Source: Rufibacter roseolus (GTDB taxonomy: Bacteria > Bacteroidota > Bacteroidia > Cytophagales > Hymenobacteraceae). Taken from it: a stretch of DNA of 64,000 bases. Of the stretch, positions 1-64,000 are shown piece by piece (the first letter of the stretch is position 1; each line of letters opens with the position of its first letter). The position numbers and the translations under genes are program-made. The stretch is taken from NCBI RefSeq assembly GCF_017916365.1, contig NZ_JAFMSU010000001.1, positions 1,703,028 through 1,767,027 on the forward strand. The letters are read 5' to 3'. The notes below the pieces were generated by a model. The model ran no database searches, was not told the DNA's origin, and saw nothing but the letters and a program-made list of their open reading frames with translations.

Positions 1-260
1 TATTTAAGCCAATGGAAAATTATAAGCACTTGAGGCTGCAGGCAGCTCAAATAAATTAGTTTATTGGTGGAGAGATTATGATTTGCTTTTAGAGCCTATT
101 TTCCTAAAAATGATACAAAAACAGAAGTTGTAAGTCAGCAGTATTGCCAAAGAACAAACACCTGAACTTCAGCCTCGGCTGAGGGAACTCCGGAGCCTTT
201 AGCCCAACAGTAAGTTAGCAGCAATTCATCTAATGATCATAATCTTAATGCTTGTTGCAT

Positions 261-749
261 ATGGCAAAGACAATTAACCAACGCATGACTGTTAATCTGG
301 AGGGCGATTTTGTGGTGTTCCTGATTGGAATGCGTATCAATCGCTTTTGGAAATTTCATAAATGGTTACCAGTGGCAAGAGCCATGCCTAAGATGCTGAA
401 AGAGCTTTCTCAGAAACCGGAGAGGGGTTTTTTGGGCTTTCAATTTAACGGCGGCATTCTGCCGGTGATTGTTCAGTACTGGAAATCGTTTGAACAACTG
501 GAGGCTTATGCCAAAGGCAGAACGGGTTACCATTACCCCGCCTGGAAGGAGTTCAACACCAAAATAAAAAGTAATGGTGATGTAGGCATCTGGCATGAAA
601 CCTACAAGGTCAGGGCCGGAGAGTACGAGTGTATTTACAACAACATGCCCAGATATGGCTTGGGTAAAGTTGGTGACTTAGTGCCGGCTGTTGGTAGTAG
701 AGAATATTCTGCCCAAAGGATTTCCCTAAAAAGCACTGGCAGCCGCTAA
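261..749 (+). CDS. DUF4188 family protein
   Basis: A 162-residue soluble protein with no signal peptide or membrane segment. The opening (MAKTINQRMTV, then DFVVFLIGMRIN) and the middle (ERGFLGFQF, then YWKSFEQLEAYA, then HYPAW and GIWHETY) match what I know of DUF4188, a family sometimes labelled monooxygenase-like because of a dimeric ferredoxin-like fold; no cofactor site can be shown and the reaction is unknown. A TTG nine bases upstream gives three more residues, but the ATG at 261 fits the family start better; no Shine-Dalgarno is visible. It stands alone and converges on the Kelch gene at 936, with a long hairpin between them. Confidence 0.8.
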   Translation: MAKTINQRMTVNLEGDFVVFLIGMRINRFWKFHKWLPVARAMPKMLKELSQKPERGFLGFQFNGGILPVIVQYWKSFEQLEAYAKGRTGYHYPAWKEFNTKIKSNGDVGIWHETYKVRAGEYECIYNNMPRYGLGKVGDLVPAVGSREYSAQRISLKSTGSR

Positions 750-862
750 CGTATTGGCGCTTTATGAGTGCAAGCCTTATGTACCTATTTTCAACCGGGA
801 ACCGACATTAACAGGAGAACTAAATTTGAACTGAGATTTTCCCGATATGCCACCTTCACAAA

Positions 863-930
863 GTGCTTGTCCAGGAGCTTGGCCTTCTACTCCCAGCCGT
901 GAGGGAAAGGCCATGCTCCTGGACAAGCAC
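863..930. repeat. Long intergenic hairpin between convergent genes
   Basis: Arms 863-886 and 907-930 are reverse complements at 23 of 24 positions and can be extended by one pair outside (862/931) and a few pairs inside, leaving a loop of about 14-20 nt. It lies between the convergent DUF4188 and Kelch genes, ending 6 nt from the Kelch stop codon, so it may terminate transcription from both sides. There is no T-run. The larger loop and GC-rich arms set it apart from the 4-nt-loop hairpins elsewhere in the window. Confidence 0.75.
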
Positions 931-935
931 TCACC

Positions 936-2372
936 TCAGAATTCCAGCCTCCAGACTTGGTTTGAAAGGGAAAATAGATTCCCTCCAAAGGTGGCACCCC
1001 CCGCCAGGTAGACTTCATTGCCAGCGGAGACGATAGTTTCATATTGGATCGCATCTTGGGGCAGTACCCCGATCGACCAGGTGCGGGTCCCCAGATCGTA
1101 AATATCGAACCGGTGGGTATCTTGCCCTATATTCCGGAAGAAGAGTAGCTTGTTATTCTTCAAAACGGCGTTGTTCGCCATAAACCCGGGAAGGGCGGGC
1201 TGGAACAGCGGGGCGAAGGAGATTTCCCCCGAGGTCGCGTTCCACTTCTCCATAGCGCAGCCTCCCAGCCAGTAGACATCGTCCGCCACGGCAAGGCCGG
1301 CCAAATGCCCCATAGTATAGTTCAGGGAGGCCGTGGACCAGGAGCCTGTGGCACCGTCATACACATCCACCTTGTTTGAGGGGGTTGGCTCCCACATGTT
1401 ATCCTTGTACCCACCCGCAAAAAACACTTTCCCGCCCCCAGCTACGGCGGTGATAAGCCCTCGGGGCTCGCTCAGGGTGGTTGTGGACCATTGCTCGGTG
1501 GACAAGTCGTAGATGTCCACCCGGTCAGAAGGAGTGAAATTCGCATCCTTCTCCCCACCCGCGAAAAACACCTTGTCGCCAAAGGTCGCCGCCGAGACGT
1601 ACGCCCGGGGCTCGCTCAGCGTGGCCACCGACCAGGCACCCGTGGCCGCGTCATAGATATCGACTGTGGAGAAATAAAGGTCGGGGGTGCCAATATCGCC
1701 ACTGGACAGCCTGCCTCCGGCAAAAAACACCTTGCCACTGACTGCCGCCGCAGCAATGGCGGAGCGCGCCTCGCTCAGCCGAGCCGTCGACCACCGCCCA
1801 GTGGACGCGTCGAAGATATCCACCCGGGAGGAGCCTTGGCCGTTAATGCCCGCGGCCGACCATGAGGCGCCCGCAAACATTATCTTAGTGCCAACCGTCA
1901 CTCCTGCCATCATGGCCCTCGCCTCTGACAGGGTGCCGAAGGGTACTAGCCGGGCGGTGACTAAGGGCCGGCCGGTGCTATCGCAGGAGATATCTACGAA
2001 CCCTGAGTTCACTGTCACCTGCACGGTGTCCCTGGCCACCCTGCCCGCCGCGTCCCTCACGGTCAGGACAAATCCGTAGTTGCCTGGGACAAGGTTGTAA
2101 ACCTCAGTTCTAGCGGTATTTTTGGATTCTATCCGGAAATAGTCTGGACCGTAGGTTTTAGTCCAATCATAGCCTGTGATCTGTGAGTTGAGGCTGGTGG
2201 AGTTGCTGCCGTCAAGAACGACACTGTTCGGCGGGGGGGTGATGGTTTGGTCCGGGCCGGCGTCTGCTTTCAAGACCATATCCGGTCCAGTGCCTTCGTC
2301 ATCATCATTGCAGGAGGCAAAGGGAAGGATCGCCAGCAGCAGGGCCATGGATGCTTTCAAGAGTGGTTTCAT
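936..2372 (-). CDS. PKD-Kelch repeat lipoprotein, copy 1
   Basis: A 478-residue predicted surface or periplasmic lipoprotein. A signal peptide ends in a lipobox (PFASC, Cys21) followed by an acidic NDDDEG stretch of the kind that can direct Bacteroidota lipoproteins to the cell surface. Residues about 35-125 form a PKD-like beta-sandwich (ADAGPDQT, then VLDGSNSTS, then LTVRDAAGR). From about 145 come at least five Kelch-type blades with the recurring pattern GGKVFFAGG, then VDIYDAATGAWS, then LSEPR, which should close into a beta-propeller. No enzyme residues are recognisable, so binding of protein or carbohydrate is the likeliest role. It is clearly paralogous to the gene at 3720, and the homology continues about 100-140 bp upstream of both starts. 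Confidence 0.85.
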   Translation of the reverse strand: MKPLLKASMALLLAILPFASCNDDDEGTGPDMVLKADAGPDQTITPPPNSVVLDGSNSTSLNSQITGYDWTKTYGPDYFRIESKNTARTEVYNLVPGNYGFVLTVRDAAGRVARDTVQVTVNSGFVDISCDSTGRPLVTARLVPFGTLSEARAMMAGVTVGTKIMFAGASWSAAGINGQGSSRVDIFDASTGRWSTARLSEARSAIAAAAVSGKVFFAGGRLSSGDIGTPDLYFSTVDIYDAATGAWSVATLSEPRAYVSAATFGDKVFFAGGEKDANFTPSDRVDIYDLSTEQWSTTTLSEPRGLITAVAGGGKVFFAGGYKDNMWEPTPSNKVDVYDGATGSWSTASLNYTMGHLAGLAVADDVYWLGGCAMEKWNATSGEISFAPLFQPALPGFMANNAVLKNNKLLFFRNIGQDTHRFDIYDLGTRTWSIGVLPQDAIQYETIVSAGNEVYLAGGATFGGNLFSLSNQVWRLEF

Positions 2373-2528
2373 AAAAGCGGCTTTTTAATGTGCTTCGGTT
2401 GAGGAGAATGGCATGAAACAATCCGCCTTGGCGATGCAGAATGGCATTTCAGGGAGGCTGAAGGGTACTCAATAGGCAAGCCAGAAGCGGAGCTGGTTGC
2501 CGATATATCCGTCAAACTGGGGTAGTCC

Positions 2529-3335
2529 CTACTTTGTGCCGGCTACTGCTTTTGCCGGTTTCCTGTCGGCCCTCTGGTAGGTCGCACCCCACTCATGCAC
2601 CTTGCCGGCCAGTGTGGTGACAATGAATTTCATCACATACCTGTCTCCCTGGATTCTGGTGGTTACGTCTATTTTGTCTGTCTCATTTGCCGGTGGGTGC
2701 GCCAAAATGAACTTAGGCACCATCTTTTTCCCGGAGAGGGTGTAGGAGCCTAGGATCACTGCTTTTACCTCTTCCCCGTTTCTCCCGACCAACATGAAGT
2801 GCGTGGGGGTAATAAGCTGAAATTCCTTGCTGACCGGGTCGTTCACCCTCTTGCCGTTCTCCATATGGTAGGAGGAGACCAGGTTCCATGCCCCCACCAG
2901 TGACTTGTCTGCGTTGGGGGTGCCGTTCACCTTCCGGTACACCTCGTGGAGTTCCACTTTCTTGCCATCGGGCAGCAGGATATGGCCGTCCTGGAAGAGC
3001 CTGTCTCCCTCGACCCGCATGGTGAAGGCGGTGGTGGTGGGGTCGTCCAGTTTCTCGACGTACTTGTTGCCTGTCAGGGTGTAGGTTCCATAGCCACCTC
3101 CCATCCGCAGGGTGTCTCTTACCATGCCCTTCACCACGTACATCCAGTGGGTGGGGGTGATGACCTTGTATTGCTTCACCGCGTTTACGTCCCGATTAAT
3201 GGGTTCGCCGTCTTCGTTCTTCCCGGTCATGGAGAGCATCTCCCAGGTTCCTACGATGGAAGGGGAAGTTTGGGCTTGCAGCTGTGCTACGAAGACACAG
3301 AGCAATACCACAGCGAGAATGGTTGTCCTTTTCAT
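2529..3335 (-). CDS. Secreted two-domain lipocalin-like protein (DUF4488-like)
   Basis: A 268-residue exported protein with a clear signal peptide (LAVVLLCVFVAQLQAQ). The mature part holds two internally repeated domains, about 26-135 and 143-250. Each starts with a G/A-x-W motif (IVGTWEMLS and LVGAWNLVS), continues with a KxFQ/KQYKxITPTHxM block, then YTLTGNK or YTLSGKK, and ends with GDR plus beta strands. This is a small lipocalin-like barrel seen in Bacteroidota secreted proteins. I assign DUF4488 tentatively; ligand and role are unknown. It lies between two Kelch lipoprotein paralogues on the same strand, and its 3' end abuts the duplicated upstream region of copy 1. Confidence 0.7.
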   Translation of the reverse strand: MKRTTILAVVLLCVFVAQLQAQTSPSIVGTWEMLSMTGKNEDGEPINRDVNAVKQYKVITPTHWMYVVKGMVRDTLRMGGGYGTYTLTGNKYVEKLDDPTTTAFTMRVEGDRLFQDGHILLPDGKKVELHEVYRKVNGTPNADKSLVGAWNLVSSYHMENGKRVNDPVSKEFQLITPTHFMLVGRNGEEVKAVILGSYTLSGKKMVPKFILAHPPANETDKIDVTTRIQGDRYVMKFIVTTLAGKVHEWGATYQRADRKPAKAVAGTK

Positions 3336-3604
3336 GATACTGCTTTTTTTAACTGTGAATGGATCCTGTGATCCCTTATATAATTTACAGATAAGATTTG
3401 ACAGATGAAAGGTAATTGTAGGCTATCTTGTCTGCTATTCAGTAAGTTATAAGGTGGAACCTTTGCGAAAGGAAGGGGGCGTTGCGAATGTAGGTAGCGG
3501 GTGTGTTGATGTAAGGGCGGAACAATGGGAACCGATTCCTGCAGGGATTGCGGAGCCGCAATCAACTGAATGATAGGATTGGTTTGTGTGCAAAATGTGT
3601 GCAA

Positions 3605-3665
3605 ACAAAAAAGCCACTCACAAGTTTGTTCTCGTAAGTGGCTCGTTCTTAAGTGGTCGCGTAGG
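3605..3665 (-). other. tRNA-Arg 3'-end remnant followed by terminator hairpin
   Basis: Bases 3653-3665 are identical to 5964-5976, the 3' acceptor end of the intact tRNA-Arg gene. Read on the minus strand, the fragment is followed by a hairpin (arms 3637-3643 and 3612-3618) and a T-run, which is the layout of a tRNA 3' end plus its own terminator. The rest of a tRNA is absent. This is what remains at the far end of an element that integrated in a tRNA 3' end. The match is only 13 bp, so chance or mere duplication remains possible. Confidence 0.45.
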
Positions 3666-3719
3666 AACATCACCTTTCTGTCAGTAAGCGTAATTCCTGC
3701 TATCCACGATTCTTCTATC

Positions 3720-5153
3720 TCAGAACTCAAGCCTCCAAACCTGATTTGAAAGGGAAATTAGATTTCCTCCATAGGTGGCGCCCCCCGCTAGGTAGACCTC
3801 GTTGCCGGCGGAGACAATGGTTTTATAATTTATCACATCCTGGGGTAGCACCCCGATGGACCAGGTGCGGGTAGCCAGGTCGTAGATGTCGAACATGTGG
3901 GCGTCATCCCCGGCACCCCTGAAGAAGAGTATTTTGTTGTCCTTCACCACGGCTTGGTTATTCATTGGGTTAGGGGTGGCGGGTTTGAACAGCTGCTCAA
4001 CAGAGGTTTCGCCCGTCCTCACGTTTCTCCTCTCCATCGTGCAGCCCCCCAGCCAGTATACCTCATCCGCCAACGCAAGGCCGTTCAGGGACCCCATCGG
4101 ATACGTTAGGGAGTCTGTGGACCAGGAGTCACTCGCCCCATTGTACACATCGATCCTGTCGGAAGGCACGGAGTCCCATAAGCTCTCCTTTTGCCCACCC
4201 GCGAAGTACACCTTGCCTCCGGCCGATACGGCGGCGATAAGCCCCCGGGGCTCACTTAGGGTGGCGGTGGACCATTGGCCTGTGGAAAGGTCGTAGATGT
4301 CCACCCTGTCTGAGACTGAATAGTTTGCACCCCTCTCCCCACCCGCGAAGAACACCTTGTTCCCCAGGACCGCAGCCGAGACAAACGCCCGTGGTTCGCT
4401 CAGTGAGGCCACTGACCAAGTGCCCGTCGCCGTGTCATAGATATCCACCGTGGAAAAGTTCAGGTCAGGGGTGCCGGTGCCGCCGCCGTGCAGCCTGCCT
4501 CCGGCGAAGAATACCTTGCCTCCGGCGGCGATGGCCGCAATAGCAGAGCGCGCCACGCTCAGCCGGGCCGTTGACCAGGTGCCGGTGGCAGCGTCGTAGA
4601 TATCTACCCGGGAGGAGCCGTAGCCGTTGATTCCGGCGCCGGAAAAGGCGGCGCCCGCGAACAGTACCTTAGTGCCGGCCGCCGCCGCTGCCATCCCTGA
4701 CCTTGCCTCCGAGAGGGTGCCGAAGGGAACGAGGCGGGCATTGACGACGGGACGGTCCGTTTGGTCGCAGAGGGGCTCGACGTCCCCTTGATTCACCGTC
4801 ACCTGCACAGTGTCGCTGGACACCCTGCCTGCCGCATCCCTGACCGTAAGCGCGAATCCGTAGATACCCACGACAAGGTTGTATACCTCAGTCTTGGCGG
4901 AATCTTCGTATTGTATCCGGAAGTCGTCTGGACCGTAGGCCTTGGCCCATTCATAGCTAGTGACACGCGAGTCTGGGCTGGTGGAGTTGCTGCCGTCCAG
5001 GCGGGCAGGGCTGAATAAATTGATGGTTTGGTCGGGGCCGGCGTCCGCTTTGAGCATAGTTTCAGGAACGGTGCCTTCGTCGTCGTCATCGCAGGAGGCG
5101 AAGGGGAGGGCCGCCAGCAGCAGTGCCATTGATGCCTTTAGGAGTGATTTCAT
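3720..5153 (-). CDS. PKD-Kelch repeat lipoprotein, copy 2
   Basis: A 477-residue paralogue of the gene at 936 with the same order: lipoprotein signal peptide (PFASC, then DDDDEG), PKD-like domain about 35-125, then Kelch blades with VDIYDAATGTWS, GGKVFFAGG and LSEPR motifs. The ATG at 5153 is chosen because it places a normal signal peptide (starting MKSLLKASM) at the N-terminus and matches copy 1; an upstream in-frame start would add 14 unlikely residues. Substitutions are scattered with no frameshift, so both copies look functional. It lies between the tRNA-Arg remnant and the intact tRNA, so it may have been carried by, or caught within, an integrated segment. Ligand unknown. Confidence 0.85.
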   Translation of the reverse strand: MKSLLKASMALLLAALPFASCDDDDEGTVPETMLKADAGPDQTINLFSPARLDGSNSTSPDSRVTSYEWAKAYGPDDFRIQYEDSAKTEVYNLVVGIYGFALTVRDAAGRVSSDTVQVTVNQGDVEPLCDQTDRPVVNARLVPFGTLSEARSGMAAAAAGTKVLFAGAAFSGAGINGYGSSRVDIYDAATGTWSTARLSVARSAIAAIAAGGKVFFAGGRLHGGGTGTPDLNFSTVDIYDTATGTWSVASLSEPRAFVSAAVLGNKVFFAGGERGANYSVSDRVDIYDLSTGQWSTATLSEPRGLIAAVSAGGKVYFAGGQKESLWDSVPSDRIDVYNGASDSWSTDSLTYPMGSLNGLALADEVYWLGGCTMERRNVRTGETSVEQLFKPATPNPMNNQAVVKDNKILFFRGAGDDAHMFDIYDLATRTWSIGVLPQDVINYKTIVSAGNEVYLAGGATYGGNLISLSNQVWRLEF

Positions 5154-5913
5154 AAAAGCGGCTTTTAAATGTGCTTCGGTTGTGGAGAGTGGCACGGAAC
5201 AAGCCGGACTTGGGGGAATGGCTTTCCAGGGAGGCCGACGGGCACATAAGAGGCAAACCGGGAACTGAGGCGGCGCTGTTTGCCGATCTGCCCGTCAACG
5301 GGAAGAGGAGACGGCAGCTATATAGCTTGAATTTTGATTGAGGAATTGATAGGAGCTTCCTATTACATATACGTTTTATTTAATACAATATACTAAATAA
5401 TACCAAAATATGCTATACTCAACATACCATCCTCAAAGACCAATCCCTCAGCAGGACCCATACAACCGAGCCTGCCGGAACTTAGGCCCACCGGCGTATA
5501 CACCCTCTCCTAATTGAATAGACGCTCGCTGGAGGGTGGCTACTGTCATGTTCGGCCAAGGTGATGAAGGTAAATCCTCCAAGTGGTGCAAAGGGCTGCC
5601 TGATCTTGTATGCACTAATGTGTCAGCGGAGTAGCAGAACATCCGTTTTTCCTTTCTAGCGTACATCCATTAAAGGTCGGCCTACTCTTTCCATGAAAAT
5701 GAACTGCCCTGCCGAAATCCGATCTACCAGTCTGACCCAAAGCGTTTCTATCGGGGAAACACGCCCACCCTCAAATACAAGCTACCGGGGTATGTCACTA
5801 TGCTGCGTAAAAAAGGGAAGATGCGTAGAAAATTATGCACTCTAGGACATAGCTTTTTAAGGGATGAAATGCCGCAGGGAAGCAAAAGTTGTACGTGTAT
5901 GTGTACGCACTAA
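5154..5913. other. Gene-poor stretch with possible decayed coding fragment
   Basis: No convincing intact gene. The first 140 bp resemble the upstream region of Kelch copy 1. Bases about 5340-5425 are very AT-rich and may hold the promoter of Kelch copy 2, though no clear TAnnTTTG box was found. From about 5671 to 5935 on the plus strand, one frame stays open for roughly 85 codons without a start codon and reads like real protein around residues RNPIYQSDPKRFYRG and KLPGYVTML. It may be the tail of a lost gene; I do not recognise the family. Confidence 0.35.
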
Positions 5914-5950
5914 AAGAAAAACGCCTGTAATGCATTGCAGAACAGGCGTT
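5914..5950 (-). terminator. Terminator of tRNA-Arg
   Basis: On the minus strand, a 9-bp stem (5942-5950 with 5920-5928) lies 15 nt after the tRNA 3' end and is followed by a run rich in T (complement of 5914-5920). This is an intrinsic terminator in the right place for the tRNA transcript. Confidence 0.75.
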
Positions 5951-5964
5951 TATAAATTTCTATG

Positions 5965-6038
5965 TGGTCGCGTAGGGAGTCGAACCCCAAACCTTCTGAT
6001 TCGTAGTCAGATGCTCTATCCAGTTGAGCTACGTGACC
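5965..6038 (-). tRNA. tRNA-Arg (anticodon ACG)
   Basis: A full cloverleaf is visible on the minus strand: a 7-bp acceptor stem starting GGTCACG, a D-arm with TAGCTCAACTGGATAGAGC, a perfect 5-bp anticodon stem (TCTGA/TCAGA) around the loop CTACGAA giving anticodon ACG, and a T-arm with loop TTCGACT. The 3' CCA is not encoded. The acceptor stem has one A-C mismatch at position 5/68 (5' GGTCACG against 3' CGCGACC). ACG normally becomes ICG through TadA and reads CGU/CGC/CGA. Confidence 0.95.
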
Positions 6039-6119
6039 ATCGTTTGATTTAGTGTTGCAAAGGTATACCCTTCTTTTGGTTTGCGCAAGTCTTAGGGTGA
6101 AAAAAACTTCAGAAAAATG

Positions 6120-6815
6120 CTATCTGCTTCTGTTTAAGGCTTTTTTAATTGCGTTGTTCAGTAAAAAATATAGGCCTGCCAGGGAAATCACCACCAAACC
6201 GCCCAGTAAAAGCTTGCCCGAGGTGCCGGCATTGGGGTCTTTCAGGAGGGCCAGCAGGTCCTGGGCCTGGGTGCCCATCCAGAAAAAGAAGATGGTGCGC
6301 GGCAACATCCCCAGCATGCTGGCCAACAGGAACCGGCCGCGGGGCACTTGCACCAGCGACAAGACAAAGGTCATAAAGGCAAAGGGTAGCACCGGCGAGA
6401 TGCGCGTGAGAATGATCAGGCTGAGGCTGTGCTCCCGCAGTTCGTTCATCACCCCCTCGGCCTTGGGGAACTGGTGCAGGAAAGCCGTCATCTTGCCATG
6501 GTCAATGAGCCTGGCCACCGCATAGCCAATCAAAGCCGCCACGCCATAAGAGATCACCACCCCCGGGAAAGAACCCCATCCGAAGAAGAAGCCGGTGGCC
6601 AGCGCCACAAACGTGGTGGGCGTGATGGCAAAGGCCATGGTGAGGGAGACAACCAGGAAATAGAGGATCTGCTGCAGCGGGGAGAGGGATTGGAGCAGTT
6701 CCTGGTTATGGTAAAGCCAGAGTGCCAGCCCGGAACTGGCCAAAACCGGGATCACCACCAGCAACAGGGAATAAAGAAGCGTACCAGTATTTTGTTTCAG
6801 GAGTTTCTTCCACAT
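6120..6815 (-). CDS. TVP38/TMEM64 (VTT/DedA-like) membrane protein
   Basis: A 231-residue inner-membrane protein. Hydrophobic segments occur at about 12-35, 47-70, 75-95, 138-165 and 200-222. The core has the VTT/SNARE-associated pattern: FVALATGFFFGWGSFPG, then an alanine/glycine-rich helix, then LREHSLSLIILTRISPVLPF with the conserved R-x-S/P-x-x-P-F turn, then MLGMLPRTIFFFWMG. Family members are implicated in lipid transport or membrane homeostasis; the substrate is not shown by the sequence. It is divergent from the Cys/Met enzyme gene at 6940, and about 125 bp separate the two starts. Confidence 0.88.
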   Translation of the reverse strand: MWKKLLKQNTGTLLYSLLLVVIPVLASSGLALWLYHNQELLQSLSPLQQILYFLVVSLTMAFAITPTTFVALATGFFFGWGSFPGVVISYGVAALIGYAVARLIDHGKMTAFLHQFPKAEGVMNELREHSLSLIILTRISPVLPFAFMTFVLSLVQVPRGRFLLASMLGMLPRTIFFFWMGTQAQDLLALLKDPNAGTSGKLLLGGLVVISLAGLYFLLNNAIKKALNRSR

Positions 6816-6939
6816 AAGCGCCGAATATCGGGTATTTTCTGGAAAGTACGGGAAAACCGCCTCGGTCGCCGAACAAACCCGAACTGGAAACTTGCCTTCA
6901 ATTCTCTAACTTGCGCCGCTACTACCGTATAAGACTTCT

Positions 6940-8079
6940 ATGAAATTCGGAACCAAGACCATACACGCTGGCGTGATGCCAGACCCAACCACCGGCGCCA
7001 TCATGACGCCCATCTACCAGACATCCACCTACGTGCAGCGCTCCCCCGGCGACCACCAGGGCTATGAATATTCGCGTACCCACAATCCCACCCGCAGCGC
7101 CCTGCAAAGCTCTATCGCGGCGCTGGAGAACGGAAAACACGGCCTGTGCTTCGCCTCGGGTATGGCTGCCACCGACTGTATTATCAAGATGCTGAAGCCC
7201 GGCGATGAGGTCATTGCCACCAATGACCTCTACGGTGGCACCTACCGCATCTTCACCAAGGTATTCCAGGAGTACGGCATCAAGTTCCAGTTCGTGTCCA
7301 TGGCCGATATCAGCACCATTGAGCAGTATGTGACCGAGAAAACCAAGATGGTGTGGGTAGAAACGCCTACCAACCCGCTGCTCAATATTATTGACATCAA
7401 AGGCGCCGCCGAGATCTGCCAGAGACGCAACCTGCTGCTGGTGGTAGATAACACCTTCTCAACGCCGTACCTGCAGACCCCACTAGACCTGGGCGCCGAT
7501 ATTGTGATGCACTCCCTTACCAAGTACATGGCCGGTCACTCAGACGTGGTGATGGGCGCCATTGTGGTAAAGGACGATGAACTGGCCGAGCGCCTGGCGT
7601 TCCTGCAGAATGCCTGTGGCGGCACGCCCGGTCCGCAGGACTGCTTCCTGGTGTTGCGCGGCATCAAGACCCTGCACATCCGTATGCAGCGCCACTGCGA
7701 GAACGGTCGCAGGATTGCCGAGTACCTGCGCCAGCACCCCAAAGTGGGCAAAGTGTTCTGGCCGGGTTTCCAGGATCATCCTAACCACCAGATCGCGCAG
7801 GACCAGATGCGTGATTTCGGGGGGATGATCTCCTTTGAGCTGAAGGACGACCAGATCCAGGCTGCTATCCAGGTACTGGAGAAACTGCACTACTTTGCCC
7901 TAGCCGAGTCACTGGGCGGCGTGGAGTCGCTCTGCGGGCACCCGGCCACCATGACGCACGCCAGCATTCCGCAGGTAGAGCGCCTCAAAGGCGGCCTGTC
8001 TGATTCGCTCATCCGCCTTAGCGTGGGCATTGAAGACGTAGAAGACCTCATCGCCGATCTGGAGCAAGCGATTGGGTAA
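6940..8079 (+). CDS. Cystathionine gamma-synthase/lyase family PLP enzyme
   Basis: A 379-residue cytoplasmic enzyme of the Cys/Met metabolism PLP family, full length. The PLP lysine is Lys195 in HSLTKY. Other family marks are the YxR pair in YEYSRTHNPTR (about 42-52), the PLP-stacking region SGMAATDC (73-80), NDLYGGTYR (95-103), ETPTNPLL (141-148), VVDNTFSTP (168-176) and the C-terminal SLGGVESL and RLSVGIED. The reaction is gamma-replacement (cystathionine from an activated homoserine and Cys) or gamma/beta-elimination; the two subfamilies cannot be separated by eye. A strong terminator follows. The gene is isolated, without other sulfur genes nearby. Confidence 0.92.
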   Translation: MKFGTKTIHAGVMPDPTTGAIMTPIYQTSTYVQRSPGDHQGYEYSRTHNPTRSALQSSIAALENGKHGLCFASGMAATDCIIKMLKPGDEVIATNDLYGGTYRIFTKVFQEYGIKFQFVSMADISTIEQYVTEKTKMVWVETPTNPLLNIIDIKGAAEICQRRNLLLVVDNTFSTPYLQTPLDLGADIVMHSLTKYMAGHSDVVMGAIVVKDDELAERLAFLQNACGGTPGPQDCFLVLRGIKTLHIRMQRHCENGRRIAEYLRQHPKVGKVFWPGFQDHPNHQIAQDQMRDFGGMISFELKDDQIQAAIQVLEKLHYFALAESLGGVESLCGHPATMTHASIPQVERLKGGLSDSLIRLSVGIEDVEDLIADLEQAIG

Positions 8080-8144
8080 TGGTTGAATGAGAGATTGAAT
8101 GATTGAGTGAATTTGGGTGACTGAATTCCTGTCAATAGAGAGAA

Positions 8145-8179
8145 AAGCCTGTCTGGTGTTAATGCCGGGCAGGCTTTTT
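8145..8179 (+). terminator. Intrinsic terminator after the Cys/Met PLP enzyme
   Basis: A stem of about 9 bp (8145-8153 with 8168-8176, one G-T pair) is followed by a T-run ending at 8179, 66 nt after the stop codon. Confidence 0.8.
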
Positions 8180-8236
8180 CGTTTTAAGCCGATTTTCTGA
8201 AAAACAGACTTGAAGCAGCCGCTGTTTGTGTGTCTT

Positions 8237-8571
8237 GTAGGGGCAATCCCTTGTGGTTGCCCTTGCGCAATTTACCGCAGTTCTGGTTATTGGTGAGAAC
8301 ACGCAACAACGGCGGCAACCGTGGTGCGCATTTCGTCCCCTTTGAAGGGGGTAGGGGGATGATTGCTCGTGCTGGTTTTGGCGTTCCCGAGTTACATTAT
8401 GAATCGTTTCATGGCTGATGTAGATGGTTCTTCAAACGGCCTTGTCATCCCCCTACCCCCTTCAAAGGGGGACGGAATGCGTGAACATCGGATGCCGTTG
8501 TTGGTGTTATCATGGGCAAACGAAACTGCACTCAGCACCGAACAAAGGCAACCACAAGGGATTGCCCCTAC
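8237..8571. repeat. Nested interspersed inverted-repeat elements
   Basis: Two nested pairs. The outer pair is an approximately 30-bp sequence starting GTAGGGGCAATCCCTTG at 8237-8266 and its near-perfect reverse complement at 8545-8571. The inner pair is 8334-8363 (CGTCCCCTTTGAAGGGGGTA and following) and its reverse complement at 8445-8474, about 80 bp apart. The inner unit recurs at 48101-48290 and 63676-63825, and the outer motif recurs once at 48164-48193. No transposase lies inside, so these are REP- or MITE-like non-autonomous repeats. Small open frames across it are not credible genes. Confidence 0.85.
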
Positions 8572-8774
8572 ATATCATCATTAGACACTGAAATAGTTTT
8601 TGGGCCGGCTTTCTGAAAAGAGGGCTAAAACAGCTAAGGAGCCAGATTACAGCTTCTGGTGGATAACCTTCCAAAATTCAATCCCGTTTTTATAAGGAAA
8701 GAAGATAAGGACTTTCGTGCTTATCAGAATTCAATTTTGTATATTCAGTTACCCAATGGAAAGGAGCGTGACCG

Positions 8775-9461
8775 ATGGTATTAGCCAATTGCCGAGCTCA
8801 ATTCACTGCCAATGATTTTGATTTCGTGGCCAGCGTGTTGTCCAGCCAAAAGGGGCAGCGCATCAGTCTGGTAGAACTGCTCAGCGACCCTGAGTGCCGA
8901 GACGAGATGCTGGACCATGAGGCCCTGCCCAAAGCCCTGCTTTCCAGGGAAGGGCAAGTAGCGGTATCGCAGCAGCTGTATTTCTATGTGCTGGCCCGCA
9001 CGGTACTGCGGCGGCAGGGCATAGAAGACCGCGAACTCGCCGATTACATTGGCGCGCTGCTCTGGCAATTCTCCTCGGTGCAGCGCATGCACTCGCCCCA
9101 CGAGAAAATGCCCCAGCAGTTCCATTACATCGTGGAGATGCTGGAGGCGCTGTCCAAGGCCTCGGCCGCTGAGGCCTTTCTCATCAGGGTCCACATCGGG
9201 AATTACGCGCTTTTCCTCTCCGGCATGTTCCACGCCTGGATTGAGAAACGGCAGCAGCGCGGTGCCCCGGATTCTTCTTTCTATGAATCGGTGGGCAGGT
9301 CCAGTTTCAAGACGGCTGCCAACCATAAACTCGCCTACCAGCTGGAACTGGCGCAGGTGTACGCCCTCCTGGCCGAAGGTTTCAGAGGCACGCGTTTGGC
9401 TTTGAACGAGCTGGCCCAAACCATCTGGAGAAACCAGGAGAAACCACCGTTCACGCTATAA
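8775..9461 (+). CDS. Conserved-looking hypothetical protein, mostly helical
   Basis: A 228-residue soluble protein that I do not recognise. It has no signal peptide and no membrane segment, and appears almost wholly alpha-helical with many Ala, Leu, Gln and Glu residues (for example SVLSSQKGQRISLVELL near 21-37 and QQLYFYVLARTVLRRQG near 66-82). Real coding is supported by length, codon bias like the neighbours and a good AAGGAG sequence (8761-8766) about 9 nt before the ATG, which is unusual here. It stands alone: the element repeats lie upstream, and the convergent SIMPL gene lies downstream. Confidence 0.7.
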   Translation: MVLANCRAQFTANDFDFVASVLSSQKGQRISLVELLSDPECRDEMLDHEALPKALLSREGQVAVSQQLYFYVLARTVLRRQGIEDRELADYIGALLWQFSSVQRMHSPHEKMPQQFHYIVEMLEALSKASAAEAFLIRVHIGNYALFLSGMFHAWIEKRQQRGAPDSSFYESVGRSSFKTAANHKLAYQLELAQVYALLAEGFRGTRLALNELAQTIWRNQEKPPFTL

Positions 9462-9678
9462 AGGAAGTAACTCCATCCTGAAGGTTACGTCTTAGGTAGG
9501 CCGATCCATTCTGTAGTGAAGCTTCCTTTTCCAAATCGGCGGAGCCAGTTTGAGGCCGTCGCCTCACGAGATTTGCAAACTTCCGGGCAATGTAGGTCCA
9601 AGTTGAAAACTTGAACCAGGGTTTGTGCTTGAACCAGGATTTCTACTGGAGGAAACAGCCAGAGCCGCTTCTGTTAAT

Positions 9679-10422
9679 CTAGTCTATCCCGTAGGTGGCG
9701 TGACAGGTGCTGCTGAAAATGATGAGGTCCGGGGTCATGCGCAGCCCGGTAGTGCCTATGCCTTTGGCCTCCAGCCGCATATTGGTCTCCTCGGCCATTA
9801 CCGCATCGCCAACCATGGAACGGCCTCTTGAGTTGTAATTAGCCATTTCCAGCAGTTGGCCCTTGCTCACGTTTGAGGTGCGGCACAGTTGGTCGGCGGT
9901 TTTGGAGGCTTCCTTGAGGGCCAGTAAATCGGCTTCTCGCTGCAGGCTGTCGGCTTGGGTGTGGGAGTACCGGATGTGCTGGATGCGGTTGATGCGGGTT
10001 TTCAGCAGGCCTTCCATGAAAGACTCCAGCCGCTTGAGGTTGGTAAGTTTGATGGTGATGGACTGCGAGGTGTTGTAGCCGATGAATTTCTGTTGGTCCC
10101 GCAAATATTGGTATTCTTTGTTTGCCGAGACACTGCTGATCCTGATGTCCTCGGGCTTGGATGTGAATTGCCGGGACAGGGCCAGCACCTCCTCGGTCAC
10201 CAGCTTCATCTCCTGCACGGCATCTCTCATGGCGGGTTTGGTAAAGGAAGATTCCACGGTGATTTCGGCCAGGTCTGGGTAAGAAGTAACGCTGCCGAAG
10301 CCCAGCACCTTTACGTTCCGGGGCGGAGCCGCCGCCTGCGGACTGCAAGCTGATAGTAGGGCCAATACTAGAAGAGGCCACACCTGGAGTGCGGCGAACG
10401 GTCGGAGAAGATATCTTTTCAT
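9679..10422 (-). CDS. SIMPL domain (DUF541/YggE-like) lipoprotein
   Basis: A 247-residue predicted lipoprotein: hydrophobic signal segment then LLSACSPQ, with lipid-modified Cys at about 26. The mature part follows the SIMPL plan: KVLGFGSVTSYPDLAEIT at the start, a coiled helical stretch with EMKLVTEEVL, the ISSVSANKEY strand, GYNTSQSITIKL, then LKRLESFMEGL, ADLLALKEASKTADQL and a C-terminal beta strand. SIMPL proteins are secreted or periplasmic and form oligomers in some species; their biochemical role is still poorly defined. The gene is divergent from the small NTF2-like gene at 10596. Confidence 0.87.
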   Translation of the reverse strand: MKRYLLRPFAALQVWPLLVLALLSACSPQAAAPPRNVKVLGFGSVTSYPDLAEITVESSFTKPAMRDAVQEMKLVTEEVLALSRQFTSKPEDIRISSVSANKEYQYLRDQQKFIGYNTSQSITIKLTNLKRLESFMEGLLKTRINRIQHIRYSHTQADSLQREADLLALKEASKTADQLCRTSNVSKGQLLEMANYNSRGRSMVGDAVMAEETNMRLEAKGIGTTGLRMTPDLIIFSSTCHATYGID

Positions 10423-10595
10423 ATGGCAGGGAGAAAGAGGTTTAGATCAACCACCATGATGCTGGTTTGCGCCGTTTTCCATAAAAACGATGAAGAAATG
10501 TTTAGCGGCGCCACCCCCCGCAAAGGAATTCCAAACCAGCAGAAGGGTGCTACAAGAAGAATGGCTATCTTTAGATACACCAAACCCCTGAGCCA

Positions 10596-11039
10596 ATGAA
10601 TCGTCACGTGAGCAGATGTCTGAGCCTCCTGAGTATTTTCCTGATGGGCTGTTTGGCTTCCGCCCAGGCGCAATCCAAGGATGAAAAGCAGGTGGCCGCC
10701 GCCGTGGAGCAATTGAAAAAGGCCATGATCACGGGAGAGCGCCCGGCGCTGGAAGCGATGGTGGCGGATGCCCTGAGCTACGGGCACTCCAGCGGGAAAG
10801 TAGAAAACAAAGCGGCCTTCGTGGAGGCCATTGTGAGCGGTAAGTCTGATTTCGTGACCATGGACCTCACCGAGCAAACCATCCAGGTGACCGGCAAGAC
10901 CGCCATTGTGCGGCACAAGCTCTATGGGCAGACGAATGACAGCGGCACTCCCGGAAGCGTGAAGTTGGGCGTGATGCAGGTGTGGCAAAAACAGGGCAGT
11001 GCCTGGAAGCTCCTGGCCCGCCAGTCTTACAAACTGTAA
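10596..11039 (+). CDS. Secreted NTF2-like / DUF4440 protein
   Basis: A 147-residue exported protein. A signal peptide (LLSIFLMGCLASAQAQ) precedes a single NTF2-like cone fold at about 30-147. It has an N-terminal helix (DEKQVAAAVEQLKKAMITG), then LEAMVADALSYGHSSGKVENK, a beta strand with VRHKLYGQ, and the closing VMQVWQKQGSAWKLLARQS typical of DUF4440/SnoaL-like proteins. Such domains bind small molecules or act as simple enzymes; no catalytic set is evident. The residues MGC offer a possible lipobox, but cleavage after AQAQ fits better. A perfect 18-bp terminator follows. Confidence 0.85.
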   Translation: MNRHVSRCLSLLSIFLMGCLASAQAQSKDEKQVAAAVEQLKKAMITGERPALEAMVADALSYGHSSGKVENKAAFVEAIVSGKSDFVTMDLTEQTIQVTGKTAIVRHKLYGQTNDSGTPGSVKLGVMQVWQKQGSAWKLLARQSYKL

Positions 11040-11063
11040 ACCGATTTTTCTGATCAAGCCATA

Positions 11064-11104
11064 AAAGCAAAAACGCCAGCTACTATAGCTGGCGTTTTTG
11101 CTTT
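11064..11104 (+). terminator. Bidirectional terminator, 18-bp perfect stem
   Basis: Arms 11064-11081 and 11087-11104 are perfectly complementary around a 5-nt loop. The arms begin and end in A and T runs, so it can work for the NTF2-like gene on the plus strand and for the small minus-strand gene at 11165. Confidence 0.9.
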
Positions 11105-11164
11105 GTTTTCCTGAAAAGAGCCATAAAACTTAAGGCTTGGTTCGGGCCTTCAAATTAGTGTCTT

Positions 11165-11470
11165 CTACAGCGAGGAGAGGTTACAGGAAGCTGGTTTGGT
11201 TTTCACGGTCTTGACTTTAGAGTAGGTCTCACCTTTGTGCTGGACTTTCTCCCGCACCTTGCCGGGTTTCTTGCCCCAATTGATGACTACCTCCGGAGAG
11301 TTCTGCCTGCTCACCAGGGTTGCTCCTGAGGGAAGTTTCCAGTTGTAAGTGGCGTTGGCCAGGCGGCTGGCTCTGAAGGTGAAAAAGATGACCTGCCTGC
11401 AGCCGGAGGCCAGCGCAAAACCAATCTCACCTGGGTATTGGCTAAAAGAATTGAGAAGCTTTTCTTTCAT
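11165..11470 (-). CDS. Small PKD-like domain protein or fragment
   Basis: A 101-residue open frame. Residues about 40-70 (TYNWKLPSGATLV, then VVINWGKKPGKV) look like a PKD-like beta-sandwich of the type found in large secreted Bacteroidota adhesins, with the typical TYxWxLPxG start. There is no signal peptide, which is odd for such a domain, and the first 30 residues (LNSFSQYPGEIGFALASG) do not look like an export signal. It may be a decayed piece of a longer secreted protein or a wrongly placed start. I see no coding continuation upstream. Confidence 0.4.
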   Translation of the reverse strand: MKEKLLNSFSQYPGEIGFALASGCRQVIFFTFRASRLANATYNWKLPSGATLVSRQNSPEVVINWGKKPGKVREKVQHKGETYSKVKTVKTKPASCNLSSL

Positions 11471-11709
11471 GAGCCGTCACTTTCAGGTGGTTTTATTTGC
11501 CGCCTGTATAGGTAGGCAGGCTGAACGGATACGCTACGCAAGAGGCTACATCAAATGGGCCTGGGCCACTACATCAGAATAATACAGGCAGGGAAGAAAG
11601 GCATTTTGGGTGTAGTTGTGTTGGTTTATTAAAAAACTTAAACTTATAATTAAATATCCATAAATACATCATTACATTTATAGACTAAAATTCTAAAGTT
11701 GCATTAAGT

Positions 11710-14613
11710 ATGCGAAGCAAAGGGGTTCTGTTACGGTTAGTTCTGGTCTGGCTGATGATGGCGGTCACCTCAACAGTCCAGGCCCAGCATTACTTCTTCG
11801 GCAATCCTATCATCCGGAATTACAAGCCCGAGGAGTTCAAGGGAGGCATCCAGAGCTGGGGCATTGTGCAGGATGACCGGGAGGTGCTGTACATCGCCAA
11901 TAACTTTGGTTTGCTGGAATTTGACGGTGCCACCTGGCAACTGCATTCTTCCAAAAACGGCATTAAAATGCGGGCTGTGTATGTGGGCAAGGATAACCGG
12001 GTCTATGTGGGCAGCCAGGCCAACTTCGGGTTCTACAAGCCCAATAAGCAGGGCATACTCCAGTACTTCTCTCTCGCCGACAGCCTGCCCCAGAAGTACC
12101 GCAACTTTGACGAGGTCTGGCGCATCTATGAGCAGGATGGCCAGGTGTACTTTTTCACCTTCAAGAATATCTACGCCTATACCCCGGGCAAAAAGCTTCA
12201 GGTCATAGCGCCGGGCAGCCCCTTGAGTTTCTCCTACCAGGTAAACAAAGAGATCTATACCCTCATGGTGGGCAAGGGACTGGGTCTGTTAGAGAACAAT
12301 AAACTGCGTCTGCTGCCCGGCACAGGCTTCTTCGCGGAGAAACCCATTGCCTCCATTCTGCCCTTCGCCAAAAACCAGCTTGTCATCTTCACCATCCGGG
12401 ATGGGGCTTATCTGTACGACGGTCAGTCCGTGACTCCGTTCCAGATGGCGCCGGACCTGACCGGGGGCGGGCTCATCATCAACCAGGCGCTATTGCTCAA
12501 AGACGGGAATTTTGCCCTGGCCACCCAAAACAAAGGGCTGGTGCTGGTGAACAACCAGGGGCAGTTGCTCTTGAACACCACCATGCAGGAAGGCCTGCTG
12601 GACAATACCATCCACACCGTGTACCAGGACACCCAGGAGAACCTTTGGCTGGGCCTGAACAACGGGATTGCCATGGTAGAGCTGAGCTCGCCCTTTAGTC
12701 GGCTGGATGGCACCACAGGCTTGTCTGGAACCGGCTATGCGGCCCTGCAGAAGGGGAATGCCTTGTATGTGGGCACCAACAGCGGCTTGTATGTCTCTGA
12801 GGTATCAACCAATAAGAAGCGTTTTTCCCTGGTGCCCAACAGTACCGGACAAGTCTACCACCTGGACCAGGTGGGAGGGCAGGTGCTCATGGGCCACCAC
12901 AACGGGCCTTATCTGATCAAAGACGGGCAGGCTACCCTGCTGAATGCGGCCACCGGAATAGGAGCCTGGGAGTTTGTGCCGCTGCCCAACGCACCGGATA
13001 AAGTGGTGATGGGTGGCTACAATGGCATAGGCCTGCTTTCGGCCACGGAGCAGGGGGTAAGTTTCCTCCGGAACCTGCCGGGCCTGGATGAGTCGTCCAG
13101 GGTGCTGGCCTTTGACAAAGACGGCGAACTCTGGATGGCCCACGGCTACAAAGGCATTTTCCGGATAAAGCTGGACCAGAAACAGGAGAAAATCGCCTCC
13201 GTTAGGTTCTACAACTCCAAAAACGGTTTGCCCTCAGACCAGTTGGTGAACATGGAGAAGATAGGCAACGAGCTCATCTTTCCCGCGCTCGTTGGCGTGT
13301 ACCGGTTTGACAAGGCCAAAGACCGGTTTGTGGAGGACAAGCAGTACTCAAAGTTATTTGCCCCCAATGAGCACGTGATTGAGATGGAGCAGGACGTGCA
13401 GGGCAACATCTACTTTATCTCTAACCAGCGCGTGGGCAAGATCACGTTTGATAAATTCGGGAAACCGACGCTGGAGGACCAGCTGTTCAAGAACCTGCGC
13501 GAGCAACTGAATGATGACCTGAGCTCCATCCAGGTGCTGGACATCAACAACGTGCTTTTCGGGGCCAAGGAAGGATTCATCCATTACAACGCGGCCAAAA
13601 GCAAGCGCATGGTGCCGTTTCATACGCGTCTGGCCCGGGTGTACACCATCTCCAACGAGGCAGATTCGCTCTTGCTCTCCGGGCGCCTGCTGGACAACGC
13701 CGCTGATACCGAGCTGCCTTTCGCCCTTAACTCGCTGCGATTTGTGTATGCGGCCTCTTTTTACGAAAAGCCCGAGAAAACGCAGTTCCAATATTTCCTG
13801 CAGAACTTTGACACTGGCTGGTCTGAGTGGACCACCAAAACCGAGAAAGAATACACCAACCTGCCCGAGGGGACCTATGTTTTCCAGGTGCGGGCGCGTA
13901 ATATCTACGGTACCGTGAGCCAGGCCAAAAGCTTCACGTTTGTGGTGAATCCGCCTTTTTACCGTACCACCTGGGCCTATATGGTATACACCATTGTGGG
14001 GCTGCTGCTGCTGGGAGCGGCGTTCTACCAGTTAGACAAGCGGTTCAAGAATGAGAAACGCCGCATTCTGCTCGACAAAGAGCGCAAGTTGGGCCAGAAG
14101 GAAATTGAGATCAGGCACATCACCAACCAGAGCGAGCAGGAAATTGACCGCCTGCGCAACGAGAAGTTCCAGGCCGAGCTGGACCACAAAAACCGTGAGC
14201 TGACCTATTCCACCATCCACCTCATCAACAAGAACGAGCTGCTGAGCAACGTGAAGCTGGAACTGCAGGAGATCCTGAACAACGGCGGGTCCGTTGCCCC
14301 GCAGGAGGAATTGAAAAAGATCATCCGAAGCATTGACCAGAACATCACCAGCGAGGTAGACTGGAAGCAGTTTGAACTCCACTTCAACCACGTGCACGGC
14401 GATTTCATCCACCGGCTCCAGGACCAGTTCCCCAACCTCACCCCGCAGGAAATCAAGCTTAGCACCTACCTGCGCCTGAACCTCACCACCAAAGACATCG
14501 CGCAGTTGCTGAACATCTCGGTGCGGGGCGTGGAAATCAGCCGCTACCGTTTAAGGAAACGTCTGTGCCTGGACCGTAGCGAGAATCTCACCGATTTCAT
14601 GCTGAAGTTTTAA
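11710..14613 (+). CDS. Membrane one-component regulator: propeller, Y_Y_Y, coiled coil, LuxR-type HTH
   Basis: A 967-residue sensor-regulator. A signal peptide (1-25) is followed by a periplasmic region of two-component-regulator-type propeller repeats (for example DREVLYIANNFGLLEFDG and TQENLWLGLNNGIAMVEL) to about 670. A Y_Y_Y-like beta-sandwich follows (about 675-745), then one transmembrane helix (about 755-776), a charged coiled coil (about 780-860) and a C-terminal helix-turn-helix (about 910-960, LTPQEIKLSTYLRLNLTTKD then DIAQLLNISVRGVEISRYRL) close to the LuxR/GerE type. No histidine kinase or receiver domain is present, so it should signal directly from periplasm to DNA. In Bacteroidota, propeller sensors often detect glycans. 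It stands alone, with a perfect hairpin after the stop. Confidence 0.88.
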   Translation: MRSKGVLLRLVLVWLMMAVTSTVQAQHYFFGNPIIRNYKPEEFKGGIQSWGIVQDDREVLYIANNFGLLEFDGATWQLHSSKNGIKMRAVYVGKDNRVYVGSQANFGFYKPNKQGILQYFSLADSLPQKYRNFDEVWRIYEQDGQVYFFTFKNIYAYTPGKKLQVIAPGSPLSFSYQVNKEIYTLMVGKGLGLLENNKLRLLPGTGFFAEKPIASILPFAKNQLVIFTIRDGAYLYDGQSVTPFQMAPDLTGGGLIINQALLLKDGNFALATQNKGLVLVNNQGQLLLNTTMQEGLLDNTIHTVYQDTQENLWLGLNNGIAMVELSSPFSRLDGTTGLSGTGYAALQKGNALYVGTNSGLYVSEVSTNKKRFSLVPNSTGQVYHLDQVGGQVLMGHHNGPYLIKDGQATLLNAATGIGAWEFVPLPNAPDKVVMGGYNGIGLLSATEQGVSFLRNLPGLDESSRVLAFDKDGELWMAHGYKGIFRIKLDQKQEKIASVRFYNSKNGLPSDQLVNMEKIGNELIFPALVGVYRFDKAKDRFVEDKQYSKLFAPNEHVIEMEQDVQGNIYFISNQRVGKITFDKFGKPTLEDQLFKNLREQLNDDLSSIQVLDINNVLFGAKEGFIHYNAAKSKRMVPFHTRLARVYTISNEADSLLLSGRLLDNAADTELPFALNSLRFVYAASFYEKPEKTQFQYFLQNFDTGWSEWTTKTEKEYTNLPEGTYVFQVRARNIYGTVSQAKSFTFVVNPPFYRTTWAYMVYTIVGLLLLGAAFYQLDKRFKNEKRRILLDKERKLGQKEIEIRHITNQSEQEIDRLRNEKFQAELDHKNRELTYSTIHLINKNELLSNVKLELQEILNNGGSVAPQEELKKIIRSIDQNITSEVDWKQFELHFNHVHGDFIHRLQDQFPNLTPQEIKLSTYLRLNLTTKDIAQLLNISVRGVEISRYRLRKRLCLDRSENLTDFMLKF

Positions 14614-14641
14614 GCCATTTCTGGTTTTCGCGTTAAACAAA

Positions 14642-14695
14642 CCGCCCTCGGTTTCAGGCCTGTTTTACAGAAAACAGGCCTGAAACCGAGGGCGG
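14642..14695. repeat. Perfect 25-bp hairpin, 4-nt loop (intergenic hairpin family)
   Basis: Arms 14642-14666 and 14671-14695 are exact reverse complements around the loop ACAG, with TTTT and AAAA next to the loop. It sits 29 nt after the regulator stop codon and 38 nt from the convergent oxidoreductase stop. It is one of the best members of the family and probably a bidirectional terminator, although no T-run follows the outer arm. Confidence 0.9.
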
Positions 14696-14732
14696 ATGCA
14701 TATTACCTACAAGGTAAAGTCTTAGGTAGGTT

Positions 14733-15800
14733 TTAGTCACGGGCTCTTTGGTATTGCGGCGGCCACTCCAGGTCCACGCCCAGCTGTTTGGCGGCCCTAA
14801 GCGGGAAGTAGGGGTCTCTGAGTAATTGGCGGGCCAATAGTACCACATCGGCCTGGCCGCTGGCCACTATGTTTTCCGCTTCCTGCGGGGTGGTGATCAT
14901 GCCCACCGCACCTGTCATGATACCGACCTCTTTCCTGATTTTCTCCGAGAACTGCACCTGGTAGCCAGGCCCTACGGGAATGCGTACCTTGGGCACGTTG
15001 CCGCCGGTGGAGGTGTCAATGAGGTCCACCCCTTTGTCTTTGAGAATGCGGGCCAGTTGCACAGAATCATTTTCGTTCCAGCCGTCTTCTACCCAATCGG
15101 TGGCCGAGATGCGGACCCATAGCGGGTAATCCTGCGGCCAGACTTCCTGCACGCTGGCCACCACCTCCAGCAACAGCCGGATGCGGCTTTCAAAAGAGCC
15201 GCCGTATTCATCGGTGCGGTGGTTACTTAGCGGGGAGAAGAACTGGTGCAACAGGTAACCGTGCGCGCCATGAATTTCCACCACCTTGAAACCAGCTTCC
15301 AGTGCCCTGGCCGCCGCGGTTCTGAAGTCTGTTATCACCTTTCGGATGCCTTCCTGGTCCAGTTCCAATGGCGTGATGCCACCTTCCTGGAAAGGGATGG
15401 CACTGGGCGCCACGGTGGTCCAGGCGCCTTCTTCGCCGGGGTGCAGGGCAGAGCCTCCTTTCCAGGGCGAGCGGTAGCTGGCCTTTCTGCCCGCGTGCGC
15501 CAACTGAATTCCGGCCACCGAGCCGTTCGCCTCCAGGAAAGAGACAATTCGTTTCAGGCCGGGCACGTGATCGTCTTTCCAGATGCCTAGGTCGTCTGGG
15601 GTGATGCGGGCCTCCGGCGAGACGCCCGTGGCTTCCAGGATGATCAGGCCGGCGCCACCCACGGCCCGGCTGCCCAGGTGCACTAAATGCCAGTCATTGG
15701 CAAAACCATCCTGGCTGGAGTACTGGCACATGGGTGAGACCACAATGCGGTTTTTGAGTTGTATGCTTTTTATCTGCAGGGGAGAGAAGAGAGTGCTCAT
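14733..15800 (-). CDS. NADH:flavin oxidoreductase, old yellow enzyme (YqjM/NamA-like)
   Basis: A 355-residue FMN-dependent TIM-barrel ene-reductase that reduces activated C=C bonds with NAD(P)H. Marks of the YqjM-like branch are SPMCQYSS (with the FMN-adjacent Cys) near 22-29, GGAGLIILEATGVSPE near 49-64, IQLAHAGRKA near 98-107, EIHGAHGYLLHQFFSPLSN with the paired His residues near 170-188, RTDEYGGS, and the C-terminal phosphate-binding region MTGAVGMITTP and DVVLLARQLLRDPYF. The ATG at 15800 is chosen because a TTG 18 bases upstream would add six residues outside the family start. Physiological substrate unknown. Confidence 0.92.
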   Translation of the reverse strand: MSTLFSPLQIKSIQLKNRIVVSPMCQYSSQDGFANDWHLVHLGSRAVGGAGLIILEATGVSPEARITPDDLGIWKDDHVPGLKRIVSFLEANGSVAGIQLAHAGRKASYRSPWKGGSALHPGEEGAWTTVAPSAIPFQEGGITPLELDQEGIRKVITDFRTAAARALEAGFKVVEIHGAHGYLLHQFFSPLSNHRTDEYGGSFESRIRLLLEVVASVQEVWPQDYPLWVRISATDWVEDGWNENDSVQLARILKDKGVDLIDTSTGGNVPKVRIPVGPGYQVQFSEKIRKEVGIMTGAVGMITTPQEAENIVASGQADVVLLARQLLRDPYFPLRAAKQLGVDLEWPPQYQRARD

Positions 15801-15892
15801 AGAAATGTGAATTGGCAAGGTTGATTTATTCCCAGTGCTTACGAGTTTGATGGCGGCTTGTGTATGCAGGATGAACTTTTAATGCCCGAAAA

Positions 15893-15946
15893 GGGAAATC
15901 CGTTTTAGGGTTGTTTTGTAGAAAACAACCCTAAAACGGATTTCCC
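15893..15946. repeat. Perfect 25-bp hairpin, 4-nt loop (intergenic hairpin family)
   Basis: Arms 15893-15917 and 15922-15946 are exact reverse complements around the loop GTAG. Arm and loop sizes equal those of the hairpin at 14642, but the arm sequences differ. It lies 22 nt downstream of the stop codon of the minus-strand gene at 15968, so it probably ends that transcript. Confidence 0.9.
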
Positions 15947-15967
15947 AAAGGTGGACACTCGGCAAGT

Positions 15968-16462
15968 TTAGCCTACGTATTGTTCCAGTTCGCCTTTCTC
16001 AGAGGCCTTGATCACTTTCTTCAGCTCGCCGGTTTGCTTCACCTTGTAAGTGGGGTTGGTGCTGTAAGTCACCAGGGTTTTCAGCGCATTCAACTTGACG
16101 GCTTTGGCGTCTTTGGCCAGGCTGCGGTTCTCAATGCAGAATTTAGAGGCACAGGCCAGGTACAATCCCAGTAGGTCAGAGTTTCCGCTGGAGATCTTTA
16201 CCGGGGTTTCGTCAATCTGGAAGGTGAAATCCGGGGTGCCTTCCATCCACTTCAGAATAAACTGCATGGCCCGGAGCCGTTCCGGATTATTTTTGTCAAA
16301 AGGCGTTGAGATAAGGTAATCGGTGGCTTGCAGGACGGTGCTTTCGGCTTTGGCGTAATCTTCTTTGGCCGCCAGCGAGACAGACGAGTAGTTGGGTACT
16401 TCCTGGGCAAACACGGTGAGGGTGCAGACACTTAGCACCAGCAGGAGGAAAAGTTTTTTCAT
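15968..16462 (-). CDS. Small secreted hypothetical protein
   Basis: A 164-residue protein with a clean signal peptide (LFLLLVLSVCTLTVFAQ, cleavage near 20). The mature part is mainly helical, with SLAAKEDYAKAESTVLQATDYL, a central MQFILKWMEGTPDFTF and a Lys-rich C-terminus. I recognise no domain. Proteins of this layout are common as conserved hypotheticals in Bacteroidota. It follows prfH on the same strand with about 110 bp between, so co-transcription with rtcB-prfH is possible but not indicated by overlap. Confidence 0.75.
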   Translation of the reverse strand: MKKLFLLLVLSVCTLTVFAQEVPNYSSVSLAAKEDYAKAESTVLQATDYLISTPFDKNNPERLRAMQFILKWMEGTPDFTFQIDETPVKISSGNSDLLGLYLACASKFCIENRSLAKDAKAVKLNALKTLVTYSTNPTYKVKQTGELKKVIKASEKGELEQYVG

Positions 16463-16573
16463 GAGGGTTTGGGTTTAGTAGGGGAGGTAAAATACAAAAC
16501 GGGAGGAGAAGTCTGATAAACCGGAAAGAAAAATTGCCGGAAAAGCAATTAAGGCGCTTCGCCGGCAATTTTG

Positions 16574-17194
16574 TTACAACTTATCAGAAAATGTTCTGAT
16601 GGCGTTTCCTCTTTCCAGGGAGTGGTGTTGTTCCCACTGGTCCCGGGCTAGCAGAGCCGCCTGTTGGAGGTGCCAGTGCCGAAGCTTTTCCTGCAGGCGC
16701 TCGCGGGCCTCGGTTTTGTTCTGGTGCTGAGAGCGCCTTTCCGAGGCTACCACCGCAAGTCCTGACGGCAGGTGCCTGGCCCGCACCGCAGACTCGGTCT
16801 TGTTCACGTGCTGACCGCCTGGTCCCGAGGCCCGCATGCTTTCATATACCACATCCTTCTCCTGCCAGGTGAAGGCCTGTGCGGCGTCAATGGCCTGAAT
16901 ACCTATAAACCAGTTCTTGCGCTTGTGATACTTCCGGAAGGGACTGGCTGATATCCACTGTACGGTGCCTTGCCACTGCTTCAGGAATTCAGTTACGCCT
17001 GGCCCTTTCACCAGAATAAGCGAAGACAGCAGCGTGTTGGGCAAATGGCCCGGCACAGATTCCAGTACTAGTACCTGCAGCCCTTGCGCGCGGGCTACTT
17101 TGAACAGAATTTCCTGCACCTGGGCTACCACGCGCCAGCATTCTTCAGGCCCTCGGCCCGAGGTGATTTGCATGATCATTTCCATCTCTCTCAT
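16574..17194 (-). CDS. prfH: Peptide chain release factor homologue PrfH
   Basis: A 206-residue class I release-factor-like protein. The GGQ peptidyl-hydrolysis motif is at 126-128 in ASGPGGQHVNKTESAVR, followed by SERRSQHQNKTEARERL as in RF1/RF2. The usual N-terminal domain is missing, and the codon-recognition part is short and different (opening MQITSGRGPEECWRVV), which is the PrfH form. PrfH is known to act on ribosomes with damaged decoding-centre RNA, releasing the peptide so that RtcB can reseal the cut 16S rRNA. It starts 3 nt after the rtcB stop codon, so the two are almost surely translated together. Confidence 0.92.
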   Translation of the reverse strand: MREMEMIMQITSGRGPEECWRVVAQVQEILFKVARAQGLQVLVLESVPGHLPNTLLSSLILVKGPGVTEFLKQWQGTVQWISASPFRKYHKRKNWFIGIQAIDAAQAFTWQEKDVVYESMRASGPGGQHVNKTESAVRARHLPSGLAVVASERRSQHQNKTEARERLQEKLRHWHLQQAALLARDQWEQHHSLERGNAIRTFSDKL

Positions 17195-17197
17195 GGG

Positions 17198-18604
17198 TTA
17201 TTCTTTGTTCATGCGTACCACCTTCGGTAAAAACCTGCCCTGAATGTCTACCAACTGGGTCTGTGCCTGTATCACCGCTTCAATGTCTTTGTAGGCCAGC
17301 GGGAACTCTTCGGTACTGCCCCCAATGAGGGTGACACCCGCGCCCGCAATCGCCTTCTTCATCGCCGACATGGTAAAGCTCTCTTTGGCCCTGCCCCTTG
17401 ATAATCTGCGGCCTGCGCCGTGCGAGGAAGAATACAGCGCATCGGCGCAGCCTTTGCCGCTGACCAGGTAACCTGCCGTGGTCATGCTGCCGGGGATGAT
17501 GCCTAACTCACCCGCGTGGGCCGGTGTGGCTCCTTTGCGATGGATGATCACCTTCCGGCCATCGGGCAGGGTGTCTTTCCATGCGAAGTTGTGGTGATTC
17601 TCTACCCGCGCCAGCGGTTTCTCACCCATGGCTTTGGCTAGGTTCAGGTGGATGCGGTCATGGCAGGCTCGGGCGTAATCACCGGCCAGGTTCATGCTGA
17701 GCCAGTACTCCTGTCCGGCCTCGCTGTCCAGGGAGAGCCAGGCCAGTTGCTGCGCCTCGCGGGGAAGTTTGCAGGTATCCACGGCCAGGTTGGTGTAATG
17801 CTTGGCCACCGCAGCGCCCAACCCACGGGAGCCGGAATGCGACAGCAGCGCCACGTATGTCTGGGCCGGTAAGCCCAGACTGTTGTTCTCGGCCATCTCA
17901 ATCAGGCCGAACTCCACAAAGTGATTGCCTCCGCCTGAGGAACCCAATTGTCTCACCGCTTTGCCGTGCAGTTTCCGGAGCAACTCGGTTTGCTGAAATT
18001 CCTTTCGGTCCAGCACCTCGTGTTCCTGCGCAAATTCCAGTCCGCCGGTAATGCCAAAGTGGGTGAATTCCTTCAGGGCTTGCTTCAACTGGTAAGTGTT
18101 GCTCTGCAGGTACCGCTCCGGCAGATCGAAAATGGAAAGCGCCATGCGGCAGCCGATGTCCAGCCCCACCGCGTACGGCAGCACCGCATTCTCCACGGCC
18201 AGCACGCCGCCAATGGGCAGTCCGAACCCGGCGTGCGCATCGGGCATGAGGGCACCTTGTACCGCCACCGGCAAGCGCATGGCCAGCTCCATCTGCTTTT
18301 TGGCCGCGGCTTCAATGCCCTGGTTTCCGTAGATTTTCACGGGTCCGGCGGTGGGCAGTAGCGTGTGCGACGTTAAGGATTTCTGTTTCTGAGGCGGAGC
18401 CAGTTTCAAGGCCAACGGGGCCAGGAACGGATGCTCCTGATAAGCATCGGGCTGCAGCAGTACCTCCTGCAGCACCTGTATTACTTCTTCTTTGGGGGCA
18501 TGCTTGAAATGACGGGCGGCTAGGTTCATAGCCAATCCTCTTGCCACATCATCGCGGTACCCGATTTTACTTAAGTCCTTCGACTTGATAGAATATTTGC
18601 CCAT
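17198..18604 (-). CDS. rtcB: RNA-splicing ligase RtcB (PrfH-linked form)
   Basis: A 468-residue RNA ligase that joins 2',3'-cyclic phosphate or 3'-phosphate ends to 5'-OH ends using GTP and Mn2+. The metal and catalytic motifs are all present: GLDIGCRM (Asp149, Cys152), GGGNHFVEFG (His228), LSHSGSRG (His256), ENHHNFAW (His337/338) and SSHGAGRRLSR, in which His395 is the expected guanylylated residue. Length is near that of RtcB2-like proteins. No archease or RtcA gene is near. The direct link to prfH suggests repair of nuclease-cut rRNA rather than general tRNA splicing. About 740 bp without genes precede it, and no RtcR-type activator was found. Confidence 0.95.
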   Translation of the reverse strand: MGKYSIKSKDLSKIGYRDDVARGLAMNLAARHFKHAPKEEVIQVLQEVLLQPDAYQEHPFLAPLALKLAPPQKQKSLTSHTLLPTAGPVKIYGNQGIEAAAKKQMELAMRLPVAVQGALMPDAHAGFGLPIGGVLAVENAVLPYAVGLDIGCRMALSIFDLPERYLQSNTYQLKQALKEFTHFGITGGLEFAQEHEVLDRKEFQQTELLRKLHGKAVRQLGSSGGGNHFVEFGLIEMAENNSLGLPAQTYVALLSHSGSRGLGAAVAKHYTNLAVDTCKLPREAQQLAWLSLDSEAGQEYWLSMNLAGDYARACHDRIHLNLAKAMGEKPLARVENHHNFAWKDTLPDGRKVIIHRKGATPAHAGELGIIPGSMTTAGYLVSGKGCADALYSSSHGAGRRLSRGRAKESFTMSAMKKAIAGAGVTLIGGSTEEFPLAYKDIEAVIQAQTQLVDIQGRFLPKVVRMNKE

Positions 18605-19347
18605 AGGCGATGTTTGATTCTTCCGTTATCTGTTTCTTTTGATTGAACAGCCTTTGCATTTTGCGGCTGTTTTAGAGAAAACAGACCGATTTCTGAAACC
18701 AGGTCTGCCGATTTTTGAGGAATGACCAACATAGCGGTAAGGTGTTATAGGTTAAACAGGATTGATAAACAGGTTTGTTAACCGGCATTTTGAAAAGCCC
18801 CGTTGCCGGTAAATACCTATCAAGATAGACCACCTGATGCGCTGAGATAAGCACAAAAGTGCGTAGCCAGGCTATAAGCAAGTAGGGAGAGAGGATAGCT
18901 CTATTGTAGAGTAAAATGAGATGTGCTACCTGGGCGATGAATTAACTCATCCGTTCTTTTCGTAAAGAAAGGCACAGAGGGCCTGTTTTCTTGAAAACGA
19001 AGAATTAGTCATCTGCCTGGAAAGCAGCCGGCAAAGCACACGGAGGCTATTAGCTAATCAGAAAAGGTCTGAAAATATAGGTAATAGAGGTTGCCTTGCT
19101 GTTACTAAGCAATGAGCAGGAGGGGCGATATGTTGCGTACTTCTAGCATTGTTTTTCCTCCTGTATTTATAAGGGTTGCACTTAAGAGAGGAATAATAGG
19201 AGCGCAAATCTAGACTTACGGATTTATATTGGCAAGTAATTATCAGTTTTTAATTGAGCAGATACTAGCGTATAAAAGAGGGGCATGTGCAAAAAAATAG
19301 TGCGCAACCATAGCTGCGCACTATATAAAACTTGTAAAGGGTTTGCC
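18605..19347. other. Gene-free intergenic region upstream of rtcB
   Basis: No credible gene; the short open frames here lack coding character. It includes a 7-bp hairpin around AGAG at 18668-18685 and a related weak core near 18981-18998, both degenerate members of the TTTT-loop-AAAA family. The rtcB promoter should lie in the first few hundred bases, but I could not identify a convincing box. Confidence 0.5.
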
Positions 19348-19812
19348 TTAATTGAAATGGTACAGGAACGTGATGATGCCGTTGAAAGCCGGTTTTTTGC
19401 TGCCTTCAATCTCCATGGTCACTTCCAGGCGGGCCTTGATCACACCCCTCAGGTCTTTGGCCGAGAGCAGTTTCACGCGTAGGCGCAGGGCGCTGTCTAC
19501 GGTTACGGCCTGGTTGAAGCGCAGGCTCTCAATCTCATAGTTCACCTGCATTTTGAGGTTCTCAATGGAAATGATCTGGCCCCAAAGGAAAGGCAGCAGC
19601 GATACCGTGAGATAACCGTGCGCGATGGTGGTTTTAAACGGTGATTCTGTTTTCGCCCGCTCAGTGTCCAGGTGAATCCATTGGTGGTCTAAGGTGGCGT
19701 CGGCGAAGAGATTGATCTGCTCCTGGGTAATGGTGTGGTAGTCAGACACACCTATTTCAGTTCCTTCGTACTGCTGTAAGTCCTGGAAACTGCGGATGGT
19801 AATCTTGCTCAT
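19348..19812 (-). CDS. MaoC family (R)-hydratase-like protein
   Basis: A 154-residue hot-dog-fold protein of the MaoC type. The hydratase-2 motif is present: FADATLDHQWIHLD, with the Asp and His expected for (R)-specific enoyl-CoA hydration, followed by SPFKTTIAHGYLTVSLLPFL, which forms the hot-dog helix, and NYEIESLRFNQAVTVDSALR. These enzymes hydrate 2-enoyl-CoA to (R)-3-hydroxyacyl-CoA or act on related CoA esters. It has no fatty-acid or PHA genes beside it. A second in-frame start is not needed. Confidence 0.9.
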   Translation of the reverse strand: MSKITIRSFQDLQQYEGTEIGVSDYHTITQEQINLFADATLDHQWIHLDTERAKTESPFKTTIAHGYLTVSLLPFLWGQIISIENLKMQVNYEIESLRFNQAVTVDSALRLRVKLLSAKDLRGVIKARLEVTMEIEGSKKPAFNGIITFLYHFN

Positions 19813-19943
19813 GAAATCTCTTTTTCTTACTGGAATTTGCGGGGATGAAGGACTAAAGGTAACCTCTTTTATGTATTTGTGAAAGTTTAGCCGAAGAACC
19901 CCCTGAAACTAACGTTCCCAGCTGGGCAAATAGCTAAAAAGGA

Positions 19944-19990
19944 AGAGCCAAAACGCCAGTGAATGTTACCGGCGTTTTGGCTCTCTTTTC
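19944..19990 (-). terminator. Terminator-like hairpin, 14-bp stem
   Basis: Arms 19944-19957 and 19971-19984 pair perfectly, with T-rich sequence on both sides. It lies between the MaoC gene start and the end of the OmpA-like gene at 20180, so it most likely ends the OmpA transcript about 190 bp after its stop codon. Confidence 0.7.
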
Positions 19991-20036
19991 GGGAAAACGA
20001 CCTTTAAGCGTCCTTCCAAATGTCCTCCTGTTCTAC

Positions 20037-20133
20037 TTGTCATCCTGAAAGGAACTTGGTCGCGAACGGTAAAAGCGTGTATTCTCTGCTTTTCTAGCTT
20101 GCCCACAAGATCCTTCCAGGATGACAAAGGGAA
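20037..20133. repeat. Interspersed inverted-repeat element (TGTCATCCTGAAAGGA type)
   Basis: An approximately 97-bp unit whose ends are imperfect reverse complements: TGTCATCCTGAAAGGAACTT on the left and a matching AAGATCCTTCCAGGATGACA on the right. Related units lie at 47534-47620 and inside the element at 58783-58982. It has no coding content. It looks like a REP/MITE-type repeat rather than a gene-specific terminator. Confidence 0.75.
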
Positions 20134-20179
20134 AGAATGGACAGCCTACCTATTAAAGCAATTTGAGACCTTTTCGAAA

Positions 20180-21175
20180 TTAGTTCGCCTCCAGAATCTG
20201 GAAGAGTTCATCCAGCTTAGGCGTGAGGATGATCTCGGTGCGGCGGTTTTTCTGGCGGGCATCGGCGGTTTTGGCTACATCCAAAGGCACGTTTTCGGCG
20301 CGGCCCGATGGGGTAATCTTGGTTCCGGCCAGTCCGGCGGTGGTCAGGATGCGGGTAATCTCGGTGGCGCGCAGTACGCTCAGGTCCCAGTTGTCCTGCA
20401 TGCCGGCGGTGCCTCTAGCCACGGGTACGTCATCGGTGTGGCCTTCCACTACCACGTTCACGTCCTGTTGGTCTTTGAGGGCGGTAGCCAGTTTGCGCAG
20501 GGCGTCCTGTCCTTTCACGTCTACTTTGGTGGAGCCGGATTTGAACAGCAGTTGCTCAGAAAGCGACACGTACACTTTACCGTTGCGCACGTTCACCGAC
20601 AGGTCTTTGCTGTTGAAGCCCAGCAGGGCGTTGCTAACCTTGGTGCGTAGGGCGTTCACCGCTTTGTCTTTCTCGGCCAGGATGCGCTCCAGTTCATTGA
20701 GGCGGTCTTCGCGGGTTTTGAGGTCTTTGCTCAGTTGGTCCAGCTGCGAGCGGTTCTTGCTCAGGGTTTCGTTCAGTTTGTTCAGTTCTTCATCGCGGCG
20801 CGAGAGGTCTTTAGAAAGTTTGGAGGACTCCAGCGCACTGTTGGCCATGAGGCGGTCATGGTTTTTGATGAGCTTGTCATAGGTGCTGCTCAGATCTGCG
20901 TAGAGGCTCTGCGTTTTCCTGAGGGTGCTGCCCAGCAGGGTGGTGTCGGCGGCCAGTTGGGAGCGGTACTCGGTGAGGTCAGCCACCTGCTTGGAGAGAT
21001 CGGCGCTTTCCTTCTTTGATTTGGAGAGGGCACTCTGGCAATCGGCTTTGTCGCGCTCCAGCTTTACTTTCTGGGCCAGCACGGCGTTGTATTTCTTGGT
21101 AGTGGTACACGAGCCTAACAGGACCGTGCTCAGGAGGGCTACCCCGGCGTAGCGGAGCAAGGGTTGGTGAAACAT
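20180..21175 (-). CDS. OmpA-family lipoprotein with coiled coil, copy 1
   Basis: A 331-residue peptidoglycan-linked outer-membrane lipoprotein. The ATG at 21175 is chosen since it gives a lipoprotein signal peptide (ALLSTVLLGSC, then TTTKKYN); an upstream start adds 47 residues with no signal. Residues about 30-190 form a long charged coiled coil (repeats such as LERDKADCQSALSKSKKES). Residues about 205-320 form an OmpA C-terminal domain: LLFKSGSTKVDVKGQDAL, VVEGHTDDVPV, NWDLSVLRATEITRIL and the closing RQKNRRTEIIL. The Asp and Arg that bind diaminopimelate are in place. It is paralogous to the gene at 21461. Confidence 0.9.
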   Translation of the reverse strand: MFHQPLLRYAGVALLSTVLLGSCTTTKKYNAVLAQKVKLERDKADCQSALSKSKKESADLSKQVADLTEYRSQLAADTTLLGSTLRKTQSLYADLSSTYDKLIKNHDRLMANSALESSKLSKDLSRRDEELNKLNETLSKNRSQLDQLSKDLKTREDRLNELERILAEKDKAVNALRTKVSNALLGFNSKDLSVNVRNGKVYVSLSEQLLFKSGSTKVDVKGQDALRKLATALKDQQDVNVVVEGHTDDVPVARGTAGMQDNWDLSVLRATEITRILTTAGLAGTKITPSGRAENVPLDVAKTADARQKNRRTEIILTPKLDELFQILEAN

Positions 21176-21326
21176 GACAGGGCTTTGTAAAGTTAAAAAT
21201 GCAAATTCAAGGGTTGTAGTGAGTTTGGGCCAGACGGTGAGGAGCAAAGAAACAAGTGCCTTGCCATCCAGATGCCGGCAGATACCCAAAGATAAGCAGG
21301 CAGGGATGTTAGCCAAAGCCGAGGCT

Positions 21327-21366
21327 CCGTTTTTAGGCTATTTTCCTTAAAAAGGGCCTAAAACGG
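21327..21366. repeat. Imperfect hairpin of the 4-nt-loop family
   Basis: Arms 21327-21344 and 21349-21366 pair imperfectly (one slipped base and mismatches) around the loop CCTT, with T-run and A-run at the loop. It lies 95 nt after the stop codon of the OmpA-like gene at 21461, between two tandem minus-strand genes. Confidence 0.65.
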
Positions 21367-21460
21367 AAGAAGCCGGACTTAGCGCCCGGCTTCTTTGATT
21401 AATGCTGTTTTGCAGCTTTCGTCTGTCTATTATAATAAAATCAGGACTATGGCCAGAAAC

Positions 21461-22171
21461 TTAGTTGTTCTGGATCAGTTTCAGGATTTTGTCAAAGTTA
21501 GGCGCCAGGATGATCTCGGTGCGGCGGTTGCTTTGGCGGGCCTCCGGCGTACGGGTCATGGCCACAGGGGTGTACTGGCCACGGCCGGCAGGCACTACCA
21601 TCTGGGGCGGTACCCCGTTGTTGATAAGCAGGCGGGTGATCTCGGTGGCGCGCAGCACGCTCAGGTCCCAGTTGTCTTTGTAGGTCACGTTGTCGGCGGC
21701 TACTGCTACGTCATCGGTGTGGCCTTCAATCATGATCTCGGTATCGCGCTGCGAGCGGATGGCGTTGGCCAGTTTACCCAGCGCACTCTGCCCGTTGGGG
21801 TTCACCTTGGTGCTGCCCGAGGCGAAGAGCAGTTTCTCCGGCATGGTCACGTACACCTTACCCTCGCGGATGGCCACCGTCAGGCCCTGCTCCTTGAAGC
21901 CGGCCAGCGCCTCGTTCACAGATTCGCGCAGCTCGTTAAGGATTCTTTCTTTCTGGGCTATCTGCTGTTGGTACTGCGCCAGTTTGGCGTCACGGTCACG
22001 CAGATCGGCGTTGGCTTGTTCCAGGCTGCGCTGAGCAGCGGTTTTCTCGTTTTCCAGCGCATTTTTACTTGCTTCCAACTCCTTGTACTTCTTACTAGAG
22101 ACACAGGAACCCAGGACAGCTACTCCCAAAACTAAGGCGGCGGCGGATGAGGCGAAACGTGTTTTCTTCAT
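21461..22171 (-). CDS. OmpA-family lipoprotein with coiled coil, copy 2
   Basis: A 236-residue relative of the gene at 20180 with a shorter coiled coil. The signal peptide ends in LGSC, followed by VSSKKYKELEASKN. A coiled coil spans about 28-105, and the OmpA C-terminal domain spans about 115-228 with LLFASGSTKVNPNGQSAL, IEGHTDDVAV, NWDLSVLRATEITRLL and RQSNRRTEIIL. It should anchor the outer membrane to peptidoglycan. The pair probably arose by tandem duplication, with the coiled coil length changing afterwards. The upstream 550 bp up to accD hold no other gene. Confidence 0.9.
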   Translation of the reverse strand: MKKTRFASSAAALVLGVAVLGSCVSSKKYKELEASKNALENEKTAAQRSLEQANADLRDRDAKLAQYQQQIAQKERILNELRESVNEALAGFKEQGLTVAIREGKVYVTMPEKLLFASGSTKVNPNGQSALGKLANAIRSQRDTEIMIEGHTDDVAVAADNVTYKDNWDLSVLRATEITRLLINNGVPPQMVVPAGRGQYTPVAMTRTPEARQSNRRTEIILAPNFDKILKLIQNN

Positions 22172-22727
22172 AGGTGCTTATTTTATACTAATGGTTTGGT
22201 GACGACGTAAAAGAGCCCGGCGGGGGCTGGTTGGCTACCCCCTGAGACCCGGCTTTGAAACGGACGCAAATAAATAATAATTGCCTTAAGTATTCTAATT
22301 TACTTTCTGTTCGTTGTAAAGTATTAAGTAAGTGAGGTTTATGGAAGACGCATTCCGGAACCCGGCAGAAGCTTAGGCGTAAACGGCAATTCCAGGAAGA
22401 CGGGCATTCCGGGGAAGACCCGGACAATGCACTTTCTGTTTTCAGGGTGGTTTCATGAAAACAGCCGCAAAAGAGCGCGGGTGCCAGGAGGGATGAGGGG
22501 GAGAGCGAGGCAGAAAAACCCAATCCGTGGAAAGCTTATTTCTTCTGGCACAAGGGAAAACAAATAGGACGGAAAACGGGTACAACTTCTCTGCACAGAG
22601 AAAGAGTTGGTTTTGGATGGTAAACTAGGGAGCTATCTTTTCTTTTTTATCTTTGCACGCGTATTGTAACTGCTTGCGGTTTCCCCACTGGAGGCTTCAT
22701 TGTTGATAAAAACCTTTAGAGCATCAT
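22172..22727. other. Intergenic region between the divergent OmpA-like and accD genes
   Basis: No credible gene; a 111-codon minus-strand frame here lacks a family signature and coding bias. It should hold the promoters of both divergent genes. A degenerate core of the hairpin family (GGTTTCATGAAAAC) is at about 22449-22462. Confidence 0.5.
22648..22655 (+). promoter_or_regulatory. Putative Bacteroidota -7 box upstream of accD
   Basis: TATCTTTG matches the Bacteroidota primary-sigma consensus TAnnTTTG exactly and lies 73 nt before the accD ATG. A convincing -33 TTTG at the usual 19-21 nt spacing was not found, so the call rests on the -7 box alone. Confidence 0.5.
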
Positions 22728-23624
22728 ATGGCTTGGTTTAAAAGAGTAGAAAAAGGGATCGTCACCCCAACGGAGCAGAAAAAAGAAACCCCAGACGGTC
22801 TGTGGCACAAATGCCCCGAGTGTAAGACCGTCATCAGCACTGCCGAGCACCGGCAACAGCTGTATACGTGTGCCAAATGCGATTACCATGACCGCATCAA
22901 CTCACAGGAGTACTTTGAGGTGCTGTTTGACGAGAACGAGTTCCAGGAGCTGGATGCCAACCTGAGCTCCTCAGACCCGCTGCACTTCGTGGATACCAAA
23001 CCTTATCCAGACCGTATCAAGGCCACTCAGCGCAAAACCAACCTCAAAGACGCCGTCCGTACCGCCCACGGTACCATCAACGGCCTTGACCTGGTGGTAG
23101 CCTGTATGGACTTCAACTTCATTGGCGGGTCTATGGGCTCAGTGGTGGGTGAGAAGATCGCCCGCGCCATTGACTACAGCCGCGAGAACAAGATACCGTT
23201 CCTCATGATCTCCAAATCGGGCGGCGCCCGGATGATGGAAGCCGGTTACTCGCTCATGCAGATGGCCAAGACCTCTGCAAAGCTGGCCTTGCTTTCTGAG
23301 GAGAAGGTACCTTATATCTCTCTGCTCACCGACCCAACTACCGGAGGGGTAACTGCCTCTTTCGCCATGCTGGGAGACTTCAACATCTCAGAGCCGGGTG
23401 CCCTCATTGGGTTTGCCGGGCCGCGCGTGATCAAAGAAACCATAGGAAAAGATTTGCCCAAAGGCTTCCAGAGCGCCGAGTTTGTGCTGGAGCACGGGTT
23501 CCTGGATTTCATTGTGCACCGGAAAGAATTGAAAGACCGCATCCATAGCCTTTTAACCCTGCTTAAGCCCGAGGAAATTCCGGCGCCGGTGGAGAATGAA
23601 AAGAAAGCTGTAACGGTGAAATAA
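22728..23624 (+). CDS. accD: Acetyl-CoA carboxylase carboxyltransferase subunit beta
   Basis: A 298-residue subunit of the carboxyltransferase that, with AccA, moves carboxyl from biotin to acetyl-CoA to make malonyl-CoA for fatty-acid synthesis. The N-terminal zinc ribbon has four Cys (29, 32, 48, 51 in HKCPECK and YTCAKC). The crotonase-like core includes [51 protein letters not shown] and [10 protein letters not shown], all typical of AccD. Full length, with no break. It is monocistronic: a good terminator follows, and accA is not in this window. Confidence 0.97.
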
Positions 23625-23650
23625 GCCTTTCTGGGCCCAGAAAATCAGAG

Positions 23651-23684
23651 AAGACCCGTCTCCGGAAGAGGCGGGTCTTTTTAT
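23651..23684 (+). terminator. Terminator after accD
   Basis: An 8-bp stem (23651-23658 with 23672-23679) is followed by TTTTTA, 27 nt after the accD stop codon. Confidence 0.85.
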
Positions 23685-23816
23685 TTCAGGTCTGGCACGA
23701 TTATTATTGCACTCCCAATAGACAGGGGATGATTGGGAACATTTTATTTAAAATTCAGTATGTATCCCCGATACTAACCAACTTTAAGCTTACGTTTACA
23801 ACCAAAAACCAAGACT

Positions 23817-24536
23817 ATGAAAATTTTAAAAGGAACATTCACCGCCATGTTAGTAGGAAGTTTGCTTTTCTCTTCCTGCAAATCTAGCCAGACGGCAACC
23901 ACTGATACGACCACGACTACCCAGAAAAAGGGCATGAATAAAACAGCCAAGGGCGGTATCATTGGAGCTGGTGGCGGTGCTATCTTAGGAGGTATCATTG
24001 GTAAAGCCACCGGGAACACTGCCCGTGGTGCTATCATTGGGGCTGCCGTAGGAGGTGCCACTGGTGCTGTGATCGGACGCCGGATGGATAAGCAAGCCGA
24101 AGAACTTGAGCGCGAGATGAAAAATGCCCAGGTAGAGCGTGTGGGTGAAGGTATCAAAGTAACTTTTGACGCTGGTCTTCTTTTCGCTACTAACTCTGCA
24201 GAGCTGCAGGCTTCTTCTAAACAAGACATCCAGAAACTGGCCGAGACTTTGAAGAAGTACCCAGGTACCAACGTACTCATTGAAGGTCACGCTGATAACA
24301 CTGGTACCGATGCCATCAACCAGCCTTTGTCTGAGCGCAGAGCTCAGGCCGTTGCCAACTATGCTACTTCCCTTGGCGTAGAGCCTAGCCGTCTGCAGAC
24401 CCGCGGTTACGGTTCAACCCAACCAGTGGCTGATAACTCAACTGCCGCCGGCCGTCAACAAAACCGCCGCGTAGAGGTTGCCATCTTCGCCAGCGAAGAA
24501 CTGAAGAAAGCCGCTGAGCGTGGCGAGATTAAATAA
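23817..24536 (+). CDS. OmpA-family lipoprotein with glycine-zipper segment
   Basis: A 239-residue outer-membrane lipoprotein. The lipobox is LLFSSC (Cys21), followed by a Thr-rich linker. Residues about 45-90 are a glycine-zipper segment (AKGGIIGAGGGAILGGIIG, then GAAVGGATGAVIG) that should insert in the membrane. Residues about 110-230 form the OmpA C-terminal domain: LLFATNSAELQASSKQDI, VLIEGHADNTG, LSERRAQAVANYATSLGV and GRQQNRRVEVAI. It resembles YiaD-type proteins and should bind peptidoglycan. It is a different architecture from the two coiled-coil OmpA proteins upstream. Transcribed alone, with a terminator after it. Confidence 0.92.
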   Translation: MKILKGTFTAMLVGSLLFSSCKSSQTATTDTTTTTQKKGMNKTAKGGIIGAGGGAILGGIIGKATGNTARGAIIGAAVGGATGAVIGRRMDKQAEELEREMKNAQVERVGEGIKVTFDAGLLFATNSAELQASSKQDIQKLAETLKKYPGTNVLIEGHADNTGTDAINQPLSERRAQAVANYATSLGVEPSRLQTRGYGSTQPVADNSTAAGRQQNRRVEVAIFASEELKKAAERGEIK

Positions 24537-24560
24537 GGAAACTGATCTCTCTTTATAATA

Positions 24561-24590
24561 AAGGCTAGCCAAACGGCTAGCCTTTTTCTT
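24561..24590 (+). terminator. Terminator after the glycine-zipper OmpA gene
   Basis: A perfect 10-bp stem (24561-24570 with 24575-24584) with loop AAAC is followed by a T-run, 24 nt after the stop codon. Confidence 0.9.
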
Positions 24591-24844
24591 TTTGCTCAAG
24601 CCAAACAGCCGCCAAGGCAGTTCCAGCATCAATAGCGCTGCTAAGCGAATTCTCCCTCCCTGGAGGGGCAGGGGGTAGGTCTGTCCATTCTTGGAAATGA
24701 GCCCAATCCGCAACCATCATCCCAAACCCATTTTCAGCATGTTTTTCCTAAATCAACGCTGAAACGGCTTGGTAGCCAGGCAAGGCGGGGCTAACCTCGC
24801 GCGGTTTTCCGCGTTTAGGGGAGGAAACCAACAAAGCGAAGAGA

Positions 24845-25483
24845 ATGGGAAAATTAACGAACGGGCTTTTTCTGGTGCTTTTTCTTTCTGCATTGGGGGC
24901 CTGCGACCGGGTCAAAGAAAAGGAAGCGGTAGCCGATCTGCCTAAAACCTCAACGGAAGATACGCTGGTTCTCACCCCGGATACCCTGGAAGTGGATACT
25001 GTCTTGTCAGAGACCGACACAGCCGACTATGCCGGCACAGGGGACTACGAGGAGTATGGAGAAGAGGAAACAGCCTCCGGTGCCGTGGCCAATAGAGGAA
25101 CCGCAACGGCTACCTCCGCAAATTCTTCTTCCGCAGCTCCCGCTGAGAGCGGAGTGGCCAGGTCTTCTTCAGCCTCTGGTTCTGTCCCAAAGGCCACCGC
25201 CAGCAAAGGAACTACCGCCAAAAGAAAATACGTAAGGCCTACCCGGGCGCAGTTGCAGCAGGCCCTGGCGCGGGATGCCCGGCGGTCAAACCAGATGGAT
25301 CTGCCCCAACTGAGAAACTACTGGCTCCGGCGGCAGCACTATTACCGGCGCGCCTCCAAAGACGTGAAGTACGTGGCCGGTGACACCAAAATCAAAATAT
25401 CAACCGAGGAAACCAAGATTGAAACCCCGCGCGGGAAAGTGAAGATTGAGGGGAACGATATCAAGATCAAGTACGATGATTAA
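24845..25483 (+). CDS. Hypothetical lipoprotein with low-complexity middle
   Basis: A 212-residue predicted lipoprotein that I do not recognise. The signal peptide ends LSALGAC (Cys20). Residues about 35-75 are acidic and Thr-rich, and 80-125 are Ala/Ser/Thr-rich low complexity. From about 127 comes a basic segment (KRKYVRPTRAQLQQALARDA) and then YWLRRQHYYRRASKDVKYV. The last 30 residues alternate charged and hydrophobic residues in short repeats (TKIKISTEE, TKIETPRGK, VKIEGND, IKIKYDD), like a beta ladder. The parts suggest an envelope spacer with a C-terminal binding strand region; no function can be given. Confidence 0.65.
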   Translation: MGKLTNGLFLVLFLSALGACDRVKEKEAVADLPKTSTEDTLVLTPDTLEVDTVLSETDTADYAGTGDYEEYGEEETASGAVANRGTATATSANSSSAAPAESGVARSSSASGSVPKATASKGTTAKRKYVRPTRAQLQQALARDARRSNQMDLPQLRNYWLRRQHYYRRASKDVKYVAGDTKIKISTEETKIETPRGKVKIEGNDIKIKYDD

Positions 25484-25511
25484 GCTCCGCTGAAGGCGGC
25501 AGGCTTTCTGC

Positions 25512-25569
25512 GCCGCTGATTTGTTTTGAAGCCGTTTTAACAGAAACAGGCGCAAAACAGATCAGCGGC
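25512..25569. repeat. Imperfect hairpin of the 4-nt-loop family
   Basis: Arms of 27 nt (25512-25538 and 25543-25569) around the loop AACA. The outer 17 positions pair almost fully, while the inner part has several mismatches. It lies between convergent genes, 29 nt after the lipoprotein stop codon, and runs into the last codons of the minus-strand DUF2238 gene. Confidence 0.65.
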
Positions 25570-26200
25570 TTTCTTTTTTGCGGGAGAAGCGCACCGCAGA
25601 CATGGTAATGGCAGCGCCCAGCAGCGCCACGGCAATGTCTTTCTGGGCATCCCAGACATCGCCCTGGGTGCCCAGGTAGGCCATGCCGCGGGTAGGGAAA
25701 AAGACATCGGCCACGGCCCATTCAATCAGTTCATAGATGGCTCCCAGGCTAATGGTCAGTTCAATGGGCAGAATGTAGCTGAAGAAGGGACTCACCTTGG
25801 TTCGGGTCTTGAAGATCTCATGCATAGGGTAAGACAGGAGAAACCCGAACCCGAAGTGCACCAGACGGTCATAGTGGTTGCGTTCCAGGTGCAGCTGGTC
25901 TTTGACCCAGTACCCGAAAGGGTTCTCGGCGTAGGTGTACTGGCTTCCGTAGACGTGCAGCATCATGAACAGAAACATGCAGGTATAGCTAAAATCTGAG
26001 AACTGGAAGTATTTGTAGTAGGCCACCAGGAAAATGACCGCACTCAGGGTAAGCGTGTTCTCCAGCCACCAGTTCTTCAGGTCTGGGGTGTTAAAGCCGG
26101 TATAGGTCCAGAAAGCTCCAAAAAGGACAGCATACAGGATAAGGAGCGGGTTTCTAAGGAAAGAGGTATGGTGTTGATCGGTCGCGAAGGTGAAGGCCAT
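25562..26200 (-). CDS. DUF2238 (YjdF-like) membrane protein
   Basis: A 212-residue multi-pass inner-membrane protein. About six hydrophobic segments are visible (near 18-35, 50-65, 72-88, 113-128, 140-160 and 185-203). Family marks are HVYGSQYTYAENPFGYW, NHYDRLVHFGFGFLLSYP, ELTISLGAIYELIEW and GTQGDVWDAQKDIAVALLGA, which is the DUF2238 signature. The family function is unknown. Its 3' end overlaps the intergenic hairpin arm. Confidence 0.88.
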   Translation of the reverse strand: MAFTFATDQHHTSFLRNPLLILYAVLFGAFWTYTGFNTPDLKNWWLENTLTLSAVIFLVAYYKYFQFSDFSYTCMFLFMMLHVYGSQYTYAENPFGYWVKDQLHLERNHYDRLVHFGFGFLLSYPMHEIFKTRTKVSPFFSYILPIELTISLGAIYELIEWAVADVFFPTRGMAYLGTQGDVWDAQKDIAVALLGAAITMSAVRFSRKKESR

Positions 26201-26301
26201 GCCGAAGGAGGTCTTTTTCTGTACAAGATATCAGAAGCGGCCTGACAGCAGGGGCCGGCTCCTGGGGAATCTCTTAGGTGAACGATGAAGTTGTAAATGG
26301 G

Positions 26302-27021
26302 TTAGCCTACCGCTTCCTCCAGCCGGGAAGAAAGCAGTAGCTCCGGCCGGTGATATACCAGGGGCAGTGGATTGTCCTCCGGGTTCTGGGTAGGGTCACA
26401 GTGGTAGCCCAAGATGTGGTAGTCCTGCGCCAGCGGAATCAGTTTCTTATAGTGCGTGTGGGCGGGGTTCCCCTCAGAGAAAGTGATGTCATGGAAAACC
26501 GTGGTGGCTTTGGGCGGCATGCCCCGAAGAAACGCAAACAATGACTCGGGTTGACCCAGGTCTCCTGAGAAGACAATTCTTTCTCCGTTTTCTTCAAATA
26601 TGTAAGCGTATGATTGTAGCCGCTCCGCGTGCTGGCCAAAGGTGTCCACGGCGGTGATGCCCGGCAACTCTGATAGCGGGATAAAATCGGCGTACTTCTC
26701 TGGTTTTTGTATCTGGAGCCGCAGGAACTCATAGATCTCATCCCGGAAATCATCATCGGGGTAAAGAATAGAGGGCCGGCAATGGGTGTTGAAGTAGTGG
26801 CAGTGCAGCAGAATATTGGCCAGGCTGCCTGTATGGTCATTGTGCAGGTGCGTGAGCAGAATGTATTCAAGGTTGCGGGTGAGCTGGTGCTGCCGTAGCG
26901 TGGGGTATACGGTAAAGCCACAGTCCAGCAGAATGGAGTGCCCTTTAAATTCCACAATTGCCGCGGAGTTGCCGTAGACCACGTCAAAAGCTCCGCCTGT
27001 CCCTAAGAAGGTGAATTTCAT
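26302..27021 (-). CDS. MBL-fold metallo-hydrolase (RNase Z-like type)
   Basis: A 239-residue metallo-beta-lactamase-fold hydrolase. It opens with FTFLGTGGAFDVVYGN, as in the RNase Z/phosphodiesterase branch. The metal motif HxHxDH is in THLHNDHTG, the bridging Asp is in VFSGDLG, and a late His lies in GYHCD. The ATG at 27021 gives the normal family start; a longer form adds 12 residues with no structure. The substrate is not evident: RNA exosite features of true RNase Z are not visible, so a small ester or cyclic nucleotide is as likely. It is divergent from nth, with about 100 bp between starts. Confidence 0.88.
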   Translation of the reverse strand: MKFTFLGTGGAFDVVYGNSAAIVEFKGHSILLDCGFTVYPTLRQHQLTRNLEYILLTHLHNDHTGSLANILLHCHYFNTHCRPSILYPDDDFRDEIYEFLRLQIQKPEKYADFIPLSELPGITAVDTFGQHAERLQSYAYIFEENGERIVFSGDLGQPESLFAFLRGMPPKATTVFHDITFSEGNPAHTHYKKLIPLAQDYHILGYHCDPTQNPEDNPLPLVYHRPELLLSSRLEEAVG

Positions 27022-27122
27022 AGTCGTTTGTTCTTCAAAACACGCATTTGTACTCAAAGTGGAAGAGTATTTGACGCAAACCTTACCACCGGGGGACCGT
27101 TTAGAGGAGAAAATAAAAGATT

Positions 27123-27827
27123 ATGGCTGAAGCGCATCAGCAACTTTCTCCTGCTGAAAAGATATGGCAAGTTCATATACGGCTGAATGAAGTTTTCGGT
27201 CATCTTTCCGGGCATCCGCGCCGCGATCCCATGCGCGAGCTTATTTCCACCATGCTCTCGCACCGCACCACCCATGCTAACGAAGAGAAAGCCTATTTTC
27301 AGATGCTGGAGAAATTCCCTTCCTGGCAGCAGGTGATAGACGCGCCGGTAGAGGAGCTCACCCAGGCCCTGGCGCCCGCCGAGTTCCCGGGGGCCAAAGC
27401 GGTAAACATACAGAAAGCGCTGCGCCTCATCCAACAAGACCACCCAGACTTTTCCCTTGATTTTCTCCATGACCTAGACGTGCCCGAGGGCATGGCCTGG
27501 CTTATGTCTTTGCCTGGGGTCGGGCTCAAAACCGCTACCCTGGTGCTTTTGTTTAATTTCCATAAGCCGGTGTTCCCGGTAGACACGCATGTGCACCGCA
27601 TCAGTCAGCGGGTGGGGCTCATTGGTGCCAAGGTCACCCATGACAAAGCCCACCAGATTCTGCTGGACCTGCTGCCCAAAGATGCGCTGGTGCTCTATAA
27701 CCTGCACCGGCACATGCTCAAACACGGCCAGAAAATCTGTACCTGGCGTGCGCCCAAATGTGAGGTCTGCGTGCTGCAAGACCTCTGCAACTACTACCAT
27801 GACGTGCGCCTGAAAGGTCTGGATTAA
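27123..27827 (+). CDS. nth: Endonuclease III-type DNA glycosylase/AP lyase
   Basis: A 234-residue base-excision-repair enzyme that removes oxidised pyrimidines and nicks AP sites. The helix-hairpin-helix is LPGVGLKTATL with the catalytic Lys136, and the catalytic Asp154 is in FPVDTHVHR. The C-terminal [4Fe-4S] loop has Cys206, 213, 216 and 222 in the C-x6-C-x2-C-x5-C pattern. The substrate-pocket segment reads LSHRTTHAN, where classic EndoIII has LSAQ, so base preference may differ from the E. coli enzyme. Complete and monocistronic. Confidence 0.93.
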   Translation: MAEAHQQLSPAEKIWQVHIRLNEVFGHLSGHPRRDPMRELISTMLSHRTTHANEEKAYFQMLEKFPSWQQVIDAPVEELTQALAPAEFPGAKAVNIQKALRLIQQDHPDFSLDFLHDLDVPEGMAWLMSLPGVGLKTATLVLLFNFHKPVFPVDTHVHRISQRVGLIGAKVTHDKAHQILLDLLPKDALVLYNLHRHMLKHGQKICTWRAPKCEVCVLQDLCNYYHDVRLKGLD

Positions 27828-28038
27828 GGAAGAACCTACTTCATCTTGATGGCAAAAAATGGATAAGGCTTACGTTGTTTTCTAAGCCCCTGTATTTATT
27901 GGCTGGTTTTCAAAAAGTAGTGCCAAAGGGTTTTGCAGTACTGCGCTCTATTCGTTTGGGCCTTTTAAATACTGGGCAAACAATTACCTCCCGTTCTGGT
28001 TTGCCTTCTAAAGGCTCCTGCTCTTCTTTCACATCACC

Positions 28039-30486
28039 ATGCATAGATTTTACGCGCTCTTTTTCCTGATTTCCTTTTTCCTTGTTTTTCAGGCGCAGGC
28101 CCAAAACACCGGCAGAATCACCGGCGTGGTGCGCGATAGAAACACCCAGGAACCGGTGATTGGCGCCACGGTGACATTGGAGGAAATTACTCTTGCCGTC
28201 GCCACTGATGCGCAGGGCCGGTACCGGCTGGAGAATGTGCCCACGGGCAACTACAACCTCAAAGCTTCTTACCTGGGCTATGAACCGGTGACGCGGTATA
28301 ACGTGCCGGTGACCTCGGGCAACGCCCTTACCCTCAACTTGGAGATTACCCCCAGCCAGAATAAGCTGCAGGAGGTGAACATCACGGCAGACCGGTCCAT
28401 TAGGGCCGCAACGCTGGAGACCCCGCTGTCTATCCAGAGTCTGAGCAGCGAGGAAATCAAGAGCAACCCGGGCGGTAATTTTGACATCTCCCGCGTGATT
28501 CAGACGTTGCCGGGCGTGGCCGGGGCAGGTAGCACGGGCGCCGGTTTCCGGAACGACATTGTGATTAGGGGCGGCGGACCCGGCGAGAACGTCTTCTTTC
28601 TGGACGGGATTGAGATTCCGGTGATCAACCACTTTTCTACGCAGGGCAGCAGCGGGGGGCCGCAGGGAATTTTAAATGTGTCCTTTATTGAGGATGTGAC
28701 CCTGAGCACCAGCGCCTTTGATGCCCGCTATGACAATGCCCTCTCTAGTGTATTTCAATTTAAGCAGCGGGACGGCAACCCCGACCGTCTGCAGGGTAAC
28801 ATTCGCATGAGCGCCACCGAGCTGGCTGGTACCCTGGAAGGTCCGCTCGCGCCTAAAACCACGTTTTTGGCCTCAGCGCGTCGCTCTTATCTGCAGCTGT
28901 TGTTCAAAGCCATTGATTTACCTATCAGGCCTAACTACTGGGATTTTCAGTACAAGGTCACGCACCAACTGGATTCCAAAACCACTCTCACGGCCTTGGG
29001 TATTGGAGCCATTGACGAATTCAGGTTTGGTATACCCAAAAAATCATCACCGGAAAATGAGTACATATTGCGGTCTAACCCACTCATTGACCAATGGAAC
29101 TACACCGTGGGCGCCAGTCTGAAGCGCTCACTGGAAAACGGTTTTGTGCAGGTGGCTCTGAGCCGGAACGTGTTTAAAAACGGCCTGGACCGCTTTGAGG
29201 ACGCGCAGTACGGAGATGAATCCCGCAGGGTGCTCAAGGCCCGGTCGCAGGAAAAGGAGAACAAACTGCGGATAGACGTGAATAAGTTCGTGGGCGGCTG
29301 GAAGTTCTCTTACGGGGCCATCGGGCAGTACGTGGGATATACCAATGACTTCTACAGCCAGATACGGCAGGAAGTGCGCGACCAGAACGGCAACGTGGTG
29401 CAACCCCGCGTGGTTCTGGATTTTGATTCCGATTTGAATTTCTTCCGCTACGGCATATACGGGCAAGCGTCCAAAGGCTTTTGGCAGGACAAACTAAGCC
29501 TTTCCCTGGGCGTGCGCACCGATATGAACTCGTTCACCTCTGACGGAAATAACCCGCTCAAGACGCTTTCACCGCGGATGTCCGCATCTTACGCATTAGC
29601 CGAGCAATGGAAACTGAACGCCTCCGTGGGAACTTATTACCGTCTGCCCATCTACACGGTGCTAGGCTACAAAGATGCCACCGGCGCTTACGCCAACAAG
29701 AACAGCGATTACATCAGATCCACGCATTACGTAGCCGGTTTTGAGTTTCTGCCTACCATTGCCAACCGCCTTACCGTAGAAGGTTTCTACAAGCGCTACG
29801 CCAATTATCCGGTTTCGCTGCGCGATGGGATTTCCCTGGCCAACCAAGGAATTGAGTTTGGGGCGATTGGGAACGAGGCGGTGGCTAGCGTCGGCAAGGG
29901 ACGTGCCTACGGGGCCGAGTTCTTTTTCCAGCAGAAACTTACCCGCGGCCTCTACGGCTCGATTTCCTACACCCTGGTGCGAAGTGAGTTCACGGGGCTG
30001 AACAATGATAACTACCTCGCCTCGGCGTGGGACAATAGGCATCTTGTATCGGGGTTGCTGGGTTGGCAGTTCGGCAGGAACTGGGAACTGGGCGCCAAAT
30101 ACCGCTTCGCCGGAGGCTCGCCCTACACGCCGTTTGACCTGGAGGCCTCGCAGCGGAACTATGCTTCTTTGGGCACCGGCCTGTTGGATTATGATCGGCT
30201 CAACACCCTTCGGCTGCGCTCCTTCCAACAGCTGGACGTGCGCCTGGACAAGAAGTGGAACTACAAACGCACTACCCTGGACCTGTACGTAGATATCCAG
30301 AACATCTTCCGGTTCAAGGGCCCCTCGTTGCCGCAATACACTTTTGAGCGCAACGCAGACAATACCGGCTTCGCTACCACAGACGGTCAGCCGCTCCAGC
30401 CCAACGGCGCCAATGCCATTCCGCTGATCCTGGATGAAGACGAGGTGACCTTTCTGCCTACCATCGGGTTTGTGCTGGAGTTTTGA
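28039..30486 (+). CDS. TonB-dependent receptor with CarboxypepD_reg domain
   Basis: An 815-residue outer-membrane transporter. A signal peptide (ending FQAQAQ, about 1-22) is followed by a carboxypeptidase-regulatory beta-sandwich (about 25-105: GVVRDRNTQEPVIGATVTL, then YNLKASYLGYEPV), a plug domain (about 115-225: ALETPLSIQSLSSEEIKSNP, VIRGGGPGENVFFLDGIEIP) and a beta-barrel ending in VTFLPTIGFVLEF with a C-terminal Phe, as needed for barrel insertion. It has no SusD-like partner, so glycan uptake of the Sus type is not indicated; the substrate is unknown. A radical SAM gene follows 155 bp later. Confidence 0.93.
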   Translation: MHRFYALFFLISFFLVFQAQAQNTGRITGVVRDRNTQEPVIGATVTLEEITLAVATDAQGRYRLENVPTGNYNLKASYLGYEPVTRYNVPVTSGNALTLNLEITPSQNKLQEVNITADRSIRAATLETPLSIQSLSSEEIKSNPGGNFDISRVIQTLPGVAGAGSTGAGFRNDIVIRGGGPGENVFFLDGIEIPVINHFSTQGSSGGPQGILNVSFIEDVTLSTSAFDARYDNALSSVFQFKQRDGNPDRLQGNIRMSATELAGTLEGPLAPKTTFLASARRSYLQLLFKAIDLPIRPNYWDFQYKVTHQLDSKTTLTALGIGAIDEFRFGIPKKSSPENEYILRSNPLIDQWNYTVGASLKRSLENGFVQVALSRNVFKNGLDRFEDAQYGDESRRVLKARSQEKENKLRIDVNKFVGGWKFSYGAIGQYVGYTNDFYSQIRQEVRDQNGNVVQPRVVLDFDSDLNFFRYGIYGQASKGFWQDKLSLSLGVRTDMNSFTSDGNNPLKTLSPRMSASYALAEQWKLNASVGTYYRLPIYTVLGYKDATGAYANKNSDYIRSTHYVAGFEFLPTIANRLTVEGFYKRYANYPVSLRDGISLANQGIEFGAIGNEAVASVGKGRAYGAEFFFQQKLTRGLYGSISYTLVRSEFTGLNNDNYLASAWDNRHLVSGLLGWQFGRNWELGAKYRFAGGSPYTPFDLEASQRNYASLGTGLLDYDRLNTLRLRSFQQLDVRLDKKWNYKRTTLDLYVDIQNIFRFKGPSLPQYTFERNADNTGFATTDGQPLQPNGANAIPLILDEDEVTFLPTIGFVLEF

Positions 30487-30641
30487 GTTGAAGCCCTCTG
30501 GGTGTTGAGGCGTTTTAAGTCGTATTTTCAGAAAACAGGTCGAAAGCGGATCAGGCAAGAGTAAGGGCTGGGCACCGCCAGTAAGTTAAATCCGTAAGCA
30601 ATGCGTACCTTGCAGGTGCTAAGGCAGCCGTTTACCAGAAT

Positions 30642-31622
30642 ATGCGCTTAATTTCCCACCCCGTCCTGTGCAATTACTACGTTACCTACCGGTGTAACGC
30701 CAAATGCTCATTCTGTGACATCTGGGAAAAGCCATCGCCCTATATTCAACTGGAGGATGTCAAAAAGAACCTGGCTGATCTGAAGAAACTGGGCGTGAAC
30801 GTCATTGACTTTACCGGCGGCGAGCCTTTGCTGCACCGGCAGATAGATCAGTTTCTGGAGGTGGCCCAAAGCATGGGGTTCATTACCACCCTTACCACCA
30901 ACGGCCTGCTGTACCCCAAATGGGCCGAGCGCCTCAAAGGCAAGGTAGACATGCTGCACTTCTCGCTGGACTCAGCGGATAAAACCGAGCATGACACCGG
31001 CCGCGGTGTGGCCTGCTTTGATTTCGTGCTGCAGTCTATTGAAGTAGCCAAAAGCCTGGGTGAGCGCCCCGATATCCTGTTCACTGTTTTCAAGCACAAC
31101 CTGGACCAGATTGAGCGGGTGTACGAAGAGATTTGCCTGCCCAACAAGCTCATGCTGCTCCTGAACCCCGCCTTTGAGTACAACCAGGTAGAAACCGGGG
31201 ATCAGCTTTCCCAGGAGGAACTGAATTACCTTTCTGCGTTCAGCAAAAAGAAGTGGGTGTACCTGAACGAGGCCTTTGTGCAGTTGCGCAAAGACGGCGG
31301 CAACCACATAGACAAACCCATCTGCAAAGCCGCCAGCTCTACGTTGGTTATTTCCCCGGAAAACGAACTGGTCCTGCCTTGTTATCACCTGGGCGCGCAG
31401 AAGTTCCCGGTGCAAGGAAACCTGTACGAGCTGTACAACTCCCCCGAGGTAAAGAAACTCATTGCACTGGAAGGTCGCCTGCCTGCCTGCGAAGGCTGCA
31501 CCATCAACTGCTACATGCAGCCCAGTTTTGCCGTGGAAATGAACAGCTACTGGTGGAAAGCCCTGCCCAGCACCCTTAAGTACAGCCTCCGGAAAGGCAC
31601 CTGGAAACGCATGCTTTCCTGA
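30642..31622 (+). CDS. Radical SAM protein with SPASM-like C-terminus
   Basis: A 326-residue radical S-adenosylmethionine enzyme. The [4Fe-4S] motif CxxxCxxC is Cys18, 22 and 25 in YRCNAKCSFCDIW. SAM-binding features follow (DFTGGEPLLH near 56-65, TTNGLLYP near 86-93, DMLHFSLDSAD near 102-112). The C-terminal third has further Cys residues: ICKAASS, LPCYHLG and CEGCTINC, consistent with an auxiliary cluster of the SPASM/twitch type. Proteins of this kind often modify peptides or maturate enzymes, but no small precursor peptide or partner was seen nearby. Substrate unknown. Confidence 0.88.
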   Translation: MRLISHPVLCNYYVTYRCNAKCSFCDIWEKPSPYIQLEDVKKNLADLKKLGVNVIDFTGGEPLLHRQIDQFLEVAQSMGFITTLTTNGLLYPKWAERLKGKVDMLHFSLDSADKTEHDTGRGVACFDFVLQSIEVAKSLGERPDILFTVFKHNLDQIERVYEEICLPNKLMLLLNPAFEYNQVETGDQLSQEELNYLSAFSKKKWVYLNEAFVQLRKDGGNHIDKPICKAASSTLVISPENELVLPCYHLGAQKFPVQGNLYELYNSPEVKKLIALEGRLPACEGCTINCYMQPSFAVEMNSYWWKALPSTLKYSLRKGTWKRMLS

Positions 31623-32243
31623 ATCTCGTTTTCAGCCTATTTATTCCAAAGATGGCCTGCTTCATTTCCGGATTTGACCTAGAGAATTCCTCTATTTTCC
31701 CGTTTGAGGGCTCTTTTTCAGAAATATTCTAGAAACTGCAAAAGCGTATGGGGGTAAGCCGTGGTTCAACTGTCCTATAAAAGGCGTGGCTACACCTTGC
31801 CCGATACTTTTTTGCCTTTTTTCTGGCTTAAAGGCTTTGTGGGTGGTAGAACACAGGACGCTGGCGCAAACCAGAAGTATTGGCGTTGCGTCCCTAGACC
31901 TTTAATGATGATCCTAGTTTGTATGATGTTAGATTTACCAGACTAATTCTTTTTAAAGCACATTGCTCTAGAAAGGCAGGCCAAGCGATGTTGCCGGATT
32001 TAAGACTGCTGCTGTTTTAGGCCTTAATTCTTTAAACTGGTGTTAAAGGACAAATAAGTGTAACTTTCTAAAGCTCAGGTGGCCCGGGATTTTTCTTAAC
32101 TAGGACGCATGAGTATGTGAACAAAGCCTGTGTATATAGGCCGTAGCATTCTTTTCAGGTATGATCCGGTTTATCAGAAAATGATGTTTTTATCCTGTAT
32201 GTTTAGGGAGATATTCAGCTTTTGTTCCATTTAAACTTAGAAT
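31623..32243. other. Gene-free intergenic region
   Basis: About 620 bp without a credible gene. It contains one degenerate hairpin-family core near 31704-31730. The last 80 bp upstream of the carbonic anhydrase hold TATGTTTA, one base off the TAnnTTTG -7 consensus. I see no tRNA, riboswitch or repeat. Confidence 0.5.
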
Positions 32244-32771
32244 ATGTCCTACATTTTACCTGTTAAAGGGGTTCACCCAGTTATAGGGGAAAATTGCTTT
32301 GTGGCTCCTAATGCAACTGTTGCCGGAGACGTGGTCATGGGTGACCAGTGCACCGTTTGGTTCAATGCCGTGGTACGCGGCGATGTAAACCAGATCCGCA
32401 TCGGGAATAAGACCAACATTCAGGACGGTGCCGTCATTCACTGCACTTACCAGAAGACCGGCACTTTCATAGGCAACAACGTGAGCATCGGGCACAACGC
32501 CATTGTGCATGGCTGCACCATTGAAGACAACGTGCTTATTGGCATGGGGGCCATTGTCATGGATAATGCCGTGGTGCAGGAGCACTGCATTGTGGCGGCC
32601 GGCGCAGTAGTGCTGGAGAAAACCATCTGCGAGGGGGGCTTCATCTACGCCGGGGTGCCCGCCAAGAAAGTGAAAGCGCTCACCCAGGAGCAAATCTCGG
32701 GCATGGCCCAAACCGCCAGTAACTATGTGATGTACGCCAGCTGGTTCCAGGAAGGGGAGGAGAAGAAATAA
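32244..32771 (+). CDS. Gamma carbonic anhydrase-like hexapeptide protein
   Basis: A 175-residue left-handed beta-helix protein of the YrdA/PaaY/gamma-CA type. Hexapeptide turns run from about 15 to 135. The three zinc His expected for the family are His66 (VIHCT), His84 (IGHNA) and His89 (VHGC), and Arg45 and Asp47 (VVRGDVNQI) and Gln60/Asp61 are in place. The Trp and Glu loops of the archaeal Cam enzyme are absent, as in most bacterial members, so CO2 hydration is possible but not assured. It forms a trimer in known structures. It precedes the receptor operon by about 140 bp. Confidence 0.9.
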   Translation: MSYILPVKGVHPVIGENCFVAPNATVAGDVVMGDQCTVWFNAVVRGDVNQIRIGNKTNIQDGAVIHCTYQKTGTFIGNNVSIGHNAIVHGCTIEDNVLIGMGAIVMDNAVVQEHCIVAAGAVVLEKTICEGGFIYAGVPAKKVKALTQEQISGMAQTASNYVMYASWFQEGEEKK

Positions 32772-32907
32772 GCCGGACTGAGGTGACCGGCCTGCTTCGG
32801 TGAGCTAGTAGAAGCGAGTGAGTTCAATAAAAATTAACAAGCATATACCATTTTGAATATTTAAATTGTCCCGTATTGGAGTTTTCCTCAAGCTTGCCCC
32901 TTACTCT

Positions 32908-35610
32908 ATGATTATTCTCCCCCGCCAGCTATGGCTCTTCGTGCTGACTTTTCTTTTCTGCCTGCGGGGCTATGCCCAGGCACCCACAGAAATCCTTTTC
33001 ACGGGCAGTTACCAACAGGCCCCCCTCACCCAGGTCCTGCAGGAAATCCAAGCCAAAACCCCGGTCAGGTTCTACTTCAAGCCAGAATGGGTAACCAACC
33101 TTAAGGTGACCAAAAATTTTGAGCGAGAGAAAGTGACCACCGTGGTGGAGGCGCTGCTGGAGAACACAGAACTGGAGGCGGCCTGGTACCATGATTATGC
33201 GGTGATGCTCTTCCCATCGGCGGCCCACCATCCGGCCATCGTCTACAAAGACAATGAAGGCAAACCCCTGAACCGGTTGCTCTTCGGGTTGCCTAAAAAC
33301 GCCCAGGACGATAAAAAAGTGGCTCTGCGGGGCAGGGTTACCAGTGCCAAAACCGGAGAGCCCGTGGTAGGCGCTACCGTTTCTGTGCCGTCTCTGGCGA
33401 TTGGCGACCAAACCGATGCCAATGGCGAGTACCGGCTTTTGCTGCCCATGGGCGAGCACTTGGTATCATACAAATCCATTGAGTTATTGCCCGAGGAAAG
33501 ACAGGTGGGCCTCTATGCCGCCGGTACCCTGAACCTGCAGCTCTATCAGTCGGTGGTTGCCCTGAATGAGGTGGAGGTACGCGCCGATGGCCTGAATGAC
33601 CGCAATGTGAATACTGTGCAGATGGGCATGAACAAACTGAACATAGGGGTGATCAGGAAGATGCCTACGTTCATGGGCGAGGTAGACGTGGTAAAGAGTG
33701 TAATGCTGCTGCCTGGGGTAAGTTCTGTGGGCGAGGGCTCGGCGGGCTTCAACGTAAGGGGCGGCGGCTCTGACCAGAACCTGTTGCTCATGGGCCAGAT
33801 TCCTATCTATAACCCTTCGCATCTTTTCGGCTTTTTCTCGGTCTTCAACCCAGATGTGGTCAAGGACCTTAACTTTTACCGCGGCGGCATTCCTCCAAAA
33901 TACGGCGGGCGCTTATCATCGGTGCTGGAGGTGCAGCAGAAAGAAGGCCAGAATACCAAACTCAAAGGCAACGGAGGCGTGGGGCCTATCACCAGCCGTC
34001 TGGCCCTGGAAGGCCCATTGTTCTCCCCAAAGACTACTTTCCTGGTGGCAGGCCGGGCTTCTTACCCCAACTGGGTTTTGCATAGCCTCAAAGACAAACA
34101 GTTAAGCCAGACCCACGCCGCCTTCTATGACGGCAACGCCAACGTGACCCATACGTTCAGCGCCAAAGATAAAATCAGTTTCAACAGTTACGTGAGCCAT
34201 GATGCCTTCGGGTTCACCCAGGACAGTATCTATTCCTGGCAGAACATAGGCGCCTCGTTGAAACACACCCATTCCTTCAGTGAGCGGTTAGTGGGTTCCT
34301 TGAGCGGGGTGTTCAGTAAATACCGGTTCGGGATCGAGGACCAGGACTCTACCAATGCCTCTAAGTTCAGCAACGGAATATGGTCGGCGAGTATAAAGGC
34401 CGAAGGGAACTACGATGCCCGTCAACACCAACTTGCGTTTGGCGCGGAAGGGATTTACCATACCTTTCAACCGGGCAAACTGGAGCCGGCCTCGGCCAAT
34501 TCCGGCGTGAACCCCATTGCCCTCACCCAGAACCAGGCCTTGGAAGGCGGCATCTTCGCCAGTGATGAATACACCATTACCCCGCAGTGGACCGTCATGC
34601 TGGGGCTGCGCTATTCTTTTTACCAGAACCGTGGGCCAGGGCAGGTGTATGTGTATGCGCCGGGCCAGCCCAAACAGGAGCGTACCATCATAGACACGCT
34701 GTCTTACGGGTCAGGGGAAGGTATTGCGTTCTACCATGGCCTGGAGCCCCGCGTATCCCTTAAGTACAGCATCACAGAGGTTAATTCTATTAAAGCCGGT
34801 TACCAGCGCATGCGGCAGTACCTGCATTTGATCTCAGGCGCTATGGCCGTGGCGCCCATTGATTTCTGGCAAACCAGCAACACGCACCTGAAACCGCAGG
34901 TAGCCGATCAGTGGTCTATTGGGTACTTCCACAACTTCTCGGGCAATTCCATTGAATTCTCAGTGGAGCCTTACTACAAGCGCATCCAGAACCAACTGGA
35001 CTACAAAGAAGGCGCAGAGCTTTGGCTGAACCCCACCATTGAAGCTGATTTGTTACCCGGCAAAGGCCGCACCTACGGCGTGGAGGTGCAACTTGCCAAA
35101 AAGCAGGGCGATTTAACCGGGTGGGCCAGCTATACCTATTCCAGATCAGAGATTCAGGTGAACGGGGCTTTCCCAGAGGAGCAGGTGAACAAAGGGGCTT
35201 TTTACCCTACCAACTATGACAAGCCGCACACCGTGTCTGTGGTGGCCGCTTACCAGTTAACCAAACGCCTGGCTTTTACCTCCAACTTCATCTATAGCTC
35301 CGGACGGCCTACCACGGCCCCCATCGGGCTGTATATGGTTGGAGGGGTAGAGGTGCCGGTTTACGGTGACCGGAACCAGGCCCGCATCCCGGATTATCAC
35401 CGCCTGGACCTGTCCATGACCATTGAGCCCAATCACCGGAAAGACAAAAAATGGGAGGGCCGCTGGAGCGTTTCGGTGTACAATGTGTACGGCCGGCAGA
35501 ACGCCTACTCCGTCTTCTTCCGCCGCGATGTGGGCGCTCCGCCCCAAGGGTATAAGCTCTCTGTGGTGGGGGTGCCCCTGCCTTCCATTACGTATGACTT
35601 CAAATTCTAG
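32908..35610 (+). CDS. TonB-dependent receptor with STN and CarboxypepD_reg domains
   Basis: A 900-residue outer-membrane receptor. The ATG at 32908 gives a direct signal peptide (LFVLTFLFCLRGYAQ); an upstream TTG would add 14 residues. An STN (secretin/TonB N-terminal) domain follows at about 25-95 (YQQAPLTQVLQEIQAKTPV), then CarboxypepD_reg at about 140-225 (LRGRVTSAKTGEPVVGATV), plug at about 235-350 (KMPTFMGEVDVVKSVMLLPG, NVRGGGSDQNLLLMGQIPIY) and the barrel, ending in SITYDFKF. STN domains usually signal to an anti-sigma factor, but no FecR or sigma gene is adjacent. The next gene starts 5 nt after the stop. Confidence 0.92.
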   Translation: MIILPRQLWLFVLTFLFCLRGYAQAPTEILFTGSYQQAPLTQVLQEIQAKTPVRFYFKPEWVTNLKVTKNFEREKVTTVVEALLENTELEAAWYHDYAVMLFPSAAHHPAIVYKDNEGKPLNRLLFGLPKNAQDDKKVALRGRVTSAKTGEPVVGATVSVPSLAIGDQTDANGEYRLLLPMGEHLVSYKSIELLPEERQVGLYAAGTLNLQLYQSVVALNEVEVRADGLNDRNVNTVQMGMNKLNIGVIRKMPTFMGEVDVVKSVMLLPGVSSVGEGSAGFNVRGGGSDQNLLLMGQIPIYNPSHLFGFFSVFNPDVVKDLNFYRGGIPPKYGGRLSSVLEVQQKEGQNTKLKGNGGVGPITSRLALEGPLFSPKTTFLVAGRASYPNWVLHSLKDKQLSQTHAAFYDGNANVTHTFSAKDKISFNSYVSHDAFGFTQDSIYSWQNIGASLKHTHSFSERLVGSLSGVFSKYRFGIEDQDSTNASKFSNGIWSASIKAEGNYDARQHQLAFGAEGIYHTFQPGKLEPASANSGVNPIALTQNQALEGGIFASDEYTITPQWTVMLGLRYSFYQNRGPGQVYVYAPGQPKQERTIIDTLSYGSGEGIAFYHGLEPRVSLKYSITEVNSIKAGYQRMRQYLHLISGAMAVAPIDFWQTSNTHLKPQVADQWSIGYFHNFSGNSIEFSVEPYYKRIQNQLDYKEGAELWLNPTIEADLLPGKGRTYGVEVQLAKKQGDLTGWASYTYSRSEIQVNGAFPEEQVNKGAFYPTNYDKPHTVSVVAAYQLTKRLAFTSNFIYSSGRPTTAPIGLYMVGGVEVPVYGDRNQARIPDYHRLDLSMTIEPNHRKDKKWEGRWSVSVYNVYGRQNAYSVFFRRDVGAPPQGYKLSVVGVPLPSITYDFKF

Positions 35611-35615
35611 TCCCC

Positions 35616-36680
35616 ATGGCAACGTATAAATTTGGTTTGAAAAACAGCTTTCTTTGGCTTCTTGCGCTCGTGCTTATCTCCTGCGTAGAGCCCGTTGATT
35701 TAAAACTGCCTGCCAACGTGAGAAGTCTGGTGGTGGAGGGCTTGGTGACGAATGAACCCGGCCCATACACCGTGAAACTCGCCATGACCTCGCCCTACGG
35801 AAGACCAACCGGCCTGAAGGACCAGGAATTAGATAAGGCGCAGGTGGAAATAACCAGTAGTGCCGGCGAACGGGAAATATTAATGGAGCACGGATTGGGC
35901 ATCTTCAAGACCTCTCCCAACGGATTGCGGGGGAAGGTAGGCGAAGCGTACACCCTGCGCGTGAAACTCAAAGATGGCCGGTCCTATACCTCTACCGCGC
36001 AATTGCTCACCGCCAGCCCTCCGGTAGAAAACATCCAGCTACAGTTCCAGAAGTTGCCCGTGAAAGAGGGAGAAGAGACGCCCAACTACCGCTACGAGGT
36101 CTCAGTGGATGTGACCGACCCCGCCCGGGAAAAGAATTACTACCGTTGGGAGTGGCAGGGAATTTTTGAAGTTTCCACCCAACCATGGGATTATGAGTAC
36201 TGGCCACCGCTGGGCAATGGTCCTATTCCTATGCCCAAACTCTGTTGCAAGACTTGTTATGTTTATGATACCACCAAGGTCACCGAAGTGGGCGAAGACC
36301 GCTTGTTTGACGGCAACCGTTATCGCCAGATCATTGGGTACCTGCCTTTGACGGCCGAGAACATCAATGTGCGGTATCATCTGGAGGTGGCCCAGTACTC
36401 GGTTTCTGCCGAAGCCTATGATTTCTGGCGGGTTTTCATCAGCCAGACCCGCAATACCGGTTCTGTGTTGGATCCGCCTCCGGCCAACCCTAGAGGCAAC
36501 CTGTCCAGCACCACTGATCCTGATGAAACGGTGTATGGGTTCTTCGGGGCTTCGGCGGTTACCAGAAAAGCAATCTTCATCAATCGGTCAGATGTGCCGG
36601 TGGTACCGCCCCTCTTGAAGTACCCCGATGATTGCCTCACCATGAAGTACAGTACTACCATTCGACCCCCTTTCTGGTAA
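35616..36680 (+). CDS. DUF4249 lipoprotein, receptor partner
   Basis: A 354-residue lipoprotein of the DUF4249 family. The lipobox is LVLISC (near 22), followed by VEPVDLKLP and then LVVEGLVTNEPGPYTVKL, the usual family opening. A beta-rich domain follows, with YRYEVSVDVTDPAREKNYYR and a pair-rich Cys patch (LCCKTCYVYD). DUF4249 genes typically follow TonB receptors with STN/CarboxypepD domains, as here (5 nt apart), so it probably binds substrate or partner on the cell surface for that receptor. Function is otherwise unknown. The next gene starts 4 nt after the stop. Confidence 0.88.
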   Translation: MATYKFGLKNSFLWLLALVLISCVEPVDLKLPANVRSLVVEGLVTNEPGPYTVKLAMTSPYGRPTGLKDQELDKAQVEITSSAGEREILMEHGLGIFKTSPNGLRGKVGEAYTLRVKLKDGRSYTSTAQLLTASPPVENIQLQFQKLPVKEGEETPNYRYEVSVDVTDPAREKNYYRWEWQGIFEVSTQPWDYEYWPPLGNGPIPMPKLCCKTCYVYDTTKVTEVGEDRLFDGNRYRQIIGYLPLTAENINVRYHLEVAQYSVSAEAYDFWRVFISQTRNTGSVLDPPPANPRGNLSSTTDPDETVYGFFGASAVTRKAIFINRSDVPVVPPLLKYPDDCLTMKYSTTIRPPFW

Positions 36681-36684
36681 AAGT

Positions 36685-39093
36685 ATGAGCCCAAGCATTG
36701 CCTATAAAAAGTGTATGGAGAAGTCTAAACCAGCACTGTTGTTCCTGTTTCTTTTGCTCCCCTTAATGGCGTTCACCTGGCGGTCAGGTTCCTGGAAAGG
36801 GATATTGGCCGGCAGAGAGGGAGAAGGACCGGAACAGGTCCACGTGCGCTTTTCCCAGCCGTACTACGCCAGCGGCGATACCGTCAGGTTCAAAGCCTAC
36901 GTGTTCGCGGCTGCTTCCCTGCAACCATCGTTTCAGAGCCAGATTCTGGAAATTGAGTTTAAAACGACAGCTCCGGGTACTACCCAGCACCTGCGGTTCC
37001 CCATTATACAGGGGATGGTAACCGGGAGCTTTGTCTTGCCAGACACCTTGTCTCGCGGCCAGTATGCCGTAATGGCTTACACCCCAGCGATGATTCCGGC
37101 GGGGAAGAAAGACGCTTTCCAGACCAGGTTAAGGATTCTGGGGCCTGCCTCCGCTAAAGCCAAAGTTGATCCTGAGGCTTTGAAAAAACAAATCTCCGTA
37201 AACTTGCAGGCCTACCCCGAAGGCGGGAAACTGGTAGCGCAGGTAGAGAATAGACTGGCCATCAAAGCCACAGACCAGGAGGGCAACGGCGTAGCCACCA
37301 AAGGCCTGATCATGGGTGCTGCAGGAGCCGCAACGGTATTCCAGACAAACCACGAAGGAGTGGCCCTGGTGCAGTTTACCCCGCAGGAAGGCCAGCAGTA
37401 CCAGATGGTGCTGGAAAACAAAAACACCACGGCCGTTCTAAAGGGAAGCAAATTCCCCGCGGTAGAAGCCCAAGGCATCAGCCTGCGGATGCAGTCCCCA
37501 ACCGATAGCGCGCTGCACATAAAATTACTCTCGAATTCGGCCTGGATTCAAAAAAGAGGCGATAAACGGGTGCAGGTCAAAGTGCTTGCCGGAAACAGGA
37601 CGGTTCTGGCAACAGAAGAAAAGCTTAACCGCGCAGAAGGGGTTGAGGTCATGATTCCGCACGGGAAATTACCGGCCGGCTTATTAACCTTATCCGTTGC
37701 CAACGCAGAGGGACAAGTAGAGGCGCAGCGGTTCGTGCTGGTACAACATCCCAGGCAACTGCGAATCCAATTGAAAACAGACCGGATCAGGTATGGCCGC
37801 CGGGAGCCCGTGCGCGTGACTGCCCTGGTGACAGATGCAGCCGGCAAACCGATAGAAGCCTCCCTGGCTTTTGCGGTGCGGCCCCGCGCGCAGTCACAGG
37901 AACTGTATGCCTCATCCCTGGAACGGGAGATTTTCCAGGGCGTGGCGCCAAGGCAGAGTTTGACAAAGGCCATGGCGCCGGCGGTGGATTCTACCCTGGA
38001 GGTTGCGCTGCTGGCCCTGACGCCGTTTCGCAACTTTGTGGCTGGTCCAACCCAGCAGACGCCGCCAGATACTGCCCTTGCCTTGTCAATTGAAGGGAAA
38101 GTAGTAGATGACAAAGGCGCCCCGGTGCCTACTACCACCCTGCTGATGTTTGGCCGCGGCAGCACCGAGCCCATGCTCCAGACGCCCGGGCCAGAGGGCA
38201 GTTTTGTGTTTCAGTCCCCTGATTTCGTGCATCCAGACCAGTTCACGTTTGAGGTGCTGCGCTCCGGTGAAAGGGTCAAAGACGCAAACCTGGTGTGGAC
38301 CAACCTGCCTTCCTTCACCAAGGCCACAGTCTTGCCTTTGGTTTTAACGGAGCCTGAGGCTCAGTACCTGAGACAGACCGCCCTGCGCAAACAAGCCACT
38401 GCGCTTTTCGGGGTGAAGGGAGGCATTGCCCAAGAAAAGGATAGTACCGCGGCCTTGCTGGAAGAATTGGGCACGCCAGACCAGTCTTTTGACATGAGTC
38501 AGTATGTGACCTTCAAAGATCTGGCCGAGGTGATAAAAGAAACCATTCCGCTGGCCAGTGTGGTGGAGAACGATAAAGGACGCAGCATCCGGATTTTCTC
38601 CCCCGAGCGGAACGGTGCCCGCTACAAAGAGCATCCGCTGTATTTCATTGACGGAGTACCCACCTTGAACAATGACTGGATGCTGCAACTGCCCGGCACC
38701 GCCATCAAGAAGATAGACCTGTTTTATGCCCAGCGCAAACTCAGAAACCTGGGTATGATAGCGCGCCACGGGGTGCTGTCTATCACCACCAATGCCCCGC
38801 ATCCAAAACCAGCGGAGTTCCAGAACAACCAGACCCTGGCCTGGGCCGGTATAGCGCCGCTGCATCCTTTCAAGGTGCCTTCCTATGAATACAATATTCC
38901 CTCGCCGGCGCCAGATCTAAGGAGCATGCTTTTCTGGGCACCGGCTGTTGCCACAGATGCCAAAGGGCAGGGAACTATCAGTTTCTACACCTCAGATGAT
39001 ATTGGTGAATTTGAGATAGAAGTGGAGGCGTTCACCAAAACCGGGTCATTAGGCACCCAATACCTGCGGTTCTCTATTACCCCAAACCTGTAG
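36685..39093 (+). CDS. Macroglobulin (MG2)-like protein with TonB-plug-like domain
   Basis: An 802-residue exported protein. A hydrophobic leader (LLFLFLLLPLMAFTW, about 18-32) is followed by a macroglobulin-like MG2 beta-sandwich (VRFSQPYYASGDTVRFKAYV, then LPDTLSRGQYAVMAYTP), further Ig-like sandwiches, and near 640-705 a plug-like segment (HPLYFIDGVPTLN, then ARHGVLSITTNAP) like the plug of TonB receptors. The C-terminus (WAPAVATDAKGQGTISFYTS) resembles the end of such Bacteroidota proteins. No thioester is visible. It is the third gene of the receptor/DUF4249 run; starting at 36685 couples it to the previous stop, and an ATG at 36715 is possible. Confidence 0.82.
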   Translation: MSPSIAYKKCMEKSKPALLFLFLLLPLMAFTWRSGSWKGILAGREGEGPEQVHVRFSQPYYASGDTVRFKAYVFAAASLQPSFQSQILEIEFKTTAPGTTQHLRFPIIQGMVTGSFVLPDTLSRGQYAVMAYTPAMIPAGKKDAFQTRLRILGPASAKAKVDPEALKKQISVNLQAYPEGGKLVAQVENRLAIKATDQEGNGVATKGLIMGAAGAATVFQTNHEGVALVQFTPQEGQQYQMVLENKNTTAVLKGSKFPAVEAQGISLRMQSPTDSALHIKLLSNSAWIQKRGDKRVQVKVLAGNRTVLATEEKLNRAEGVEVMIPHGKLPAGLLTLSVANAEGQVEAQRFVLVQHPRQLRIQLKTDRIRYGRREPVRVTALVTDAAGKPIEASLAFAVRPRAQSQELYASSLEREIFQGVAPRQSLTKAMAPAVDSTLEVALLALTPFRNFVAGPTQQTPPDTALALSIEGKVVDDKGAPVPTTTLLMFGRGSTEPMLQTPGPEGSFVFQSPDFVHPDQFTFEVLRSGERVKDANLVWTNLPSFTKATVLPLVLTEPEAQYLRQTALRKQATALFGVKGGIAQEKDSTAALLEELGTPDQSFDMSQYVTFKDLAEVIKETIPLASVVENDKGRSIRIFSPERNGARYKEHPLYFIDGVPTLNNDWMLQLPGTAIKKIDLFYAQRKLRNLGMIARHGVLSITTNAPHPKPAEFQNNQTLAWAGIAPLHPFKVPSYEYNIPSPAPDLRSMLFWAPAVATDAKGQGTISFYTSDDIGEFEIEVEAFTKTGSLGTQYLRFSITPNL

Positions 39094-39313
39094 CCCAGGA
39101 GAAGTTCCGGACATTCGCTACCACGTCCTTTTAAAACTTAAGGCAAGCGTGGTGGTTGTGAAGAGAGGCAGCAAAAGTATAAATCAGGCAAGGTCAGGCA
39201 TTCTCCTGGTCTTTCCTGATTACTTTTGCGGCTATACCTGAAGGTGATTCCATACAGCCAACTAACCGGCAGAAACGTATTGTCCTTTTTGGTCTCCTGA
39301 ACCTGTGAAACCG

Positions 39314-40102
39314 ATGCTGTTATCCATTATTAAAATAGTGGCCCTGTTGTACGTGGCTCTCTGCGGGCTGCTGTATTTCTTCCAGGAGAAGCTTATTTAC
39401 TTTCCTGTAAAGTACGGGAAAGATTACAGATTCAAATTTGGGCAGAAGTTTGAGGAAATCAGCATTAAAATCCCGGATAACCTATTGCTGAATGCCCTGC
39501 TGTTCAAGGCAGAGAAGCCCAAAGGCGTGATTTACTACCTGCACGGCAATGCCGGTTCCCTGGCCAGCTGGGGGATTGTAGCCGAGATTTACACTGATCT
39601 GCAGTATGATGTGTTCATGCTGGATTACCGAGGATTTGGAAAAAGCGAAGGCAAAATCAAAAGCCAGGAGCAATTCTACCAGGACGTGCAAACCGCCTAT
39701 GACCTGCTGAAAACCCGATATGATGAAAGCCAGATCATCGTGTTGGGGTATTCCATTGGCACCGGACCGGCCACCAAGCTTGCCGCCGAGAATCGCCCCA
39801 ATAGGTTGATTCTGCAGGCCCCGTATTATAGCGTCACAGAGCTCATGAGGCGGCGGTTACCCATTATTCCCACGTTTATCCTGAAGTATAAATTTGAGAC
39901 GTACCAGTACCTGCCAAAGTGTACCATGCCCGTGGTCATTTTCCACTGCGAGCAGGATGAAATCATAGACTACGAGTCATCGGTTAAACTACACCAATGG
40001 CTGAAGCCAACAGATAAAGCCATCATCCTGAAGGGCCAGAGCCATAACGGCATGAGCACCCATCCGCAGTACATGAGTGAAATTAGGCAGGTCCTCCGGT
40101 GA
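39314..40102 (+). CDS. Membrane-anchored alpha/beta hydrolase
   Basis: A 262-residue serine hydrolase of the ABHD13/ABHD17/Bem46-like type. A single N-terminal membrane helix (IIKIVALLYVALCGLLYFF) is followed by the QEKLIYFPVKY junction typical of this group. The oxyanion loop is YLHGNAGSLASWG, the nucleophile is the Ser of VLGYSIGTGPA, the acid is in CEQDEIIDYES and the His is in LKGQSHNGM. The family acts on acyl or phosphate esters and thioesters; the substrate here is unknown. A GTG nine bases upstream is an alternative start. It lies 220 bp after the receptor run and is probably separate. Confidence 0.87.
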   Translation: MLLSIIKIVALLYVALCGLLYFFQEKLIYFPVKYGKDYRFKFGQKFEEISIKIPDNLLLNALLFKAEKPKGVIYYLHGNAGSLASWGIVAEIYTDLQYDVFMLDYRGFGKSEGKIKSQEQFYQDVQTAYDLLKTRYDESQIIVLGYSIGTGPATKLAAENRPNRLILQAPYYSVTELMRRRLPIIPTFILKYKFETYQYLPKCTMPVVIFHCEQDEIIDYESSVKLHQWLKPTDKAIILKGQSHNGMSTHPQYMSEIRQVLR

Positions 40103-40366
40103 TCGCTTGTTTCTGAAGAGGCTTTTGGGGGTATTGTCTTTCCTGCATTTTTCTAAGAAGAGGCAACGGGCAGCTTTGTAGCTCGTAGTAGGCAATAATT
40201 CAGATTCTACGATATTCGGTGATCTTAATGAATTAAATCTTGTCAGTTGGAGGGCTGTGCCAGGCACTAATTACAAACCCTAACCAGCCTAAAAACACCG
40301 CTACTCAAACCCCCTAATGCCTGACGCTTGCCGTTTACCCGTGAGGCGCAGGCTACGTATGAAACT

Positions 40367-41251
40367 ATGATAGAAGCAGTTAAATTCTGGAACGAACCAA
40401 ACAACAAATCACACTGGGCTTACGAGATTGACCCCGAATGGAAGATTTTCGGGGAAATGGTGAGACTGGCCGCCAAAGCCTGTAAAGCCGAAAAGCCGGA
40501 GATTACCCGCGTGTTAGGAGGCATCTCGCCCATAGACCCGCATTTTATCAAGACTTTAGAACGCCACGGCACCCTGGAAGACCTTGATGCCGTAGCCGTG
40601 CACGGTTTCCCACTGGACTGGAACCTCTGGAACATCAACGAGTGGCCCGATAAAATCGCTGAGATTGAAGCCGTCACCAATTTGCCCGTGTGGGTAACCG
40701 AAGTGGGGATTTCTTCCTTCGGGGCCGAGGAAGTTCAGGAATTTGGGTTGCGCCGTACCGCCGAGTTGTTGATGGGCCGCGTGGACCGCGCTTTCTGGTA
40801 CAGCCTCTATGACCTGCCTCAGGCCTGGGAAGCCACCACGCGCCACCGCGAGGCTGAGGGATCTTCTTATTACCGCCACTTCCACATGGGTCTGCTCAAG
40901 GAAGACGGTACCCCCAAAATCGCCCATAAACATTTCGCTGACTACACCCCTGAGTTCGGGATCTGCCAGTGGTTCCACTTTGAAGACCACCGCCTGGACG
41001 ATGCCGTACAACACCTCCGCAACCTGGGCGTGAAGAAGCTGCGCACCGGTCTGAGCTGGGCCGATTGGCTGCGTCCGGATGCCGAGAAGTGGTTTGACCA
41101 CGTCATGAAGAAGCTGGATGAATTTGACGTGACCGCCACCTTCTGCTTCACCCCAGAGCACAAAGGCGTACAGCCGCACCACACCAGCCCACCCCAGCAT
41201 ATTGAGGAGTTCGCTGATTTCTGCGCCCTTATGATGCGCCGTTACGCCTAG
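40367..41251 (+). CDS. GH-A clan glycosidase with apparently circularly permuted TIM barrel
   Basis: A 294-residue predicted glycoside hydrolase, without signal peptide. The acid/base motif FWNEPN (Glu10) of beta-strand 4 is at the very N-terminus, and the nucleophile motif WVTEVG (Glu112) of strand 7 follows at about 100 residues distance, as in GH39/GH5-type barrels. Strand 8 is AFWYSLYD (143-150). The C-terminal 100 residues then read like strands 1-3 of the same barrel (GICQWFHFEDHRLDDAVQHL, KKLRTGLSWADWL, FDVTATFCFTPEH), ending EEFADFCALMMRRYA, the helix that normally precedes strand 4. All eight strands can thus be found in permuted order in one domain-sized protein. The start is uncertain; a TTG at 40328 adds 13 residues. 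A beta-xylosidase-like role is inference. Confidence 0.72.
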   Translation: MIEAVKFWNEPNNKSHWAYEIDPEWKIFGEMVRLAAKACKAEKPEITRVLGGISPIDPHFIKTLERHGTLEDLDAVAVHGFPLDWNLWNINEWPDKIAEIEAVTNLPVWVTEVGISSFGAEEVQEFGLRRTAELLMGRVDRAFWYSLYDLPQAWEATTRHREAEGSSYYRHFHMGLLKEDGTPKIAHKHFADYTPEFGICQWFHFEDHRLDDAVQHLRNLGVKKLRTGLSWADWLRPDAEKWFDHVMKKLDEFDVTATFCFTPEHKGVQPHHTSPPQHIEEFADFCALMMRRYA

Positions 41252-41275
41252 TACCTTTTATATCTGAATTCTGTA

Positions 41276-41331
41276 AAGCATCTCTGTTTAACGCCCGTTT
41301 TCTCTAAAACAGGGCTTAAACAGAGATGCTT
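41276..41331. repeat. 26-bp hairpin, 4-nt loop (intergenic hairpin family)
   Basis: Arms 41276-41301 and 41306-41331 pair at 23 of 26 positions around the loop CTCT, with TTTT and AAAA at the loop. It lies 25 nt after the glycosidase stop codon and 26 nt before the next ATG on the same strand, so it may reduce read-through between the two genes. Confidence 0.85.
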
Positions 41332-41357
41332 CATTTCAAGAAAACATCAGCCGCCTT

Positions 41358-42293
41358 ATGAGCCAGGAAACCCAGGAAGAAACCCCAGATGTTTGGATGC
41401 TGAACATGCGCCGGGGCACGTTTGAAGAAGCTTGGAAGCACAGCGATGCCGTTTTGAAAAAACGCGCCGGAAAACCCTGCTGGCACTGGCCCCGCCACTT
41501 CCAATACGTCTGGGACGGCTCCTCTTTGCAAGGTAAACGGGTGCTGGTGCGCTGCTACCACGGCCTGGGCGACACCATCCAGTTCATCCGGTTCGCGCCG
41601 CTCATCAAAGCCATCGCTAAAGAAGTTATTGTGTGGGCCCAGGCGCCATTGATCCCGCTACTGGAAACCATTCCCGCCATAGATAAGCTCTTGCCCCTGA
41701 ATGACGGTACCCCCGAGGTAGAGTATGACGTGGACGTGGAAATCATGGAGCTAACCCATATCTTCCGGACCACCGTGGACACCATCCCGTCCCAGATTCC
41801 TTACCTCCAGGTAGAGCCCCTGCCGCTTCCCGGCAATCAGGAGAAACTGAACGTAGGCTTGGTCTGGAAACCCGGCGACTGGAATCCGCATCGGTCTATT
41901 CCGTTTGATTTTCTGCGGCCGCTGGCCGAGGTGCCAGGCATCAACCTCTATATCCTCCAGGAGAATGCCGCCAACGCCGGTTGGCAGGGAGGTTTCGGTA
42001 TCCATCCCGGGGAGTTCAGTTTGTATGATTACGGGCGCGTTATCAAAGGTTTGGACCTGCTCCTTACCGTAGATTCCATGCCCGCTCACCTGGCCGGTGC
42101 CCTCAACGTCCCCGTCTGGACCCTGCTTCACGCCAATGCAGACTGGCGCTGGATGGATGACCGCGAAGACAGCCCCTGGTACCCTTCCATGCGCCTCTTC
42201 CGGCAAGAAGTAGCCGATGACTGGGCAGGCGTGATCAACCGGATAGTGGTTGAGCTGGAAAAGCTTACAAAGGAAGTGCAGGTGGCGAAGTAA
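41358..42293 (+). CDS. GT9/GT41-like glycosyltransferase
   Basis: A 311-residue cytoplasmic protein with the GT-B halves of heptosyltransferase/O-GlcNAc-transferase-like enzymes. The acceptor half has VLVRCYHGLGDTIQFIRFAP (61-80), and the donor half has LNVGLVWKPGDWNPHRSIPF and the closing LDLLLTVDSMPAHLAGALNV then PVWTLL, which matches the nucleotide-sugar binding end of GT9. The first 50 residues (DVWMLNMRRGTFEEAWKHSD) look like a single TPR-type helix pair. It should add a sugar to a lipid or glycan; donor and acceptor are unknown. It converges on the pyruvyltransferase pair. Confidence 0.82.
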   Translation: MSQETQEETPDVWMLNMRRGTFEEAWKHSDAVLKKRAGKPCWHWPRHFQYVWDGSSLQGKRVLVRCYHGLGDTIQFIRFAPLIKAIAKEVIVWAQAPLIPLLETIPAIDKLLPLNDGTPEVEYDVDVEIMELTHIFRTTVDTIPSQIPYLQVEPLPLPGNQEKLNVGLVWKPGDWNPHRSIPFDFLRPLAEVPGINLYILQENAANAGWQGGFGIHPGEFSLYDYGRVIKGLDLLLTVDSMPAHLAGALNVPVWTLLHANADWRWMDDREDSPWYPSMRLFRQEVADDWAGVINRIVVELEKLTKEVQVAK

Positions 42294-42356
42294 GAAGTTG
42301 AACGTGCATAGGTTTTAGGCCTGCTTTTAGAAAAATAGGCCCAAAGCACAAAGAAT

Positions 42357-42390
42357 AAAAAAAGCGGAGGGGAAACCCTCCGCTTTTTTT
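42357..42390. terminator. Bidirectional terminator between convergent genes
   Basis: A perfect 15-bp stem (42357-42371 with 42376-42390), loop GAAA, with A- and T-runs as its outer ends. It overlaps the stop codon of the minus-strand gene at 42389 by two bases. A degenerate hairpin-family core lies just before it, at about 42311-42347. Confidence 0.9.
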
Positions 42391-43777
42391 ATTCTCCTTT
42401 CAACTGTTTATACCGGTTCTTTATCTCCCCAAGCTTACCCTGGTGATAGGCAAACCCATGATACGCTGCCAAAGCCATTGCGGCCCAATTGATGTACAGT
42501 TTAGGGGAGTCTAATTGTCGGGCCAGCCTGAACATCTTGTGGCTACCCATGGAAAGGTAATAGCGCATGCGGTAGATGAGCTTGCGCTGGGTAGTGGGGG
42601 TTTTGTCGTCTGGGGTGACGCGTTTGCGGGGTTGTACGCCGCTACGAGGCCAGGTGAGACGGTAAGCCAGACCTTCGCGGCGTTGCCGGAAGCCGGCGGC
42701 CTGGGTCTGCTCCACAAAGCGGGCATCTACCGGCTCCAGTTGCAGGCGCCCTGCCTGGATAGCATTGGTCACCAGTTTGTCTACCAGTGGCGAGCGGACC
42801 ACCACTACGTTCGTGCCGCGGCCATCGGAGGAATACGGTTCCACCCAGGCATCGCCGAAGGAGATATCAGAGGTCTCTGCCACCACGTCATCGCAGTAAT
42901 TGCAGGCCGAGTTCATGTAGAAGCCGGCTCCCCAGTCACCATCAGCCAGGTGCCACCAGTCGCGGTTCACGCTGGAGCCGTCGCGGAGGGTGAGTTTGGC
43001 GTTGTACCAGTTGGCTGGTCGGTTGGGGTCTTTCTGGCGGTACTCTACCCGTTCAACCTGGTCTACCGGCACGTTCATCTGCCAGGCGAAACTCTCCACA
43101 AAACGGGCGCTCTTCATGTGGCCACAGAAAAGCCCCAGGGTGTACTGGATGCGCTCGCGGTACATGGGGTTTTCCTGGCGCAGCAGCTGGATGGCTTTGA
43201 TAAAACACGGAATGCCCACCACGGCGTAGCGGCCCGGCACCTCCCTGATCAAAGAAAGCACCTCAGACAGTTCAATGGGGTAATAGCGTGACTTGGCCCC
43301 CTCCCGGATCTCGGCCTCGGTACGCGCGATGCGGTAGCGGAAGTAACGGCCGTCTTCCTGCGGGTCTTTCGTGGCGATCACGTGGGCCACGCCGTCAATG
43401 AGGCCTTGGCGCATGAGCTCAGTGGCTACCCAGGTAACCATTCCTCCGGAGCTGCCTTGCATCCTGAAATCCTCTTCAGACACGTGGCCCACGTACGCCG
43501 CCTGAAAACGTCCCATGGCATTGTCCAGTATGGGGGCGGTGGGGAAGAGGTGGGCACCCAGGTAATCTTCGTTTCTGGACCCCGGCGAGAACGGGCAGGT
43601 TCTGGTGAAACTAGCCGACTCACGTTTGTACCAGGAGTTAGGGCCCTGGGGTTTCAGTTGGCCGTAGGCGTCAAAGTCCATCTGGGTGTCTGGCAGGTTG
43701 GCCTGGGCCACACAGCTGCCGCAGCCAATGCACAAGCCAGACTTCACAATATCACGGGGGCTCAGCAGGTCTTTCAT
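42389..43777 (-). CDS. F420 hydrogenase/dehydrogenase beta-subunit-like Fe-S protein
   Basis: A 462-residue protein with an N-terminal ferredoxin-like cluster (CIGCGSC near 17-23, plus a further Cys in TRTCPFSPG) and the FrhB/FdhB-type core: MQGSSGGMVTWVATELMRQG, VVGIPCFIKAIQLL, LGLFCGHMKS and CNYCDDVVAETSDISFGDAW. True F420 is not expected in this phylum; homologues in polysaccharide clusters probably use another flavin. They are often paired with polysaccharide pyruvyl transferases, as here. The last 100 residues are basic and less conserved. The start codon overlaps the stop of the upstream gene by 4 nt (ATGA), so translation is coupled. Confidence 0.87.
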   Translation of the reverse strand: MKDLLSPRDIVKSGLCIGCGSCVAQANLPDTQMDFDAYGQLKPQGPNSWYKRESASFTRTCPFSPGSRNEDYLGAHLFPTAPILDNAMGRFQAAYVGHVSEEDFRMQGSSGGMVTWVATELMRQGLIDGVAHVIATKDPQEDGRYFRYRIARTEAEIREGAKSRYYPIELSEVLSLIREVPGRYAVVGIPCFIKAIQLLRQENPMYRERIQYTLGLFCGHMKSARFVESFAWQMNVPVDQVERVEYRQKDPNRPANWYNAKLTLRDGSSVNRDWWHLADGDWGAGFYMNSACNYCDDVVAETSDISFGDAWVEPYSSDGRGTNVVVVRSPLVDKLVTNAIQAGRLQLEPVDARFVEQTQAAGFRQRREGLAYRLTWPRSGVQPRKRVTPDDKTPTTQRKLIYRMRYYLSMGSHKMFRLARQLDSPKLYINWAAMALAAYHGFAYHQGKLGEIKNRYKQLKGE

Positions 43778-44979
43778 GCGTATTGAACTTGTTTTAACGC
43801 CAGCGCCCTATCCAGATACGCATTGGAGGTTTGCCGCAGCTGCTGAATCTTCTGCGTGATCTGCGGGTTCAAAGGGGTACTCAGCAAGGTCTCGTACTGG
43901 GCGTAATCTGAGCCCTCGGGTAGCAGGTGATGCTCGCCGCCTATCTTGGCCATGAGCCCCTGCAGTTTATGCCTACGGTACGGCGATGACTCACACACAA
44001 ACGGTTTGGCATTGCGAAGGGCAAAGACGCAGCCATGGAAAAAATTGGTGGCCACGGCTTCTGCTTTGGCCATGAAATGCGCGAAGTCATGCGGATCTGT
44101 GGTGATCCACTGCTCGTCGGCGAAGTCGTTGCGGTACCCGAAACTGATGAGCGGCAGGTTCCGGCTATCGGCGTACTGCCTGATCTCGCGGGCGAATGAT
44201 TCTGAAAAGTTATGACCGTAGACCGCAATGTAGGGTTTCTGCAGCAACTCGTGGTCACGGTCCTCCGGTATGATGGGGAACTGCAGGCAAGGGTCCAGCA
44301 CCATCTCGGGCTCAAAGCCTAGGGCGTCTTTGATGATGGTTTGGGAATTGGCGTCGCGCACGGAGATGGACTCAAAGTTCCGCAGCTTATCGGCCCAGAA
44401 AGGGTGCATGCCCCAGGAGGCGTCATAATTTCCGAAACTGGCGGCGTACGAGATCAGGTGCTGGGTTTTCAGGCCATCGCCGTAGAACAAGGGGCAGCAG
44501 CCGTACCACGGGTGCGAGAGGTTCCAGACCTCATCACTGCCTACCACCACCACATCGTAGTTTTCCATCTGGCTGGGGTCTTCCAGCGGGAAGCGGGGCG
44601 AAAGGGGCAGGGTATCAAAAACGCGGAAGAACTTCCGAATTTTCTCGCGGTACAATGGGCGGTCAGATGCGGGTACCGGCGTAGGCAACACCGGCTGGAA
44701 AGCGCATTTCCATTCTACCAGGTTTACCCGCTTAGAGTCATGGTCCAGGATCACGGCTTCGTGGCCGCGCGCCTGCAGCCCCTCGGCCAGGCAACGGGCC
44801 TGCCAGTAACTTCCATAATTGATGCAGCGGTGAAAGGTCAGGACCCCGATCTTTAAAACGTTCTTATGTTGTAGGTTCTCCAAAGCTTTTCTGAAATAAG
44901 GGTAGAAGCCGGGCCGGCAGGCTGCGCTGTAGGCACAGCCCACACCCGGGAAATGGTAATTCATGCCAACGGCATACAT
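43774..44979 (-). CDS. Polysaccharide pyruvyl transferase family protein
   Basis: A 401-residue GT-B-like enzyme of the CsaB/WcaK family that transfers pyruvate from PEP, or an analogous group, to a glycan. The family start is KIGVLTFHRCINYGSYWQAR at about 42-61; then come VVVGSDEVWNLSHPWYGC, ISYAASFGNYDASWG, ISVRDANSQTII, DPCLQFP and VATNFFHGCVFAL, all in order. The 40 residues before the family core (including GVGCAYSAACRPGFYPY) are unusual, so the real start may be internal and non-ATG. It is the first gene of a coupled pair with the Fe-S protein at 42389. Confidence 0.87.
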   Translation of the reverse strand: MYAVGMNYHFPGVGCAYSAACRPGFYPYFRKALENLQHKNVLKIGVLTFHRCINYGSYWQARCLAEGLQARGHEAVILDHDSKRVNLVEWKCAFQPVLPTPVPASDRPLYREKIRKFFRVFDTLPLSPRFPLEDPSQMENYDVVVVGSDEVWNLSHPWYGCCPLFYGDGLKTQHLISYAASFGNYDASWGMHPFWADKLRNFESISVRDANSQTIIKDALGFEPEMVLDPCLQFPIIPEDRDHELLQKPYIAVYGHNFSESFAREIRQYADSRNLPLISFGYRNDFADEQWITTDPHDFAHFMAKAEAVATNFFHGCVFALRNAKPFVCESSPYRRHKLQGLMAKIGGEHHLLPEGSDYAQYETLLSTPLNPQITQKIQQLRQTSNAYLDRALALKQVQYA

Positions 44980-45232
44980 TTGGTTTAGGTTATATATTCA
45001 TCTCCTTAAATTGCCACTGGGGCAGCGTGTTTGTCTTAAAGTGCAGAACCTCAAACCAGAAGATTAACCGGGAATAAATGGAGGCAAAAGGCAGGAAGCA
45101 GGGTTACTCAAAGAAAACGGTTTGCGGCTTTAGCCGTTTAAAGACACGGCTAAAATTTTCCTTTGCTTTTTTGCCTTGCATTTCAAAAAACAGGCGCTAA
45201 ACTGCACGCCCGCGCTTTCAAAAACAGACTAC

Positions 45233-45835
45233 ATGACCAAAATTTTATTGATCCGCCACGCCACCACAGACTCAGTGGGCAAACGTTTATCTGGCCGCAC
45301 GCCGGGTGTTTTCCTGAACGAGGAAGGAGTGGCACAGGCGCAGCAGCTGGCCCAAAGATTGGCTAATTTTCCCGTTGACGCGCTTTACAGCAGCCCTCTG
45401 GAGCGCACCCTGCAGACCGCCGATTTCGTTGCCCAGGCGCAGCAGCTGCAAACCATTCCCATGGAGGATTTCCTGGAGATAAATTTCGGGGAGTGGACCA
45501 ATTGCACTTTTGAGGAGCTGAGTGGCGACCAGCAATTTCAACGGTTCAATTCCTTCAGAAGCGTGACCCGCATTCCGGGTGGTGAGCTGATGCTGGAGGC
45601 GCAAGCCCGTGTCATTGCGGGGCTGCAGAAACTTTGTGCGCAGCACCCACACGGAACGGTGGCGGTGGTAAGCCATTCAGATTTGATCAAAGCCGCGGTG
45701 GCCTATTACGCCGGCGTTCATCTGGACATGTTCCAGCGCCTGGAGATCAGTCCGGCCTCAGTGAGCATAATTGAAGTTTACGAAGAAACCGCTCGGATTC
45801 TGCTAATAAATGACACCGGAGAATTAAAACCTTAA
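45233..45835 (+). CDS. Histidine phosphatase (phosphoglycerate mutase-like)
   Basis: A 200-residue branch-1 histidine phosphatase. The catalytic motif is IRHATTDS (Arg8, His9), followed by GRTPGVFLNEEG, ALYSSPLERTLQTADF, the acid in INFGEWTNCTFEEL and the second His in VVSHSDLIK. The ATG at 45233 gives this normal start; a longer frame adds 19 residues from intergenic sequence. The substrate is not visible; members act on sugar phosphates, nucleotides and small phosphoesters. It lies 350 bp before inositol-3-phosphate synthase on the same strand, so action on an inositol phosphate is an attractive but unproved idea. Confidence 0.9.
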   Translation: MTKILLIRHATTDSVGKRLSGRTPGVFLNEEGVAQAQQLAQRLANFPVDALYSSPLERTLQTADFVAQAQQLQTIPMEDFLEINFGEWTNCTFEELSGDQQFQRFNSFRSVTRIPGGELMLEAQARVIAGLQKLCAQHPHGTVAVVSHSDLIKAAVAYYAGVHLDMFQRLEISPASVSIIEVYEETARILLINDTGELKP

Positions 45836-46184
45836 AGCGGTAAATGGAGTAATGCGGGTTAAAGCGGTGGTACAAAGCTTGGCCTACAGGTGAAAACTAG
45901 GTAAAACCTTCTTTTAGAGCCCTCAGCCGCGGTCATTTACATTACCCTTGTCTTATCGCATACCACTGATGTTTTCGTTTAAGGGCTGTTTTTTGAAAAC
46001 GGCAAGAGAAAAAGAATTTGTCTTTTACCTGCCTCGGGTCTGTGCCTGCCAAACTACAATTGATGCCAGAACCGAGGTGAATTGAAAACATCTTCTCTCA
46101 AAAGCCAAGGCCGATGGGAGACACCACCAGTAGCTTATAACCTAATACTACACTCTTTATTACCCACCCATAAACTCGTGTTAC
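45836..46184. other. Intergenic region before inositol-3-phosphate synthase
   Basis: About 350 bp without a gene. A degenerate hairpin-family core (GGGCTGTTTTTTGAAAACGG) is at about 45983-46002. The promoter of the next gene is expected here, but no clear box was found. Confidence 0.45.
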
Positions 46185-47510
46185 ATGCATAATGTCGTAG
46201 AAAAAGCAGAAGGAAAACTAGGTTTGTTGATGCCCGGTTTAGGCGCCGTGGCCACCACCCTCATTGCCGGGGTAGAAGCCGTTAAAAAGGATCTGGCGCA
46301 GCCGGTTGGTTCCCTCACCCAGATGGGAAGCATCAGGTTAGGAAAACGCACCGAGAACCGGTATCCTAAAATCAAAGAGTTTGTTCCGCTGGCTGATCTG
46401 AATGATATTGTTTTCGGGGGCTGGGACGTGTACTCAGACAACGTGTTTGAGGCGGCTATGAAAGCCAAGGTATTGGAGCCCATGATGCTGCACGCCGTGA
46501 AAGCCGAACTGGAAGCCATTAAGCCCATGAAAGCGGTTTTTGACAAGGCCTATATCGCTAACCTGGACGGCGACCACATCAAGGAGGCGGCCACCAAAGC
46601 TGATTTGGCCAAGGCCCTGATGGACGACATCGAGAACTTCAAGGAAGCCAACGACTGCGCCCGCCTGGTGATGGTGTGGTGCGGTTCCACCGAGAAGTAT
46701 ATTGAGGAATCTGAGGTACATCAAAGTATTGAGGTTTTTGAAGCAGGGCTGCAGAACAATGATCCGGCCATCGCGCCATCAATGATCTACGCCTACGCCG
46801 CCATCAAACTGGGCGTGCCGTTCATGAACGGGGCACCTAACCTTACCTGCGATATCCCTGCGCTGATTGAACTTGCCAAGCAAACCGATACCCCTATTGG
46901 AGGTAAGGATTTCAAGACGGGCCAGACCCTGATGAAAACCATCCTGGCCCCGGGCCTGCACGCCCGTGCTTTGGGCGTGAAAGGCTGGTTCTCCTCTAAC
47001 ATCTTAGGTAACCGCGACGGGTTGGTTTTAGATGCCCCTGAGAACTTCAAGACGAAAGAGGTCTCCAAGCTGAGCGTGCTGGACGAGATCTTCCGCCCCG
47101 AGTCCAACCCCGAGTTGTACGGAGATATGTACCACAAAGTACGCATCAACTACTACCCACCGCACGGCGACAACAAAGAAAGCTGGGACAACATCGACAT
47201 TTTCGGATGGTTAGGCTACCAGATGCAGATCAAGATCAACTTCCTGTGCCGCGACTCCATTTTGGCTGCGCCATTGGTGCTTGACCTGGCCCTGTTCAGT
47301 GACCTGGCCAAAAGAGCCGGTATGTCTGGCATCCAAGAATGGTTGTCTTTCTATTTCAAGTCACCTCAGACCGCCGAGGGCCTCAACCCTGAGCACGATA
47401 TTTTCAAGCAATTGATCAAACTGCAGAACACCCTGCGCCACATGATGGGCGAAGACCTCATCACGCACCTAGGCATGGACTATTACCAGGATCTTGTAGA
47501 GGCGATGTAA
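46185..47510 (+). CDS. ino1: Inositol-3-phosphate synthase
   Basis: A 441-residue NAD-dependent enzyme that cyclises glucose 6-phosphate to 1D-myo-inositol 3-phosphate. Family signs are the N-terminal LLMPGLGAVATTLIAGVEAV (14-33, a variant Rossmann loop), FGGWDVYSDN near 77-86, NNDPAIAPSMIYAYAAIKLG, PFMNGAPNLTCDIPAL, GGKDFKTGQTLMKTILAPGL, GWFSSNILGNRDG and KVRINYYPPHGDNKESWDNI then DIFGWLGYQMQIKINF. The whole length is present. In this context it points to an inositol lipid or an inositol-containing glycan; no PI-synthase (CDP-alcohol transferase) lies in the window. Confidence 0.95.
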   Translation: MHNVVEKAEGKLGLLMPGLGAVATTLIAGVEAVKKDLAQPVGSLTQMGSIRLGKRTENRYPKIKEFVPLADLNDIVFGGWDVYSDNVFEAAMKAKVLEPMMLHAVKAELEAIKPMKAVFDKAYIANLDGDHIKEAATKADLAKALMDDIENFKEANDCARLVMVWCGSTEKYIEESEVHQSIEVFEAGLQNNDPAIAPSMIYAYAAIKLGVPFMNGAPNLTCDIPALIELAKQTDTPIGGKDFKTGQTLMKTILAPGLHARALGVKGWFSSNILGNRDGLVLDAPENFKTKEVSKLSVLDEIFRPESNPELYGDMYHKVRINYYPPHGDNKESWDNIDIFGWLGYQMQIKINFLCRDSILAAPLVLDLALFSDLAKRAGMSGIQEWLSFYFKSPQTAEGLNPEHDIFKQLIKLQNTLRHMMGEDLITHLGMDYYQDLVEAM

Positions 47511-47533
47511 GCAGAAGTCTTAATACTTTTTAA

Positions 47534-47620
47534 TCATCCTGTAAGGATTTTGTGGGCCATCTGGAAAACGAACAACCAAGCGGTTTTCCCTCTGCCAGCA
47601 GGATCTTTCCAGGACGATAA
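47534..47620. repeat. Interspersed inverted-repeat element (related to 20037)
   Basis: An approximately 87-bp unit: the left end TCATCCTGTAAGGATTTTGT and a roughly complementary right end (AGGATCTTTCCAGGACGATA) resemble the unit at 20037-20133, with more mismatches. It lies 24 nt after the inositol-3-phosphate synthase stop codon. Confidence 0.6.
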
Positions 47621-47650
47621 AAGTCTGAGTTAAGCCTTAACTAATAGCAA

Positions 47651-47706
47651 TAGCTCCTTTGTTTTAAAGCCGATTTCATGAAAACGGCTTTAAAACAAAG
47701 GAGCTA
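47651..47706. repeat. 26-bp hairpin, 4-nt loop, followed by T-run (hairpin family)
   Basis: Arms 47651-47676 and 47681-47706 pair at 25 of 26 positions around the loop CATG. A run of seven T follows on the plus strand, so here the hairpin has the full form of an intrinsic terminator, 141 nt after the inositol synthase stop codon. Confidence 0.88.
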
Positions 47707-47787
47707 TTTTTTTCCGTAAACGAAGGGAAATCCTAAGTAAATTGTAGCCAGGCAAATCAACCGCAACTCTAGAAAAGCAGAAGCCAA

Positions 47788-48072
47788 ATGGACTTTACCA
47801 CTTTCCAAAAAAGCATCTCCGCGCCATTGCCCCCGGCAGGAGCTTCCGTCTACCTGCAGGCGCTGTGGCATGATGCCCAAGACAATTGGAAAGAAGCGCA
47901 TGAACTGATCCAGGATTTACCGAATAAAAACGCCGCCTGGATTCACGCCTACCTCCACCGCAAAGAAGGTGACCTCTGGAACGCTGATTACTGGTACAAA
48001 CGCGCGGGCCAAAAAAGGCCCTCTGGCACGTTGCAGGAGGAATGGGAACAGTTGGTGAAGGCGTTCTTATAG
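47788..48072 (+). CDS. Small conserved-type hypothetical protein
   Basis: A 94-residue soluble protein, rich in Trp, Tyr, Ala and His (SVYLQALWHDAQDNWKEAHE, then KNAAWIHAYLHRKEGDLWNA, then DYWYKRAGQKRPSGTLQEEW). The spacing suggests two TPR-like helix pairs. I recall short proteins of this look in Bacteroidota but cannot name a family. Coding is supported by the Trp/aromatic pattern and codon use like the neighbours. An element repeat follows 28 bp after the stop. Confidence 0.65.
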   Translation: MDFTTFQKSISAPLPPAGASVYLQALWHDAQDNWKEAHELIQDLPNKNAAWIHAYLHRKEGDLWNADYWYKRAGQKRPSGTLQEEWEQLVKAFL

Positions 48073-48100
48073 CCCAAATAGTCCCTTTACTTAACACACA

Positions 48101-48290
48101 TTCCGTCCCCCTTTCAAGGGGGTAGGGGGATGATTACTCGTGCAGGTTACGCATTCCTGATATGTAGGGGCAATCCCTTGTGGTTGCCCTTGCAGGAGAA
48201 GCACCATTGAAGTCTCCGCTCTGTAGCAAAGCCAATGGTTCTACAAACGGCCTTGTCATCTCCCTACCCCCTTCAAAGGGGGACGAAATG
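48101..48290. repeat. Inverted-repeat element with a second repeat inserted inside
   Basis: The ends are reverse complements (CCGTCCCCCTTTCAAGGGGG at 48103-48122, and TACCCCCTTCAAAGGGGGAC at 48264-48283) and match the elements at 8334-8474 and 63676-63825. Internal bases AAACGGCCTTGTCAT are shared with the copy at 8334. Bases 48164-48193 are a copy of the separate 30-bp GTAGGGGCAATCCCTTG repeat seen at 8237, here lying within the first element. Confidence 0.85.
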
Positions 48291-48341
48291 CATGCTTGCC
48301 TATATCTGCTGTGATTACCAGCTTAGTGCTTGGGACAAACT

Positions 48342-49808
48342 TCAAGATACTTTCACCACTGCTACTGCTACATCCGTGCGTACTTCTGGGATGGAGAAAC
48401 TGCAATTACCGCCATGCGCTTCAACTTGAAACTGTTCCCGCATGTTGCCTTCCAAGGTGTTCCAGGTGGTAATCTGGTAACAGCCATCTTGCAGGCCAGG
48501 GATCTGCACTTGTATTGTGAGAGCAGAAGCATTGGGATCCATTAAGCGCTTGCGTTGGTACAGGGCATCTTTCCGGAGAAGCCAGACCACGGCCTGCTGG
48601 TCATCGGCGCAGCCAAACACCGCGAAGGAGGGTTTTGAGACCTTGATCTCTTGGTTCAGGTTTTTCCGCCGGAAAGTGGGCCAGTGGATGAGCTCCAGGA
48701 AACCAGTCATGTTCTTCTGGGCTACGCGCATGCCGGGCGTGAGGGTATGCGGATGGCGGTTGGGCCAGCGCATGCCACCGCCGGCCGCCCCAGAGGCCAG
48801 GTGCGCCCATTGGATGTGCCGGAAATACTCATCGTCAAACTCGGGGGCAAGGGTGTGCTTCTTGTCTTTGAACAGGTGAATGGGGCCGTGCTCAGAGTCA
48901 AAGAAAGGGCGGTTGTCGGGGGCGTGTTCCAGGGCCTCGCGTACCAGTTCGCCTACCTTGATGGCCGAGTCTACCGTGTTCTTGGGGTAGTCAATGGTCT
49001 TGGCATCGTAGAAGTGGGTGCTTGCGAAATCAAGCAAGGGGTGCCGGAAAATGGTATCGGCGGTGTCTGGGTGCGTGTGCAGGATAGGCCCGAAGATAGA
49101 CACGGTCTGGGGGTGGGAACGGCCGTAGAGGCGCAGTTCCAGTTCGCGCACGTGCTCGCTCAATTCGGTGGCTACCCTGGAGAAACCCTCTGAATTGTTG
49201 CCCATGTGGGCCGGGTGCATCTCGTTCCAGAGGTCCCAGGCAAAGAGTACACCACTGCTGCCCCAGCGTTCCACCACAAAAGTGAGCCGCGCCTTGATAA
49301 CGGCCATGGTATCTGGGCAGAGGAGCCACTGACCGCGGCCGGCGCAGGGGCCACCCAGGCTTTTGTTGTAAGGGTGGTACTTCCACTTAAGCCACATCCA
49401 GAAGGTGTCATAGGGTGTGAGCAGGATGCGGAGGCCGTACTTAGCGCAGAGTGCGAAAAGATCGTCCCAGAGTTTGACCATACTGGGATTGAACGTGCCT
49501 GCGGGTTTCTCAAAGTAGCGGTGCTTTACCTGGGCGTATTCCAGCATGAGGCGAAGGCAGGTTACGCCGTGCTCTGCGAGATACGCCAGGTATTCTTCCA
49601 CGGCGGCCAGATTCTTCCGGCGGAACAAGCCTTCCAGCTCGGGCCAGGTAATGGCATCGTTCTGGCCCACGGGCGTCCAGGGCTGACCGTCCTCGGTGAT
49701 AAAATAGGGGGCGTCTGGAGCCACTTGGATCCAGGGCAGGGAAGCGATTTTGAGTGGGTTGGAAATCTTAGAAGCAGGAGCAGGTTTTAAGATGGAGGCT
49801 TGACGCAT
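48342..49808 (-). CDS. GH5-like (cellulase fold) glycoside hydrolase
   Basis: A 488-residue GH-A glycosidase in normal strand order. The proton donor is Glu196 in WDLWNEMHP, and the nucleophile is probably Glu306 in FFDSEHGPIH. Early parts (ITEDGQPWTPVGQND, then HGVTCLRLMLEYAQ) match GH5-type mannanase/cellulase-like proteins. A small beta domain at about 400-485 (VVWLLRKDAL, GCYQITTWNTLEG) ends the protein, as in related enzymes. There is no signal peptide, so it should act in the cytoplasm or on an intermediate, which fits a biosynthetic or recycling role better than digestion. Substrate unknown. Confidence 0.85.
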   Translation of the reverse strand: MRQASILKPAPASKISNPLKIASLPWIQVAPDAPYFITEDGQPWTPVGQNDAITWPELEGLFRRKNLAAVEEYLAYLAEHGVTCLRLMLEYAQVKHRYFEKPAGTFNPSMVKLWDDLFALCAKYGLRILLTPYDTFWMWLKWKYHPYNKSLGGPCAGRGQWLLCPDTMAVIKARLTFVVERWGSSGVLFAWDLWNEMHPAHMGNNSEGFSRVATELSEHVRELELRLYGRSHPQTVSIFGPILHTHPDTADTIFRHPLLDFASTHFYDAKTIDYPKNTVDSAIKVGELVREALEHAPDNRPFFDSEHGPIHLFKDKKHTLAPEFDDEYFRHIQWAHLASGAAGGGMRWPNRHPHTLTPGMRVAQKNMTGFLELIHWPTFRRKNLNQEIKVSKPSFAVFGCADDQQAVVWLLRKDALYQRKRLMDPNASALTIQVQIPGLQDGCYQITTWNTLEGNMREQFQVEAHGGNCSFSIPEVRTDVAVAVVKVS

Positions 49809-50001
49809 GTTTCTTTGCTTGCTATATATCGGTTAATCCTAAGCATAGGAGGGTGTACCCAACTGATGCTTTTGGTTTAAAGGTCTTGGGATATGGGACA
49901 ATATTCTTACCGGCGAAAATAGAATTAGCCCGGCATGGTTTAACGTAAAGAGGAAGGTTGGGGATGATGAATAAATACTGTACTATGATAAGGGCAGGTG
50001 T

Positions 50002-50583
50002 TTAGTAGAACAACTGCGTGATCACGAAGGAGATCACCGACACCACAAAGCCCACCATGAAGAAGATGTAGGCAAACCGCAGGCTGGTGTATTTCTTCTG
50101 CAGCACCACGCCCAGGTGGTAGTTGTCTTTGATCATGCTGCCATACAGTGTTTTGGGGTTAGACATCATCTCAGTGATGCCTTCTTCATATTCCAGCAGG
50201 CTGATGCTGTGGAAATCCCCGAAGAACATGAGGTTAATCTTGTCTTTGCTCAAATCCCGGTTGGGCTGATCTTTCTTAATGCGGGGCATGGTTACCAGAA
50301 TAGCCAGCACCATGGTGCAGAGGGAGGTGAAAAGAAACAGGATGGCCGGCACAATGAGCTGGGGTTCCGTGTCCAGTTTCCTGAACAGCACCGACAGCAA
50401 GATAGAAACAATGATAGAGTTGATGGTAAGCAGAATATGCGCCTTGTTGTCTGCCATGTCACTGAGCCGCATCTGGTTGGCGGCCGTGATCCGGAACATG
50501 GTTTCTGTGCCCCGCTGGGTTTTCTGTGCCTTATCTTTTTTCTTTTTTCCTTCAGGGAGTGCACCCTCGTTCACTTCAGCCAT
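50002..50583 (-). CDS. Pycsar-effector-like membrane protein
   Basis: A 193-residue protein with a charged N-terminus, two hydrophobic helices near 50-90 (HILLTINSIIVSILLSVLF, then a second after LIVPAILFLF) and one or two near 165-190. The motif NQMRLSDMADNKAHILLTIN is characteristic of proteins now annotated as Pycsar system effectors (DUF5706), which are proposed to act on the membrane after cyclic CMP/UMP binding. No pyrimidine cyclase gene is next to it, and the fused HD domain often seen in Bacteroidota is missing. A defence role is therefore unproved; it could be a housekeeping homologue. Confidence 0.75.
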   Translation of the reverse strand: MAEVNEGALPEGKKKKDKAQKTQRGTETMFRITAANQMRLSDMADNKAHILLTINSIIVSILLSVLFRKLDTEPQLIVPAILFLFTSLCTMVLAILVTMPRIKKDQPNRDLSKDKINLMFFGDFHSISLLEYEEGITEMMSNPKTLYGSMIKDNYHLGVVLQKKYTSLRFAYIFFMVGFVVSVISFVITQLFY

Positions 50584-50759
50584 TGCGCTGCGGTCTTTTA
50601 GTATGGTGGGGATAAACGTAACCGCAGACCTGCAGAAGGCTGAGCTGCCAGAGTTCTTCCGCGGTTACATTTCCCTATACTTAGTTTTGGTGCTGTGGTT
50701 GAGATCTAGGGGTAATTTCTTTCGCGGCTCCGTCGATGAGATTGCTTCCCCGGTTTTTG

Positions 50760-51317
50760 CTATAACGCCTGTAGATGCCGCAGCGCCAGAAAGCACAGAG
50801 ACACCGAGCCAGAAACGCAGATCTCTCCGTTCAGCACTTTGGGGAGCACCTGGTCCAGCGGCACCCGTACCACCTCAATTTCCTCGGTGACGTCTAAGGC
50901 CTGTTCCTGCTCCACGCGTACATTCTGGGCCAGGAAAAGGTGGATGCGGCTGGTGTCTTTGGCCGGGTTGTCATGCAGCACGCCCAGCGGCACCAATTCC
51001 TGCGTAAGGACGGCGCCGGTTTCTTCCAGCAGCTCGCGGGTGGCGGCGTCCTGGGCCTGTTCCTGGTCTGGGTAGAAGGAGCCGGCGGGCAGCTCCAGGA
51101 AAATCTTGCCGGCGGCGTGCTTGTACTGGCGCACAAAAAGCACCTCGTTTGCCTCCGTGATGGGGAAGACATAGGCGCCATCGGGGCGCTCGCTCACAAA
51201 GAAATCGTCTACCACGTGGCCGCTGGGCAGTTCCACCTCGTCGCGGCGCAGGGTGTACCATTTGTGTTTGTAAGCAATCTGGGAGCGAAGCAATCGCCAG
51301 GGGCGGGGGTAAGGCAT
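50760..51317 (-). CDS. NUDIX hydrolase (ADP-ribose pyrophosphatase-like)
   Basis: A 185-residue NUDIX enzyme. The Nudix box is at 79-102, with the RELLEETGA core, the glutamates that bind metal, and an upstream Glu seven residues before RE; the leading Gly is one residue further away than the consensus. FVRQYKHAAGKIFLELPAG before it and GVLHDNPAKDTSRIHLFLAQ after it are typical of ADP-ribose/nucleotide-sugar pyrophosphatases. It may hydrolyse ADP-ribose or a sugar nucleotide. Downstream of the methyltransferase gene on the same strand, with a perfect hairpin between. Confidence 0.9.
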   Translation of the reverse strand: MPYPRPWRLLRSQIAYKHKWYTLRRDEVELPSGHVVDDFFVSERPDGAYVFPITEANEVLFVRQYKHAAGKIFLELPAGSFYPDQEQAQDAATRELLEETGAVLTQELVPLGVLHDNPAKDTSRIHLFLAQNVRVEQEQALDVTEEIEVVRVPLDQVLPKVLNGEICVSGSVSLCFLALRHLQAL

Positions 51318-51338
51318 GACTTTAAACTAAATGAAAAC

Positions 51339-51394
51339 AAAGATGCTCGTTTTTGGCTTTCTTTCCAGAAAGAAAGCCAAAAACGAGCATCTTT
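51339..51394. repeat. Perfect 26-bp hairpin, 4-nt loop (intergenic hairpin family)
   Basis: Arms 51339-51364 and 51369-51394 are exact reverse complements around the loop CCAG. It ends 13 nt after the methyltransferase stop codon and 22 nt before the NUDIX start, on the same strand, so it probably separates two transcripts. Confidence 0.9.
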
Positions 51395-51406
51395 TCTGTA
51401 AAAGAA

Positions 51407-52222
51407 TTAGCGGGTGAGGGTGCGGTTTTTACCTTCCACTTTGGCGGCCACGGCCTCTTGCCAGGCCTGTCCGGTAGCCGAGAGCAGCTCAGAACTGTTC
51501 CAGGTGTGGGTGCTGTTCTGGTTCTCTGGGTCAGGCTCGCAGATGTAGATTTCGTGGTCTGGTTTCTGGGTTACTTTCAGGCCGCAGGAGCGCAGCATGG
51601 CCTCAATGCAGGCGTGGTTGGGCGCCCACCAGTTGGTGACATCGCCGGCCAGTTTATGCTCAATAAAAGCCATTTTAGGGTACCCTTGCTCCAGCATCAC
51701 CTCGCGTTCGTTGAACTCAATATCAGCGGGTATCTCGGCCACTTCCTCGCCGGGCATGGTCAGGGTCTGGAATACCATCAGGCGCGTGGTTTTCTGCGAG
51801 AGAATGTCCAGCGACAACAGCGGATAACGCAGATGATACATCACGCCCATGTACCAGATGAGGTCAAATTTCTCCTGCAGATGAGCCACGTCATACACCT
51901 GCATTTGCCGGAACTCCACCTTGTCATCCAGCCCAAACTGCTGGGCCACCCAGGCGGCTTGCCGCAGGTAATGCGGGTCCACGTCAATGCCCAGCACCGA
52001 GGCGCCTCTCTTGGCCAGTTCCATGGTGTAGAAACCAGCGTTGCAGCCCACGTCCAGCACGCGCCAGCCGCTTAGGTCCTCCGGAATATATTTTTTGATG
52101 TGTTCCCATTTGAAGGACGGGAAATCGCCGAGGCTATGGTTGGGGGCGGTTTGGGTGCCGTCTGGCAGGTGCAGGTTATGAAACCAGGGGCCCAGTTGGG
52201 CTATTTCCTGAGTTAGGTCCAT
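51407..52222 (-). CDS. SAM-dependent methyltransferase (TIGR04290-like)
   Basis: A 271-residue class I methyltransferase. Motif I is WRVLDVGCNAGFYTMELAKR (53-72), followed by GIDVDPHYLRQAAWV, the FDLIWYMGVMYHLRYPLLSL region and ETTLMVFQTL-type strand (seen as KTTRLMVFQTLTMPG). The opening GPWFHNLHLPDGTQTAP and SFKWEHIKKYIPEDLSG look like tRNA-cmo5U-synthase-type (CmoB-like) architecture. I recall a TIGRFAM model (TIGR04290) for such methyltransferases in glycan clusters, but cannot check it here. The substrate is probably an organic acid or sugar; unproved. Confidence 0.82.
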   Translation of the reverse strand: MDLTQEIAQLGPWFHNLHLPDGTQTAPNHSLGDFPSFKWEHIKKYIPEDLSGWRVLDVGCNAGFYTMELAKRGASVLGIDVDPHYLRQAAWVAQQFGLDDKVEFRQMQVYDVAHLQEKFDLIWYMGVMYHLRYPLLSLDILSQKTTRLMVFQTLTMPGEEVAEIPADIEFNEREVMLEQGYPKMAFIEHKLAGDVTNWWAPNHACIEAMLRSCGLKVTQKPDHEIYICEPDPENQNSTHTWNSSELLSATGQAWQEAVAAKVEGKNRTLTR

Positions 52223-52469
52223 AGGGGATGATTGGGTTTGTTTGTGTTCACACGCTTGTACGGAAAACAGGATAGTAAAAGTTATATGTATGTGCGGCCT
52301 CTGCTGAAGGATTCTTTGGAGAAGTATATATTCTTTTGCCAGGCACCCAAGACCGTTTGTTTTTGGCTTGTTTTAGGAAAAATAGGCGGGAAATGCAGCG
52401 TTTATGGCCGAGTTCCTGTAACTTATGGCAAACTTGTTCTTCCAAATAAAAGCCATTCATACAAACATA

Positions 52470-53261
52470 ATGATCCTGAAAAGAACCCTTACTTTCCTGC
52501 TCTGCCTCATGAGCGTCTCTGCTTTCGCGCAGGACTGGAATAAGAAGAAATGCGCCGTGGTCCTCACTTATGACGATGCCCTCAACACGCACCTGGACAA
52601 AGTAATCCCGGCGCTGGACTCTGTGAAACTGAAAGGCACCTTCTATCTCATCGCCTCCTCGCCGGCGTTCACCAAACGCCTGCCCGAGTGGCGCAAGGCC
52701 GCCGCCAACAAGCACGAACTCGCCAACCATTCGCTATTCCACCCCTGCGACGGCCGCCAACCCGGCAGAAGCTTTGTGACCCCGGATTATGACCTGGCTA
52801 CCTACTCCGTGCGTCGCATCACCGATGAGATCAAGATGACCAACGCAGCCCTGGAAGCGGTAGACGGCAAAAAAGAACACACCTTCGCCTACCCCTGCGG
52901 CGATACCAAAGTGGCCGGCGTCAATTATATGGACGGTCTGAAGAACGACGTGTTTGCCGCCCGCGGCGTGCAGAGCGTCTACGTACCCAAAACGCAGACA
53001 GACGTGTACAATGTAGGCTCCTTTATGATCAACGGCCAGACCGGCGATGAACTCATTGCCATGGTGAAGAAGGCTATGGAAACCAACAGCATGGTTGTGT
53101 TCCTGTTCCACGGCGTAGGCGGCGAGCACGCCCTCAACGTCTCCCTGGAGGCGCACCACCAATTACTGCAGTTCCTGAAGAAGAACGAAAAAGACATCTG
53201 GAACACCACCTTCATTGAGGCTGCCAAACACCTTAAGGCAACAGCTTCGGCGAAGAAGTAA
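52470..53261 (+). CDS. Secreted polysaccharide deacetylase (NodB fold)
   Basis: A 263-residue exported carbohydrate esterase of the NodB type. The ATG at 52470 gives a direct signal peptide (LTFLLCLMSVSAFAQ). The catalytic Asp pair is TYDDA (Asp35, Asp36), the metal His are His87 and His91 (NHSLFHP), the arginine-type motif lies near TFAYPCGD, and the final LFHGVGGEH supplies the late His. It should remove N- or O-acetyl groups from a glycan in the periplasm or outside. It lies divergent from the methyltransferase gene and within the glycan region. Confidence 0.9.
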   Translation: MILKRTLTFLLCLMSVSAFAQDWNKKKCAVVLTYDDALNTHLDKVIPALDSVKLKGTFYLIASSPAFTKRLPEWRKAAANKHELANHSLFHPCDGRQPGRSFVTPDYDLATYSVRRITDEIKMTNAALEAVDGKKEHTFAYPCGDTKVAGVNYMDGLKNDVFAARGVQSVYVPKTQTDVYNVGSFMINGQTGDELIAMVKKAMETNSMVVFLFHGVGGEHALNVSLEAHHQLLQFLKKNEKDIWNTTFIEAAKHLKATASAKK

Positions 53262-53276
53262 ACGGGTATAGCTTGT

Positions 53277-53338
53277 AAAAAGCCCCGCTGCTTTCTGCTT
53301 GTTTTCGATAAAACAAGCAGAAAGCAGCGGGGCTTTTT
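53277..53338. repeat. Perfect 29-bp hairpin, 4-nt loop (intergenic hairpin family)
   Basis: Arms 53277-53305 and 53310-53338 are exact reverse complements around the loop CGAT. The arms begin and end in A and T runs, so it can act as a terminator on both strands. It lies 16 nt after the deacetylase stop codon and 9 nt from the convergent minus-strand stop. It is the longest perfect member of the family seen. Confidence 0.92.
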
Positions 53339-53346
53339 ATTTGTGA

Positions 53347-53829
53347 TTAGTTAGAGCTAATAGGCTGGCAATATTTTGCCACGTTTTCTCTTATCTCTTC
53401 TAAGGTGTTTAGGGACAAACCATCTTTAGCGGAAGAAAGCACAAGCATGATTTTTCTGTTTCTATAGAACGTCAAAGTCAACGGGTTCCATTTTCGTTGG
53501 GACTTTGTAACAGGACTTGAAGCCTGGAGAGTTGTTTCGCTAAACGGTAGAACTTTCTTTTTGATAAGAAGGGGAATAGAGGTTGTTTCCAGAATGATTT
53601 CTTCCCGTTCTGTGTCAAAGGTCAACCGCAGTAGCCGGCTTCTTCCGAAAGCATCTATCAAAGCCATTAAAGCAAAAACTCCTGCCAATGGATAATAGCT
53701 ATCCCAAACCAGATCGGTCTTAATGAAGAGGTCAACCAGAGGTAAAATAGCCAATGGTAAAAAGGTAAAAAGAACCTCTTTGATTGCTGCTTTTCTGAGT
53801 TTTCGAATATCTGATGTATAAACCAGCAT
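53347..53829 (-). CDS. Hypothetical membrane protein with PH-like C-terminal part
   Basis: A 160-residue protein that I do not recognise. Two membrane helices are near 18-36 (VLFTFLPLAILPLVDLF) and 45-60 (YYPLAGVFALMALIDAF). The rest is beta-rich and faces the cytoplasm or periplasm: LRLTFDTEREEIILET, IKKKVLPFSETTL, WNPLTLTFYRNRKIMLVLSS. This layout resembles small bacterial PH-like proteins. It is visibly more AT-rich than its neighbours, which may indicate recent acquisition or simply relaxed composition. Confidence 0.65.
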   Translation of the reverse strand: MLVYTSDIRKLRKAAIKEVLFTFLPLAILPLVDLFIKTDLVWDSYYPLAGVFALMALIDAFGRSRLLRLTFDTEREEIILETTSIPLLIKKKVLPFSETTLQASSPVTKSQRKWNPLTLTFYRNRKIMLVLSSAKDGLSLNTLEEIRENVAKYCQPISSN

Positions 53830-53856
53830 CTGGTAGAAAACCTAAATTATCCCTTC

Positions 53857-54735
53857 TTAAAAATACGCTGCGTACTCTTTCGGCAGCTCGTCTAGCTCCT
53901 TCAGCAGGATGTCTTTGTAGTAAACCTCGGCGGCTTCGCTTTGGATCTGGATTTTGCCTTTGGTGAGCGGAGTGGTTTTGTCGTTTTCTACGTAGCGGGA
54001 GTTCTGCAGCACCATCACCACCTGGCCGTTCACAATGTGCAGGCTTTTGCCTTTGTAGCAGATCAGTTCAATCTGGGTCCAGTCGCCGTTTTTGCTTTCA
54101 CGGTTTTCGCTGCGTAGGCACAGGCCGTCTCGGCCGGAGCCCCGCCCGAAACCCAGGAACGGCTGCTTCGCATCAGCCACGGAGTTCATCATGCCCTCGG
54201 GGAGAAACGCCCTAATGTCAATGGCGGAGTTGGCGATGCTCCAGTAATCACCGGTGTGGCCTTCCATGATCTGGAATTCCTGCGAGAGCATCCAGGCGCG
54301 CCAGTAATCTTTCCCGCTTTCCCCAATGGAATGGTACAACACCCCCGAGTCTTTGAGCAGGTCTTTGCGGGGTTCAAACTTGTTCTGGCCCCACCTGTAT
54401 TTGAGCTTGAGGTGGTAGTTCTCGTACTCCTGTTTGGTGTAGACGCAGCCGTAAATCTCGCCGCTCACCTTCAGAATTGGTTCGCCTTTTTCCTCCATGT
54501 ACGTGAACACCGTCTGGCCTTTCTGGTTGTACCCGATGGGCGCGATCTCCTTGCCTTGCGCATCCGTGGGCACTTTGCCGTTGTAGCCCAGTTTATGCCG
54601 ATAGCTCAGGTACGTTTCCCACTGCGTGAGATTCTTGTCCAGCAAAGGCGTCCATTCTTTTTTGGGCAGGAAGGAAGATAATCCAAGACAAGTGAAGAGT
54701 AAGGCGGTAAACCAGAGGGTAGGTTTCGTTTTCAT
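53857..54735 (-). CDS. DUF1080 (3-keto-disaccharide hydrolase-like) protein
   Basis: A 292-residue exported protein with a short N-terminal signal (LWFTALLFTCLGLSSFLP), then the concanavalin-like DUF1080 domain: WTPLLDKNLTQWETYLS near the start, then ILKVSGEIYGCVYTKQEY, FEPRKDLLKDSGVLYHSIGE, SQEFQIMEGHTGDYW and IELICYKGKSLHIVNGQVVM, ending GKIQIQSEAAEVYYKDILLK. Members hydrolyse 3-keto-glycosides or bind glycans. It is upstream of the small membrane protein and downstream of the esterase on the same strand. Confidence 0.88.
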   Translation of the reverse strand: MKTKPTLWFTALLFTCLGLSSFLPKKEWTPLLDKNLTQWETYLSYRHKLGYNGKVPTDAQGKEIAPIGYNQKGQTVFTYMEEKGEPILKVSGEIYGCVYTKQEYENYHLKLKYRWGQNKFEPRKDLLKDSGVLYHSIGESGKDYWRAWMLSQEFQIMEGHTGDYWSIANSAIDIRAFLPEGMMNSVADAKQPFLGFGRGSGRDGLCLRSENRESKNGDWTQIELICYKGKSLHIVNGQVVMVLQNSRYVENDKTTPLTKGKIQIQSEAAEVYYKDILLKELDELPKEYAAYF

Positions 54736-54899
54736 AGTGGGGTTGGGTTGATAAAATCTGGTATCTCTTTTTGAGGGTGTTTTTCAGAAATAAGGGCTAA
54801 AGTAAGCATAAAAAGAGAAAGCCATCTGCCAGAAAAAGAAGCTCTTGAAAAGCTGCGTTCTGACAGATGGCTTTACCGGGTTATGAGGGAAGTGAAGGG

Positions 54900-56558
54900 T
54901 TATTTCTTAGCGTTCAGCTCATCAAGGAGCAGGTAGCGGCCGCGGTTTTTCTCGGTGACGGTTTTGGTGTTCACGTCAATGACCTGGTACTGCGCGGCGT
55001 TGCCGGTGGCAGTAGGCCATTTTGGTAAGTTGCCGCCGTTGGGGTTACCGGTTTTTATAAAATTGGCGAAGTACTCCTGCATGGTCTTGGAGACTTTGTA
55101 GTCCTCCGGAGTCCAGGCGAAGACCTTGTTCGTGGCCAGGTTGCCCATGGCGTACTCAATCTCGGCAGAGTGGACGGCACCCGTGGCGGGCGGGGCTTTG
55201 GGCGCGTTGGAATCCTTTACCACGCCGCCTGCCAGACCGGCGGTGGCGTTGCCCATCTCGGGTACCATCTCAGGACGAGGGCGGGAGTACAGGTAACGGT
55301 ACACGGGTTTGCCGCTGGTTTTGCCGTGCAGGTCAATCCATTTCCAGGTGCTGTAGGCGATGAACCGGTCCCCGGACAAGTCAGTAGCCACCTGCGCAAC
55401 CTCGGCATCAGAAGCGGCGGCATATTGTTTCAGGACATCCTCGGCCCGGGGACCATACAGTTTCTGCACTAGTTTGGTGTAGTTTTCCTTCGTAGGGGCA
55501 TCCTGCCCGAAGAGGGCGCGGTAGGTCATTTCCTCTGAGTTCCAGCCAGCCAGGAGCGGAACATTGGCCTGCTCACCCGCCGCGAAAACGGCCGCAGGGG
55601 ATTTAGTGAAGAAGTAGCCGTCCAGGGTAGGCAGGAAACGGCCCATGCCTGGTTTGCCAGCCTCGTTCAGAAGCTGTTTGGCGTCCATGGCCCGCAAGGC
55701 TGCCAGAGAAGTAGCCCCGATGCTGGTGGCAAACTTCACGCCGTTCTGCTCAGCCTCGGCCAGCGGAATTGGATCGAGGCCCGAGTTCACCAAGGCCCCG
55801 CTTTCCCCAATAGCGCCGGCCATGAGGTTCTTAGACAACGGAGACGCCATCTGTGCACTCACCGAGATAGACCCCGCCGATTCCCCGGCAATGGTTACCC
55901 GGTTTGGATCTCCGCCGAAGGCCGCAATGTTCTCTTTGACCCAGCGCAATGCCGCCGCCTGGTCCAGGAAACCGTAGTTGCCCGAGCCCTTGTAAGGAGA
56001 GGCCTGACTTAGCTCCGGGTGCGCGAAGAACCCGAACACGCCCAAACGGTAATTCACCGTAATGGCCACAATACCTTTCTGCGCCATGCTCTCGCCGTCA
56101 TAGCGCGGCTCAGATCCGTCGCCGGCAATAAAGCCCCCGCCGTAGAAGTACACCAGCACCGGCAGCTTCTCTTTCCCGGTTTTGGCCGGCGTCCAGACAT
56201 TGAGGTATAGGCAATCTTCGCTCACGCCATTGCTCCGGAAATTCATATCCCCGAATACCGGCAACTGCATGGCCCTCGGCCCGAATTGCGTTGCCTTGCG
56301 CACGCCCTGCCAGTTCTTCACCGGCTGCGGTTCGCGCCAGCGCAGCTCGCCCACCGGCGGCGCGGCAAACGGCACCCCCTTGAACGAGCGGATGCCACTC
56401 TTCTCCAAAGTGCCTTCTACCAGGCCGTTGGCGGTTTTTACCTGGTTCATGGTGGTGGAAGCTCCAGCGGTTTTGCTTTTGGTTTGCGCCCCTACCGTGG
56501 GTGCTAACAGCACAGCCACGAGGAGCAGGAGGAAGATTTTGTTTAGGCGACGTTGCAT
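54900..56558 (-). CDS. Secreted type B carboxylesterase
   Basis: A 552-residue alpha/beta hydrolase of the carboxylesterase/cholinesterase family. A signal peptide (LLLVAVLLAPTVGAQ) precedes the family opening TANGLVEGTLEKSGIRSFKG. The oxyanion hole is YGGGFIAGDG, and the nucleophile is Ser227 in IAGESAGSIS. The catalytic His is probably in GAVHSAEIEYAMG, and the acid lies near GWNSEEMTYRA. SEDCLYLNVWTP is the usual type B signature. It should hydrolyse carboxylic esters outside the cytoplasm; natural substrate unknown, though feruloyl or acetyl glycan esters would fit. Confidence 0.92.
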   Translation of the reverse strand: MQRRLNKIFLLLLVAVLLAPTVGAQTKSKTAGASTTMNQVKTANGLVEGTLEKSGIRSFKGVPFAAPPVGELRWREPQPVKNWQGVRKATQFGPRAMQLPVFGDMNFRSNGVSEDCLYLNVWTPAKTGKEKLPVLVYFYGGGFIAGDGSEPRYDGESMAQKGIVAITVNYRLGVFGFFAHPELSQASPYKGSGNYGFLDQAAALRWVKENIAAFGGDPNRVTIAGESAGSISVSAQMASPLSKNLMAGAIGESGALVNSGLDPIPLAEAEQNGVKFATSIGATSLAALRAMDAKQLLNEAGKPGMGRFLPTLDGYFFTKSPAAVFAAGEQANVPLLAGWNSEEMTYRALFGQDAPTKENYTKLVQKLYGPRAEDVLKQYAAASDAEVAQVATDLSGDRFIAYSTWKWIDLHGKTSGKPVYRYLYSRPRPEMVPEMGNATAGLAGGVVKDSNAPKAPPATGAVHSAEIEYAMGNLATNKVFAWTPEDYKVSKTMQEYFANFIKTGNPNGGNLPKWPTATGNAAQYQVIDVNTKTVTEKNRGRYLLLDELNAKK

Positions 56559-56754
56559 ATGTTAAAGCTGTTTTTCTAGATGAAATGATGTGTTCACAAA
56601 GATGGCAGTTCATGCCCAAACCCCGGAAAGAGGAATAGACATAAAGGTACCTGCTATCAAGATCAAGATATAAAATTAATCAGGAAGGCAATGAATACGG
56701 ACTGATTTTCAATACAGAATTATTGGCAGCACACGATGCTTCAGAAAGTAAACC

Positions 56755-57414
56755 TTACTTCTTCAGATAGATGTCTCTTCTGCCAACCCAGGTATTATTT
56801 GCGTTCTTCTGAACGTTCACAATGCCCGTGCCTCCTACGTCTGTAAACAAAGATGCCAAGTATTTGGCATTCACCAGGTTATCGTCTTTGAATACAAAAT
56901 CACTGATGTAAAAGGGAGCGCCATTCTCTGGTTTTATGGCCGCGTGGATGTGGGCGGGCATGGAGTTATCTGGGTAACGGGCGGGCCTGATGGATTTGAT
57001 CTCATAAGAACCGTTTTGGTCTGTCTTGCACCAGCCATGCAGGCGCCCATGCCATTTCTGGACGCCGGTTTCATTTCCTTTCTTGGCGTAATGGCCGGTA
57101 TTGTCTGTGTGATAGGCGTAAATGATGGCGTTGGAAAGCGGCGTATTACCGTCCTTTTTGAAAATTCGGCCGGAAATCACCAGCCGTTCCCCGGGCTCTG
57201 CCGCACCCGCGATAGTCATGGTGCGGGTGAGTTTCTGGGGCATGTTCAGGAAACAGCATTCTATGGCCGCATCGGGATTGTCGCAACTGTCAGCAACGGT
57301 TTGGACAGTCGCTTTCTCTGGCTGGTGTTGCGTCTGCGAGGAAGAAGATTCACAGGCGGAACCCAGCAAAAGCAGCAGGAAGCTACTCACCCAAATGTGC
57401 AGTTTTGTTCCCAT
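56755..57414 (-). CDS. Lipoprotein with intradiol dioxygenase-like domain
   Basis: A 219-residue lipoprotein. The ATG at 57414 gives a short signal peptide ending LLLGSAC; a longer frame adds nine residues. The mature part has the intradiol ring-cleavage dioxygenase sandwich: GERLVISGRIFKKDGNTPLS, AIIYAYHTDNTGHYAKKG (candidate iron Tyr residues), DQNGSYEIKSIRPARYP, and MPAHIHAAIKP (the HxH iron ligands). Ligand residues look complete, but surface-attached homologues in Bacteroidota have no known substrate, so catechol cleavage should not be assumed. Confidence 0.82.
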   Translation of the reverse strand: MGTKLHIWVSSFLLLLLGSACESSSSQTQHQPEKATVQTVADSCDNPDAAIECCFLNMPQKLTRTMTIAGAAEPGERLVISGRIFKKDGNTPLSNAIIYAYHTDNTGHYAKKGNETGVQKWHGRLHGWCKTDQNGSYEIKSIRPARYPDNSMPAHIHAAIKPENGAPFYISDFVFKDDNLVNAKYLASLFTDVGGTGIVNVQKNANNTWVGRRDIYLKK

Positions 57415-57543
57415 GATCTTCTTTATACGTGTAAAAACCAAGCGAATCTATTCCTTGCCAAAACAATCAAAGAGGCGGAAAAACTATGTCCACTAAGCCG
57501 ATCAAAGGTGACAGTAAAAGCCAGGATTAGGCGGGCCTAAAAA

Positions 57544-57581
57544 CGTTTTCGGCCTGCTTTTTACAAAACAGGCCGAAAACG
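57544..57581. repeat. 17-bp hairpin, 4-nt loop (intergenic hairpin family)
   Basis: Arms 57544-57560 and 57565-57581 pair at 16 of 17 positions around the loop TTAC, with TTT and AAAA at the loop. It ends 25 nt after the stop codon of the CgeB-like gene at 57606. Confidence 0.85.
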
Positions 57582-57605
57582 ACATTCACGTATTTTGAAG
57601 CAGAA

Positions 57606-58733
57606 CTAACTTCCCAACTCTATTTCCTTTGTCTCACTCAGGACTCCAGACTCAGAACTCAGGACTTCCAGAATATAGCTTTCCAGCTCCTGCGCGCGGT
57701 GCGCGGCGGTGTGGTGGGCCAGGACTTTCTGGCGGGCGCGTTCGGCGATGGCTGTGCGTTTGTCTTCCGGTAAATGAATCAGGAAATTAAGTGTGTCCTC
57801 AGCGGAGTAGGAGACTAGGATCTCTTTGTTGAACTCAAACAGCTCATCCAGGCCGTCCCAGTAATCGGAGATGATGGGGGTACCACAGGCGGCGGCTTCA
57901 AAGAGACGCACGCTGGGCGAGTAGCCGGCCTTGATCATATCGGCGCGGGTGATGTTTTGGGTGAAGCGCTGCTGGTTGTAGAATTTGCGGTGCTCAGCGG
58001 GTGGCAGGTGATGGATGTACTCACAGTTCTCGGGCCATTGAATGGAATCTGGGTACTGCGGGCCCGCCACTACGAAGGAGCCCAACGGCCACTCACGGGC
58101 GGCGTCCAGCATGAGTTTCTCCAGCGGCGGCTGACGGTCATCGGAGTAGGTACCCAGGTAGCCTAAGTCCCACACTTTCTCTTCCTGCGGCTCTGGGAAG
58201 TAAAGCTCCGGGTCAAACGAGCAGTACAACGGACGCGCCATAGGTGAACCGAACTCCTTCTCCAGTTTCTCCAGGGTTGGTCCGCCGGTAAACGACAAGT
58301 ACATGTCGTACTGCGGGATTAGGCGCGGGTGCAGGTACTCGTAGTCTTCGCGGGCCAGTTTCGCCAGGGTCACTGGCGTATCGATGTCGTAGAAACCGGT
58401 GACGCCCTGCGCCGTTTGGATGGCCCATTCGCCCACGGCTACTCCCTCGGGTACGTACGAACCTACCAGCACGAAATCAGCGGTGCGCACCTGCTCCGTG
58501 AAGCGGGTCTGCAAATCTTCCAGCGACTGGTACAACTCGGTCTGGCAGTATTCAGGGTTAGGTAAATCACGATTAGAAGCGTACCACGGCACATCGCGCT
58601 CCAGGAACAGGATGTGGTGACCGCGGTTGCGCAACTCGCGCACTAGGCCTCTAAACGTGGTGGCGTGCCCATTTCCCCAACTAGAGGTAATAGACAAGCC
58701 CAGAATGACTATGTTCAATGGTTTTTGACTCAT
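57606..58733 (-). CDS. CgeB-like glycosyltransferase, copy 1
   Basis: A 375-residue GT-B glycosyltransferase of the CgeB type. The N-terminal half starts NIVILGLSITSSWGNGHATT and contains RNRGHHILFLERDVPWYASN; the C-terminal donor half has DLGYLGTYSDDRQPPLEKLM, PAEHRKFYNQQRFTQNITRA, and GYSPSVRLFEAAACGTPIIS, the usual sugar-nucleotide closing motif. The last 20 residues (SSESGVLSETKEIELGS) are encoded by a short direct repeat (ACTCAGGACT at 57636-57645 and 57657-57666) and look like a recent extension. It is the last of three CgeB-like genes on this strand. Confidence 0.87.
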   Translation of the reverse strand: MSQKPLNIVILGLSITSSWGNGHATTFRGLVRELRNRGHHILFLERDVPWYASNRDLPNPEYCQTELYQSLEDLQTRFTEQVRTADFVLVGSYVPEGVAVGEWAIQTAQGVTGFYDIDTPVTLAKLAREDYEYLHPRLIPQYDMYLSFTGGPTLEKLEKEFGSPMARPLYCSFDPELYFPEPQEEKVWDLGYLGTYSDDRQPPLEKLMLDAAREWPLGSFVVAGPQYPDSIQWPENCEYIHHLPPAEHRKFYNQQRFTQNITRADMIKAGYSPSVRLFEAAACGTPIISDYWDGLDELFEFNKEILVSYSAEDTLNFLIHLPEDKRTAIAERARQKVLAHHTAAHRAQELESYILEVLSSESGVLSETKEIELGS

Positions 58734-58782
58734 GTGGAAGATGTTAGTATCTAGATGTTAGATGCTAGACTTTTATTTTTCA

Positions 58783-58982
58783 CTGGCGCGAGCGTCCCGC
58801 TCGTGTCCGCACGCTTTCCAAAGGATGTTTGATTCAAACACTCCTGTCATCTTGGAAATACCTTATGGGCGAACTTTAAAAGCATTAATGAAACGCTACT
58901 ACCGTTTGCTCACAAGGTCCTTTCAGGATGACAAAAAGGTGAACTAGAATGCGTGCGGACACGAGCGGGACGCTCGCGCCAG
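58783..58982. repeat. Element with perfect 32-bp terminal inverted repeats and nested element
   Basis: Arms 58783-58814 and 58951-58982 are exact reverse complements (start CTGGCGCGAGCGTCCCGCTC), 136 bp apart. Inside, about 58852-58933, is a copy of the TGTCATC-type repeat also seen at 20037 and 47534, so one repeat has inserted into, or been captured by, another. No transposase is present. It separates CgeB copies 1 and 2. Confidence 0.88.
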
Positions 58983-58993
58983 CGGCTCAGCTA

Positions 58994-59031
58994 TGTTCTG
59001 GGGCTGATTTCTGAAAATCAGCCCCAGAACA
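58994..59031. repeat. Perfect 17-bp hairpin, 4-nt loop (intergenic hairpin family)
   Basis: Arms 58994-59010 and 59015-59031 are exact reverse complements around the loop CTGA. It lies 10 nt after the stop codon of CgeB copy 2 and next to the larger element at 58783. Confidence 0.9.
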
Positions 59032-59040
59032 GAAATCAGG

Positions 59041-60168
59041 TTAAGACACCAAAGCGTCTGCCGAGGAAGGAGCAGCCGTAGTGGTGCGTGGAGTGGTCAA
59101 AAGCAGTTGCTCCAGTTCATCGGCGCGGTGGTCATAGGTGTGTTTGGCCAGTACTTTTTGGTAGGCGGCTTCGCCGATGGCTTTGGCGCGCTCTGGCGTT
59201 AAACCTTGCAGTAGCGTAGCGACTTCAGCTCCGTCTTTGGCTACCAGAATTTCAGTCTCGGGTTCGAAGAAGAAGTCAATGCCTTCCCAGTAATCAGTGA
59301 TGATGCAGGCGCCAGCACCGGCGGCTTCAAACACGCGGGTGGCCGGGGAGAAGCCGTAACGGGCCATGCTTTCGCGGCTGATGTTCAGGACGGCTTTAGG
59401 CGTGCAGTTGAAGGCGTTGTGCTCTTTGGTGTACACGTGGCCGATGTAGTTCACGTTCGCGCTCATGGGTTTGTCGCCCCAGCCGCTGCCGCCAATGATG
59501 AACTGCTGCTCGGGTAATTTGGCGGCCACGTCTAGGAAGAACTGCTCTACACGAGCTTCGCGGTCAGGGAGGCGGTTGCCTAAGAAGGCGAGGTCGCATT
59601 GGAAACGCTCCTCGGGCTCTACTGGGTAATGTGTGGCGGTGTCCAAAGCATTGTAGATAGGAACACACTTCTTCGCGCCTAATTTCGCGTACGCGTTGAT
59701 GACCGGGTCTCCGCCGCCGTAGGTCAGAATGAGGTCATATTGCGGAACATGGGCTCTGAATGGGTCGGCGGGGTCGTTCTCTACGCGGTCCAGGGTGGCG
59801 GGTGCGTCAACGTCCCAGAAAATCACGAGGCAGTTCTGGCTTTGTAGTTTCAGCACTTCGGCTTCGAGCAACTCGTCAAAGACACCTACGCCGCTGGCTT
59901 TCACCACCACATCGGCCGAGGCCGCATCTTCCAAGGCTTTATACACGGCTTCCTCGGTGGCCGGATACACGACTACTTTGGCGTACTCGGGGTCCGGAAT
60001 GTCGCGGTTTTCCTGGCGCTGGTAGGCATCAGGCTCGTAGAAAGTGACCTGGTGGCCACGGTCATGCAGCGCCCGCACGATACCGCGGTAGTAGGTGGCG
60101 GCACCGTTCCAGTACGCGGAAACCAAACTAGAACCGAAGAAGGCGATGTTGAGCTTTTTATTCTGCAT
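59041..60168 (-). CDS. CgeB-like glycosyltransferase, copy 2
   Basis: A 375-residue paralogue of the gene at 57606. It starts NIAFFGSSLVSAYWNGAATY, then GIVRALHDRGHQVTFYEPDA; the donor half has DLAFLGNRLPDREARVEQFF, FIIGGSGWGD, VLNISRESMARYGFSPATRV and FEAAGAGACIITDYWEG. Both nucleotide and acceptor halves are complete. Its start codon lies within the end of copy 3 (11-nt overlap, 60158-60168), so the two are translationally coupled. Sugar donor unknown. Confidence 0.88.
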   Translation of the reverse strand: MQNKKLNIAFFGSSLVSAYWNGAATYYRGIVRALHDRGHQVTFYEPDAYQRQENRDIPDPEYAKVVVYPATEEAVYKALEDAASADVVVKASGVGVFDELLEAEVLKLQSQNCLVIFWDVDAPATLDRVENDPADPFRAHVPQYDLILTYGGGDPVINAYAKLGAKKCVPIYNALDTATHYPVEPEERFQCDLAFLGNRLPDREARVEQFFLDVAAKLPEQQFIIGGSGWGDKPMSANVNYIGHVYTKEHNAFNCTPKAVLNISRESMARYGFSPATRVFEAAGAGACIITDYWEGIDFFFEPETEILVAKDGAEVATLLQGLTPERAKAIGEAAYQKVLAKHTYDHRADELEQLLLTTPRTTTAAPSSADALVS

Positions 60169-61297
60169 GGGTCACAGGAGATTTTGAGGATGGATAAATT
60201 TTTTCGGGCGCGATGCCCAGTTCTTCGCAGATTTCCTCCAGCTCGTTCACGCGGTGCGAGCAGGAGTGTCTGCGGTTGATGGTGCGCAGGCCGTCAGCCA
60301 CCATGTCCTGGGTGCGCCGGGTGTCTTGCAGTACGCTTTGCAGGTGTTTTTTCATTTCGGCACCGTTTTTAGCGACCAGGAAATCTTCGCCGGGCGTGAA
60401 CAGGTTCTCGGCATCTTCCCAAGGCGCGGTAATCAACGGAATACCGCAGGCCAGCGCCTCAAACGGACGGATAGTTGGAATACCAGGCAGCGCCTCTACG
60501 TATGGTCTCCGCGGTACGTGCACCGTCACTTTGTACTTGGCGAACACCTCAGGGGCTTTGTAATTGGGCAGCCACTCACCGTATTCAATTCCGGCCTCAG
60601 CCAGTGATTTAATGGCGTGGTCTGGGTAGCGTACGCCGTACACCTTGGCTTTCAGGCCGAGTTCTTTCACGGGGTTCAGCAGGAATTCGTGCAACTCGGC
60701 GGTGCGTTCTTCGTCGCCCCAGTTGCCAATCCAAACCAAATCACCTTCTTTCTCGGTGGAGGTGCGCGGATAGAAAATGCGGGTATCGGCGGCTTCGTGC
60801 CAGGTCCAGGCTTTCTTTGTCCAGCCTTCGTTCAGGTACAGTTCTTTGATGACATTCCCGAAGGCCAGCACGCCGTCATAGTGGCTGAGGTCATAGGCGG
60901 CCATGCTCTCGCGCTCGGTTACGGCGCGGTGGTGGGTGTCATGGAACAGCAGGCGGTAGTTGTTTTTGCTGCGGTGCTCGCCCACCAGACGTACCAGGTC
61001 ATGGTCGTTCCATTCGTGCACCAACACCAAATCGGCACCGGCCAGCACCTCGTCTAAATTGAGGGTATCCAGTTCGTAGAAATTGGTGTCCAGGCCCGGG
61101 TAGTATTGGTGCAGTTCCTCAATTTTCTCCTCGCCGTACTGCGAGATGAGGTTGCTAAGGCTCCAGCCGTCTTTGGGTTCGTAAACCTGCACGTCATGGC
61201 CACGGCTCTTAAGTTCCTGCACGATGCCGCGTAGGAAGTGGGCGTTGCCGTGGTTCCAGTCTGAGAGCAGGGAGTGGTAGAATAATACCAGTTTCAT
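60158..61297 (-). CDS. CgeB-like glycosyltransferase, copy 3
   Basis: A 379-residue member of the same family, more divergent. It starts KLVLFYHSLLSDWNHGNAHF and LKSRGHDVQVYEPKDGWSLS; the donor half has DLVWIGNWGDEERTAELHEF, PEVFAKYKVTVHVPRRPYVE and IPTIRPFEALACGIPLITAP. The shared residue pattern SDWNHGNAHF versus SAYWNGAATY and SSWGNGHATT across the three copies marks a common acceptor-side motif. The three genes probably build one glycan by successive transfers. Confidence 0.87.
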   Translation of the reverse strand: MKLVLFYHSLLSDWNHGNAHFLRGIVQELKSRGHDVQVYEPKDGWSLSNLISQYGEEKIEELHQYYPGLDTNFYELDTLNLDEVLAGADLVLVHEWNDHDLVRLVGEHRSKNNYRLLFHDTHHRAVTERESMAAYDLSHYDGVLAFGNVIKELYLNEGWTKKAWTWHEAADTRIFYPRTSTEKEGDLVWIGNWGDEERTAELHEFLLNPVKELGLKAKVYGVRYPDHAIKSLAEAGIEYGEWLPNYKAPEVFAKYKVTVHVPRRPYVEALPGIPTIRPFEALACGIPLITAPWEDAENLFTPGEDFLVAKNGAEMKKHLQSVLQDTRRTQDMVADGLRTINRRHSCSHRVNELEEICEELGIAPEKIYPSSKSPVTHAE

Positions 61298-61370
61298 AGT
61301 TTTTGGTTAGATGCTAGTAGTTGGAGGTTAGATACTAGACTTATTTGATTCTTTCATTTTACACGCATTC

Positions 61371-61392
61371 CGTCCCCCTTCAAAGGGGGACG
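61371..61392. repeat. Solo copy of the CCCCCTTCAAAGGGGG repeat end
   Basis: A 22-bp near-palindrome equal to the outer half of the element ends at 8334, 48101 and 63676, without the GTAGGGGGATGA inner part or a partner arm. It lies in the 110-bp gap between the GT4 and CgeB copy 3 genes. Confidence 0.75.
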
Positions 61393-61407
61393 AAGGAGAG
61401 GTTGGAT

Positions 61408-62532
61408 TTACAGCGTCTCCACCTGATCAGGCGCTTTGGGTTTCACGCGAGTGGGCAGGGTGGCGTAGGCTTGCAGGTACTCTTGGGCCATGAGCGCGGT
61501 GGTGTAGTCCTGAGCTTTCTTCACCGCCCGACAGGCCATGATGTTGCGGAGGAATTCATCGTCAATGAACTTATTGATGACGGTGGTGAGGCCTTCCACA
61601 TCGTTGGTGTCCACGTACTCCGCCGAGGTGCCCCAGATTTCCTTGAGGCTGTTGATCTTGCCCAGCACCAAGGCGCAGCCCGAGAAAGCGGCTTCCAGAA
61701 TAGACAACCCGAACGGCTCATACTTGGCGGGCAGCACGTACAACGAGGCGCGGGAAAGCCAATCGGCTACTTCGCGCTGGGAGAGCTTGCCCAGAAAATG
61801 CACGTTCTTGAATAGCTTGCTGTCGCCGGTGGCCGGATGCACGGCATCGCCGGCGATGTAAATGGGCCAGTCCACGGCATCGGCTACCTGGGTGAGCAGG
61901 GCGATGTTTTTGGCTTCGTCCCACACGCGGCCCATGCTGAAGATGAACGGCTCCTTGCGCCCGAAGTGGAAGGCATGTGGGTCGCGGCCGTTGTTTATGA
62001 CCTGTTTTTGGGAAAAGGTGCCGTAAACGGTTTCCGCTTCCTGAAGCATGGCCTCAGTGGGAGCAATCACCAAATCGGCGGCGTGCAGTCCATCGCGCAC
62101 GCGCTCAAAGTAGTAGTTTCTGTCGGCGGGGGCGTTCTCGCCTTTCATGGCGCGCCACCAAGTCTGCACGCAGGAATGGATGACCATGAGCACCGGTTTG
62201 TTCCAGGGCAGATGGCCTTGGCAGAAGTTGTTCAGGTGGATGAGGTCGGGGTTGAGCTGTTCGTTCAGTTCCAGCAGCCATTGGCCCGCCAGGTCTACTT
62301 CGGTCCAGGGATTGTCCATCCATTCCAGCTGATATTCGCTTTCGTACACGGTCACGTTGGTGAGCGCCGCCAGTTCCTGCCGTTGCTGTAGGGTGATGGC
62401 CGCGCCCATGGTGGCGAGGTAAAAGTGCACGTTGTAAGGCGCCATCGCGCGGATGAGCTCCAGACTGTAGGTCCAAACCCCGCCCACGCTGTCGGTGGTC
62501 ATGAGTACGCGCCGATGCGGTTTATCTACCAT
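61408..62532 (-). CDS. GT4-family glycosyltransferase
   Basis: A 374-residue GT-B enzyme of family 4. The N-terminal half has VLMTTDSVGGVWTYSLELIR (a glycine-rich start) and PDLIHLNNFCQGHLPW. The donor half has FIFSMGRVWDEAKNIALLTQ, HFLGKLSQREVADWLSRASL, then YVLPAKYEPFGLSILEAAFS with the E-x7-E motif of GT4 retaining enzymes. It should move a sugar from a nucleotide donor with retention. Its start overlaps the end of the Gfo/Idh gene by 11 nt. Confidence 0.92.
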   Translation of the reverse strand: MVDKPHRRVLMTTDSVGGVWTYSLELIRAMAPYNVHFYLATMGAAITLQQRQELAALTNVTVYESEYQLEWMDNPWTEVDLAGQWLLELNEQLNPDLIHLNNFCQGHLPWNKPVLMVIHSCVQTWWRAMKGENAPADRNYYFERVRDGLHAADLVIAPTEAMLQEAETVYGTFSQKQVINNGRDPHAFHFGRKEPFIFSMGRVWDEAKNIALLTQVADAVDWPIYIAGDAVHPATGDSKLFKNVHFLGKLSQREVADWLSRASLYVLPAKYEPFGLSILEAAFSGCALVLGKINSLKEIWGTSAEYVDTNDVEGLTTVINKFIDDEFLRNIMACRAVKKAQDYTTALMAQEYLQAYATLPTRVKPKAPDQVETL

Positions 62533-63568
62533 AAATTCTGTCTAGTACCTCTGCTACTTTCACAAACTGCTCGGCTTCTTCGCTGAACTTCTCGCCGTTG
62601 GCGACGCGCTGCGCCCATTCCACACCGGCCCGTCCGCCCCAGGCATCTGGCGGCGAAACCAAGGTTTCGGTGTTGGTGCCCCAGAAGCGCTCGGCCACGA
62701 AGTCATAGAAAGAGCCGTTCACGTTTTTGAAGGCCGCGCCGCCTTTGGTGCCGTAGAAAGTGGCGCTGATGATGGCTTCCTGACCGGCGGGCAAGTTCCA
62801 GGAACAAGTCAGCTGCACGTGCGGACCCGTCGCTAACTGGATGCTGGCAGTGGCGTAATCCTCCACGGCATCTGCAGAAGACGTCAGGCGTTTCCCTTTA
62901 GAGAACAGGCTGCTGGTTACGCTTTCCACTTGGGGGAAGTCTAAGGTCCAGAGTGCCAAGTCCACCAAATGCACGCCCAGGTCAATCACGCAGCCACCGC
63001 CGGAGAGTTTGGGGTCATAGAACCAGGGTTTATCGGGGCCATAAGCATTATGGAATACCAGCTCCACGCCGTAGATATCGCCTAGTTCGCCGGATTTCAC
63101 CAGGTCATACACTTTGCGCATGGCCACGGTGCTGCGGTAAGAGAGGTCCACACCCAAGAGCGTATCGGCTTTTCGGGCGGCTTCTACTACGCGCCGGGTT
63201 TCCTCGGCAAAACGGCCCAAGGGTTTCTGGCAGAAAACGGCTTTCCCGCTTTCCAGGGCCTGAATGGATTGGTCGGCATGGAACGCACTAGGGGTGGCAA
63301 TGACTACGCCGTCTATTTCATCAGTCAGTAAGTCTTCAATGGTGTTGCCCACTTTGGCGGCCGGAGCGGTTTTTTGGGCTTCCTCTACGTTTTGCGGGGC
63401 TGGGTCTACCACGGCGGTTACCTCGGCTACGCCGGCATTGGCGATGGCTTCCATGCGGTTACGGCCTATCCAGCCGATGCCCAGGAAGCCTAATTTCAAA
63501 GTATCTGTAGAAGCAACGTTGGGGGCTGCTGCTTCTTGGATGGGTTCTAGTAAAGTGTCTTCAGCCAT
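62522..63568 (-). CDS. Gfo/Idh/MocA family oxidoreductase
   Basis: A 348-residue NAD(P)-dependent sugar or inositol dehydrogenase-like protein. The Rossmann start is LGFLGIGWIGRNRMEAIANA, followed by VVIATPSAFHADQSIQALES and FCQKPLGRFAEETRRVVEAA with the conserved Lys-Pro. GVDLSYRSTVAMRKVYDLVK and the YGPDKPWFYDPKLSGGGCVI then DLGVHLVDLALWTLDFP segment include the His expected for catalysis. It probably oxidises or epimerises a sugar or cyclitol in the glycan pathway. The first 15 residues are an acidic extension. Confidence 0.92.
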   Translation of the reverse strand: MAEDTLLEPIQEAAAPNVASTDTLKLGFLGIGWIGRNRMEAIANAGVAEVTAVVDPAPQNVEEAQKTAPAAKVGNTIEDLLTDEIDGVVIATPSAFHADQSIQALESGKAVFCQKPLGRFAEETRRVVEAARKADTLLGVDLSYRSTVAMRKVYDLVKSGELGDIYGVELVFHNAYGPDKPWFYDPKLSGGGCVIDLGVHLVDLALWTLDFPQVESVTSSLFSKGKRLTSSADAVEDYATASIQLATGPHVQLTCSWNLPAGQEAIISATFYGTKGGAAFKNVNGSFYDFVAERFWGTNTETLVSPPDAWGGRAGVEWAQRVANGEKFSEEAEQFVKVAEVLDRIYGR

Positions 63569-63620
63569 AGGTTGAAAGGGTTTGTTTCCAGGTTATTCAG
63601 CTTCTTTGTAGAAGCAAAAG

Positions 63621-63655
63621 GTTTCCCACCTGTTTTGGAAAAAGAGGTGGGAAAC
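63621..63655. repeat. Hairpin of the 4-nt-loop family
   Basis: Arms 63621-63636 and 63640-63655 pair at 15 of 16 positions around GGA (or 4 nt if the last pair is left out). It lies between the dehydrogenase gene at 63832 and the Gfo/Idh start. Confidence 0.75.
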
Positions 63656-63675
63656 GGGTTTGTGTCTTTATTGAA

Positions 63676-63825
63676 CGTCCCCCTTTGAAGGGGGTAGGGG
63701 GATGATTACTCGTACTGAGTAAAACATTCCAGATATTAATTTTTCAGGTCTTTCCTTGTAGCCGGAGCTAGTTGGATCTTGAGCGGCTTTGTCATCCCCC
63801 TACCCCCTTCAAAGGGGGACGGAAT
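63676..63825. repeat. Inverted-repeat element, intact copy
   Basis: About 150 bp with ends CGTCCCCCTTTGAAGGGGGT at 63676-63695 and the reverse-complement end finishing near 63822, the same family as 8334-8474 and 48101-48290. The inner 80 bp differ from the other copies except for a CTTTGTCAT-type border. It lies 7 nt from the end of the dehydrogenase gene. Confidence 0.85.
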
Positions 63826-63831
63826 ACGTAC

Positions 63832-64000
63832 TTACATCGTCACAATCGCCTTCATGAATCCGTCTGGGCGGTCCGTTAAGGCAGCAAATGCCTCTTCCAT
63901 GTTTTCCAGCGGGAAGGTATGGGTGTAGAGCATCTCGGGTTTCAGGCGGCCGCTTTCCACGGCTTCCACGGCTTCTTTGATGCCGTCTAAGTACATTTGC
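63832..64000 (-). CDS. Zinc-type alcohol dehydrogenase (MDR), C-terminal part only
   Basis: The window ends inside this gene; 55 C-terminal codons are visible. They read YLDGIKEAVEAVESGRLKPE, then MLYTHTFPLENMEEAFAALT and DRPDGFMKAIVTM before TAA, which is the usual end of medium-chain (sorbitol/threonine-type) dehydrogenases. It would be the first visible gene of the same-strand run with Gfo/Idh, GT4 and CgeB genes. Confidence 0.85.
   Translation of the reverse strand, partial: QMYLDGIKEAVEAVESGRLKPEMLYTHTFPLENMEEAFAALTDRPDGFMKAIVTM

Follow-up and report, generated by a model that had tools for sequence, protein, structure and literature searches.

A probable natural circular permutant of a clan GH-A glycosidase barrel, encoded in one locus with a normal-order paralogue in Rufibacter roseolus

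PslG of Pseudomonas aeruginosa is described as a GH39 retaining endo-β-glucanase (PMC11912335) whose gene belongs to the Psl polysaccharide operon (PMC10485009). The permutations of (β/α)8 glycosidases that we found on record are few. The GH70 glucansucrases are described as having a naturally permuted (β/α)8 barrel with the motif order II-III-IV-I (PMC5216370), and permuted domains are described for MalS of GH13_19 (PMC10223318). Outside the glycosidases, transaldolase and class I aldolase have been compared as a non-sequential pair of TIM barrels (PMC2213659). Elsewhere, 54 permuted domain instances are set aside as false positives (PMC4432964), the sole mention of permutation in the passages of PMC10485009 is the title of a reference about the esterase domain of PgaB, and PMC13105402 deals with designed barrels. 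Here we describe a 294-residue GH-A-type protein (P0001), encoded at 40367..41251 on the forward strand of the window (the whole stretch of 64,000 nucleotides that was analyzed), which differs from the closest of these systems. The GH70 enzymes are large, multidomain proteins of clan GH-H with a U-fold and α-glucan chemistry, whereas the window protein is a minimal single domain. Motif I of GH70 sits on β3, so the two cuts are similarly placed; transaldolase is a permuted aldolase and no glycosidase, while the partner of the window protein is a recognizable paralogue in its own locus. No description of a permuted GH-A barrel was found among the open-access papers listed, at the level of titles and the starts of abstracts, PMC8250049 included; on this open-access scope, we treat its undescribed status as provisional.

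A search of the window's own genome at E ≤ 1 returned one further relative, a protein of 685 residues in which a normal-order GH domain is followed by an NAD-dependent epimerase. Its gene lies on the reverse strand, ∼0.8 kb beyond the window end (G000:C1:1767873-1769930, corresponding to L084:1874-3931). The two proteins have barrel, motifs, and locus in common, but the paralogue runs in the order β1–β8 and, in this one protein, carries the epimerase at its C-terminus. Residues 5–192 of the window protein match residues 124–304 of the paralogue, and residues 188–290 match residues 10–114, that is, two pieces in reversed order (E 1.3e-29 and 3.7e-12). The first block, β4–α8 (residues 1–193, 40367..40945, forward strand), aligns with the C-terminal portion of the GH domain in the paralogue, and the second, β1–α3 (residues 194–294, 40946..41248, forward strand), aligns with the N-terminal portion. 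The original prediction had read the C-terminal third as strands 1–3, and it indeed aligns to β1–β3 both of the paralogue and of PslG when the order is rotated.

We assembled the best 80 of the 538 confirmed stretches in a genome-collection search (69–99% identity) and compared, by hhalign, the rotated profile of the resulting 81 permuted proteins with a profile of 17 normal-order homologues. The latter are 17 of 23 flagged rows: L130 (which duplicates L113 in genome and gene), L135 (its match divided between two frames), and L109 (a short, misparsed frame) were dropped, and L089–L091 were used as the outgroup; the more distant relatives L088, L092, L128, and L129, flagged as "other", were excluded. 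The scan of 49 rotations in steps of six, followed by a fine scan, gave a single dominant peak at rotation 193, with a score of 411 over 282 columns that cover residues 1–294, vs a score of 259 over 209 columns without rotation. In the pairwise comparison of the window protein with its paralogue, the score rises from 296 in the native order to 424 in the rotated order, where there are 94 identities over 301 alignment columns; the identity of permuted and normal-order forms in one locus is ∼30–37%. The motifs WNEPNN, LGG.SPIDP, HGFP, W.TE.G, QWF, and LRTG.SW match across both orders. The seam RRYA|MIEAVKFWNEPNN is gapless against the paralogue, with one single-residue gap eight residues earlier, within α3, and the same seam is gapless against PslG. 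By sequence and model, the new ends of the permuted chain fall between α3 and β4, at a point where the alignments run without a gap, and the old ends of the parent (after α8 and before β1) are joined by a linker of ∼3 residues, α8 being placed at 185–193 and β1 at 197–200. We regard the permutation of the barrel order as genuine with near certainty.

The comparison with PslG follows the same pattern. A PDB search in the native order finds PslG at E 1.1e-3, a match carried by the piece at residues 4–157; the β1–3 piece lies in swapped order and alone is not significant (3.9 bits). The family profile in native order likewise matches PslG over residues 3–153 only (E 2.9e-6). Once the window protein is rotated, PslG is matched in one piece, 7–257, at E 1.8e-9. 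By sequence similarity, PslG (GH39) is the closest solved relative; its WNEPN and W.TE.G motifs align with those of the window protein and it too is a polysaccharide-operon gene, but it is of normal order, periplasmic, and longer. The GH39 likeness is seen in this similarity, whereas no GH39 model was matched in Pfam or NCBIfam at E ≤ 10 in the native order or in Pfam at E ≤ 1 in the rotated order. The only GH-model match of the window protein is Pfam Glyco_hydro_cc (22.2 bits vs a cut-off of 21), which is barely improved by rotation, to 23.0 bits, and no GH13 or GH70 model is listed for it in Pfam or NCBIfam at E ≤ 10. Because the rotated Pfam scan is also without a GH39 model, curated GH models are distant from the family in either order.

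An AlphaFold2 model was built from 69 of the 81 permuted sequences (window plus loci; 12 near-copies were dropped), a shallow alignment at 69–96% identity to the query, and has a mean pLDDT of 88.9 and a pTM of 0.88. It contains eight strands (4–7, 47–50, 75–80, 108–113, 142–145, 197–200, 224–230, and 254–260), each followed by a helix, the last at 279–293; two loops, 12–15 and 157–167, are of low confidence (pLDDT < 50). The predicted strands run as β4–β8 and then β1–β3 of the parent, and the barrel is complete in the model, in agreement with the earlier proposal that all eight strands fit into 294 residues. We predict from this model that the window protein is a complete (β/α)8 barrel of GH-A type, in which the N-terminal β4 would pack beside the C-terminal β3 to give a normal active site. 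Foldseek, a sequential method, gave query TM-scores of at most 0.48 among the 50 PDB matches listed, of which four reached E ≤ 0.001 (two designed proteins, a GH10 xylanase, and a β-glucuronidase); PslG was not among the 50 listed. A weak full-length match is expected of a permuted order in a sequential search and is not proof of permutation. Since sequential searches see the permuted protein dimly, with a marginal Pfam score and a low Foldseek TM-score, more permuted GH-A enzymes may lie hidden.

Judged by the traits of clan GH-A, the strand order β1 to β8 is absent, its place being taken by β4–8, β1–3, while both catalytic signatures are present. The predicted acid/base, E10 (40394..40396, forward strand; WNEPNN), follows N9 at the end of β4, which is strand 4–7 of the model. 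The predicted nucleophile, E112 (40700..40702, forward strand; WVTEVG), ends strand 108–113, the parent β7. The positions first assigned to the two motifs, FWNEPN from residue 7 and WVTEVG at 109–114, were both correct. N9-E10 and E112 are invariant in 81/81 permuted proteins, and the normal-order relatives preserve both Glu in 16 of 17 cases and the Asn-Glu pair in 15 of 17. Five comparisons with close relatives gave dN/dS values of 0.013–0.10, from which the permuted family is judged to be under purifying selection. Sequence and model together show that the permuted protein has lost none of the eight strands and neither catalytic Glu. The enzyme is a putative retaining β-glycosidase or transglycosidase, which would act by the two-Glu mechanism on a β-linked sugar, by hydrolysis or transfer. 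By inspection, its chain starts straight into β4, and a cytoplasmic location is inferred because the chain begins at this core strand. In sum, the protein is probably a GH39/PslG-like glycosidase barrel of clan GH-A that was circularly permuted in nature and is intact, active catalysis included.

The alternative that fares best against this reading is a folded but catalytically idle barrel that would serve the glycosyltransferase cluster in binding, scaffolding, or regulation and keep its glutamates for ligand binding. The activity of the permuted family is a prediction from sequence, and the locus looks biosynthetic. In addition, a normal-order homologue in a Skermanella genome (L127; G267, C20:14000-17500) has apparently lost both catalytic Glu, and the wider family may therefore include inactive proteins; the L127 alignment is less sure because it is a long-branch row, and the same genome also carries the permuted form. 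The invariance of the Asn-Glu pair and of the second Glu in all 81 permuted proteins, together with the low dN/dS in all five comparisons, speaks against an idle barrel, which we consider unlikely. As a separate observation, the loss in L127 beside a permuted gene hints at functional replacement.

The boundaries of the open reading frame are relevant to a second alternative. At the position of M1, immediately in front of β4, 80/80 homologous loci have an ATG or GTG codon, and the frame 5′ of the start is common, as judged by eye, only to near relatives. A longer N-terminus from a TTG at 40328 was rejected because this upstream frame is unconserved beyond them. The homologues terminate at or past an ...RY motif, which reads RRYA in the window protein, some with a variable tail, and have total lengths of 293–348 residues. 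In 32 of the 80 loci, the permuted gene is preceded on its own strand by a TIGR04290-like methyltransferase gene, whose stop lies within 18 nt of the permuted-GH start in 25 of these 32; in 16, the stop runs into the start codon, with an overlap of 4 or 8 nt. That the gene is a remnant, truncated or fused, or an artefact of the assembly could be suspected from the 294 residues of the window protein vs the 685 of the normal-order paralogue (epimerase domain included). This reading is contradicted by the identical start in 80/80 loci, many of other phyla, by the alignment, after rotation, of residues 1–294 with a single stretch of that profile of normal-order paralogues, and by purifying selection, and it is extremely improbable. 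Nor did the possibility, raised in the original prediction, that normal-order homologues would expose the gene as a remnant materialize, the normal-order homologue being a separate, longer gene in the locus.

The pairwise rotation scans were consistent throughout: the optimum lies at rotation 186–195 (step 3) in 81/81 permuted proteins, with gains of 104–147. Normal-order controls (n = 6) had their optimum at most 15 residues from zero rotation with gains of 0–10, and a permuted-vs-permuted control (n = 1) had its optimum at rotation 0. Shuffled sequences never scored above 66 unrotated (n = 300) or above 49 across rotations (n = 60). That the apparent rotation reflects the internal pseudosymmetry of TIM barrels, which make up 35.1% of the non-sequential structure alignments in one survey dataset (PMC2213659), and not descent by permutation is hardly credible, as it is contradicted by the dominance of the peak at 193 over the half-barrel offset (a low 218 at rotation 42), by matches of specific motifs beyond the fold alone, and by control pairs without rotation.

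The permuted gene is not limited to Hymenobacteraceae. A search for homologues with the same order in that family had been suggested, and the full permuted form is present in 21 of its 120 genomes, yet the gene also occurs in several phyla. Isolates named in the titles of the 80 loci belong to Bacteroidota, Pseudomonadota, and Myxococcota, and the metagenome bins among them are labeled Acidobacteria, Verrucomicrobia, Chloroflexi, Nitrospirae, Armatimonadetes, and others. A GH match occurs in 43 of the 120 Hymenobacteraceae genomes; 41 of these have the normal-order form (seen as two reversed pieces), with 19 genomes carrying both forms, 22 the normal-order form only, and 2 just the permuted form (one of these two genomes is 78% complete). 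Among the normal-order frames in this family, 40 of 41 have at least 686 residues and one has 354. Across 148 Bacteroidota genomes drawn evenly there are six matches, with the permuted form solely in the window genome. All 27 genomes picked for holding the permuted gene show the permuted form, and a normal-order relative is also present in three of them, one being degenerate. The class of Skermanella (240 genomes) yields nine matches: three permuted only, five normal-order only, and one with both, the last being the Skermanella genome at the center of the sample. Plasmid records gave 146 matches, of which 141 cover at least 80% of the protein, and all 15 annotated proteins among the 20 plasmid records listed are called "beta-xylosidase". 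Relatives of the GH–epimerase fusion, where annotated in the plasmid records listed, are named epimerase or SDR only, and their GH half therefore goes unnamed.

A tree was computed from 27 of the 81 permuted sequences (rotated back), the 17 normal-order relatives, and three outgroup rows. Each group falls on one side of a branch (support 74/87, 99/96, and 100/100, with 74/87 for the permuted rows), and the normal-order relatives form a separate clade on a long branch. The permuted group has a single origin in 71% of 200 bootstrap trees, in a bootstrap that had not settled; a single origin is compatible with the data and moderately supported. The permuted gene may have arisen in one event, through duplication or fusion and retrimming of a normal-order gene, and may later have been spread by horizontal transfer. 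We incline, by a modest degree, to the view that it is the first natural permutant in clan GH-A, derived from a single ancient event and now a widely transferred family that in many lineages occurs by itself or takes the place of its normal-order sister within one cytoplasmic oligosaccharide pathway. In favor of replacement, 8 of the 9 matching genomes in the sample of the Skermanella class carry only one form, and the sole genome with both has a normal-order copy that is apparently degenerate; simple replacement is opposed by the 19 of 43 GH-bearing Hymenobacteraceae genomes that hold both. What the locus offers is a minimal permuted barrel and a normal-order paralogue side by side, with clean seams and with pairs in many genomes. 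With such a matched pair, the folding, stability, catalysis, and evolutionary route of the permutation are directly testable, making it a natural experiment on how a protein fold withstands cutting and rejoining.

The permuted GH is linked to a TIGR04290 oligosaccharide-type cluster. The window methyltransferase of this family (51407..52222, reverse strand; 355.6 bits vs a cut-off of 300) lies 10 kb from the permuted gene, on the opposite strand. Within Hymenobacteraceae, where the occurrence of TIGR04290 without a GH was checked, the model is matched in 43 of 120 genomes, 42 of which are among the 43 that bear a GH of either order. The two exceptions are G199, where a permuted GH occurs but TIGR04290 is not matched, and G174, in which a TIGR04290 frame with an internal TAG (C18:47844-48524) occurs and neither GH form was matched, a possible case of cluster decay. 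TIGR04290 is also present in 35/35 other GH-bearing genomes (30 permuted, 5 normal-order only) and in 0/14 control genomes. By analogy with PslG in the Psl operon, the permuted GH may serve a sugar pathway, its target being perhaps an intermediate on the way to the oligosaccharide of this cluster; the name of the TIGR04295 model, B12_rSAM_oligo, fits an oligosaccharide product. In the open-access literature, nothing was found under TIGR04290, TIGR04295, the label "rhizo-twelve", or guessed S. meliloti locus tags. The permuted GH provides an enzymatic handle on this uncharacterized, widespread cluster.

Beyond the permuted gene, the window encodes a GT9/heptosyltransferase-like protein (41358..42293, forward; Pfam 22.2 bits vs a cut-off of 22), with a similar gene in 43 of the 80 loci, an FrhB/FdhB-domain protein (42389..43777, reverse; 31 of 80) and a polysaccharide pyruvyl transferase family protein (43774..44979, reverse; 31 of 80), a histidine phosphatase family protein with an uncertain start (45176..45835, forward; 56 of 80), and a myo-inositol-1-phosphate synthase (46185..47510, forward). 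Four glycosyltransferases (57606-58733, 59041-60168, 60158-61297, and 61408-62532, together 57606..62532) and a Gfo/Idh/MocA oxidoreductase (62522..63568) follow on the reverse strand. Neighbors both here and at other loci are glycosyltransferases, inositol-phosphate synthase, histidine phosphatase, polysaccharide pyruvyl transferase, the FrhB protein, epimerases, and Gfo/Idh and Zn-dehydrogenases, with a TIGR04295 B12 radical SAM protein in some loci. The window also encodes P0002 (488 residues; 48342..49808, reverse), which has WNE and DSEHG motifs, a subthreshold match to Pfam Apiosidase (16.9 bits, cut-off 26.5), and no NCBIfam match at E ≤ 0.001; its PDB matches are a DUF5060-domain protein (E 2e-5) and a GH5 mannanase (E 0.16). 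P0002 looks like another GH-A barrel and would be the third GH-A-like protein in the cluster.

TIGR04290-type clusters were also seen on large plasmids (L086, L087, and L131–L135). Some of these plasmid clusters lie near stress or DNA-repair genes, namely, Ku and LigD (L131), DUF1003 (L086 and L087), and OsmC (L087).
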